Positions 1 through 45,068 of a stretch of DNA of 45,068 bases are shown piece by piece; positions within the stretch are counted from its first letter, which is position 1, and every line of letters begins with the position of its first letter. Origin of the DNA: Sulfuritalea sp. Its GTDB lineage: Bacteria > Pseudomonadota > Gammaproteobacteria > Burkholderiales > Rhodocyclaceae. Location: the NCBI GenBank assembly GCA_020048435.1, contig JAIFMO010000076.1, positions 1 through 45,068 on the forward strand, in the 5' to 3' direction. A program made the position numbers and the translations under genes. Below the pieces are notes generated by a model. That model made no database searches and was not told where the DNA came from. It saw only the letters and a program-made list of their open reading frames with translations.

Positions 1-2
1 CT

Positions 3-1127
3 GAAGCGCTGAAACCCGCGCTGGCGCTACTGTATGCCCGACGGCTGTTTGCCGGCGGCCAGCGCCTGAAATGGGACCAGTTTCGCTATGGCCCCATCGA
101 GGGCGCCTTTTGGGCGACCATCGGCCACACCTATCTGGCGGCGGTCGGCCGTAAGCTCGCCGACACCGAATTAACGCTCTACACCGCCGTGCCGGGATCA
201 TCCTCGCCGGAAAGCGAATACCTGAAGACGCTGGTGTTCCAGGCCTCGTCGATGGACAAACTGCTGCCGCTCGAAATCGAACTGGCCGAGCGGCTCATCG
301 CCCATTTTCTGCCGCGTTTCGTATTCACCGCCGCCGCGCGGCCCGACAACGTCTATTGGGTCGATTGTGTGCGGCCCGAGCCGCCCGCCCGCCTGGCCCG
401 CGCGCCGGAACCCTCGCCGACGCTGCGTTTTTTCAATTCCATCCCGGCCGTCGAAGCCATCGAGCAGATGAAGGTCCGGCTGACACGCGACGGCATCTTG
501 CCGGCGGAAGTCAATTTCGGTGGCCAGTACGCCAGCGAGGCCGTGTTGTCGGTGCTCGATCACCTCGCCATGTGCTGGTCGCCAAAACCACCGATGCGCA
601 AGGACACCCGCCACCGCGTCAAGTCGCGCCTTACCGTGCTGCACGGCCTGGTGGAATTGCGCTTCCAGCTTGCCGGCCTGGGCGACTGCTCCGCCTGCGA
701 AACCTGGGTGGTCGATGACGTCAGCGTCGGCGGCATGGGCGCCAAGGTGCCGCTTGGCGTGAATGACTGGGTGCGCGTGGGCGCGCTGATCGGCCTGCAG
801 CCCGAAGGCGGCGCCTGGCTGCTCGGCCTGGTGCGGCGGTTTGCGCGCGACAGCGGCTCGGTTGGCTCGGTCGGCATCGAAACCCTGTCCAAGTCGCCGC
901 GCGCCATTACCGCCGACGCCGGCGGCCTCAAAACCGATGGCATCCTGCTTGATCCGCTGGTCCAGGGCGACACCGCGCGGGTGGCGCTGCCGGCCGAGAA
1001 CTGGGAGGCGGATGTCAGCCTGACGTTCCCCCTGGACGGCGTACAGGTGCGGCTGTTTCCCGAAGCGGCGCTGGTCAGCGGGCGCGATGCGGTGATTGCC
1101 CGCTACTTCGTGCAGTCGATGAATTAG
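3..1127 (+). CDS. Conserved hypothetical protein with PilZ-like C-terminal segment (5' truncated by window edge)
   Basis: Frame open from base 3 through the 189..1127 ORF; C-terminal segment DVSVGGMGAKVPL...VGALIGL resembles PilZ-type pattern. Confidence 0.6.
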   Translation, partial: EALKPALALLYARRLFAGGQRLKWDQFRYGPIEGAFWATIGHTYLAAVGRKLADTELTLYTAVPGSSSPESEYLKTLVFQASSMDKLLPLEIELAERLIAHFLPRFVFTAAARPDNVYWVDCVRPEPPARLARAPEPSPTLRFFNSIPAVEAIEQMKVRLTRDGILPAEVNFGGQYASEAVLSVLDHLAMCWSPKPPMRKDTRHRVKSRLTVLHGLVELRFQLAGLGDCSACETWVVDDVSVGGMGAKVPLGVNDWVRVGALIGLQPEGGAWLLGLVRRFARDSGSVGSVGIETLSKSPRAITADAGGLKTDGILLDPLVQGDTARVALPAENWEADVSLTFPLDGVQVRLFPEAALVSGRDAVIARYFVQSMN

Positions 1128-1144
1128 CCTGGAACGGGATGCCG

Positions 1145-1171
1145 TGCCGTACCGCTAGCGCCGATTTTTTT
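1145..1171 (+). repeat. Dispersed repeat, short form, copy 1 (intergenic)
   Basis: TGCCGTACCGCTAGCGCCGATTTTTTT; one substitution versus consensus TGCCGTACCGCTAGCGCCGACTTTTT. Confidence 0.9.
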
Positions 1172-1174
1172 GCC

Positions 1175-1245
1175 GCCGGGCCGCCCCAAGGAAAAATTTG
1201 CCTCCTGTGGGGGCAGCGAACAGCGTGAGCTTGGGGGCTCAATTT
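1175..1245 (+). repeat. GC-rich intergenic element of the GGGGGCAGCGAACAGCGTGAGCTTGGGGGC type
   Basis: Direct GGGGGC blocks flanking AGCGAACAGCGTGAGCTT; resembles intergenic repeats common in betaproteobacteria; single copy in window. Confidence 0.4.
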
Positions 1246-1248
1246 CGA

Positions 1249-2175
1249 ATGACGCTGTCGCGCCGACATTTCTGGCTGGCCGCAAGGCTGGCGCTCTATG
1301 CCCTGCTGGCCGTGGGAGGACTTGCCATGATGCAGGATCGCCTGCTCTACTTTCCGGACACGCCACCCATCACCGCCGTGGTGGCCACCGCGCAGCGGGA
1401 CAGCCTGGCCCCCTGGCCCGCCATCGACGACTACCGCGGCCTGCTGCGCGAACCGGCGGGTTCCGCCGACGCCGGCTACGCTTCCAACCTTGCTGGCGGT
1501 ATCCGCGGCACCCTCATCCTCTTTCACGGTAACGCCGGTCATGCCGGCCATCGTGCATGGCTGGCCGACGAGTTTTCCCGGCGGGGCCTGCGCGTGATCC
1601 TCGCCGAATATCCCGGCTATGGCCCGCGTCCCGGCAAGTTGGGCGAAGCCTCGCTGGTCGCCGATGCCGTGCAGACCATTGCACTCGCTCGCCGCCAATT
1701 TTCCGGCCCGCTGCTGCTGGCCGGCGAATCGCTCGGTGCCGGCGTCGCCGCTGCTGCGTTGGCGCAATCCCCGCGGGGCATCGCCGCAATCGTGTTGATA
1801 ACGCCTTGGGACACGCTGGAACACGTCGCACGCCATCACTACCCCTGGGCGCCGGTGGGTTGGCTACTGCGCGACCGTTACGACAGCATTGCCAATCTCG
1901 CCGCCTATCTTGCCGCCAGTCGCGGTCGCATTGCCGTCGTTGTGGCCGCACAAGACAGCATCGTCCCGCCGCGCCTGGGTCATGCCCTGTATGACGCCTT
2001 GCCTGCGGCCAAGTCACCCAAGCGGCTATGGGTCGTGCCCGCCGCCGACCACAACGACTGGTCCGACCGGGTCGACCCGATGTGGTGGCAATCGCTCACC
2101 AACTTCCTGCTCGGCGAAAATCAGGCATCCGAGCCACTCCCGCAGCAACCCCCGGGGCCACCCCCAGCCCGATGA
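1249..2175 (+). CDS. Alpha/beta hydrolase (serine aminopeptidase S33-like), N-terminal membrane anchor
   Basis: FHGNAGHAGHR, GESLGAG nucleophile elbow, DHNDW catalytic His region. Confidence 0.8.
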   Translation: MTLSRRHFWLAARLALYALLAVGGLAMMQDRLLYFPDTPPITAVVATAQRDSLAPWPAIDDYRGLLREPAGSADAGYASNLAGGIRGTLILFHGNAGHAGHRAWLADEFSRRGLRVILAEYPGYGPRPGKLGEASLVADAVQTIALARRQFSGPLLLAGESLGAGVAAAALAQSPRGIAAIVLITPWDTLEHVARHHYPWAPVGWLLRDRYDSIANLAAYLAASRGRIAVVVAAQDSIVPPRLGHALYDALPAAKSPKRLWVVPAADHNDWSDRVDPMWWQSLTNFLLGENQASEPLPQQPPGPPPAR

Positions 2176-2176
2176 A

Positions 2177-3400
2177 TCAGGGCGCCACCTGCACCAGCAA
2201 GCCCTTCAGATATTCGCCCTCGGGAAACGACAGCGCCACCGGGTGATCGGCGGCACCCTGCAAGCGCCTGACGATGGCGGCATCGCGGCGAGCATCAAGC
2301 GCGGCGCCGGCGACGATCTGCTGGAACAATTCAAGCCCGATGCCGCCCGAACAGGAATAGGTCATCAACAGGCCGCCGGGCGCCAGCAGCTTGAACGCAT
2401 TGAGGTTGATGTCCTTGTAGGCGCGGCTGGCCCGCTCGACATGCGCCGCCGAGGGCGCAAACTTCGGCGGATCGAGCACGATCAGGTCGAAAGTTTCATT
2501 GGCATCGCGACGGCGGCGCAATTCTTCATTGACACTAGCCGCCAGCCACTCGGCGCGAGTGCCATCCAACTGCGGGTTGAGCGCCAGATTGTCACGCGCC
2601 AGTGCCAGGGCCGGCGCCGAACTATCGACAGAAATGACTTCGCGCGCGCCACCGGCCAGCGCCTGCAATGAAAAACCGCCGGTGTAGCAGAAGCAGTTGA
2701 GCACCCGCCGGCCCGCCGCCAACCCGCGCAGCAGCAAGCGATTTTCACGTTGATCGAGATAAAAGCCGGTCTTGTGACCGATGGCGACATCGACCACCAT
2801 CCGCACGCCATACTCATCGATGACGACGCGGCTGCCGCCGTCCGCATCCCCCGTCCCCGCGCCAGGCAGCCAGCCACTGTGCGGTTCCAGTCCTTCGCGC
2901 GCGCGCACTTCCGAATCCGAGCGATCGTAGATACGCGCGCAACCGGTTGATTTCCGCAAGGCGTCGGCGATGGCGTCCCGCCATTTTTCGGCGCCGGCGC
3001 TGGTCAGTTGCACCACCACGGTGTCGCCATACTGGTCGGCGATCACGCCGGGCAGGCCGTCCGACTCGGCATGAATCAGCCGCAGGCCATCCTGCCCCTT
3101 GAGTTCGGGAAAGGCGGCGCGGCGTGCCACGGCCGTCGCCACGCGGCGCTTGAAAAAGGCATTATCGATGACCTCGGCGGCATCGAAGCTCCACACCCGC
3201 GCGCGGATTTGCGAGGCCGGACTCCAGGCTGCCTTGGCCAGCACCTGCCCGGCGTATCTGCCGTCGCCGGCCACGACCTCGACGGTATCGCCGGGGCGGG
3301 CACGGCCCTCAAGCTCTGCCACCGAACCGGCGAATATCCACGGATGGCGGCGCAACAGGGATTTCTCCTTGCCCGCATGCAATATCAGTTGTGCGCTCAT
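2177..3400 (-). CDS. rlmI: Class I SAM-dependent rRNA methyltransferase, RlmI-like
   Basis: N-terminal PUA-like HPWIFAGSV; VLNCFCYTGGFSLQAL; LIVLDPPKFA. Confidence 0.85.
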   Translation of the reverse strand: MSAQLILHAGKEKSLLRRHPWIFAGSVAELEGRARPGDTVEVVAGDGRYAGQVLAKAAWSPASQIRARVWSFDAAEVIDNAFFKRRVATAVARRAAFPELKGQDGLRLIHAESDGLPGVIADQYGDTVVVQLTSAGAEKWRDAIADALRKSTGCARIYDRSDSEVRAREGLEPHSGWLPGAGTGDADGGSRVVIDEYGVRMVVDVAIGHKTGFYLDQRENRLLLRGLAAGRRVLNCFCYTGGFSLQALAGGAREVISVDSSAPALALARDNLALNPQLDGTRAEWLAASVNEELRRRRDANETFDLIVLDPPKFAPSAAHVERASRAYKDINLNAFKLLAPGGLLMTYSCSGGIGLELFQQIVAGAALDARRDAAIVRRLQGAADHPVALSFPEGEYLKGLLVQVAP

Positions 3401-4350
3401 TTTTTTCTGGCCCGCGGATGGGCGACGTCGTAAACCTTCGCCAGATGCTGGAAATCGAGATGGGTATAAATCTGTGTCGTCGCAATGTTGGCGTGACCCA
3501 GCATTTCCTGCACGGCGCGCAGGTCGCCGGAGGATTGCAGCACATGCGAGGCGAAGGAGTGGCGCAGCATGTGCGGATGAACATGCAGGCCCAGCCCCTG
3601 CTTTGTGGCCCAGCGTTCGAGGCGTCGTTCGATGGAGCGGCCCGCCAGGCGCGTGCCGCGGCGTCCGATGAACAGGGCTTGCGCCGCGGGGGACTGCGGC
3701 GCCACCGCCATGCCGCTCCGTTCGGCCAGCCAGTCGTGCAGCGCCGTGGCCGCCTTGGCGCCCAGCGGCACGGTGCGTGTTTTCTGGCGCTTGCCGGTGA
3801 CTGTCACCGTGCCGGAGGCAAAATCGACGCCGCCGAGATCAAGGCTGGCGAGTTCGGCCAGCCGCAACCCGGAGGAGTAGAACAGCTCGAACATCGCCAG
3901 ATCGCGGCTTTCCAGTTCGTCTTCGGCCGCGACTTCAAGCAGGGCCGCGGTCTGGTCGACCGAAAGCGCCTTGGGCAGCGTGCGCGGCTGCCTGGGCGCG
4001 CGCAGGCCGGCGCAGGGGTTGGTGGTGATGACGCCGCGCTTGGCCAGCCAGCGGTAATAGGTGCGCCAGGCCGAGAGCGTGCGCGCCAGCGAGCGGGCAC
4101 TCAGCCCCTGGCCATGCAGTTGCATCAGCACGCGGCGCAGTTGCACGTTGTCGAGCCCGGCGAGTTCGCTGCCATCCGCCTTAACATCGGCCTGACCTTC
4201 ACCCTTGGCTTTGCCCTTACCCTCGCCCCCGATAAGGTCGGCCAGCTTTTGCAGGTCGCGGCGATAGGCGGCGACGGTGTGCGGGCTGGCGGCGCGCTGG
4301 TAGGCAAGGTCGGCGAGAAAATCAGCCGCCGCCTGGCGGGGCGCATTCAT
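3397..4350 (-). CDS. xerC: Tyrosine recombinase XerC
   Basis: SSGLRLAEL, HPHMLRHSFASH, GHANIATTQIYTHLDF; conserved position beside DUF484/dapF; ATGA overlap with rlmI. Confidence 0.92.
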   Translation of the reverse strand: MNAPRQAAADFLADLAYQRAASPHTVAAYRRDLQKLADLIGGEGKGKAKGEGQADVKADGSELAGLDNVQLRRVLMQLHGQGLSARSLARTLSAWRTYYRWLAKRGVITTNPCAGLRAPRQPRTLPKALSVDQTAALLEVAAEDELESRDLAMFELFYSSGLRLAELASLDLGGVDFASGTVTVTGKRQKTRTVPLGAKAATALHDWLAERSGMAVAPQSPAAQALFIGRRGTRLAGRSIERRLERWATKQGLGLHVHPHMLRHSFASHVLQSSGDLRAVQEMLGHANIATTQIYTHLDFQHLAKVYDVAHPRARKK

Positions 4351-4361
4351 TCAGTCGAACA

Positions 4362-5018
4362 TCAGTCGATTACGCGGCCCAGCGCGGCGGCGGCCATTTC
4401 GCCGATGCGTTCGAGGTAAAGCGTGCCCATTTCCGGGTAGAAGCGGTGCGCTTCCTCGCTGGCCAGGGCCAGCACGCCGAAGGTTTCGAGGCCACGCCGC
4501 AGCGGCACTTGCGCCATGGAGCGGACATGGCCGCCACGCTCGCCGAACCAGTCGGCGGTTTCCTGGCCGGCCGAGGGGCCGCAATAGGGGTGCTTGATCG
4601 CGGCCACGGCATCGCGAATGCTGTCATCGGCCGGGGTGAATTCGACGCCCGTGCCGTTGCCGGCCCACAGCCGCACAATCACATGCGGCACGGCGAAAGC
4701 GCCACCGAGATGGGCGTAAATGGAGCGCAGCACCGTCGGCAGATCGGTGGCGGCCGCCAGCGCCACGGCAAGTTCATGCACCTTGTCGCCGATGGCGTCG
4801 TTTTCTTCGCCGAAGCGAATCAGTTCGGCCAGCTTGGTTTCGAGCTGCTTGGTCTTGTCGCGGAGGACGATGATCTGGCGCTCGGTGATCGAGATTGCCT
4901 TGTCGCCGTGCGGGCTGGGAATGTTGATCTGCGAGATGAGTTCGGCGTACTGCTCGAAAAACTCGGGGTGGTTTTTCAGATACTGGGCAACGGCGTTGGC
5001 GTCCATGATGGCTCTCAT
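4362..5018 (-). CDS. DUF484 family protein
   Basis: MDANAVAQYLKNHPEFFEQYAELISQINIPSPHGDKAISITERQ is characteristic of the family. Confidence 0.9.
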   Translation of the reverse strand: MRAIMDANAVAQYLKNHPEFFEQYAELISQINIPSPHGDKAISITERQIIVLRDKTKQLETKLAELIRFGEENDAIGDKVHELAVALAAATDLPTVLRSIYAHLGGAFAVPHVIVRLWAGNGTGVEFTPADDSIRDAVAAIKHPYCGPSAGQETADWFGERGGHVRSMAQVPLRRGLETFGVLALASEEAHRFYPEMGTLYLERIGEMAAAALGRVID

Positions 5019-5025
5019 TCAGGGT

Positions 5026-5898
5026 TCAAGGTTCAATATTGCCTGGCAGGTCGATTTCACCCTCGAAAACGCTGACGGCGGGGCCGGTCATCAGCACCGG
5101 CGCGTCGATGCCGCCCCAGGCGATGACAAGTTCGCCGCCGCGGGTGGCCACGCGCACGGGCGAGTCGAGCAAGCCGCGACGAATGCCGGCCACCACCGCC
5201 GCGCAGGCGCCCGTGCCACAGGCCAGCGTCTCGCCGGCGCCACGCTCGAAGACGCGCAAGCCGATGGCGTGACGGTCGAGCACCTGCATGAAGCCGGCAT
5301 TGACGCGATTCGGAAAGCGCGGGTGATTCTCGATCAGCGGGCCGATGTGTTCCACCGGCGCGGCGGCTACGTTGTCGACCACCTGCACGGCGTGCGGGTT
5401 GCCCATCGAGACGACGCTGATGTCGACGCTGGTGTTGATGTTTGTGTTGCTGTTAATGTCGCCCACCTGTAGCGGCTGCACGACAGCATCCGAATCGCTG
5501 TCGAAGGGAATCTCGGCCGGCAGAAAGCGCGGCACGCCCATATTCACGGTGATGTCGCCGCTGGCTTCCAGTCGCGGCGAAATGATGCCGGCGCGCGTCT
5601 CGACACGAATCTCCGGCTTGTCGGTGAGGCCGTGGTCATGCACGAAACGCACGAAACAGCGCGCGCCGTTGCCGCATTGCTCGACCTCGCCGCCATCGGC
5701 ATTAAAGATGCGGTAGCGGAAATCGACCCCGGCCCGCGCAGGCTCCTCGACAATGAGAATCTGGTCGCAGCCGACGCCGAAGTGGCGGTCGGCGAGAAAG
5801 CGCGCCTGGGCGGGCGTTGGCACAAAGCGCTGATGTATGGCATCGAGCACGATGAAGTCGTTGCCGAGACCGTGCATCTTGGTGAAGCGGATTTTCAC
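5026..5898 (-). CDS. dapF: Diaminopimelate epimerase
   Basis: [38 protein letters not shown]. Confidence 0.96.
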
Positions 5899-5909
5899 GG
5901 CCGGGTGCG

Positions 5910-6320
5910 TTACAGCAACGAATGTGCGTCTTTCCAGACGCAGCGATCCATGATGACGACGATGCCGGCGGCGCGGGCGCGCCGGGCGGCGGGTTCATTC
6001 ACAACGCCCTCCTGCAGCCACAGCCGCTTGGCACCGATGGCAATGCACTGATCGACAATTGCGTCGACCGCCTCCGGGTTGCGGAAGACATCCACCAGAT
6101 CGGGTATTTCGGGCACGTCGGTCAGCAGAGCATAGGCCTTTTCACCCAGCACCTCCGTCTGCGCCGGGCGCACCGGGATGATGCGGTAGCCCAGCCCCTG
6201 CATCGCCTTGGCCACGCGGTAACTTGGCCGGGCCGGATTGTCGGAAAGGCCGACCACGGCGATGGATTTCACCGCCTGCAGCAGCGCACGGATTTCGTCA
6301 TTCGATGGATTTTCAAGCAT
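5910..6320 (-). CDS. CoA-binding protein (YccU-like)
   Basis: [40 protein letters not shown]. Confidence 0.88.
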
Positions 6321-6375
6321 GTGGCTATGGTAGCGAAGATGTCGGCGCCAAATCCCGGAATAGGCGGCTCAATAG

Positions 6376-6410
6376 CCCCCCATTTCCGCCCAATTCCTCC
6401 CATTTTCCCC
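6376..6410 (-). other. Putative G-quadruplex motif directly after the lpxL-like stop codon
   Basis: Minus strand GGGGAAAATGGGAGGAATTGGGCGGAAATGGGGGG fits G3+N1-7 x4 (loops 5,7,7). Confidence 0.5.
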
Positions 6411-7280
6411 TCAATAAACGCCCTTTTCCCCGGCTGGGCGAGTCTTGAAGCGCTTGTGCAGCCAGAAATACTGTTCGGGCATTTGCAGCACGGCCGCCTC
6501 GATGAAGGCATTCATGCGCCGCGTGTCGATCTCGATGCCCTTCTCGCCGGGTGCGGGGTAGTCAGCCCAGGCCGGGCCAAGGGCGACCACGTAACCATCG
6601 CCTTCCATGCGTGCGATGACGGGCACCACCGCCGCACCCGTCATGCGGGCAAGGCGCGAAAGGCCGGTGATGGTCGCGGCCGGCACGCCGAAGAAGGGCA
6701 CGAAAATGGTATCGCGCTCGCCGTAGTCCATGTCCGGCAGATAGTAGAAAGGCTGGCCAGCTTTCATGGCGCGGATGGCCGGGCGCGTGCCCTCCTGCCG
6801 CGACAGCAGTACCGACTGACCGAAACGCAGGCGCCCCCGGTAAAGCGCGGCATTGAACAGCAGATTCTTCTGGTTGGCGTAGATGCTCACCATGTCGAGT
6901 TCGAGCGTCAGCCGCGTCCACCCCATGTCGAGGCCGACGAAGTGCGGCACCAGCAGGATCACCGGACGGCCACGGACGGCATCAAGATGCTCGCGCCCCT
7001 CGATGCGCACCAGGCGGCGAATGCGGGCGGCCGAAGCCCACCAGAGCAGGCCGCGTTCGAGAAAACTGCGCCCGAACGCCTCGAAATGCCGTACCGCTAG
7101 CGCCGACTTTTCGGCCACGCTCATTTGCGGGAAACACAGGCCGAGATTGGTCAGCGCGACATGGCGTCGCTCGCGGCCAAAGCGGTGCAGCAGGCGGCCA
7201 AACAGGCGGCCAAGCATAGCGAGCGCCGGCAGGGGCAGCCAGTGCAGCAACCACATGAGCGCGAGGGAAAGACGGGTCAC
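6411..7280 (-). CDS. LpxL/HtrB-like lysophospholipid/lauroyl acyltransferase
   Basis: RRHVALTNLGLCFP, VPHFVGLDMGW, YLPDMDYG, family HTRRMN-like end. Confidence 0.88.
   Translation of the reverse strand: MTRLSLALMWLLHWLPLPALAMLGRLFGRLLHRFGRERRHVALTNLGLCFPQMSVAEKSALAVRHFEAFGRSFLERGLLWWASAARIRRLVRIEGREHLDAVRGRPVILLVPHFVGLDMGWTRLTLELDMVSIYANQKNLLFNAALYRGRLRFGQSVLLSRQEGTRPAIRAMKAGQPFYYLPDMDYGERDTIFVPFFGVPAATITGLSRLARMTGAAVVPVIARMEGDGYVVALGPAWADYPAPGEKGIEIDTRRMNAFIEAAVLQMPEQYFWLHKRFKTRPAGEKGVY
7087..7111 (+). repeat. Dispersed repeat, short form, copy 2 (inside lpxL-like gene)
   Basis: TGCCGTACCGCTAGCGCCGACTTTT (one T fewer); encodes EKSALAVRH on minus strand. Confidence 0.92.
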
Positions 7281-7331
7281 ATTAGCGTGCCTGCGGGTTG
7301 GCGGCTCGCCGGCGCGGGGCTATCGGCGCGC

Positions 7332-8246
7332 TCAGGCCGGGCAGCAGCAGACCCGGTTTCTGCCGCCGTCCTTCGCCAGATAGACGGCCTTGTCGGCCAG
7401 CTTGAAAAGATCCTTGGCGCTGGGCGTGGCCGCCGTCATCGCCGCGACGCCCATGCTGGCGGTCATGCGGATCGTCTTTTCTTCGTATTTGATGAGGTGA
7501 CGTTCCAGGGTTGCCCGCATGGATTCCGCCAGTTCGCGCGCGGCGGCCTCGGCATGGCCCGGCAGTAGCGCGACGAATTCCTCACCGCCAAAGCGGCCGA
7601 GCATTCCCCGGTTGGCGGAAACGGCGATCCGCAGGATATTGCTGACTTCGATCAGCACCTGGTCGCCGGCGTCGTGGCCGTGGGTGTCATTGACCCGCTT
7701 GAAGTGATCCAGATCGACGACCAGCAGGCTGAATTCGGTATTCAGCGCGCGCGCCCGCTTGAATTCGGCCTCCATGGCTTCGAGGATGTACCCCTTGTTG
7801 TAGGCCCGGGTCATGGCGTCGGTATGCGCCCGCGATTCCAGCGAGCCGATGTAATGGATTTCCAGTGCCCCTTGCGGCAGAAATTTCAGGATGGTGTCGC
7901 CCACCTTGATCATGTCTTCCTTGCCGAGGGTGACGGAATCACCGCCGCACACCTTGCGATCATTGATATAGGTGCCGTTGGTCGAGCCACCGTCGATCAA
8001 TTTGACGACGCCCCCCTCGTTCTGGATGGTGGCCTGCCGGCGAGATACCTTCGGGTCGTCGATGACGATGTCCGAGGAGGTGTCGCGTCCCACGCTCATC
8101 GAGCGGGCCGACAACTCGTAACGCTTGCCTTGTTGCGTGCCGCGAACAACGATCAGACACGCCGCGCACTGGCTCGCCTTGTTCAATTCGCTGATGAGGA
8201 TATCTTGCGACCCGGCCAACAGGGTAGCGCCGCCGGCGTCCTCCAT
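7332..8246 (-). CDS. FHA domain-containing diguanylate cyclase (GGEEF)
   Basis: FHA core MSVGRDTSSDIVIDDPKVSRRQATI...DGGSTNGTYIND followed by RFGGEEFVALLPG. Confidence 0.9.
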   Translation of the reverse strand: MEDAGGATLLAGSQDILISELNKASQCAACLIVVRGTQQGKRYELSARSMSVGRDTSSDIVIDDPKVSRRQATIQNEGGVVKLIDGGSTNGTYINDRKVCGGDSVTLGKEDMIKVGDTILKFLPQGALEIHYIGSLESRAHTDAMTRAYNKGYILEAMEAEFKRARALNTEFSLLVVDLDHFKRVNDTHGHDAGDQVLIEVSNILRIAVSANRGMLGRFGGEEFVALLPGHAEAAARELAESMRATLERHLIKYEEKTIRMTASMGVAAMTAATPSAKDLFKLADKAVYLAKDGGRNRVCCCPA

Positions 8247-8322
8247 CAGCGGGATTCCCCACGTTGTTTGAGTGTCATGGCGAAAATTTTATCCCGACTT
8301 CGCTGCTTTCGCGCGATATTTC

Positions 8323-8826
8323 CTATCGGGCTTGACGCCCCCTTGGCAAAGGCGTTGGCGCAAGCGCGAAGACCCAGCCGGAATACCCCTGCGCCTTTTC
8401 GAAGTTTTCCATTCCCGGCGGAAAATTGGCCTGACGGATGGGCGCCGCCGCGCTCAAGCTGTGGATGCCGACGACGCGGCCGGCGGGGTCGCGCATCACG
8501 CCCCAATCGAGTTGCCCGGTCATGGGGTCGGGATAGACGCGGCGCAGATGGCGGCGCACGCCGGGGTAACGCGGGTCCCGCAGCAGCTCCGTCAGTTCTT
8601 TCGGCTCGGTCGGCTGGCCGACGGGCGTGGCGTCGGCATAGCTTTGCAGCGCGGCGCGAAACTCCAGTCCGATGGCCAGCAGTTCGGCTTCGACATCCCG
8701 CCGTTGCAGATTGGCGCCGGCGCCGAGCGAGGCGGTCGCGCCGGCGGCGATGAGGGCGACCATGATCAGCAGGCCGATGTAGGTGAAACCGGACTGCCGC
8801 GTCGGCGTGGAGCTACCACTGCGCAT
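8323..8826 (-). CDS. Type II secretion-like (minor) pseudopilin
   Basis: Prepilin-like QSGFTYIGLLIMVALIAAG; operon context; start chosen at MRSGSSTP. Confidence 0.7.
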   Translation of the reverse strand: MRSGSSTPTRQSGFTYIGLLIMVALIAAGATASLGAGANLQRRDVEAELLAIGLEFRAALQSYADATPVGQPTEPKELTELLRDPRYPGVRRHLRRVYPDPMTGQLDWGVMRDPAGRVVGIHSLSAAAPIRQANFPPGMENFEKAQGYSGWVFALAPTPLPRGRQAR

Positions 8827-9184
8827 AGGGCTGGCGGTTGCGGCCGACACCGTGCGCGCGGCTTTTCAGGTCGGCGACGCGGCCATCGGCGCGTGGCGGT
8901 GGCGCGATCAGCGTCCATTCGGTCGAGTTGTCGGCCACCGGATCGACCGGCAGGGAACGCAGGTAGCGCCGCGACACCAGTTCCTCCAGCGATTCCGGAT
9001 AACGGCCGCAATCGGCGTAAAAGTGGTCGATGGCCGTGCGCGCAATACGCAGGTTCTCGGCCAGCACGGTTTCCTTCGAATTGTCGACGCTCTGAAAATA
9101 GCGGGGCGCGGACAGGGACAACAGCATGCCGAGAATGCTCAGCACCACCAGCAATTCGATCAGCGTGAAGCCTTTCATTACCAC
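8813..9184 (-). CDS. Type II secretion-like pseudopilin
   Basis: [22 protein letters not shown] class III signal peptide. Confidence 0.88.
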
Positions 9185-9666
9185 CTCCGGTAATCGACGC
9201 CGTTGAGGCCGACCGTGTCCGCGCGGGAGAAGACGTCGTAGACATCCTCGCCCTCCTTCGGCTCGCTGGCCTCGCTGGCATAGCTGCGCTTGCCCCAGGT
9301 CGCGGCCGCGTCGGCCGTGGCGTCTGGATGCAAGGTGTCCGAGTTCATGGGATCGCGGGGAATACGGCGCAGGAAAAACAGCTTGGCACGCTTCGGGTCG
9401 CGCGCGTCGGTCACGCCCTCGGCCAGTACTGCGAGCGATGGCGGGTAACCGCTGCCACCAGCATTGCGCGCGATGCGGCCCTCGTCGGCAGCGCGCTTGT
9501 AGGCGTCGATGGCGTCGCGAATCTCGCGCAAACTCCGCCGCAATTCCTGCTCGCGGCTGCGTTGCACCGAGACTTCCGCCAGCGGCAGGGCAATGCTGGA
9601 CAGCACGCCGAGAATAGCCAGCGTCGCCACCAGTTCGAGCAGGGTGAAACCCCGCTCCTGTCTCAT
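9178..9666 (-). CDS. Type II secretion-like pseudopilin
   Basis: [24 protein letters not shown] class III signal peptide. Confidence 0.88.
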
Positions 9667-9676
9667 GTTGCCTGCC

Positions 9677-11494
9677 TCATCGCGGCTGGCTGGTCTCGCC
9701 GGCCGCCGCCACCGGCACCGACAGACTTGCCGGCACCGCTTCGGTGAAGGCGGACAGATCGGGGCCGTGCGCGCGCAGGCTGGATTCCGTGCCCGAATCG
9801 AATTCGGTGCGGGCCAGCGCGGGGCGACTCATGCCACGCACCAGGCGCGGGGTGATCGACAGCATCAGCTCGGTCTTCTGGCCGTCGTCGCTGCGGCTGC
9901 CGAAGAGGCGGCCGACGATGGGCAGGTCGCCCAGCCCGGGAATCTTGTTGGCGCTGCTGCGCTCGGAATCGCTGATCAGGCCGGCCAGCACCTGGTTCTC
10001 GCCGTCCTTGAGGCGCAGCACGGTCGATGCGTTGCGGGTGCCAATCTGGTAGGCCAGGGTGCCGGCCTTGGTCTTGATCTGGTCGACGATGTTGCTGACT
10101 TCGAGGTTGATGCGGATGGCCACCTCGTTGTCGAGATAGATGGTCGGCTGCACTTCGAGCTTGAGGCCGACGTCGATGTACTGCACCGATTCGGCGACAA
10201 AGCCGGTGGCAGTGGCCGTAGTGGTGATGTTGGGCACGCGATCGCCAATAAGAATTTTGGCGGTCTCGCGGTTGCGCGCGCGGATGCGCGGGTTGGCCAG
10301 CAGGTTGGTGTCACTGTCGCCTTTCGACGCCGACAGGGTCAGCGGCGTGATGCTGGCGCCCAGGGTGCGCGAGCTGGCGTTGCGGATGTCGGCCAGGGTT
10401 AGCGCGCCGCCGGCCACCGCCGCCAGCGGCGTCAGCGTCAGCAGGTCGGGCCAACGGATGCCGAGATCGAGCAGGCGGCTGCGCTTCACTTCGAGTATTT
10501 CGACGTCGAGCATCACTTCCGGCTCCGGCAGGTCATGCAGGGTCAGCAGCTTCTCGCTCAACCGCACCACCTCGGGCGTGTCGCGCATGACGATCATGTT
10601 CTGCTTCTCGTCGACAACGACGTCCTTGGCCTTGAGGATGGTGCGCAGGGTGGTGGCCACGGTCTTGGCGTCGGCGTTGGTCAGGTAGAAAGTCTTGACG
10701 GTGAGCGGCTGGTGGTCACGCGCCTTGGCCGGCGTGTTGGGATAGACGAGGATGGTGCCGGCGTCGATGACGCGTTGTTCGAGTTGCTGCGACAGCAGCA
10801 CGACCGTCAGGACTTCCTTCACGGTGGCGCGGCGCAGGAACACCGTGGTCGGCTGGTCGGTCTTGACATCCTTGTCGAAAATGAAATTGATGCCCGAGGT
10901 GCGCGCCAGTACCTCGAAGACCTGCTTGATGCTGGCGTCCTTGAATTCAATCGACACCGGCCGTGCCAGGGCGGCGGCCAGCTTGGCATCGGGAACCGGC
11001 GCGACCAGGCTGGCTTCGATGGCGTCGCGCAGTTTGAGCGCCGCCGCGTTGGTCGGCGCCTCGGTCAATACGGCGCGCAGACGCGACAGGGCCGCGTCGG
11101 CATCGCCCCGCCCCCAGGCGGCTTCGGCCTCGATCTGCCATTGCCCGCGGCGGCGCTCCAACTGGGCCGAGTCGATCAGTTTGCGCGCGCGGGCATTGTT
11201 TGGGTCGAGCGTGAGCGCCCGGGCTGCCAGCGCGTCAGCCTCGGCGCGACGCCCGCCGGCCACCGCCTGCTCGGCCTGTCGCAACCACTGGCTGGCCAGC
11301 TGTTCGCGCGTCGATGCCACCGCCAGGCGCGCTTCCGCGCGGTTGGGCGTCTCGCGCAATGCTGCTTCGAAATGCGGCAGGGCTTCGTCGAGCCGACCCT
11401 GCTCGACAAGCTGCTGCCCCTCGCGGAACGGGCTGGTGGCGACGCAGCCGGCCAGGCTGGCGAGCAGAAGGACTATTGCGAAAGCGTGCTTCAT
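9677..11494 (-). CDS. Secretin (GspD/PilQ family) lipoprotein with N-terminal TPR-like region
   Basis: Lipobox [60 protein letters not shown]. Confidence 0.93.
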
Positions 11495-11991
11495 TCTTTG
11501 ATTTCTCCGATGTCGAGCGTGCGCCGCGTCTTGTTGCGGATGTGTTGCAGCGTGAGGTGCGGCGGTTTGATGGCCGCCACCCGATAGTTGTCGCCGAGGG
11601 CGTCGCCCTCGCGCACGACCCAGGTGTCCTCGCCGTGAGCGAGGAAGACAGTCCAGCCGCCCTCATTGCCTTCCGCCAACTGCTTGCCGATGACGCGATA
11701 GGGCAGTGCTTCCGAAAAAGTCGGCGCTAGCGGTACGGCAGTCGGTGGCTCGGCGGGGGCATCGGCGACACGCGGCGGCAGAGCGGCGAAGGGATCGGGG
11801 CCGGGTCTGACCGCGACGGGAAGGTGGCGCGGCGTCAGGGCGCGAAGAAAGACGCCATGATCGGCGCCGCCATCCGGATGCGTGGGGCGAACCGCCGCCA
11901 CGACGGACGTCACCGGCGCGTCACTAAAAACCAGCAACAGCGCGATGCCGGCCAATGCCGCTAGCAGCCAAGGCAGGCGCTTCGTCTTCAT
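11491..11991 (-). CDS. GspC/PilP-like secretion-system accessory protein
   Basis: N-terminal TM, Pro-rich linker, LPYRVIGKQLAEGNEGGWTVFLAHGEDTWVVREGDAL; ATGA overlaps both sides. Confidence 0.6.
   Translation of the reverse strand: MKTKRLPWLLAALAGIALLLVFSDAPVTSVVAAVRPTHPDGGADHGVFLRALTPRHLPVAVRPGPDPFAALPPRVADAPAEPPTAVPLAPTFSEALPYRVIGKQLAEGNEGGWTVFLAHGEDTWVVREGDALGDNYRVAAIKPPHLTLQHIRNKTRRTLDIGEIKE
11715..11740 (-). repeat. Dispersed repeat, short form, copy 3
   Basis: Reverse complement exactly TGCCGTACCGCTAGCGCCGACTTTTT; encodes AVPLAPTFSE. Confidence 0.95.
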
Positions 11992-12518
11992 GGCCGGGGC
12001 TCCGCGTGCGATCCGGTGCGTGCTTCGGTGCGTGCTTCGGTGAAAAAGGCCAGGCGCAGGCGCGCCTCGATGCCGCTGCCGGCAGAGTCGCGCTGAATGG
12101 CGAGATCGTCGATGGCCAGGGCCGGGTGCGCGGCCAGCACTTCGGCGAGGAAGGCGCGGAATTCAGGGTAGGGCCCGCGCACCGGCATTTGCAGGGTGGC
12201 GACGGCATGGCGGCCGGCGGCATTGTTGTCGTCGGCGTAGTCGATGCGGCCGAGCGTCAGGCCATGACGGGCCGCTAAGCCGAGAACGTCGCGCTGACGG
12301 GCGTCGAGTTCGGCGCGTGGCACCAGCATGCCACGAAAGGCGCGATGGCGTTCTTCGAGTTGGCGGCTGCCGTCGACCGCCTCCACGGTGAGTGGGGCCG
12401 GGGCCGGCCACAACGTCGCGGCGCTGGCTATGCCAAGCACCGTGGTGGTCAGCAGCACCAGCGGCAGTGCCCGGCCATGACGGCGCAGCCACAGTTCGAC
12501 GCTCAGGCGCGCGCTCAT
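11988..12518 (-). CDS. PilO/GspM-like inner-membrane protein
   Basis: Single N-terminal TM, coiled region, position in operon; ATGA overlaps. Confidence 0.5.
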   Translation of the reverse strand: MSARLSVELWLRRHGRALPLVLLTTTVLGIASAATLWPAPAPLTVEAVDGSRQLEERHRAFRGMLVPRAELDARQRDVLGLAARHGLTLGRIDYADDNNAAGRHAVATLQMPVRGPYPEFRAFLAEVLAAHPALAIDDLAIQRDSAGSGIEARLRLAFFTEARTEARTGSHAEPRP

Positions 12519-13054
12519 GATGCCTCTTTCAGCCGTAGTTCGAGTGAGAAACGCACGGGATGCGCGGCGGCGCCCTCCCCTACGTCCTGTCTCTCCTGCC
12601 CCAGCAGCACCGCATCGGCGACCTCGGGCAAGCGGCGCAGGCGCACCGGCAGTCCGGCCACGAGGCCGGCATCGCGGGCCTGGCCACTGACACGGATCGT
12701 GGCGCGGCGCGGGTCGGCTTCGGCGCTCAGCAGCAGGCCGTCGTCGCGGCTGTCGAAGGTATTTTCCAGTGCGTCGAGCGCGGCCAGCCAGGGAAAGTTG
12801 AGCTTGCCTGTCGCGGCATCGACGGCCTGAATTTCCTCCCTGCCGGGCAGGGGGCGCCGTTCGCTGCTGGCCATCCCGCTAGCCACCATAGAGCCCGCCT
12901 CGGCCGCCGGCGTCAGCAGCCAGGCGGCGCTCGACACGACGAGCAGCAGCGCCCCGGCGCCGCCAGCCAGCCAGCGCGGGCGGGCGGACAAGCGGGCAGA
13001 CAGGCGCGTGGACAGCGAGCGGCGCGGCGTGAAGTCGAGGTGGAGCGGTTTCAT
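12515..13054 (-). CDS. PilN/GspL-like inner-membrane assembly protein
   Basis: MKPLHLDFTPRR start followed by TM helix; operon context. Confidence 0.5.
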   Translation of the reverse strand: MKPLHLDFTPRRSLSTRLSARLSARPRWLAGGAGALLLVVSSAAWLLTPAAEAGSMVASGMASSERRPLPGREEIQAVDAATGKLNFPWLAALDALENTFDSRDDGLLLSAEADPRRATIRVSGQARDAGLVAGLPVRLRRLPEVADAVLLGQERQDVGEGAAAHPVRFSLELRLKEAS

Positions 13055-13061
13055 TGGAATC

Positions 13062-13673
13062 TCAATGGCAGGCGGCGTCACGCAGGGAGCCGACGACCTG
13101 TTGCCGGCGACCGTCGTCGGTGATGCCGGCCTGGCGGCAATCGCGCCGCAGCAGGGTGCTGAAGCGGGCGGCCGAGCGATCCAGCGGTGGATGCACGCGA
13201 ATGCCGCGCCAGCTGCCGCCGGCGATCAGGCCGATGGTGGTGCTCTCGCGCGAGGCGACACAGAAGGTGGTGTCGGGGCCCAGCGCGCCGCAGTGGCGGT
13301 TGTATTCGCGGATGAAGCGCGGCTGCACGCTGCGCAGCCGCCAACCCTTCTCCTCGGCCAGGCGCGGCAGATCGACGGCGAACAGCGTCGGCAAGGCGCA
13401 GGCCAGCCAGCGATCGGCCCCCGGCAGCGGATCGACGCGAATCACCCAGCCGGCGGGATCGTCGCCGAAAAGCTCGGCGTAACGGTCGGCGGCATAGGCG
13501 TCGAGTTCGGCGGCGCTGGCCAGCCCCGCCGGCCGGTCGAGAATCCAGTAACGGGCCAAGGCGTCGGAAATCAGGATATCGAGCAGCGCGCCCGGGCGTG
13601 GTGGCGGCGCCAAGGGCTCGACGCCCTGCCGCGAGACGCGCAGCTGGACGGCTTCAGTGTTGAAGAGTGACAC
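13062..13673 (-). CDS. Hypothetical secretion-system protein between gspE and the PilN-like gene (possible PilM/GspL-like)
   Basis: Long ORF in operon, overlaps end of gspE by 20 bp. Confidence 0.55.
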   Translation of the reverse strand: MSLFNTEAVQLRVSRQGVEPLAPPPRPGALLDILISDALARYWILDRPAGLASAAELDAYAADRYAELFGDDPAGWVIRVDPLPGADRWLACALPTLFAVDLPRLAEEKGWRLRSVQPRFIREYNRHCGALGPDTTFCVASRESTTIGLIAGGSWRGIRVHPPLDRSAARFSTLLRRDCRQAGITDDGRRQQVVGSLRDAACH

Positions 13674-15228
13674 GGGCGACCTCCTCCAGGGTGGTGAGAC
13701 CCTCGCGGGCCAGTTGCAGGGCGGCGTCGCGCAGACTGCGCGTGCCCTGGCGGTACGCTTCGGCCTTGATTTCGGCCAGCGGCGCGCGTTGGGCTATCAG
13801 GGTACGCAGACGGTCGTCGAGTGCCAGGATCTCGGCAACCGCCCGACGTCCCCGATAGCCAGTGCCGCGACACTCGCCACAACCCCGGCCCTGGCGGAAG
13901 TTACCCATGTCAGGATGGGCGGCCTCCGCGGACAGGTTGAGGGCGGCCAGCGCGCGTGAAGACGGGGTGACGGGTTCGGCGCACTGCGGGCAGACCGAGC
14001 GCAACAACCGCTGCGCCCAGACGCCGTTGAGCGCCGAGGTAAGGGAATAGGGATCGATGCCCATGTGGGCGAAGCGGCTGAAGACGTCGAAGACATGATT
14101 GGCATGCACGGTCGACAGCACCAGGTGACCGGTCAGCGCCGACTGCACGGCGATCTCGGCGGTTTCGGCGTCGCGGATCTCGCCGATCATGATCTTGTCC
14201 GGGTCGTGGCGCAGGATGGAACGCAGCCCGCGGGCAAAAGTGAGCCCCTTCTTGTCGTTGACGGGAATCTGCAAGACGCCAGCCAGTTCGTATTCGACCG
14301 GGTCTTCGATGGTGACGATCTTGTCGCGGCCGTCGTGAATTTCGGACAGCACGCCGTAGAGCGTGGTGGTCTTGCCGCTGCCGGTCGGACCGGTGACCAG
14401 CAGCATGCCGTAGGGCTGGCTCGCCAGCGCACGCATGCGGGCGAGATCGGCGGCGGCGAAGCCGAGGCCTTCGAGCCGCAGCGATTCGCCATCGGGCACC
14501 AGCCGGCGCTTGTCGAGAATGCGCAGCACGGCATCCTCGCCGTGGATGCTCGGCATGATGGACAGGCGCAGGTCGATGCGGCGGCCCGCCAGCCGCACCG
14601 GGAAGCGGCCATCCTGCGGCACGCGGCGTTCGGCGATGTCGAGTTCGGCCAGTACCTTGAGCCGCGAGATGGCCTGTTCGGCAATTTCGCGACCAACGGC
14701 CCCGCCGACTTTCTCCAGCACGCCGTCGATGCGGTAGCGGATGTCGAGGCCGGCCGGGGTGGCTTCGAAATGAATGTCGCTGACGCCGAGTTTGAGCGCG
14801 TCGTGGATGGTCGAGTTCACCAGGCGGACGACGGGGCTGGCATCCTGGCCGATGCGCGCCAGCGAGACTTCCTCGCCGCGCTCTGCCGTACCGCTAGTCC
14901 CACGGGGATTCCCTTCGGTCACGCCACCGACTTTTTGGGGTGCCGGTTGTGCCAGGGTCGCCAGCGCCGACACGGAGTGCGCCTGACGGGAGAGCCAGGA
15001 GCCGAGATCGGCGGGGTCAGCCGCCAGTGGATCGTCGAATACGGCGATGAGGCGCTGGCCGTCGCGGAACAGGGCGCAGCGGCGCGCCTGCGCCTCGGCC
15101 AGCGGCAGGCGGTCGAAGGCCGGTGTCAGTCGATGCAGTTGCAGCAGCGTCGCGGGCGGGAAATCGGGATCGCGCAGCAGGTCGGCGGCAAGCGTGGCGG
15201 AAAGTGGGAAAGGCAGGGGGGCGTTCAT
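13654..15228 (-). CDS. gspE: GspE/PilB-type secretion ATPase
   Basis: GPTGSGKTTTLYGVL Walker A, TIEDPVEYEL, MIGEIRDAETAEIAVQSALTGHLVLSTVHAN, zinc CPQC...CGEC. Confidence 0.96.
   Translation of the reverse strand: MNAPLPFPLSATLAADLLRDPDFPPATLLQLHRLTPAFDRLPLAEAQARRCALFRDGQRLIAVFDDPLAADPADLGSWLSRQAHSVSALATLAQPAPQKVGGVTEGNPRGTSGTAERGEEVSLARIGQDASPVVRLVNSTIHDALKLGVSDIHFEATPAGLDIRYRIDGVLEKVGGAVGREIAEQAISRLKVLAELDIAERRVPQDGRFPVRLAGRRIDLRLSIMPSIHGEDAVLRILDKRRLVPDGESLRLEGLGFAAADLARMRALASQPYGMLLVTGPTGSGKTTTLYGVLSEIHDGRDKIVTIEDPVEYELAGVLQIPVNDKKGLTFARGLRSILRHDPDKIMIGEIRDAETAEIAVQSALTGHLVLSTVHANHVFDVFSRFAHMGIDPYSLTSALNGVWAQRLLRSVCPQCAEPVTPSSRALAALNLSAEAAHPDMGNFRQGRGCGECRGTGYRGRRAVAEILALDDRLRTLIAQRAPLAEIKAEAYRQGTRSLRDAALQLAREGLTTLEEVARVTLQH
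14884..14936 (+). repeat. Dispersed repeat, long form, copy 4 (inside gspE)
   Basis: TGCCGTACCGCTAGTCCCACGGGGATTCCCTTCGGTCACGCCACCGACTTTTT; encodes KVGGVTEGNPRGTSGTA. Confidence 0.93.
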
Positions 15229-16409
15229 CGCAGACTCCCGGCAAGGTCGAAGATGGGCAGATAGAGCAGCACGACGATGGTACCGACGACGATGCCGATG
15301 GCCGCCATCAGGATCGGCTCGAAGGCGCGGGCGAAGAAATCGATGCGCCGGGCAATTTCGCTATCGTGGAAGCGCGCCGCCCGCCCCATCATTTCGCCAA
15401 GGCGGCCGCTGCGCTCGCCGACGCGCAGCATGCGCAGCGCCACCGGCGTCACCAGCGCGGCAGCCGCGAAGGCTTGCGACACGCTTTCGCCGCGACCGAT
15501 GGCGGCGGCGGCGGCGCGATAGCGCGGCAGTGTTGCCGCCGTCAGCAGCCCCTCGGCCAGCTGCATCGCCTGCAGGATGGGCAGGCCGCCTTCGAGCAGC
15601 ATGCCGAGCGAGAGATACAGCCGCGCCAGTTCGAAGGTAACGATGGTGTCGCCGATGCCGGGCAGGCGTCGCAGCAATGTCTGCGGCCCATCGCCACGCC
15701 ACCAGCGTTTGCCGGCGAAGAACCCGGCCACCAGCGTGGCGACTGAACCCAGCGCCAGTGGCTGGCCCTGCTTGGCGACGAAGCTGCCCCAGACCATCAG
15801 TTGCCGCGACAGCCAGGGCAGCTCACGGCCGGTGCCCTGATACACGCCGGCGAAGCGTGGCACAACGTGACCGAGCAGGAAGAGCGTTACCAGCAGGCCG
15901 ACTACCGCAAGGATGGTCGGATAGATCAGCGCACTGACGACGCGACCGCGCACGGCGTCGAGGCGGGCCCGGTAGTCGATGTAGCGCGACAGCGACTCGG
16001 GCAGGTTCGAGGTGCGCTCGGCCGCGCGCATCAGCCCGATGTACAACGCAGGGAAGTGCTCGGGCTGCGCCGCGAGGGCGGCCGAAAAGCGCAGGCCCTC
16101 GTCGAGCGCGCGCGCCAGACGTTCGAGCACGAGGCGGCTGTCGGTCCGCTGTTCCTTGTCGTGCAGCGCCTCGATGGCCTCGGTCAGCGACAGACCGGCT
16201 TCGAGCAGCGCCAGCAGTTCCTGGCTGAAGAGTTGCAGGGAAAAGCTATTGCGGCGCGGCCATTGCGGCAGGGTTTGGGTGGCCGCGGTCACCGACAAGG
16301 GCCGCAGGGATTGCGCGCTCACTTGCGCGCGCGCGGCGTCGACATCGGCCGCGTCCACCGTCACGGTGACGACGCCGGCGCTGCCAATGGCCCTGATCGC
16401 GTAAAGCAT
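15225..16409 (-). CDS. gspF: GspF-type inner-membrane platform protein
   Basis: LFSQELLALLEAGLSLTEAIEAL, GLPILQAMQLAE, FARAFEPILMAAIGIVVGTIVVLLYLPIF; ATGA overlap with gspE. Confidence 0.94.
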   Translation of the reverse strand: MLYAIRAIGSAGVVTVTVDAADVDAARAQVSAQSLRPLSVTAATQTLPQWPRRNSFSLQLFSQELLALLEAGLSLTEAIEALHDKEQRTDSRLVLERLARALDEGLRFSAALAAQPEHFPALYIGLMRAAERTSNLPESLSRYIDYRARLDAVRGRVVSALIYPTILAVVGLLVTLFLLGHVVPRFAGVYQGTGRELPWLSRQLMVWGSFVAKQGQPLALGSVATLVAGFFAGKRWWRGDGPQTLLRRLPGIGDTIVTFELARLYLSLGMLLEGGLPILQAMQLAEGLLTAATLPRYRAAAAAIGRGESVSQAFAAAALVTPVALRMLRVGERSGRLGEMMGRAARFHDSEIARRIDFFARAFEPILMAAIGIVVGTIVVLLYLPIFDLAGSLR

Positions 16410-16410
16410 G

Positions 16411-16815
16411 TCAGTAAGCGATGTCGGTGTTGTCGCCGCTGCCGCCGGGCGCGCCGTCGCGGCCGAGAGAAATCAGGTCGAAGTCACCCTTGGCGCCGGG
16501 CGTTCGATAGACATAGGGCTTGCCCCAGGGGTCGGCGGGCACGTCCTTCTGCAAATAGGGACCGCTCCATTTGGCCTCGCCGGCCGGCCGTTCGCGCAGG
16601 GCCGCAAGGCCTTGGGACGAGGAAGGATAATGGCCGCTGTCGAGACGATAGGTATCGAGCGCCTTCGCCAGCGCCTCGATCTGGGCGCGGGCCGCCGCTG
16701 TTTCCGACTTGCCGATTTGCGAAAAGTAGCGCGGCCCCACGTAGGCAGCCAGCAGGCCGATGATGGCAACCACTACCAGCAGTTCCAGCAAGGTGAAGCC
16801 GCGCCCTTTTTTCAT
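16411..16815 (-). CDS. gspG: GspG-type major pseudopilin
   Basis: [58 protein letters not shown]. Confidence 0.95.
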   Translation of the reverse strand: MKKGRGFTLLELLVVVAIIGLLAAYVGPRYFSQIGKSETAAARAQIEALAKALDTYRLDSGHYPSSSQGLAALRERPAGEAKWSGPYLQKDVPADPWGKPYVYRTPGAKGDFDLISLGRDGAPGGSGDNTDIAY

Positions 16816-18128
16816 GCGAAGGAATCTGCCATCAGGGCGGTGAACCACTTCGTCATCTCTTCGAAGTTGTCCTTCGAGCGCGCCGCCGCCTCGCCCGAAG
16901 ACGCGGCCACCGGTTGCATGGTTTTCGTCAGCGGGTCGTAGGCGAAGGTGGCGGTGAGCCAGGAGGCGGTATCGGCGGTGATCGGCGAGTAGCAGGCCGA
17001 GTTGGTCTGCGGCGCGGCGTCGGGCAGGCGGCCGGAGAGCAGCCGCAGGATGGCGTCGGCGCAAACCTTGGCTTCCTGGTTGGCGATGTGGCCGGCCTTG
17101 GGCTGCGTCGTGGCCGCGGCGTCACCGATGACGTGGATGCCCGGCGCGACTGTCGCCTCGTAGGACAACACGTCGACGCTGGTCCATTTGCCGCCGGCGT
17201 CGGCCAGACCGTTGGCGGCGATCACCTTGCCGGCGCGATGCGGCGGGATGAGGTTGAGGACGTTGCCGCGGATGTTGCCGATATTGGTGTTCACCGTCAT
17301 CGTCGTCGTGTCGACGCTGGCGATGGCAACGCCCGGGTGATATTCGATCACGCCCTGATGCACCACATCAAAGGCATCGGTGAAGGAATGCACTTCGGCG
17401 GTGATGCCGGGGTTGGCGTCGAGCACGATCACCTTCGAGCCGGGGCGGTTGCGCTTGAGCCAGTCGGCGACGAGGCAGGCACGCTCGTAGGGCCCGGGCG
17501 GGCAGCGGTAGGGTTTGGGCGGGATGCTCAAGACGAAGACACCGCCGTTGGGCATGGCGGTGATCATGTTGCGCAGCGCGGTGGTCTGCGGGCCCGTTTT
17601 CCAGGCGTGCGGCGCCTTGGCCTGCGCGGCGGCGGTTTCGAGGCCGGGCAGCAGGTCGAAGTCGACGCCGGGGGCGACGACGAGGCGGTCATAGGCCAGG
17701 CGGCTACCGCCGGCCAGCGTAACGGCGCGCCCGACCGGGTCGATGGCGGTGACGTCGCCCTTGACGACTTTGACCCCGTAGCGACTGGCGAGATTGCCGT
17801 AACCGTACTGGAGCGACGTGACGGTGCGGCTGCCGTTAAGCACCAGGTTGCTCATGATGTTGGAGGTATAGGAGGTATCGCGCTCGACCAGGGTTACATC
17901 GACGCCGGTGCCGCCCCAGTAGCGCAGATATTTTGCCGCGGTGGCGCCGGCCATGCCACCGCCGATGACGACAACACGGCCCTTGATGCCGGTACCGGTG
18001 GGTACGCCGGCCGCCACCGTGGCAGTCCCGCGCTTGCCATCGGCGGCAGCCAGCAGGCTCCAGCCAGCGGCGGTGAGGCTGATGCCGGCGCCGCCGGCCC
18101 ATTTGATGAAATCTCTGCGTTTGACCAT
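16812..18128 (-). CDS. Flavocytochrome c sulfide dehydrogenase-like flavoprotein (FccB/SoxF-like), Tat signal
   Basis: RRDFIKWAGGAG Tat motif; VVVIGGGMAGATAAKYLR; HVIGDAAATTQPKAGHIANQEAKV; adjacent cytochrome c. Confidence 0.85.
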   Translation of the reverse strand: MVKRRDFIKWAGGAGISLTAAGWSLLAAADGKRGTATVAAGVPTGTGIKGRVVVIGGGMAGATAAKYLRYWGGTGVDVTLVERDTSYTSNIMSNLVLNGSRTVTSLQYGYGNLASRYGVKVVKGDVTAIDPVGRAVTLAGGSRLAYDRLVVAPGVDFDLLPGLETAAAQAKAPHAWKTGPQTTALRNMITAMPNGGVFVLSIPPKPYRCPPGPYERACLVADWLKRNRPGSKVIVLDANPGITAEVHSFTDAFDVVHQGVIEYHPGVAIASVDTTTMTVNTNIGNIRGNVLNLIPPHRAGKVIAANGLADAGGKWTSVDVLSYEATVAPGIHVIGDAAATTQPKAGHIANQEAKVCADAILRLLSGRLPDAAPQTNSACYSPITADTASWLTATFAYDPLTKTMQPVAASSGEAAARSKDNFEEMTKWFTALMADSFA

Positions 18129-18142
18129 GATGGGTTCCTTTT

Positions 18143-18445
18143 TCAACGCTGCGAGGCGAAGTAGTTGGCGATCAGTTGAAGTTGGGCGTCGGTGTAGCCA
18201 CGGGCGTGCATGTCCATCATCTTCGGTGGCGTTTTCCGCTGCATTTCGCGCAATTCGCCGATGATTTCTTTGGCCGACATGCCGGCCAGCCGCTCGAAAC
18301 CGCCACTGCCGTTGGTGCCGTGGCATTGGAAACAGTTGGAGGCGAGTAAGCGCCCGCTGGGCGGGGCCGGGGCCGTGGTCTGGGCGAATGCGGGTGCCGC
18401 CGCCAGGGCCAGTACCAGCCCGCGAATGATCTTGCCGTTGTTCAT
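18143..18445 (-). CDS. Class I monoheme cytochrome c (FccA-like partner)
   Basis: Signal peptide, SNCFQCHGTNGSGG heme motif, distal Met region PKMMDMHARGYTDAQLQLIANYFA. Confidence 0.85.
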   Translation of the reverse strand: MNNGKIIRGLVLALAAAPAFAQTTAPAPPSGRLLASNCFQCHGTNGSGGFERLAGMSAKEIIGELREMQRKTPPKMMDMHARGYTDAQLQLIANYFASQR

Positions 18446-18587
18446 GGAAGCTCCTTGTTCTTGTTTCGGGGATGCCGCTCGCTGGCGGCGCTGGGTGGCG
18501 CTCCTGGCGTGGCGCCGTGTTTCGGTTCGCATGATCGCCATCGCGATCCGTCCGCGCTACTGTCGCCAAACCCCAACACTTTGGCGG

Positions 18588-18618
18588 CACGGCCGCATGC
18601 TTTAGCATTGCGGCCGTG
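18588..18618 (+). promoter_or_regulatory. 13-bp stem-loop ending exactly at the GTG start of the sensor kinase
   Basis: CACGGCCGCATGC-TTTA-GCATTGCGGCCGTG, one bulged T. Confidence 0.55.
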
Positions 18619-20028
18619 AATCTCTATCCGCGTTCCTTTCTCCGCCTGATCCTGCTCGGCTATGCGCTGGTGGCGCTGCCACTGCTGGCTGCCATCGGCT
18701 ACGTCTCGGTCGGCCTCAACGCCATCGCCGACCGTAGCGCGGCCGCCGTGCAGCAGGCCTCGCTGACGGCCCGGCTTGGCTGGGAACTGCCGGAACAACT
18801 CCAACACATGGAACGCAGCCTGCGGCAGTACGAAGTGCTGCACGACGCCTCGCTGCTCGATGATTACGAAACCTCGCGGCGCGAGTGGCGGCAGAACAGC
18901 GAAGAATTTGCCCGCGTCCCCCTGCTGGCGCCCATCGCGCGCCGCATCGGCGACATGCTGGCAACCGAAGCCGCCGCTCGCCATAAATTTGCGCCGGAGG
19001 CGATCAAGCCGTTGCGCGAAACCGTGACGGCGCTCAAGACGACCACCATTACGCTGCTGAACGAGGCCGGTCGCCTGGTCGACGCCGAGCGTGTCGCCTT
19101 TCGCGGCGAAGCCGAGGCCTTGCGTCACCGGCTCTTTCTCGCCCTGGCCCTGGCGCTCGCGCTGGCTGTCGTCATGTTCTGGTTCGGTCGCCGCGTGCTG
19201 GCGCGCCTGTTGAGCCGAGTCGAACGCGCCGTGATTGCACTTGGCCAAAATCGGCTCGATCGCAGCATCCGCCTCAAGGGGCCGGAAGATCTGCAATGGG
19301 TCGGTCGCCGCCTCGACTGGTTGCGCCGCCGCTTGCTGGCGCTGGAAGAGCAACGCACGCGTATCCTGCGCCATGTCTCGCACGAACTGAAAACGCCGCT
19401 GGCCGCGCTGCGCGAGGGTTCCAGCCTGCTCAACGAAGGCGTGGCCGGCCCGCTATCGCCGCAGCAGGCGAGGATTGCCGGCATCATGCAGGGCAACGCG
19501 CTACGCCTGCAAACCCTGATCGATGGCTTGCTCAAGATGCAGCAGGCAGGGCATGTGCGCGATCGCTTCGAGCCGGTGGCGCTCCGGCTCGACGAACTGA
19601 TCCAGCAGGTGCTGGACACGCATCAGCTTGCCGCGAGGAACAAGCGCCTGCATATTTCCGGTACGCTGGCGCCGCTGACGGTGGCCGGCGGCCGCGAAGA
19701 AATGACGACGATACTCGACAACCTGATTTCGAATGCCATCAAGTTTTCGCCAGAGGATGGGCTGGTGCGGCTGACGCTGACGCGCGCAGGCGATCGCGCG
19801 TTGGTCGACGTGATCGATCAGGGCCCCGGCGTGCCCGAGGCCGACCGCGAGAAAATTTTCGAACCTTTCTACCGTGGCGCCGCTTCCAAGGGCGTGGCTG
19901 GTATCGGTCTCGGCCTGGCCATTACCCGCGAATTTGTCGCCGCCCATCGCGGTTCGCTGGACCTGGTGGCCTCGCCAGCGGGCACTCACTTCCGCGCCGC
20001 GCTGCCGCTCGCCGGGAGCACGACATGA
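18616..20028 (+). CDS. Sensor histidine kinase, QseE/GlrK-like
   Basis: HVSHELKTPLAALREGSSLL, ILDNLISNAIKFSPEDG, GIGLGLAITREFV; followed by lipoprotein and AAA+ regulator as in glrK-qseG-glrR. Confidence 0.88.
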   Translation: MNLYPRSFLRLILLGYALVALPLLAAIGYVSVGLNAIADRSAAAVQQASLTARLGWELPEQLQHMERSLRQYEVLHDASLLDDYETSRREWRQNSEEFARVPLLAPIARRIGDMLATEAAARHKFAPEAIKPLRETVTALKTTTITLLNEAGRLVDAERVAFRGEAEALRHRLFLALALALALAVVMFWFGRRVLARLLSRVERAVIALGQNRLDRSIRLKGPEDLQWVGRRLDWLRRRLLALEEQRTRILRHVSHELKTPLAALREGSSLLNEGVAGPLSPQQARIAGIMQGNALRLQTLIDGLLKMQQAGHVRDRFEPVALRLDELIQQVLDTHQLAARNKRLHISGTLAPLTVAGGREEMTTILDNLISNAIKFSPEDGLVRLTLTRAGDRALVDVIDQGPGVPEADREKIFEPFYRGAASKGVAGIGLGLAITREFVAAHRGSLDLVASPAGTHFRAALPLAGSTT

Positions 20029-20507
20029 GGCCGCGCCGGATTATCGCCATGCTGGCCGTGACGCTGGCCGTGGTATTGGGGCTGGGCGGTTGCGCCGGTT
20101 CGCCCTGGACGGGCGAATCGCAGGAGGTGTTGGGACTGCTCGACTATTACGAGCGCCTCAACGCCATGCCGCCGGACGAGCAGCGCCGCGAGCATGTGGC
20201 GGCCCAAGCCGCCTTCGAGCGGCAACCCGGCGACTTGCAACGCCTGCGTCTGGTCATGTTGCTGGCGCTGCCGCGCGCGCCCTGGCGCGACGATGCACGC
20301 CTGCTGCATCTTCTCGGCGGCCTGGAACCCACGCCCGCCGAGCGGATATCGCCCCGCCGCGAACTGGCGCTGCTGATCCAGAAGCTGGTCGGTGACAGGC
20401 AGCGCCTGCTGCGCGGTGAGCAGAAGAAGGTGGAGGATGCGCAGCAGAAGCTGGATGCGCTGCGCGCCATCGACCGCGAACTCCAGCAAAAGCAATCCGG
20501 CCGATGA
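20025..20507 (+). CDS. QseG-like lipoprotein
   Basis: Lipobox LGLGGCAGS; coiled C-terminus; ATGA overlaps with kinase and regulator. Confidence 0.65.
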   Translation: MRPRRIIAMLAVTLAVVLGLGGCAGSPWTGESQEVLGLLDYYERLNAMPPDEQRREHVAAQAAFERQPGDLQRLRLVMLLALPRAPWRDDARLLHLLGGLEPTPAERISPRRELALLIQKLVGDRQRLLRGEQKKVEDAQQKLDALRAIDRELQQKQSGR

Positions 20508-21817
20508 GCGCCAGCGAAACGCCGGCGCGGATTCCACGGATACTCGTGGTCGATGACGACCCCGACCTGCTCGAATTGATCGGCATGCGGCTGACGGCGG
20601 GCGGTTACGAGGTGGCGCTGGCCGCCTCCGGCGCCGAGGCGCTCGACATCTTCCGCGCCGAACGGCCCCGCGCCGTCATCACCGACCTGCGCATGGACGG
20701 CATGGATGGCCACGCGTTGTTCGACCGCCTGCACGCCGAAGCGCCGAGCGTACCGGTCATCATCCTCACCGCCCACGGCACCATTCCGGATGCCGTGGCG
20801 GCGACCCAGCGCGGCGTGTTCGGTTTTCTCACCAAGCCTTTTGACGGTCGCGAACTGCTGGCGCGGGTCGGCGAGGCCGTGGCGCTGTCGCCATCCATCC
20901 AGGCGGCCGATGGCGATGCCAGCTGGCGCGCCGACCTTGTTTCCGCCAGCCCGCTGCTGGATGAACTGCTGCGGCAGGCCCGCCGCCTGGCCGCCAGCGA
21001 CGAACCGCTACTCGTTACCGGCGCGCGTGGCACCGGCAAGGAGCAACTGGCCCGCGCCATTCACGCCGCCAGTCCGCGTGCGCGCAAGCCCTTCGTTGTC
21101 ATGCGTTGCGGCCCGCAAGCGGATGTTGCCGACGAGGATGCGTTATTTGCCGAGGCGCTCGCCGCTACCCGTGGCGGCACCTTGTTTCTCGACGACGTCG
21201 ACGCCCTCGCCCCCAGCGTGCAGGTGCGATTACTGCCGTGGGTGCGCGAACCTGGCCTGTTCGCGCCCAAGCGCAACGCAGGTCCCTCCATTCGCGTCAT
21301 TGCCGCGACCTCGCAGCCGCTGGATCAGGCCATCCGCGACGGTGATTTTCGCGCTGACCTGTTCTACGCCCTCAACCAAACCGCGCTGGCGGTGCCCGGC
21401 CTGCCCGAGCGGCGCGAGGATATTCCCCTGCTGGTGACCCATTTCAGCCAGCGCTGGGGCGAGCGCAATCCGGGAATCATGCGTGGCTTTGCCCCGGATG
21501 CGATTGCGCTGTTGCAGGAGGCACCGTGGCCAGGGCATGTGCGTCAACTACGCAACGTCGTCGAACAGGCCCTGGGCCAAACGGTTACGGCAATCATTCC
21601 CGCAACGCTGCTCAGGCGTTTGCTGCGGGAAGACAACGAACGCGAAATGACCGCCTTCGACGATGCACGGCGGGCCTTCGAGTACGAGTATCTGGTGGAA
21701 CTGCTGACCACCACTACCGGCAACGTGGCGCGCGCCGCGCGCATTGCCCAGCGCAACCGCACCGAGTTCTACAAACTGCTGGCCCGCCACAACCTGGAGC
21801 CGGCGGCGTTCAAGTAA
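20504..21817 (+). CDS. NtrC-family response regulator, QseF/GlrR-like, lacking the GAFTGA segment
   Basis: Receiver DDDPDLLELI...ITDLRMDGMDG...KPFDGRELL; Walker A GARGTGKE; Walker B GGTLFLDDVD; Fis HTH NVARAARIAQRNRTEFYKLLARH. Confidence 0.85.
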   Translation: MSASETPARIPRILVVDDDPDLLELIGMRLTAGGYEVALAASGAEALDIFRAERPRAVITDLRMDGMDGHALFDRLHAEAPSVPVIILTAHGTIPDAVAATQRGVFGFLTKPFDGRELLARVGEAVALSPSIQAADGDASWRADLVSASPLLDELLRQARRLAASDEPLLVTGARGTGKEQLARAIHAASPRARKPFVVMRCGPQADVADEDALFAEALAATRGGTLFLDDVDALAPSVQVRLLPWVREPGLFAPKRNAGPSIRVIAATSQPLDQAIRDGDFRADLFYALNQTALAVPGLPERREDIPLLVTHFSQRWGERNPGIMRGFAPDAIALLQEAPWPGHVRQLRNVVEQALGQTVTAIIPATLLRRLLREDNEREMTAFDDARRAFEYEYLVELLTTTTGNVARAARIAQRNRTEFYKLLARHNLEPAAFK

Positions 21818-21844
21818 GGCGCGGTGACGCTCGGGCCGTCGCCT

Positions 21845-24560
21845 TCACCGCCGCGTTTCAAGCACGGCCAACTGTAGCGCGTGCAGGGCGGCGACCACCG
21901 CATCGCGCAGTTCGATCAGTTCGTCCGCGGCCATTTCGATGCCCTTGCGATTGCCGGCCCGCAGTTGGGCGGCGATGTTGAAGCCGACTTCATGGATTTT
22001 CCGGTGCGGCTCCTCGATCTGCTTGAACTGGGGCAGATGGCGGTACTGAACATAGGCGTCGTCGCGCAGCCAGCGGCCGAAGTTGCAGTTGCGGTGATCC
22101 TGTACGTTTGGCGGCAGGAGCGTGGCATCGGCGCTCTTCACCGCCAGGACGATTCGCCCGACCCAGCGGCGGTGTTCCGCCTCTATCGAGAGCAGGGGGA
22201 AATCGTCGCGCGCCCAATTCTGGCCGGCGGCCTCTATCCACTCAGGATGCTGGCGGAAATCCCGCAGCCATTGCGGCAGGGCTTCTGGCGGCATCGGTCG
22301 GGCAATACCGTAGCCCTGGGCGTGGTCGCAGCCCAGTCGCAACAGCATGGTGCCGTGCCGGGTGCTTTCCACCCCTTCGCCGATGGCGCTGCGCTGGAAG
22401 GCGCGCGCCAGGCCCAACACGCCTTCGGTGATCGCCAGGTCTTCCGGATCGTCGAGCATGTCGCGCACGAAGCTCTGGTCGATCTTCAGCGTGCGGGCGG
22501 CCAGGCGCTTGAGGTAGGTGAGCGAGGAATAGCCGGTGCCGAAATCGTCGATGGCGAACTGGATGCCAAGCTCCTGGCATTGGTCGATGATACGGCTCAC
22601 CATGTCGACATCTGCGAGTGCGGCAGTTTCGAGTATTTCCAGTTCGATACGCGCCGGCGGGATGTCCGGATAGGCAAGGAGCAAGGCCCGCAATCGCGGC
22701 ACGAAGTCCGGCTGCTGCAACTGCAGTGCGGCGACGTTGATGCTGATGTCGAGATGAATATTTTCTGCTTGCCACAACCGCATCTGGCGCAGCGCTTCGC
22801 CCAGCACCCAGTTGCCGAGATCGACGATGAGCGCGTGGTTCTCGATGAAGGGCAGGAAAGTGCCGGGCGCTTGCAGGCCGAGTTCCGGATGCTGCCAGCG
22901 CACCAGTGCTTCGGCGCCGACAACGACGCCGGTGCGCATATTCACCTTGGGCTGGTAATGAAGGCGGAAATCGCCGGCATTCAGGCCAGCCTGGATGCCG
23001 TTGCGCATTTCGTGCTCGTTCACGTTGCGCTGTTCTTCGTGATGGTCGAAGAAGAAATAGCGGTTCTTGCCGGCCTGCTTGGCGGCATACATGGCCTTGT
23101 CGGCATGGCGCAGCAGAATGTCGGTATCGTTGTCGTCGAGCGGAAAGACAACGACGCCGCGCCAGTTCGATCTCGGGCGCAGCTTCGAAGTCGGTCAGGA
23201 TCAGCACGAACTCGTCGCCGCCCAGCCGTGCCACCGTGTCGCCGGAGCGGATCGCCCGGCCCAGGCGCTGGCCCACGTCCACCAGGATCTGATCGCCCGC
23301 CTTGTGGCCATGGGTGTCGTTGATGGGTTTGAAACCGTCGAGATCGAGATAGCAGATGGCGACCAACTGGTTGCGGCGACGGGCCTGGGCCAGCGCCTGG
23401 GTCATGCGGTCGCGCAGCAGCAGGCGATTGGGCAGGCCGGTGAGGGCGTCGTGCTGGGCCATGTGTTCGAGCTGGGCCTGGCGCCGTTCGATGTCGGTGA
23501 GATCGGACAGCACGCCGACATGACCGGTCACGTTGCCAGCGGCGTCGAGCACCGGGGTCAGGTTCAGCATGACGGGGATTTCGTGACCGTCGCGGGTACG
23601 GCGAAATACCTTGCCGTGAAAAGCGCCACTGCCATCCGGCAACGGATCGCCGCCATTTTCTGGCTCGATCGTCGGCGCCAGCAGCGAAAGCGGCTGGCCG
23701 ACGATCTCGTCGAGGCCATGGCCCAGCAGTTGGGTAAAGGCCGGATTGACATAGACGAAGCAGCCTTGCGCATCCATTAGCATGATTGCCTGCTGGCTCT
23801 GCTTGACCGCTTCGCTCATCTGCCGCAACTGGCCGCGGAGGGTTTGCGCCATCTGGTTGAGGGCCTCGGACAGCGCGCCGATTTCGTCGCCGCGATCAAG
23901 GAGCGGGCCGGAGTCGCAACGTCCCGCCGCGATGTCCTTGGCCAACTCCGCCAACCGGATCACGGGCCTGGAAACGTGGCGTGACAGCAGGGCATTGATG
24001 AGAAAAGCGATGACAAGGAAAGCGGCGGAGAAACTTAGCGCCAGCTGAACCAAGGCTTCCATCACCTTGTCGTCGACCACCTGTTGCGGGAAGCCGAGGC
24101 GGATCACCCCGGCATGGGCGCCAGCGGCATCGAAGATCGGGATGGCCACGTCGTAATAGCTGCGACCATCGAAACGCGGGTAAACCTGATTGATGGGCTT
24201 CTTCGCGGCACTTGCGCGGCGCATGACCGCATCGTCGAACACCTTGCCGACCAAGCTGCTGTCATTGTGGAAAAGCGGCTTGCCGGAAAGATCGACGATG
24301 GCGACGTAAGCCAGATGCGGATTGTTTGCCACGATCTGTTTGACCTTCTTCTCCATGCCGGCCAGCGAATCGAGCGGCAGACCGAGATTGAGCAACTCGC
24401 CGATGACGCTGTTGAGGCTCTGGCCGATACCGAGGCTGCCCGTCAACAGCGCCTCGGTGTAGTTCTTGCGGAAATTGACCAGCGTGACGATGGACGTGAC
24501 CAGCAGCGACACGAACAGGATGCCGATCGTGATGAGCAGGATTTTCCGGTTGAGGCGCAT
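21845..24560 (-). pseudogene. PAS-GGDEF-EAL-CZB sensor protein, disrupted by a deletion/frameshift within GGDEF
   Basis: N-terminal part in frame of 22242..24665 (LGGDEFVLILTDFEAAPEIEL), remainder in frame of 21845..23092 (GVVVFPLDDNDTDILLRHADKAMYAAKQ...EAL...HRNCNFGRWL). Confidence 0.85.
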
Positions 24561-24576
24561 GGAGCTTGGTCGCTTC

Positions 24577-25620
24577 TCAGCGGACAATATTTTCCCCGGA
24601 CAACTGGAGCACCTCGACCGGCACAGTGATGCCGAAGCGTTTGGCCTTGACCAGATCGACGGCAAAACCGTAGGTCTTCGGCCATTCCGGCTTGATGTCC
24701 TTGATCGGCGTGCCCTGGAACAGCGCCCTGATCTTCTCCGCGGCCTGCCGGCCGATGCTGGTGTGCGAGGGATAGACGACGGCGGTGGCGCCCCAGTGAC
24801 CCATCACGTCATCCTTGGCGATGCCGATCAGCGGCTTGGTCGCGTGCTTGAAGACCATCTCGGCGAAGGGTTTGCGCGTGCCCATCTGGTCGTTGGGCTT
24901 GATGAAGGCATCGACCAGCGGGTCGAGTTCTTCAATGTGCCTGAGCGCGTTTTCCGCCATCCGCTGGTCGCCATTTTCGCCGGTGATCAGGGGCACGGGG
25001 CGGAACAGCACCTCGATGCCCTTGAATTCCGGGTCGTTGCCGATCAAATCGCGCACCCACTGGTTATAGCTGTGCGACTGCGGCATGTCGGCGTAGATCA
25101 GCCCCAGCCGCTTCACCCTGGGCAGCAACTGCTTGATGAACTTGAACCGCGACTTGACCGGCACGGGATAGCAAATGCCGGTGAAATTGGCGACAGGCGC
25201 GCTGGTGAAATCACCGATGACGCCGATGCCGACCGGATCGGTAGGCGCGGCGAAGATCACCGGTTGCGCCTTGCCGTAGAGCACCTTCTTGCCGACGATG
25301 GTGGCCACCGTGCCGCCCACATAGACCGCATCGTAAGGAATTTTCGCTTCGTCGGCGAGCAGACGTTCGCCCTTGGCCTGGTCGTTGCCGATCACCCGCA
25401 GCTTGACGTTCAGATTGGCGCCATCGACATAACCGAAGCCGGCCAGCGACTTCAGCAGTTCGGTGCGGATTTCGTCGTAAGGGTTGCCGAACTGCGAATC
25501 GAGAATCAGCAGCTTGAAGGTCTTGCCGGGCGCGGGCGCGGCCACACCGGGCGCGGTTGCCAGGGCCAGGCATGCCAGCAGCAGCGGGACCAGCCAGCGG
25601 CCGATCAGGGAAATTGCCAT
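24577..25620 (-). CDS. ABC transporter substrate-binding protein-like (orphan)
   Basis: Signal peptide; KTFKLLILDSQFGNPYDEIRTELLKSLAGFGYVDGANL; VYVGGTVATIVGKK; no permease or ATPase adjacent. Confidence 0.8.
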   Translation of the reverse strand: MAISLIGRWLVPLLLACLALATAPGVAAPAPGKTFKLLILDSQFGNPYDEIRTELLKSLAGFGYVDGANLNVKLRVIGNDQAKGERLLADEAKIPYDAVYVGGTVATIVGKKVLYGKAQPVIFAAPTDPVGIGVIGDFTSAPVANFTGICYPVPVKSRFKFIKQLLPRVKRLGLIYADMPQSHSYNQWVRDLIGNDPEFKGIEVLFRPVPLITGENGDQRMAENALRHIEELDPLVDAFIKPNDQMGTRKPFAEMVFKHATKPLIGIAKDDVMGHWGATAVVYPSHTSIGRQAAEKIRALFQGTPIKDIKPEWPKTYGFAVDLVKAKRFGITVPVEVLQLSGENIVR

Positions 25621-25742
25621 ATGTCTTCCTCCGGTTGGTGGCGCTGAACTTGCCGCGAATACGCGCCCGCCAGTGTACTCTCGCCATGCACGGCAAGCTT
25701 ACACTGCCACTTTCCCCATTAAACGAGGCCACGAAGCGGGTA

Positions 25743-27365
25743 ATGAAACGTCGCGAATTCCTGTCTTCCTGTCTGGCCGCAGCCGCTACAGCCGCGTGTA
25801 AAACGCCGGTTGCCGGCTTGCTGCCGGGCGAACTGGCGGGCGGCAATCTTGAACGCGGCCATCGTCTGCGCCAGGATGGCTTTCCTCCGCCGACCGAGGT
25901 GCGGCGGGTGCCGGTGTTGATCATCGGCGCTGGCATCGGCGGCCTTTCGGCGGCCTGGAAGCTTGAGCGCGCGGGTTTTCGAGAGTTCGCGCTGATCGAC
26001 ATGGAGGATGCCGTCGGCGGTAATTCGCGCCACGGTGAAAACGCCATTTCGGCTTACCCGCTAGGCGGCCATTACCTGCCGCTGCCGCCGCGCGAGGCGC
26101 GCGCCGTGCGCGAACTGCTGGCCGACCTGAAAGTGCTTCACGGCGACCCCCAGGCCGCGCGGCCGCACTATGACGAAACCCTGCTGTGCGCCGCACCGCA
26201 GGAAAGATTGCACCTGCGCGGGCTCTGGCAGGAAGGGCTGCTGCCACGCCTCGGCGTTGGCCAGAACGAGCGCAATCAATACACGCGCTTCCAGCAGCTG
26301 ATGGCGGAATTCCGCGCGGCGCGCGACAACCAGGGCCGCCGCGCCTTCGCGCTGCCAGCGGCGCTGTCCTCGCCCGAGTCCCGCTGGCGCGCGCTTGACC
26401 ACATCACCATGCGGCGGTGGCTGCTCGACAACGGCTTCGATTCCCCGCATCTGCACTGGTATGTCAACTACGCCTGCCGCGACGATTATGGCTGCACCAT
26501 CGACACCACCTCGGCCTGGGCCGGCATTCACTATTACGCCTGCCGCAACGGCGAAGCGAGCAACGCCACCAGCGATGCCGTGCTGACCACGCCTGCCGGC
26601 AACGGCTGGATCGTGCAGCGGCTGGCCGGGCGTTGCGCCGATCGCACGTTGACCGGCGCGACAGCCTTCCGTATCGACCAAAGCCACCGTACCGCTAGCG
26701 CCGACTTTTTCCTCGCAGGCGAACAGCGTTCGGTGCGCTACGAAGCGGAGCAACTGATCTGGGCGGCGCCCTTGTTCGTGCTGCCGCATGTTGCCGCCAG
26801 CTTGCCGGCGGAGCTGGCCGTCACCGCGCGGGGGGGCAGTTACGCGCCCTGGCTGGTGGCCAACCTGAGCTTGAGCGAACCGCCCCATTCCGGCGCCGGC
26901 GCCCCGCTGTCGTGGGACAACGTGCTCCATGACAGTCCCGCGCTGGGCTACGTTGTCGCCACCCACCAGCGGTTTCGACTCGCCCCCGGCCCGACGGTGC
27001 TGACCTACTACCATGCCCTGTCGGCCGAACCGCCCCGGCAGGCGCGCGAGCGGCTGCTGAACACCACCCGCGAGGATTGGGCGACGCTAATTCTGGCCGA
27101 CCTCGGCCGCGCCCATCCGGAAATCGGCGGCCTGACACAGCGCCTCGACGTCTTCCGCCACGCCCATGCGATGATTCGCCCGCTGCCGGGCATCATCGAG
27201 TCGCCCGCGCGGCAGCGGCTGGCCCGCGGCTGGGGTCGCGTGCAGTTTGCCCACGCCGACGTTTCCGGCCTGTCGCTGTTCGAAGAGGCGAACTATCGCG
27301 GGGTACTTGCCGCCGAGCGGGTGCTGCGCCAGCTCGCCGTGCGCTTCTCCTCGTCGCTCGCTTAG
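25743..27365 (+). CDS. FAD/NAD(P)-binding oxidoreductase, Tat-like/lipoprotein N-terminus
   Basis: MKRREFLSSCLAAAATAAC; VLIIGAGIGGLSAAWKLERAGF; QFAHADVSGLSLFEEANYRG. Confidence 0.85.
   Translation: MKRREFLSSCLAAAATAACKTPVAGLLPGELAGGNLERGHRLRQDGFPPPTEVRRVPVLIIGAGIGGLSAAWKLERAGFREFALIDMEDAVGGNSRHGENAISAYPLGGHYLPLPPREARAVRELLADLKVLHGDPQAARPHYDETLLCAAPQERLHLRGLWQEGLLPRLGVGQNERNQYTRFQQLMAEFRAARDNQGRRAFALPAALSSPESRWRALDHITMRRWLLDNGFDSPHLHWYVNYACRDDYGCTIDTTSAWAGIHYYACRNGEASNATSDAVLTTPAGNGWIVQRLAGRCADRTLTGATAFRIDQSHRTASADFFLAGEQRSVRYEAEQLIWAAPLFVLPHVAASLPAELAVTARGGSYAPWLVANLSLSEPPHSGAGAPLSWDNVLHDSPALGYVVATHQRFRLAPGPTVLTYYHALSAEPPRQARERLLNTTREDWATLILADLGRAHPEIGGLTQRLDVFRHAHAMIRPLPGIIESPARQRLARGWGRVQFAHADVSGLSLFEEANYRGVLAAERVLRQLAVRFSSSLA
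26686..26710 (+). repeat. Dispersed repeat, short form, copy 5
   Basis: ACCGTACCGCTAGCGCCGACTTTTT (one substitution); encodes HRTASADFF. Confidence 0.92.
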
Positions 27366-27409
27366 ACCTCGGTTAGACTTGGCAAATATCGCTGAAGGAA
27401 AGACAAAAC

Positions 27410-27784
27410 ATGACGAAACTGATAGGCGCGGCACTCCTGATCATGGGCCTGGTAGCCGGTATCACGCTGTTGCTGGCGCCCTTCGGCCGCGCGCCGATCG
27501 AGGCCGGGCCGCTGATGTGGTTCGCGTTTCCGCTGGGTTGCGTTGGCGGCCATGTGTTCCTGATGATGGGCGCCAGCCGCGCGCAAATGGCGATCAGCGC
27601 CCTTATTGTCGGCGGCGCCTTGCTGCTGATTGGCCTGGCGGCCACCGTGACCCAGTTCCTGGTCAGCGGCGGACTGCTGGCGGCCACGGGCGACACTTTG
27701 TCTCTGTGGTATGTGGCCAGCGGCGGGTTTGTTCTCGGCGGCGTCGCCTATTCGCTGCGTGGCTTTGGCAAGGGCGCAGCCTGA
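27410..27784 (+). CDS. Small multi-spanning membrane protein
   Basis: Four hydrophobic segments; lies between FAD oxidoreductase and speD. Confidence 0.6.
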   Translation: MTKLIGAALLIMGLVAGITLLLAPFGRAPIEAGPLMWFAFPLGCVGGHVFLMMGASRAQMAISALIVGGALLLIGLAATVTQFLVSGGLLAATGDTLSLWYVASGGFVLGGVAYSLRGFGKGAA

Positions 27785-27845
27785 TGGCCGTGCGCTCGTT
27801 TGTTCGCAGCCCGGCGACGACATAACGGGCTCCGTTACGCTCACG

Positions 27846-28214
27846 ATGAAGGGTCTGCACATCCTGGCCGAACTGCATGGCTGCGCGGCCGACGCCGCCC
27901 TCATGCACGCGGCGGCGCAGCTGCGCGACCTCTGCCTCGCGGCCTGCACCGATGCGGGTTTGACGGCTGTCGCAACGGCCTTCCATGATTTTCCTGGCGG
28001 CGGCGCCACCGGCGCCGTGGTGCTGGCCGAGTCGCACCTCGCCATCCATACCTGGCCGGAAATGACGGCGGCGACGCTGGATATTTACGTCTGCAACTTC
28101 AGCCAGGATAATCGCGCCGCCGCCGAGGCCGCCTTTGAGGCGATGCTGGCCGCCTTTCGGCCGGCGCGCGTGGTACGCCGCGACGTCCAGCGCGGCGAAA
28201 TTGAACAGATTTGA
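27846..28214 (+). CDS. speD: S-adenosylmethionine decarboxylase proenzyme
   Basis: VLAESHLAIHTWPE processing site; LDIYVCNF. Confidence 0.9.
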   Translation: MKGLHILAELHGCAADAALMHAAAQLRDLCLAACTDAGLTAVATAFHDFPGGGATGAVVLAESHLAIHTWPEMTAATLDIYVCNFSQDNRAAAEAAFEAMLAAFRPARVVRRDVQRGEIEQI

Positions 28215-28241
28215 GCCAGATCAGATTATCGCTGCACAATT

Positions 28242-28257
28242 CCGGTAGCTTTACCGG
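28242..28257 (+). other. Short perfect hairpin in the speD-trpB2 intergenic region
   Basis: CCGGTA-GCTT-TACCGG; no clear U-tract. Confidence 0.3.
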
Positions 28258-28290
28258 CTTTGCCAACAACCGCCCGAGGGAGTGAGCGTC

Positions 28291-29655
28291 ATGAGCTATA
28301 CCCGCATCCTGCTTGAAGAGAACGATATTCCGACACATTGGTACAACATCGTTGCCGATTTGAAGAATCCGCCCGCGCCGCCGCTGGGGCCGGATGGCAA
28401 TCCGGTGGGTCCCGAGCAGATGCTGGCGATCTTCCCCGGCCCGATCCTGGAACAGGAAATGTCGGCCGAGCGCTGGATTCCCATTCCCGACGAGGTCCGC
28501 AAGGCCTACGCCCTGTGGCGCCCGAGCCCGCTGTGTCGCGCCGAGCGCCTGGAACAGGTTCTCGGCACGCCGGCGAAGATTTTCTACAAGTACGAAGGTG
28601 TTTCGCCCGCGGGCTCGCACAAGCCGAATTCCGCCATACCGCAAGCCTATTTCAACAAGATCGCCGGCACCAAGCGGCTGGTGACGGAAACCGGCGCCGG
28701 CCAGTGGGGCTCGTCGCTGTCATTCGCCGGCCAGATGTTCGGCCTGCCGGTGCGCATCTACATGGTGAAGGTCAGCTTCGACCAGAAACCCTATCGCCGC
28801 CTGATGATGCAGACCTGGGGCGGCGAAGTCATCGCCAGCCCGTCAAACCTGACCAAGACCGGCCGCGATCTGCTGGCCCTGAATCCGGACAATCCCGGCA
28901 GTCTCGGCATCGCGATTTCGGAAGCGGTCGAGGAAGTCGTTTCAACCCCCGGCAGCAAGTACGCGCTGGGCTCGGTGCTGAACCATGTGCTGTTGCACCA
29001 GACCATCATCGGCCAGGAAGCCAAGAAACAGTTCGAGAAATTCGGCGAATACCCGGACATGATCTTTGCGCCCTGTGGCGGCGGTTGCAACTTCGCCGGC
29101 GCGACCTTTCCCTTCCTCGGCGATGCAGCGGCCGGCGACAAGCGGGCACAGAAAATCCGCATGGTCGCGGTCGAGCCGGCTTCATGCCCGACGCTGACCA
29201 AGGGCGTCTATGCCTATGACTACGGTGATGCCACCGGCTTCACCCCGCTGATGAAAATGTACACGCTGGGTCACGACTTCATGCCACCGGGCATCCACGC
29301 CGGCGGCCTGCGTTACCACGGCGATTCGCCGCTGATTTCGCAGCTCTATCACGAGAAGCTGATCGAGGCGGTGGCCGTACCGCAGAAGGCGACCTTCGAA
29401 GCCGGCGTGCAGTTCGCCCGCGCCGAGGGCATCATCCCCGCGCCCGAATCGTGTCACGCCATCCGCGCCTGCATCGACGAAGCCTTGCGCTGCAAGGAAA
29501 GCGGCGAGCCGAAGACGCTGTTCTTCAACTTGTCGGGACATGGTCATTTCGACATGTCGTCCTACGAAAGCTATTTCGCCGGCAAGCTCGAAGACTTCGA
29601 GTATCCGGACGCGGCGATCCAGGCTTCGCTGGCGCATTTGCCCAAGGTCGGCTAG
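28291..29655 (+). CDS. TrpB2-type (TrpB-like) PLP-dependent enzyme
   Basis: [65 protein letters not shown]. Confidence 0.92.
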
Positions 29656-29666
29656 GAGCGACACGC

Positions 29667-30461
29667 TTGCGCACCTTTTTCTTCCTGCTGGTCTTCGCCA
29701 ACCTGGTATTTTTTGCCTGGGGACGCGGCTATCTGGGCGGGCAGGACGGGGGGCACGAGCCGCAGCGCCTCGCCAACCAGATGGACGCCGACAAATTGCG
29801 CGTGGTAGTCGTCGGCGAACCAGGCGGGCCTTCTTTGGCCAATCCGGCGACTGCGGCCACCACGGCAACCACGGCTGTTCCGGTTACTCCGGTTGCTCCG
29901 GCCGCCTCAACCGCTGCGCCCGTAACCGTTGCCGCAACCGCGGCGACTAGCGCTCCGGCGGTTGCGGCGACCCCGGTCACTGACGCCGCCACGCATGCGG
30001 TGTCGGCCAAGCCGAGCTGCCGTCTGGTCGGCGGCTTGCCGGCCACCGGCGTCGGCACGCTCAAGACAGCGCTGGCAGGCGTTGGTGTGACGGTCGACCT
30101 CAGGCCGCCAGCCGAAACGTCCACCTACTGGGTACACATTCCACCGCAAGCCGGCAAGGAGGCGGCGGAAAAGAAGGCTGCCGAACTCAGGCAGCTTGGC
30201 GTGACTGATTTTTATATCGTAAAAGACGAAGGCCCCAGCCGCTGGGCGCTTTCGCTGGGTCTTTTCAATACCGAGCCGACGGCGAGCGGATTTTTGCAGG
30301 GTCTGGCCAAGCGTGGCGTCAAGTCGGCAAAGATCGAGGTGCGTGAAAAGTCGGCGCCAGCGGCGCAGGCCATCGTTAAAGGCCCGGCAGATGTTCTCGA
30401 CAAGCGCCTGCCGGAAGCCCTCGCCAAACTACAGGGCGCCACCGTCGCCCCCTGCCCGTGA
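29667..30461 (+). CDS. SPOR domain-containing protein with Ala/Thr/Val/Pro-rich linker (TTG start)
   Basis: LRTFFFLLVFANLVFFAWGRGYLG TM start; TYWVHIPPQAGKEAAEKKAAELRQLGVTDFYIV...ISLG-type SPOR pattern. Confidence 0.75.
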   Translation: MRTFFFLLVFANLVFFAWGRGYLGGQDGGHEPQRLANQMDADKLRVVVVGEPGGPSLANPATAATTATTAVPVTPVAPAASTAAPVTVAATAATSAPAVAATPVTDAATHAVSAKPSCRLVGGLPATGVGTLKTALAGVGVTVDLRPPAETSTYWVHIPPQAGKEAAEKKAAELRQLGVTDFYIVKDEGPSRWALSLGLFNTEPTASGFLQGLAKRGVKSAKIEVREKSAPAAQAIVKGPADVLDKRLPEALAKLQGATVAPCP

Positions 30462-30481
30462 CGACGGCGGTGAATGAATTT

Positions 30482-30536
30482 CCCCGCAACCCTGGCCCCG
30501 CTTTCCAACCCCGCTACCCCGCTCCCTCCCGCTCCC
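30482..30536 (-). other. Dense C-tract/G-quadruplex region upstream of coaE
   Basis: Minus strand contains GGGAGCGGGAGGGAGCGGGG plus further G3-G4 tracts. Confidence 0.55.
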
Positions 30537-30558
30537 GCAGGGGGCAAGGAGTGACGAC

Positions 30559-31218
30559 ATCGCTGCGCCTCCCGCCTTTGCCTTCGTCGTCGGCCTGACC
30601 GGCGGCATCGGCAGCGGCAAAAGCGCGGCGGCGGATTTTTTCGCCGGGCGCGGCGCCAGTGTCGTCGACACCGATGCCATCGCCCACCAGCTCACCGCCC
30701 CCGACGGCGCTGCCATGACGGCCATCCGTGCCAGCTTCGGCGCGTTCATGGCGAAGCCTGACGGGGCGCTGGACCGCGTCGCCATGCGGCAACTTGTCTT
30801 TGCCGATGCAACCGCGCGCCAGCGCCTCGAAGCCATCCTGCATCCGCTGATCCGCGTCGAGGCGGAACGCCAGTTGCGGGCGATGGCCGCCGGGACCGAC
30901 AGCGCCTACGCGGTGCTGGTCGTGCCGCTACTGCTCGAATCCGCCGACTATCGCCAGCGGGTGCAGCGCATTGTTGTGGTCGATTGCGACGAGGAGATGC
31001 AGATTCGCCGGGTGATGGCGCGCGGCGGTCTGGCGCGCGCCGCCGTGGAACGCATCCTGGCGGCGCAAACCACGCGGGCGGCGCGGCGGGCGGCGGCGGA
31101 TGACCTCATCGACAACAGCGGCAGCCTCGACGATTTGCGGCTACGGGTGGCCGGGCTGGACGAACATTACCGCGTGCTGGCCGCGCGCGTCGGCGGAACC
31201 GCAAAAAGTCGGCGCTAG
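30559..31218 (+). CDS. coaE: Dephospho-CoA kinase (start uncertain: ATC at 30559 or frameshifted from GTG 30551)
   Basis: AFVVGLTGGIGSGKSAAADFFAGRGASVVDTDAIAHQLT lies upstream of the ORF-track start 30715; HPLIRVE, VVPLLLE. Confidence 0.85.
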   Translation: MAAPPAFAFVVGLTGGIGSGKSAAADFFAGRGASVVDTDAIAHQLTAPDGAAMTAIRASFGAFMAKPDGALDRVAMRQLVFADATARQRLEAILHPLIRVEAERQLRAMAAGTDSAYAVLVVPLLLESADYRQRVQRIVVVDCDEEMQIRRVMARGGLARAAVERILAAQTTRAARRAAADDLIDNSGSLDDLRLRVAGLDEHYRVLAARVGGTAKSRR

Positions 31219-31227
31219 CGGTACGGC
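31203..31227 (-). repeat. Dispersed repeat, short form, copy 6 (supplies coaE stop codon)
   Basis: Reverse complement exactly GCCGTACCGCTAGCGCCGACTTTTT; TAG at 31216-31218. Confidence 0.95.
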
Positions 31228-31239
31228 TGTTGCGTCCGC

Positions 31240-33993
31240 TCAATCCTCGAAGAAACGATAGCCGTTGCGGCCGGCTTCCTTGGCGGCGTACATGGCGCGG
31301 TCGGCCTTCTTCATCAGTTCCTGCACGTCGTCGCTGCCGCCGACCGGGTAGATGGCGATGCCGATGCTGGTGGTGACGTTGAGCAGGTGGTCGCCCACGG
31401 GCACCGACCGGGCGAAGGAGGCGATGATCTTTTCTGCTACCAGAGCGGCATCCCGCGGGTTGGCGATTTCGCTGAGGATGATGACGAACTCGTCGCCGCC
31501 GGTGCGGGCGACGGTGTCGGCCGAGCGCACGCAGTTGTTGAGCCGCGTGGCCACCTGCCGCAGCAGTTCGTCGCCGGCGTCGTGGCCGAGGGTATCGTTG
31601 ATCTGTTTGAAGCGGTCGAGGTCGAGGAACATGACGGCCAGCGAGCGCTGGAAGCGTTTGGCCTGTTCCAGCGCCTGTTGCATGCGGTCGGCCAACAGCC
31701 GCCGGTTAGGCAGGTTGGTCAGCGTATCGTAGTAGGCCAACTGACGAATCTGCAACTCGGTGCGCACCCGTTCGGTGACATCGTGAACGAAGACGATGAG
31801 GACGCCGCCGCGCACGTCGAGGAAGCTGGCGCTGATTTCGACATCGATAAAATGTCCGTCCGAGCAGCGGTGGCGGCTGTCGAAGCGGATCTGGCCATTG
31901 CCGCGGACTTCCGCCATGGTTTTGGCGATTTCCGCCAGCGACTTCTGCGGGGCAAGGTCAGCGCTGCGCATGCGCGTCAGCTCGGCGTGGCTGAAGCCGC
32001 TCATCTTGCAGTAGGCCTCGTTGGCGTCGAGGATGCGGCCTTCGGTGTCGAGCATCAGGTAGCCGTCGTTGGCGGTCTGCACGATGGTCTTGTATTCGAG
32101 CTCGGCCTGCTGCTTGGCCGTGATGTCGCGGTTGCTGGCGCGGCGCCCCATGAAGCGGCCGTCACGGCCATGCACGGCGCGGCAGCCGTGGGCGATCCAG
32201 CGCTCGCCGCCGTCCTTGCGGACGATGCGGAAATCGATGGAGGCAATATCCTCGTGGTGGATGTTGTCGCGGTGGCCATCCATCAGGTGGCGGTCGTCGG
32301 GATGGATGATCCGATAGACCAGTTCGGGGTCGGAGATGAACTCGGCCTGGGTATAGCCGGTGATGTCCTTGCAAGCGGGCGAGATGTAGAGAAACTCGCC
32401 ACCCGGCCCCTGCCAGTATTCCCAGTCGTAGGTGTAGTCGGCGATGGTGCGGAAGCGTTCCTCGCTCTCGCGCAGCGAGGCTTCGGAGAGCTTCTGCAGA
32501 GTGATGTCCATGCCGAAGGAAACAATGCCGGTGATGGTGTCGCCCTGCCGCAGGAGGCTGTTCGTCCAGGAGATGTAACGCTCGTCGCCTTCCTTGGTGA
32601 GGATGGGATTTTCGAAGTGGTCCGGCATGCCGCCCGCCACCAGCCGCTCAAACTCATCCCAGACCTTGGGAAAACGGTTGCGTGGCACCAGCGCCTCGAA
32701 CCAGTTGCGGCCCTTGAGTTCGTCAAGCGTGTAGCCGGTAATCTCTTCAGCGGCGGGGTTGAACACCCTGAGATTGCCCGCGGGATCCAGCTCGACCACC
32801 ATGGTATTGGTGCTACGGATCAGGTTCTCGGCATAGTCGCGCGCTTCGCGCAGGGCCACTTCGGCGGCGCTGCGCTCGGTGATGTCGCGCGCGCTTTCGA
32901 TGATGCCGATGACTTGGCCGTACTTGTCGCGCAGCGGTGAAACCAGCAATTCGACCAGACGCGGTTCGCCGGCGGCGTTGAAGTGCCGATGTACGACGCT
33001 GGTGGATTCGCCGCATTCCAGCACCAGCCGCAGCGGGCAGGGATGCTCACTGCCGTCACACGGGCTGTCGCGATGGTGCGAGATGCGGTGGCACAACAGT
33101 TCGCCGCTCAATTCACCCGCGGCAAACTGGTCCGGCGCATTCTCTCGCGCCGGCCGGTTGGCCATGATCAGGCGGTAATCGTGCCCGATCACCATGATCG
33201 GCTCGGGTGCGCTGTCGATTACCGATTGCAGGAAGTTGCGCTGATCGGCCAGGTCTTCCTGCGTGGCCTCGCGCTGTCGGGCTTCGGCGCGCAGCGCCGT
33301 GTTGGTCAGGGTGATTTCCCGCGTGCGGCTGGCGACCAACTGCCGCAGATGGTGGGTGTAGCGGTGGTTGAGCAGCAGGCGGCCGAGCCCCTGGCAGAAG
33401 AGCAGCAACAGGCGCTCGTGCCACATATTGAAAAAGCCCGGCTCGGGGTGGAAAACGTTGAGCACGCCCAGCACCTGTTGCTCGCAACTGATCGGCACGC
33501 ACAGCAGCGCGCCTTCAATCGGGATTGCCGGTGCGGCATTGGTGCCGAACGGCGTGAAGCGCGGGTCGTCGGCGCAGGAGCGGCAATGGACGATGGCGCC
33601 GCTGGCGGCCGCCTCGCCCATGATGCCTTCGCCCAGCCGGCACGGCGTGCTGGCGCGGCGGATAGGCGGCAGCGGCACATTTTGGGTCGCCGACTGGCCG
33701 AGTCCGCGCAGCATGTCGTCCCAGTCGAGGCCGGCCAGATTGGTCAGCATGTCACCATCGCCATCGTCGCCATCGCCGAGCAGGAAGATGGAGCAGCGTT
33801 CCATGTCCTGATTGGACATCAGTGCCGCCAGCGCCTGCTTGAGCAATTCGGCCTCACCGAGGTCGTTGATGGAAAGCCCCGCCAGATCGGACAGGGCCGA
33901 CAGGCAGTCGAGCAGATTGACGATGTGGCGATTGAATTCGAGCGAGATTTCACCAAACTGGGCGTCGAACGGGCTGGAGGCGAAGTGCGTCAT
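31240..33993 (-). CDS. GAF/multi-PAS diguanylate cyclase
   Basis: N-terminal GAF-like, PAS repeats (VIGHDYRLIMANRPA, AEEITGYTLDELKGRNWFEALVP, SPACKDITGYTQAEF, NEAYCKMSGFSHAEL), RTGGDEFVIILSE. Confidence 0.92.
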   Translation of the reverse strand: MTHFASSPFDAQFGEISLEFNRHIVNLLDCLSALSDLAGLSINDLGEAELLKQALAALMSNQDMERCSIFLLGDGDDGDGDMLTNLAGLDWDDMLRGLGQSATQNVPLPPIRRASTPCRLGEGIMGEAAASGAIVHCRSCADDPRFTPFGTNAAPAIPIEGALLCVPISCEQQVLGVLNVFHPEPGFFNMWHERLLLLFCQGLGRLLLNHRYTHHLRQLVASRTREITLTNTALRAEARQREATQEDLADQRNFLQSVIDSAPEPIMVIGHDYRLIMANRPARENAPDQFAAGELSGELLCHRISHHRDSPCDGSEHPCPLRLVLECGESTSVVHRHFNAAGEPRLVELLVSPLRDKYGQVIGIIESARDITERSAAEVALREARDYAENLIRSTNTMVVELDPAGNLRVFNPAAEEITGYTLDELKGRNWFEALVPRNRFPKVWDEFERLVAGGMPDHFENPILTKEGDERYISWTNSLLRQGDTITGIVSFGMDITLQKLSEASLRESEERFRTIADYTYDWEYWQGPGGEFLYISPACKDITGYTQAEFISDPELVYRIIHPDDRHLMDGHRDNIHHEDIASIDFRIVRKDGGERWIAHGCRAVHGRDGRFMGRRASNRDITAKQQAELEYKTIVQTANDGYLMLDTEGRILDANEAYCKMSGFSHAELTRMRSADLAPQKSLAEIAKTMAEVRGNGQIRFDSRHRCSDGHFIDVEISASFLDVRGGVLIVFVHDVTERVRTELQIRQLAYYDTLTNLPNRRLLADRMQQALEQAKRFQRSLAVMFLDLDRFKQINDTLGHDAGDELLRQVATRLNNCVRSADTVARTGGDEFVIILSEIANPRDAALVAEKIIASFARSVPVGDHLLNVTTSIGIAIYPVGGSDDVQELMKKADRAMYAAKEAGRNGYRFFED

Positions 33994-34000
33994 GAGCGCG

Positions 34001-34891
34001 TCAGCCGCGGGCAAAGGAAGCGGCAACTTCGCGGATGCCATCGAGCTTGTCCAGCAGCCGTTGCCACAGCGGTTCGAGGGTCGCCGCCGTCAGTCCGAGA
34101 TCCGCCAGCATCGCGGGGTCGCAGGCGCCATCGGCATGCAGTGCCACGCCATCGATAATGCGGTTGGCGCAACGGGCGCACAGGCCTTCGAGTTGCACCA
34201 GCGGCCAGTGCTCGCCGCGATAGGCGGGATCGTAGTGGTATTCCATCACCAACAGCAGATCGGTCGGCAGGTGCCACTTGCTGCCCAGCCACACGCCGGC
34301 CTGGTAGTGGTCGATTTCGAGCCGGTCGCGGATGTGCTGGCCGAGCGGTCGTTCGGGGGTGTCGGCGTAGGCGGCCAGGGCGCCGTCCATTTCCACCGGA
34401 TGCAGATGCACCAGCGCCAGCAGGCCGATGTTGTGGAGCAGGCCGGCCATATAAACGCTGTCGCCGCGCGGGCGCAGGGCTGCCGCGACAGCATGGTTCA
34501 AATCGCTGGCCATCAGCGCCGTCAGCGTGGCCGACAGCCAGTAACGCTCGGCGTCGAAACGCGGGCAGCGATCTGTCCGCAGCACCCCCGATAGCGCCAG
34601 GCCGACGGCCACGCTGCGCACCGTCACCATGCCCAGCACCGAAATGGCGTGAGACAGCGAATGGACGCCGCCGCGCTGACCGAAGAAGGCCGAATTGGAC
34701 AGCCCCAGCAGGCGCGCGGCGATGGTTGGCGCCTCGCTCAAGGCATCGGCCAGCGCGCTCTGGCCGATGTTGCGATCCTCGCAGGCCGCGAGAATCCGCT
34801 GGATGTCCGGCGACAGGGTCGGCAATTCCTTCTGCTTCTGGATTTCCTGGCGCGCCTGATCGATGGTCATTTCAAACTCGTGTCCGTCCAT
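34001..34891 (-). CDS. HDOD domain protein
   Basis: ALSEAPTIAARLLGLSNSAFFGQRGGVHSLSHAISVLGMVTVRSVAVGLAL; GLLHNIGLLALVHL. Confidence 0.88.
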   Translation of the reverse strand: MDGHEFEMTIDQARQEIQKQKELPTLSPDIQRILAACEDRNIGQSALADALSEAPTIAARLLGLSNSAFFGQRGGVHSLSHAISVLGMVTVRSVAVGLALSGVLRTDRCPRFDAERYWLSATLTALMASDLNHAVAAALRPRGDSVYMAGLLHNIGLLALVHLHPVEMDGALAAYADTPERPLGQHIRDRLEIDHYQAGVWLGSKWHLPTDLLLVMEYHYDPAYRGEHWPLVQLEGLCARCANRIIDGVALHADGACDPAMLADLGLTAATLEPLWQRLLDKLDGIREVAASFARG

Positions 34892-35049
34892 CCAATGATG
34901 AACGGGAGACTATCACGTTCCCCGCGGGGTACGCTGTTGTATAGTATTTTCCCATCACGCCGGCCGGGCCTCCGACAACCGCGCACGGGTCGATCAACTG
35001 GAAATGCTGCAAATCAACCTGCCCAACCTGGGCTAGGGTTCCCGGGCAT

Positions 35050-35063
35050 TTGCGGCAAACCGC
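35050..35063 (-). terminator. Possible hairpin just downstream of topB
   Basis: TGCGG-TTTG-CCGCA on minus strand; no clear U-tract. Confidence 0.3.
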
Positions 35064-35069
35064 AGACTT

Positions 35070-37715
35070 TTACTTCTTGTCGCCGCCTTTTTTCGCCGCT
35101 GCTGGTTTTTTCACGGCGGCAGGCTTTTTCGCCGCTGGCTTGGCGCTGGCTTTTGCTGTGCTTGCCGTGCCGCTAGTCCCACGGGGATTCCCTGCGGTCA
35201 CGCCATCGACTTTTTCCGAAGTGGCGGCTTCTGCTGCCACTTTCCCCACCTTTGGCTCTTTCGCCTTGCGTGGCTCGAACTCGAAGCCGACCTTGCCGTC
35301 GGCGCCGCGCACCAGATAGGCTGAAAACTTCTTGCGGGTGCGGTTGGAGACGAAGCCTTTCAGCAGGCTGGTCTTGCCGGTTTCCAGCAGCTTCTGCATT
35401 TCGGCGCGGGACATTTCCTGTTGCAGGATGACCTTGCCAGAGCGGAAATCACAGGTTTTCGCCGCGCCGACGGACTTTTCGCAGACATAAGACATCGGTT
35501 GCTCGAAGACGCGGGCCGCGCACTTGGGGCAGGCGCCGAGCGCTTCCTGGCCGCTGAAATCGACTTCCTCGCCATCGCCTTCGTCGTTGCCGAAGTCGAA
35601 GGAGGGTGCATGATTCTCGTCGAGTTTGATGACGGCGGCGAAAGCACGCCCCATCTTGCTGCGAAAGCCTTGCAGCGGGCCAATCTGGCGGTCACGCAGC
35701 AACTGGTCCATTTCTTCCTGTTCCCACTGGCGGCTGGCGACCACTTTCCACAGCTTGTAGTCACACTTGTCGCACTTGAAGTGCTTGTAGGTTTCGTGGA
35801 TGGCGCCACCGCATTTCGGGCAGGGCGACTTCAGCGTGCCGAAATCGGGATCGGCGAACTCGCCGGTCTTGATGCGCTCGACCATCGCCTGCGTCTGCTC
35901 GGTGATGTGGCCCATGAACTCGTCGCGCTTCAAGCGGCCCTGTTCCATCTCCTTCAGCTTCCATTCCCACAGGCCGGTCAGTTCGGGCGAGCGAATCTCG
36001 TCGACCTGCAATTGTTCCAGCGCAAACAGCAGGGAGAAAGCCTTGGCGGTCGGTTGCAGTTCGCGGCCGTTGCGATGCAGGTATTCCTCGGCAATCAGGC
36101 CCTCGATGGTGGCGGCGCGCGTGGCGGGCGTGCCCAAGCCGCGCTCGGACATGGCTTCGCGCAACTCCTCGTCCTCGATCAGCTTGCCGGCACCTTCCAT
36201 GGCGGAGAGCAGCGTGGCTTCGTTGAAGCGCGCCGGCGGTTTGGTGGCGTTGGCCTTGACCTCGACATCGTTGGCCCAGACGCGCTCTTTCGGCTCGACC
36301 TTGGGCAGCGACGGGGTGGCATCCTCGCCCTGGTCGGCCTTGCCATAGACGGCGAGCCAGCCGGCGGTGATCAGCACCTTGCCCTCGGTCTTGAAGGCTG
36401 CCTTTTCGATACCGCTTTCAATCCGGGTAATGCGGGTGGTGACGTTGTACTCGGCGGCCGGGTAGAAGATGGCGAGAAAGCGGCGGGTGACCAGGTCGTA
36501 GATCTTCTGTTCCGGCTCCGACAGATTCTTGGGTTGGGCGCCGGTGGGGATGATGGCGAAGTGATCCGAAACCTTGGCATTATTGAAGATGCGCTTGGTC
36601 GGATGCACCCAGCCGCTCTTGAGGATGTCGCGGGCGAAACCCGCGTAGCCGGTTTCCTCCAGGTTTTTCAGCGTGTCCTTGACGGTGTTGATGTAGTCCT
36701 CGGGCAGGTAGCGCGAGTCGGTCCGCGGGTAGGTCAAGGCCTTGTGCTTTTCGTAGAGCGCCTGGGCGATGCCCAGCGTGTTGCGCGCCGAAAAGCCGAA
36801 GCGGCCGTTGGCCTCGCGCTGGAGCGAGGTCAAATCGAACAGCAGCGGCGACAGTTCGGTCTTGGGCTTCGATTCTTCCTCGACCACGCCATGCTTGCCG
36901 AGACAGGCCTGGCGAATATTTTCGGCGGCGGCCTTGTCCCAGAGGCGTTCAGCCTTGGCGTGTTCATCATCGTTTTTCTTGAACTTCTCGTCGAACCATC
37001 TGCCCCGATAAGTTCCGGCGACGGCCTGGAATTCGGCCTCGACCTCCCAGTAATCGCGCGACACGAAGGCCTTGATGCGGCGTTCGCGCTCGACCAGGAT
37101 GGCCAGGGTCGGCGTTTGCACGCGGCCGACGGTGGTCTTGTAAAAACCACCCTCCTTCGAATTGAAGGCGGTCATGGCGCGGGTGCCGTTGATGCCGATC
37201 AGCCAGTCGGCTTCGGAACGACAGCGCGCGGCGTCGGCCAGCGGCAGCATCTCGGCGTCGCTGCGCAGGCGGGTGAAGCCGTCACGAATTGCGGCCGGGG
37301 TCATTGATTGCAGCCACAACCGGCGCACCGGTTTGGCGGCTTTTTCGGACAGTGCGTGCTGCACGACATAACGGAAAATCAGTTCCCCCTCGCGGCCCGC
37401 GTCACAGGCGTTGATCAGGCCGGAAACATCCTTGCGCTTCATCAGCCGCGTCAGCAGCCGCAGGCGTTCGGCCGTCTTTTCGATGGGGTTGAGGGCAAAG
37501 CGCGGCGGGATCATCGGCAGATGAGTGAATGTCCACTTGCCGCGCTTGACGTCGTATTCCTCGGGCACCGACAGCTCCAGCAGGTGGCCGATGGCCGACG
37601 AGAGGACGTAGTCGTCGCTTTCGAAGTAGTCGCCCTGCCGCGTGAAACCGCCCAGCACCTTGGCGATGTCCTGGGCGACGGAAGGTTTTTCGGCGATGAT
37701 GAGTTGCTTGGTCAT
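35070..37715 (-). CDS. topB: DNA topoisomerase III with Lys/Ala-rich C-terminal tail
   Basis: LIIAEKPSVAQDIAKVLGG, DAGREGELIFRYV, TTVGRVQTPTLAIL, ALTYPRTDSRYLPED, C-terminal zinc CPKC motifs. Confidence 0.95.
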   Translation of the reverse strand: MTKQLIIAEKPSVAQDIAKVLGGFTRQGDYFESDDYVLSSAIGHLLELSVPEEYDVKRGKWTFTHLPMIPPRFALNPIEKTAERLRLLTRLMKRKDVSGLINACDAGREGELIFRYVVQHALSEKAAKPVRRLWLQSMTPAAIRDGFTRLRSDAEMLPLADAARCRSEADWLIGINGTRAMTAFNSKEGGFYKTTVGRVQTPTLAILVERERRIKAFVSRDYWEVEAEFQAVAGTYRGRWFDEKFKKNDDEHAKAERLWDKAAAENIRQACLGKHGVVEEESKPKTELSPLLFDLTSLQREANGRFGFSARNTLGIAQALYEKHKALTYPRTDSRYLPEDYINTVKDTLKNLEETGYAGFARDILKSGWVHPTKRIFNNAKVSDHFAIIPTGAQPKNLSEPEQKIYDLVTRRFLAIFYPAAEYNVTTRITRIESGIEKAAFKTEGKVLITAGWLAVYGKADQGEDATPSLPKVEPKERVWANDVEVKANATKPPARFNEATLLSAMEGAGKLIEDEELREAMSERGLGTPATRAATIEGLIAEEYLHRNGRELQPTAKAFSLLFALEQLQVDEIRSPELTGLWEWKLKEMEQGRLKRDEFMGHITEQTQAMVERIKTGEFADPDFGTLKSPCPKCGGAIHETYKHFKCDKCDYKLWKVVASRQWEQEEMDQLLRDRQIGPLQGFRSKMGRAFAAVIKLDENHAPSFDFGNDEGDGEEVDFSGQEALGACPKCAARVFEQPMSYVCEKSVGAAKTCDFRSGKVILQQEMSRAEMQKLLETGKTSLLKGFVSNRTRKKFSAYLVRGADGKVGFEFEPRKAKEPKVGKVAAEAATSEKVDGVTAGNPRGTSGTASTAKASAKPAAKKPAAVKKPAAAKKGGDKK
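35163..35215 (+). repeat. Dispersed repeat, long form, copy 7 (inside topB tail)
   Basis: TGCCGTGCCGCTAGTCCCACGGGGATTCCCTGCGGTCACGCCATCGACTTTTT; encodes KVDGVTAGNPRGTSGTA. Confidence 0.93.
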
Positions 37716-37832
37716 TGGATTTTCAGTGCTGCGCCGGGAGCGCGGATAAGCGGCGGATGATAAGCGGGGCTTGCCGACGAAGGCAAGCGCCGGCTAGTGT
37801 GTGCCAACCAGCGTGTCCGCCGGTTGATGGAT

Positions 37833-38324
37833 CTAATGCACGGCCTGTAGCGGCGTCGGGTCGCCGAATTCGTCGTCATCCTCGTCGTAGCCGTCGTCGA
37901 GCAGCTCTTCGAGCACCAGCGCATCGATGGGCAGTTGCTGGCGCCAGATCACCATCAGCACGATGACCTTGAATTTGGTCAGAGGCACCATTTCGTCGGG
38001 CATGGCCAGCGCGCGTTCGAGTATCAGTTCGCGCGAAGAAGCATCGATGGCGTCGGCCTGTTCGAGAAAGGCGAGGAAGCCACGACACTCGACGGAGAGG
38101 CGGGCGATTTCCTCGCGGGCGAAAAAGCGCATGCCCGTGCTGGCCGCCAGCGCCGGCGCCAGGGATTCGGCGGAGGCCGCGTCGAAACCGGCCAGCCAGG
38201 CCAGCGCCGCCGAGATGTCGTCGTCGCCAAAGCCGGCGGCCATCAGCCTCTTGGCGAGCGCGGTGGGCTCCGGACAGGCATCCGGCAGATAGTTTTCGAA
38301 GAGGTAGACGAGGATGTCGATCAT
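37833..38324 (-). CDS. smg: Smg/DUF494 family protein
   Basis: MIDILVYLFENYL start, position upstream of dprA. Confidence 0.88.
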   Translation of the reverse strand: MIDILVYLFENYLPDACPEPTALAKRLMAAGFGDDDISAALAWLAGFDAASAESLAPALAASTGMRFFAREEIARLSVECRGFLAFLEQADAIDASSRELILERALAMPDEMVPLTKFKVIVLMVIWRQQLPIDALVLEELLDDGYDEDDDEFGDPTPLQAVH

Positions 38325-38330
38325 GTCCGC

Positions 38331-39503
38331 TCAGCTTGGGCGTTGCACACGTTGATAAAGACCGCCTGGCAGTTGCGCGATCTGGCCATTGAGTTCCAAT
38401 GGCAGCAGGATGGCAAGAAGCTGCCCGGGCGTCAAGTTGCCGCGCGCGGAAAGTGCGTCGAGGCTGACGGGATCGTGGCCGATGAGATCGAGCAGCGCCG
38501 CGCTTTCGCTTGTCGTGGCGGCATCTTCCGAAAAAGTCGGCGGTAGCGGTACGGCACCGATCCTGGTTTCCCAGCGCAGTTCCTCAAAAATGTCCTGCGC
38601 GGATTCGACCAGCTTGGCGCCCTGTCTGATCAACTGGTGGCAACCGCGCGCCACCGGTGAATGGATCGAGCCGGGAATAGCGAAAACTTCGCGCCCCGCT
38701 TCGGCGGCCAGTCGGGCGGTGATGAGGGAACCGCTCCGCTCCGCCGCCTCGACGACGAGGCAACCCAGGGCCAGCCCGGCGATGATGCGGTTGCGGCGCG
38801 GAAAATTGGCCGGCAACGCCGCCGTGCCGAGCGGGAATTCGCTGATGATGCAGCCTTTTTCGACGATTTCGCGCGCCAGTTCGGCGTTGCGCGCCGGGTA
38901 GATGCGATCGGCGCCGGTGCCGATCACGGCAATGGTCGAACCCCGTCCCGCTGATTGTTCCGCCGTGCTGCCGGCAAGCGCGCCCCGATGGGCGGCGGCA
39001 TCGATACCCAGCGCCAGTCCGCTGACGATCGTCAATCCGGCGGCGGCCAGCGTTGCGGCAAAGGCTTCGGCATTGGTTTCACCCTGCTTGGTGGCATTGC
39101 GGCTACCGACAATGGCCAGCGCCGGCCAGTTGAGGCAATCGACACGACCCTTGACGTAAAGCAGCACGGGCGGATCGGCGGTCTTGAGCAGGGCCTGCGG
39201 ATACTCAGGATCGGCCAGCGTCAGCACGCGGTTGCCCGCCATGGCAGACCAGGCTTGCGCCGTGGCGATCGCGGCACTGGCGTCGTGGCTCAGCAAGCGG
39301 CCGGCGAGCGTGGCCCCGATCACGCCAGCCAGTGCGCTGATATGCGCGGAGAAAATCGCCTCCGGCGGCCCGAAGGCCTTGAGCAGATGCCGTTGCCCCT
39401 CGCCGCCGATGCCGGGAACACTGGTCAGCCGAATCCAGCCGCCGAGTTCGCTCCCCGATTCGGTCAGGTTTTCACTCCCGGATTCGGGCAATGGGTAAGA
39501 CAC
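38331..39503 (-). CDS. dprA: DNA processing protein DprA
   Basis: LAIVGSRNATKQGETNAEAFAATLAAAGLTIVSGLALGIDAAAHRGAL; FPRRNRIIAGL; VFAIPGSIHSPVARGCHQLIRQGAKLV; C-terminal winged helix. Confidence 0.95.
   Translation of the reverse strand: MSYPLPESGSENLTESGSELGGWIRLTSVPGIGGEGQRHLLKAFGPPEAIFSAHISALAGVIGATLAGRLLSHDASAAIATAQAWSAMAGNRVLTLADPEYPQALLKTADPPVLLYVKGRVDCLNWPALAIVGSRNATKQGETNAEAFAATLAAAGLTIVSGLALGIDAAAHRGALAGSTAEQSAGRGSTIAVIGTGADRIYPARNAELAREIVEKGCIISEFPLGTAALPANFPRRNRIIAGLALGCLVVEAAERSGSLITARLAAEAGREVFAIPGSIHSPVARGCHQLIRQGAKLVESAQDIFEELRWETRIGAVPLPPTFSEDAATTSESAALLDLIGHDPVSLDALSARGNLTPGQLLAILLPLELNGQIAQLPGGLYQRVQRPS
38531..38556 (-). repeat. Dispersed repeat, short form, copy 8 (inside dprA)
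   Basis: Reverse complement TGCCGTACCGCTACCGCCGACTTTTT (one substitution); encodes AVPLPPTFSE. Confidence 0.93.
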
Positions 39504-39525
39504 CGCCGCGAGACCGGGCGGCGGT

Positions 39526-40572
39526 TCAGGGGGTTTTCACGATATCGCCGGGTTCGACCATATGCTGCGCTTCCATCACCAGCGCGTAGGCAACGCGGTC
39601 GAACACGCGGAACACGAAGACCAGCCCAAAACGCTCTTCCGGCAACTGGAATTTCTCCTTCTTATCCTTGAAGCGGTCGTTCACTTCGATGCCGGCCTGG
39701 TGTAGCGCCAGCACATGACCGACTTCGAGGCCATCCCGGGTGCCTCGCGACAGCACGGCCACAGAATACTTGCCGCCGAAACGCAGGCCGCCCAGCACCG
39801 AAATGACCGTGGCGCGCATATTCGGCGCGGGCGCGTGCGGCGCATAGCTGGGGACATCGACCGTGGGGGTCGGCAACAGATGCTCGCCAATGCCGATTTC
39901 GCTGGTGGAGTTGGTGACTTCGAGGATCGCCGGATCGCCCTTGCGCATAAGCCTGGCCTGACCGAGTTGCACCGCCTCGTGACCCAGCACCTGCTTGGTT
40001 TCGGGATCGATCAGCGCCTTGCCCGGCCGGAAGATCTGCCAGGACTGCTTTTGTTGATCCTTGATGCCGGTAACGTAGATCTTGCTGCCGGCGCCAACCA
40101 GCAGGCGCTGTTCTTCGAGCGCGATGATGCGTGCCGAGGTGTCGAGGCTGCCGGCTTCGATCACCAGCGGCTTGTCGAGGAAGGGTTCGATCACGGCAGG
40201 CGGAATCGCCGGTATGGCCTGATTGATTTCCTCGTCGTACTGTTTCGGCCCGATGCGGACGACTTCCAGCTTCGGCTCGTCGCCTTCCATCTTCAACACC
40301 AGCACCTGGCCGGGATAGATACGATGCGGGTTCTTCACCTGTTCGGTGTTGAGCCGCCACAGATCAGGCCAGCGGTAGGGGTCCTTGACGAATCTGGAGG
40401 CAACGCCCCACAGCGTGTCGCCGGTGACCACGGTATAGCGCGCCGGTGCGTCGGGCGCCAATACCAGCGGCGCCGGAGGCGGTTTGGTGGCTGCGGCCGT
40501 GTCGGCCAGGACGGCGGCGGACAGGACCGCACTTGAGAATGCGACTAGCAGCGCAGATATAATTCTCGACAT
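39526..40572 (-). CDS. LysM peptidoglycan-binding domain protein
   Basis: YTVVTGDTLWGVASRFVKDPYRWPDLWRLNTEQVKNPHRIYPGQVLVL. Confidence 0.92.
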   Translation of the reverse strand: MSRIISALLVAFSSAVLSAAVLADTAAATKPPPAPLVLAPDAPARYTVVTGDTLWGVASRFVKDPYRWPDLWRLNTEQVKNPHRIYPGQVLVLKMEGDEPKLEVVRIGPKQYDEEINQAIPAIPPAVIEPFLDKPLVIEAGSLDTSARIIALEEQRLLVGAGSKIYVTGIKDQQKQSWQIFRPGKALIDPETKQVLGHEAVQLGQARLMRKGDPAILEVTNSTSEIGIGEHLLPTPTVDVPSYAPHAPAPNMRATVISVLGGLRFGGKYSVAVLSRGTRDGLEVGHVLALHQAGIEVNDRFKDKKEKFQLPEERFGLVFVFRVFDRVAYALVMEAQHMVEPGDIVKTP

Positions 40573-40675
40573 AGGATGACCCTTCCCGGACGGTACCGGA
40601 TTGTTTGCTTCGGGATTGTGCCCCCAATCGCGCGCCGCTTCAATTAATCGTTACCCGAAATAGCTCCCAGAATTC

Positions 40676-41179
40676 ATGGCTCTTCTACCGATCCTGCGCT
40701 ATCCCGACCCGCGTTTGCATACCCGGGCGACCAAAGTGGCGGTTGTCGATGCGGCGATTCAACGCCTGGCGGCCGATATGGCCGAAACCATGTACGAAGC
40801 CCCCGGCATCGGTTTGGCGGCGACCCAGGTCAATCAGCACGTTCAGGTGATCGTCATCGACGTCTCGGAAGACAGGTCGCGGCTGCTGACCCTGATCAAC
40901 CCGGAAATCCTCGAGCGCAGCGGCGAATGCGAGGGTGAGGAAGGCTGTCTTTCGGTGCCCGGCATCTACGAGACAGTGGCGCGCGCCGAGCGTGTCCGGG
41001 TGCGCGCGCTGGGGCTGGATGGCCAGCCATTCGAACTGGCGGCCGAGGGCATGCTGGCGGTCTGCATCCAGCACGAGATCGATCACCTGCAAGGCAAGGT
41101 CTTCGTCGAATACCTCTCGCGCCTGAAGCAGGCGCGCATTCGTTCCCGCCTGGAAAAACGCTCGCGGATTACGGCGTAG
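40676..41179 (+). CDS. def: Peptide deformylase
   Basis: [37 protein letters not shown]. Confidence 0.97.
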
Positions 41180-43640
41180 CTGGCTGCGCGTCGTTCCATG
41201 CCCTGACCCACGCCACCAGTTCGGCCGCCGGAAGCGGGCGGGCGTAGAAGAAGCCTTGCACGTCGCCACACCCCTCCTGGCGCAAGAAATCCGCCTGCGC
41301 CGCGGTTTCCACGCCCTCGGCGATGACCCTGAAGCCCAGGCTGCGACAAAGACCGATGATGGCGCGGGTAATCGCGATGTCTTCAACGGACTCGGGCAGG
41401 TCGCGCACGAAACTGCGGTCGATCTTGAGGCGGTCGGCGCGCAGGAATTTCAGGTAAGACAGCGAGGAATAGCCAGTACCGAAATCATCGATGGCAACCT
41501 CGACGCCGAGTTCGCTCAATACCGCGACCGTGCCCATGCCCTGCTCGGCGTTGGCGAGCAGAAAACTTTCGGTGATTTCCAGTTCGAGTTGCGCCGGCGC
41601 CAGCCCCGTGTCGGCCAGCGCGCGTTCAACCGCATCGACAAAGCCACCGCGTTCGATCTGGAGGCCATCGACATTGACCGAAACCAGGCCGATGGCCAGC
41701 CCGCCATCGTGCCACTCTTTCGCCTGGCGGCAGGTTTCGCGCAGCACCCACTCGCCCAGTGGCACGATGAGTCCGGTGTCTTGCGCCACGGCCAGAAAAT
41801 TGCCCGGCAACAACAGTCCGCGCTGCGGATGGCGCCAGCGCACCAGTGCCTCGGCGCCCGAGACGTGGCCGCGGGCAAGATCGATCTGCGGCTGGTACCA
41901 GACCTCGAACTCGCCGTTTTTCAGGGCTTGCCGCAACCCCTGTTCGAGCGCCATGCGGGCTTTCACGGCCGCCGCCATCTGCTCGTCGTGGAAGCGGAAG
42001 GTGTTGCGACCCTCGCGCTTGGCCGCATAGAGCGCCGTGTCCGCCGCGCGCATCACCTCGATGGCATCGCTGCCGTCGGCGGGGAAGAGGGCAATGCCGA
42101 TACTGGTGGTTACGCGCGCTTCCTGGCCACGCAGGTTATAGGGCATGGCCACGGCATCGATGATCTTGCAGGCGATATTGCTCGCCACCTCGGTCGCGTC
42201 AAGTGCTTCAACGACAACGGCAAATTCGTCGCCGCCAAGACGGGCGACGGTGTCCGCATTGCGCAGGGTTTGCGTGAGTCGATCGGCGACGATTTGCAGC
42301 AGGCGATCGCCAGCCGGATGACCGAGACTGTCATTAACGTTTTTGAAGCCGTCGAGATCGAGCAGCAGCACGGCCAGCGGCTGCTTGTCGCGCTCGGCGC
42401 GATCAATGGCGTGCGAGAGCTGGATACCCAGCAGCGAGCGGTTGGCCAGCCCTGTCAGCGCATCGTAGTGCGCCATCCGCTGCAATTCGGCTTCCGAGCG
42501 TTTGACGTGGCTGATGTCGGTGACCAGGGCAAACGCGCCGACGCTGCTGCCCGCGCCGTCGAGCAGCGTGGCGGCGCTGAAGGAGCAGGGCACCAGCTTG
42601 CCGTCGGGGCGCAGCAATTCCACCTCAAAGGTGTTGGGCTGGCCGCGGGCGCAGAGCGACAGCGCAAGGCGAAAGATTTCGGCATTATTGTCATCGACGA
42701 ACACAAAGGGGTCGTGGCCGACTATCTGCTCGCGGGTCCGCCCGAGAACGGCGCACAGCGCCGGGTTGACCTGCTGGGTCAGGTTGTGACGATCAATGAG
42801 CCAGAAGCCTTCCTGCGTCGTCTCGATCACACTGCGCAGTTTGCCTTCGCTGGCGGCGAGGGCAAGCGCCGTCTCGAAGTGGCGGTTGGCCACCGTTGCC
42901 GTCAGCATCAGGGCAATGAGCAGACCGGTGCCGACGACAACCGAGGAAGCGAGAAAGGTCGGATCGAACGCAACAATCGATGCCGGCGAGCCATCGCGGA
43001 TGAAATACGCGGCGGCCATCGCCGTGTAATGCATGCCGGAAATGGCGGCGCCCATCACCGTGGCGGCCAGCAGGTGACTACCGCGCGAGCGGCCGACGCC
43101 GAAACGAATCGACAAGGCCAGCCAGGCCAGCAGCACCGCCACCACGAGGGAGGCCGTGAAAATCCGCGGGTCGTAGCGGATGAGGCCATCGATGTGCATC
43201 GCGGCCATGCCCGAATAGTGCATGACGCCGATACCGACGCCGAGCAGCAGGCTGCCCCCCGCCAGCCGCGGCCAGGAGGCGCGTTCGCGGCTGATCACCT
43301 CAAGCGCCACCGCGCTGGCCAGCATGCCGGGCGCCATCGACAGCAGGGTGATCAGCGGGTCGTAGCGGACGCCGCAGGGCAGCGTCAGCGCCAGCATGCC
43401 AACAAAATGCATGGCCCAGATGCCGCCGCCCATCGCCAGCGCGCCCGCGAGCAGCCACAGCAGGCGCTCGCGGCGGCGATGGGCCGCCGCGATGCGGCCG
43501 GCCACGTCCAGCGCGGCGTATGAAGCGAAAATGGCGATCAACACCGACGCCGCAACCAGCCAGCCTTCGTAATGGCCCGTGTAGAGCAGGGGCGGCTCGG
43601 GCGGGGCGCTGATGAATTGCAGGCTGTCGAGAATGCGCAT
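41169..43640 (-). CDS. MHYT-PAS-GGDEF-EAL protein
   Basis: Repeated WAMHFVGM / [12 protein letters not shown] / [10 protein letters not shown] motifs, [47 protein letters not shown]. Confidence 0.93.
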
Positions 43641-43705
43641 GGTGGCCGTCGATCGAATCGACGAAGGATGCCACAACGGCGCGGGCGCGGTGGCGTTTTC
43701 GTCTT

Positions 43706-43730
43706 GTCCCACGGAGATTTCCTGCGGTCA
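43706..43730 (+). repeat. Fragment of the long-form centre of the dispersed repeat, copy 9
   Basis: GTCCCACGGAGATTTCCTGCGGTCA versus GTCCCACGGGGATTCCCTGCGGTCA, two mismatches. Confidence 0.75.
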
Positions 43731-43773
43731 GGGCTGCCCGGCGGCAACAAAGCTGTCATGGGATAATCCGAAG

Positions 43774-44715
43774 ATGACTTCCACCCCGCTTCGCCTTGCC
43801 TTTGCCGGCACGCCTGAATTCGCCGCCGTCGCGCTTGACGCCATCCTCGCCGCGGGTTTTGACGTGGCGCTGGTGCTGACCCAGCCTGATCGCCCTGCCG
43901 GCCGTGGCCAGCAGGTGCATGCCAGCCCGGTCAAGCGGCTGGCGGAAAAGCATGGCATTGCCGTGCGGCAGCCCGAGCGGCTAAAAGACCCCGCCACCCA
44001 TGTGCCGCTGCTCGACGCCCGGGTCGACGTGCTGGTGGTGGCGGCCTACGGCCTCATCCTGCCGCAGGCCGTGCTCGATATTCCGCGCCTGGGCTGCCTC
44101 AATATCCACGCCTCGCTGTTGCCGCGCTGGCGCGGGGCGGCGCCGATCCAGCGCGCCATCGAAGCCGGCGACAGCGCAACCGGCATCACCGTCATGCGCA
44201 TGGCCGCCGGCCTCGACACCGGGCCGATGCTGTTGAAAGAGGCGCTGCCCATCGCGGCGGACGACAGTGCGGCGACGCTGCACGACAAACTCGCCCGACT
44301 GGGTGGGCGACTGATCGTCGACGCGCTCGGTCGCCTGGACAGCCTGGTGCCGGAAATTCAGCCCGAAGACGGCGTGACCTACGCCAAAAAAATCGAGAAA
44401 GCCGAGGCGCAAATCGACTGGCGCTGGCCGGCGACAAGCATCGAGCGCCGCATCCGCGCCTTCGACCCCTTTCCCGGTGCGCTGGCGACGTTGCGCGGCG
44501 AGACGCTCAAGCTCTGGCGCGCCACCTTGACCGCCGGTGGCGGCCAGCCGGGCGAAGTGCTGGCGGTGAGCGCCGACGGCATCGTCGTGGCCGCCGGCGA
44601 AGCCGCGCTGACCCTCGCCGAGCTGCAAAAACCGGGCGGCCGCCGTATCGCTAGCGCCGACTTTTTGCGCGGCTTCGCGGTGAGCGCGGGTGATCGTTTC
44701 ACCGTGACAGCCTGA
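43774..44715 (+). CDS. fmt: Methionyl-tRNA formyltransferase
   Basis: [61 protein letters not shown]. Confidence 0.97.
44642..44666 (+). repeat. Dispersed repeat, short form, copy 10 (inside fmt)
   Basis: GCCGTATCGCTAGCGCCGACTTTTT (one substitution); encodes RRIASADFL. Confidence 0.88.
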
Positions 44716-44728
44716 GCGAAACGCCAGC

Positions 44729-45068
44729 ATGGAGCAGGTGGTCGTCTTCATTCGGCACGGTCGCAGCGAGTGGAATGTCGCCGATCGCTTCACTGGCTGG
44801 ACCGACATTCCGCTGACCGAAGCCGGTTTTGCCGAAGCGGCGCGGGCCGGTCGCTTGCTGGCGGACGCCGGTTTCACCTTCGACGAAGCCCATGTGTCGA
44901 TGCTGTCGCGTACGCGGCAGACAGTGGACGCCCTGCTGGCCGCCATGCCGCACCCCGCCGTGCCGTTGTTTGCCAGTTGGCGGCTCAACGAGCGCCACTA
45001 CGGCGCCTTGCAGGGCATGAGCAAGAAAGAGATTTTCGCGGCCTGGGGCGAGCAACAGTCGCGCCGCT
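44729..45068 (+). CDS. gpmA: 2,3-bisphosphoglycerate-dependent phosphoglycerate mutase (3' truncated by window)
   Basis: VVVFIRHGRSEWNVADRFTGWTDIPLTEAG; LNERHYGALQG. Confidence 0.93.
   Translation, partial: MEQVVVFIRHGRSEWNVADRFTGWTDIPLTEAGFAEAARAGRLLADAGFTFDEAHVSMLSRTRQTVDALLAAMPHPAVPLFASWRLNERHYGALQGMSKKEIFAAWGEQQSRR

Follow-up and report, generated by a model that had tools for sequence, protein, structure and literature searches.

The window, a 45,068-nt stretch of DNA from Sulfuritalea sp. (family Rhodocyclaceae), corresponds to contig C74 in a draft genome of 3.05 Mb (G000). On its minus strand, genes run from 18445 to 8323 in the order fccA-like, fccB-like, gspG, gspF, gspE, x1, x2, x3, x4, gspD and three minor pseudopilins, where x1 to x4 denote assembly genes with few or no direct domain matches, which were assigned through relatives and fold. 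Divergent from them lie the genes of a two-component system (kinase and response regulator) and of a small lipoprotein. The features were as follows:

20504..21817, plus strand: GlrR/QseF-like response regulator, without the GAFTGA sigma-54 loop
20049..20507, plus strand: small lipoprotein, QseG-like by position, between kinase and regulator
18616..20028, plus strand: histidine kinase encoded divergently from fccA, GlrK/QseE-like in its context
18561..18578, minus strand: operator candidate TGTTGGGGTTTGGCGACA, an inverted repeat between the divergent kinase gene and fccA
18143..18445, minus strand: fccA-like monoheme c-type cytochrome of 100 aa (one CxxCH, signal peptide)
16812..18128, minus strand: fccB-like flavoprotein of 438 aa (Tat-type N-terminus, FCSD_central 2.3e-35)
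16411..16815, minus strand: gspG, major pseudopilin (T2SSG 3.2e-40)
15225..16409, minus strand: gspF, inner-membrane platform protein (T2SSF 7.5e-43)
13654..15228, minus strand: gspE, ATPase (T2SSE match)
13062..13673, minus strand: x1, PilM-like protein or cytoplasmic half of GspL, actin-like fold (AlphaFold and Foldseek)
12515..13054, minus strand: x2, PilN-like protein or periplasmic half of GspL (PilN profile in relatives, Foldseek)
11988..12518, minus strand: x3, GspM subtype b, PilO-like (T2SSM_b 2.3e-5, above the Pfam cut-off)
11491..11991, minus strand: x4, probable GspC/PilP-like protein (position, size, one N-terminal hydrophobic segment)
9677..11494, minus strand: gspD, secretin carrying a lipobox and a TPR region at its N-terminus (Secretin 1.6e-40, STN, Secretin_N, TPR)
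9178..9666, minus strand: minor pseudopilin 1 (N_methyl 7.1e-8)
8813..9178, minus strand: minor pseudopilin 2, GspG-like, with a GFxxxE motif, kept in relatives
8323..8826, minus strand: minor pseudopilin 3, divergent (position and sequence conserved)
7332..8246, minus strand: FHA-GGDEF gene, downstream neighbour

Spacings within the unit all fell between -20 and +14 nt. The fccB stop and the gspG start shared an ATGA at 16812-16815, exactly where the original prediction had placed it, and no promoter or terminator pattern was seen between the two genes. The chain of ATGA overlaps claimed further downstream was confirmed at gspF/gspE, x2/x3, x3/x4 and x4/gspD, but was interrupted by a 20-nt overlap at gspE/x1 and a 7-nt gap at x1/x2; other short gaps separated fccA from fccB (14 nt), gspG from gspF (1 nt) and gspD from the first minor pseudopilin gene (10 nt). 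The conserved unit ended at 8323 with the third minor pseudopilin. Pseudopilin genes had been expected downstream and were present, but the one at 8813-9178 had been overlooked, so the unit encodes GspG plus three minor pseudopilins. The FHA-GGDEF gene, previously counted in the operon, follows the last pseudopilin gene after a 76-nt gap; it had no counterpart at the equivalent position in related coupled loci, and it was therefore rejected as an operon member and placed outside the conserved unit.

The fccB gene sits in an open frame of 598 codons, but its actual start lies at 18128, with the Tat motif RRDFIKW. FccB aligned across most of its length with three solved flavoproteins of flavocytochrome c sulfide dehydrogenase (FCSD; 1fcd, 3vrd and 5n1t), and its closest solved structures were all FCSD flavoproteins. 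With these it shares the domain architecture, the RCPPGPYE motif and a c-type cytochrome partner; an fccA-like gene adjoined almost every FccB-like relative. In contrast to FCSD, FccA of the locus is short and monoheme, and FccB lacks both the FAD-linking cysteine, whose column holds Asn90, and the second redox cysteine, the first of the pair being kept (Cys209) and the second being Thr in GKWTSVD. The FAD cysteine was also missing from many relatives of the locus FccB. The earlier description of the pair as sulfide dehydrogenase-like held for the FCSD domain and the cytochrome partner, but of the three cysteines that function in sulfide dehydrogenase, only one remains. By domain and residue content, FccAB of the locus is a non-canonical FCSD relative, and domain matches alone are insufficient to annotate such a flavocytochrome lineage as sulfide dehydrogenase. 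On contig C109, downstream of a multiheme cytochrome gene, the same genome also encodes a canonical FccAB (L207, 3496-5383), which retains all three functional cysteines and has a longer cytochrome. At a further locus (L048, 4869-8212), by-eye reading showed small PepSY-like proteins, a cytochrome b561-like protein and a two-component system encoded downstream of an FccAB-like pair; a regulator and kinase also lay downstream at other FccB-like loci.

The only GspG found in the genome is that of the coupled locus, and the best solved relatives of the gspE product were GspE proteins of type II secretion systems (T2SS), with PilB of type IV pili (T4P) a close second. Reading the machine as an MSHA pilus or T4P was rejected because GspG is present and GspE matches T2SS. 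Since a Pfam search of x1 returned no useful match, fold prediction was applied, and the AlphaFold model (pLDDT 91.7) had PilM and cyto-EpsL/PulL among its top Foldseek matches. The PilN profile matched 12 of 15 relatives of x2 (best 1.4e-6), and Foldseek gave weak matches of x2 to EpsL/XcpY periplasmic domains. The x3 product also matched the GspM/XpsM model at 1.4e-5, below the NCBIfam cut-off, while one weak T2SSC match (0.035) was obtained among the relatives of x4, which is probably GspC. GspL and GspM thus have equivalents here: x1 and x2 together are a split GspL, and x3 is GspM. The secretin scored below the NCBIfam cut-offs of both the GspD and PilQ models, so its subtype is ambiguous. 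No prepilin peptidase lay within the operon, as had been stated, but one is encoded on contig C161 of the genome (G000:C161:7414-7728).

In common with T2SS (Gsp/Xcp/Xps), the locus has a T2SSG-domain GspG, GspE, GspF, a secretin, GspM, GspL-type folds and minor pseudopilins, with the prepilin peptidase encoded elsewhere in the genome. It differs from them in the division of GspL into PilM-like and PilN-like proteins, in the gene order (G-F-E-L'-L''-M-C-D-pseudopilins, with fccAB in front), in the N-terminal TPR region of the secretin, and in three minor pseudopilins without one-to-one H/I/J/K assignment. The split PilM-PilN-PilO-PilP-secretin order is shared with type IVa/MSHA pilus assembly (PilMNOPQ), whereas the GspG-type major subunit and an operon without a retraction ATPase set the locus apart from it. 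Judged by sequence and fold, the secretion module is a genuine T2SS and, going by GspG, the sole one of the genome. The predicted T2SS-type operon, with fccAB-like genes in front and a non-canonical gene order, was upheld.

A neighbourhood check for fccAB-gsp adjacency in relatives, proposed together with the original prediction, found the coupling kept in ten genomes (the source and nine others) belonging to four genera; its recurrence in nine other genomes indicates that it is not a product of chance. The refuting outcome named with that prediction, a complete lack of the adjacency among related genomes, did not occur. The ATGA overlap at fccB/gspG was present in 8 of the 10 (G000, G046, G080, G019, G160, G211, G344 and G355, the contigs of G344 and G355 stopping within the gsp genes), and the two genes were separated by about 150 nt in G016 and about 60 nt in G362. 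The overlap was retained in eight species although FccB had fallen to 78-86% identity. In the GspE tree, which took in eight usable coupled genomes, the coupled genomes formed one clade (support 100/100) that neighbours family T2SS without fccAB. The FccB tree fitted a single joining event, with poor resolution at that part. Two other genomes of the host's own genus carried neither fccAB nor the T2SS module. Across about 85,000 species genomes, a set that may omit close relatives of the source genome, gsp genes within 5 kb downstream were found for 0 of the 78 FccB copies having at least 1.5 kb downstream (best 79 loci). A Hydrogenophilus locus (L111) was rejected as a coupled case: its E/F/D-like genes (31-47% identity) lie upstream of fccAB, and the order differs.

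Each module was also found on its own. Three genomes (G008, G114 and G099) carried fccAB and the kinase/regulator without adjacent gsp genes. The fccAB orthologs of G008 (71% identity) and G114 (68%) had the same divergent regulators, and a secretin search at 1e-40 in these two genomes gave no match. Genes adjoining stand-alone fccAB were unrelated housekeeping genes (purB-like, phaC, recA) that gave no functional pointer. The T2SS operon, in turn, occurred without fccAB in about 20 relatives, and in several of these, carbohydrate-binding, glycoside-hydrolase-like or heparinase-like proteins of 1000-1770 aa were encoded near gspG. Such large CBM25/CBM20/GH2/heparinase-like neighbours were located at L075 14371-19089, L076 1956-6665, L079 4434-9740 and L084 14367-18320. 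Their position is suggestive of T2SS cargo, and such neighbours would be expected of a general enzyme exporter. The earlier proposal that the locus serves dedicated export or extracellular redox activity was not supported, because fccAB and the T2SS each occur alone, the latter in several relatives near carbohydrate-active proteins.

Upstream of fccA, the pattern TGTY-N10-GACA was detected in 13 of 13 kinase-linked loci, with exact TGTC in 11 and TGTT in 2 (the source locus and L044). Among about 80 fccB copies of the collection scan that have no close kinase, one had the pattern upstream, and it was not found near the G066 kinase, where fccAB is absent. The published GlrR/QseF site is TGTC-N10-GACA (PMC4987338, PMC8745638). 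As a DNA pattern, the conserved site 5' of fccA, newly noted in this analysis, matches that published operator; the TGTT at the source locus, in place of TGTC, counts against GlrR-like control. The locus shares with the GlrK-QseG-GlrR (QseE-QseG-QseF) system this site and the kinase-lipoprotein-regulator order, an assignment that rests on gene order and DNA site and not on a family model. It differs from that system in that its genes adjoin fccAB, not glmY, and its regulator lacks GAFTGA, a loop missing in all 14 of 14 regulator orthologs read. Sigma-54 activation requires the GAFTGA loop, and enterobacterial GlrR acts via sigma-54. Control by regulators without the loop is therefore probably not via sigma-54, and its absence agrees with a sigma-54 promoter search upstream of fccA, which yielded no convincing -24/-12 element. 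Taken together, the gene order and the site suggest that the fccAB unit is probably controlled by the neighbouring GlrK-QseG-GlrR-like system.

We consider it fairly probable that the locus is a two-module operon, in which GlrR-type-controlled fccAB and a T2SS were joined once and are both switched on together. The first module would be a periplasmic flavocytochrome-c-like pair, probably under the divergent GlrK-QseG-GlrR-like system via TGTC-N10-GACA, and the second a complete T2SS of a form common in the family. In a single lineage, the T2SS operon would have become attached behind GlrR-controlled fccAB, with translational coupling retained since; as a consequence of this joining, gspG would be translated from the fccB stop, and T2SS transcription would be expected from the fccA promoter. 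FccAB would pass electrons from a periplasmic donor to cytochrome c, the T2SS would export folded proteins encoded elsewhere, and the same signal would switch on both modules. From the DNA we infer that there is a single transcript, that the GlrR-like regulator binds the site, and what the two modules do.

The adjacency might instead be a neutral relic of gene order, the modules being independent in transcription and use. The occurrence of fccAB and the T2SS apart from each other, as well as the wider fccB-gspG gaps in G016 and G362, would fit such a relic; however, the 4-nt overlap kept in eight species despite the divergence of FccB, and the junction devoid of a promoter or terminator pattern, make it unlikely. 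An ordinary FCSD that oxidises sulfide and precedes a T2SS operon by chance would account for the FCSD_central match and for the closest solved structures, but not for the Cys-to-Asn change at FAD attachment, the Cys-to-Thr change at the second redox cysteine, or the canonical three-cysteine FccAB on contig C109, and we regard it as very unlikely.

FccAB-like proteins could also be cargo or an electron-transfer partner of the T2SS, folded FAD/heme proteins being carried to the surface for extracellular redox activity. T2SS exports folded periplasmic proteins, and FccB carries a Tat motif; the coupling is conserved across ten genomes, and, unlike several relatives, the coupled lineage has no obvious substrate gene beside the operon. 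Yet fccAB orthologs under the same regulators are found in genomes without a secretin match, FccAB-like pairs are widespread without gsp genes (none of the scanned copies had them close downstream), and the locus holds no outer-membrane or multiheme partner, so that a role as cargo or partner seems quite unlikely. A point against the two-module reading is that an overlap preserved while the sequences diverged could signal a tighter functional tie than common regulation. Redox-coupled secretion, with a disulfide-less flavocytochrome acting as T2SS cargo or as redox setter of cargo or pseudopilus under a non-sigma-54 GlrR-like regulator, is distinctly improbable in our estimation. The two-module operon under common control is, in our view, the most parsimonious reading.

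In a literature search that left subscription journals mostly outside, no paper describing a flavocytochrome c with a pseudopilin, or with a T2SS in Rhodocyclaceae, was found. The parts are of known kinds, and their combination appears undescribed. The locus links a periplasmic electron-transfer enzyme to protein secretion machinery in a conserved way that can be tested, supplies a candidate regulator and operator, and exemplifies a T2SS whose GspL is split as in pilus systems. A side finding concerns genus g20: two of its genomes encode another, shorter GspE-like ATPase (about 55% identity) directly 3' of the last pseudopilin (L040, 3383-4573; L041, 3286-4485).
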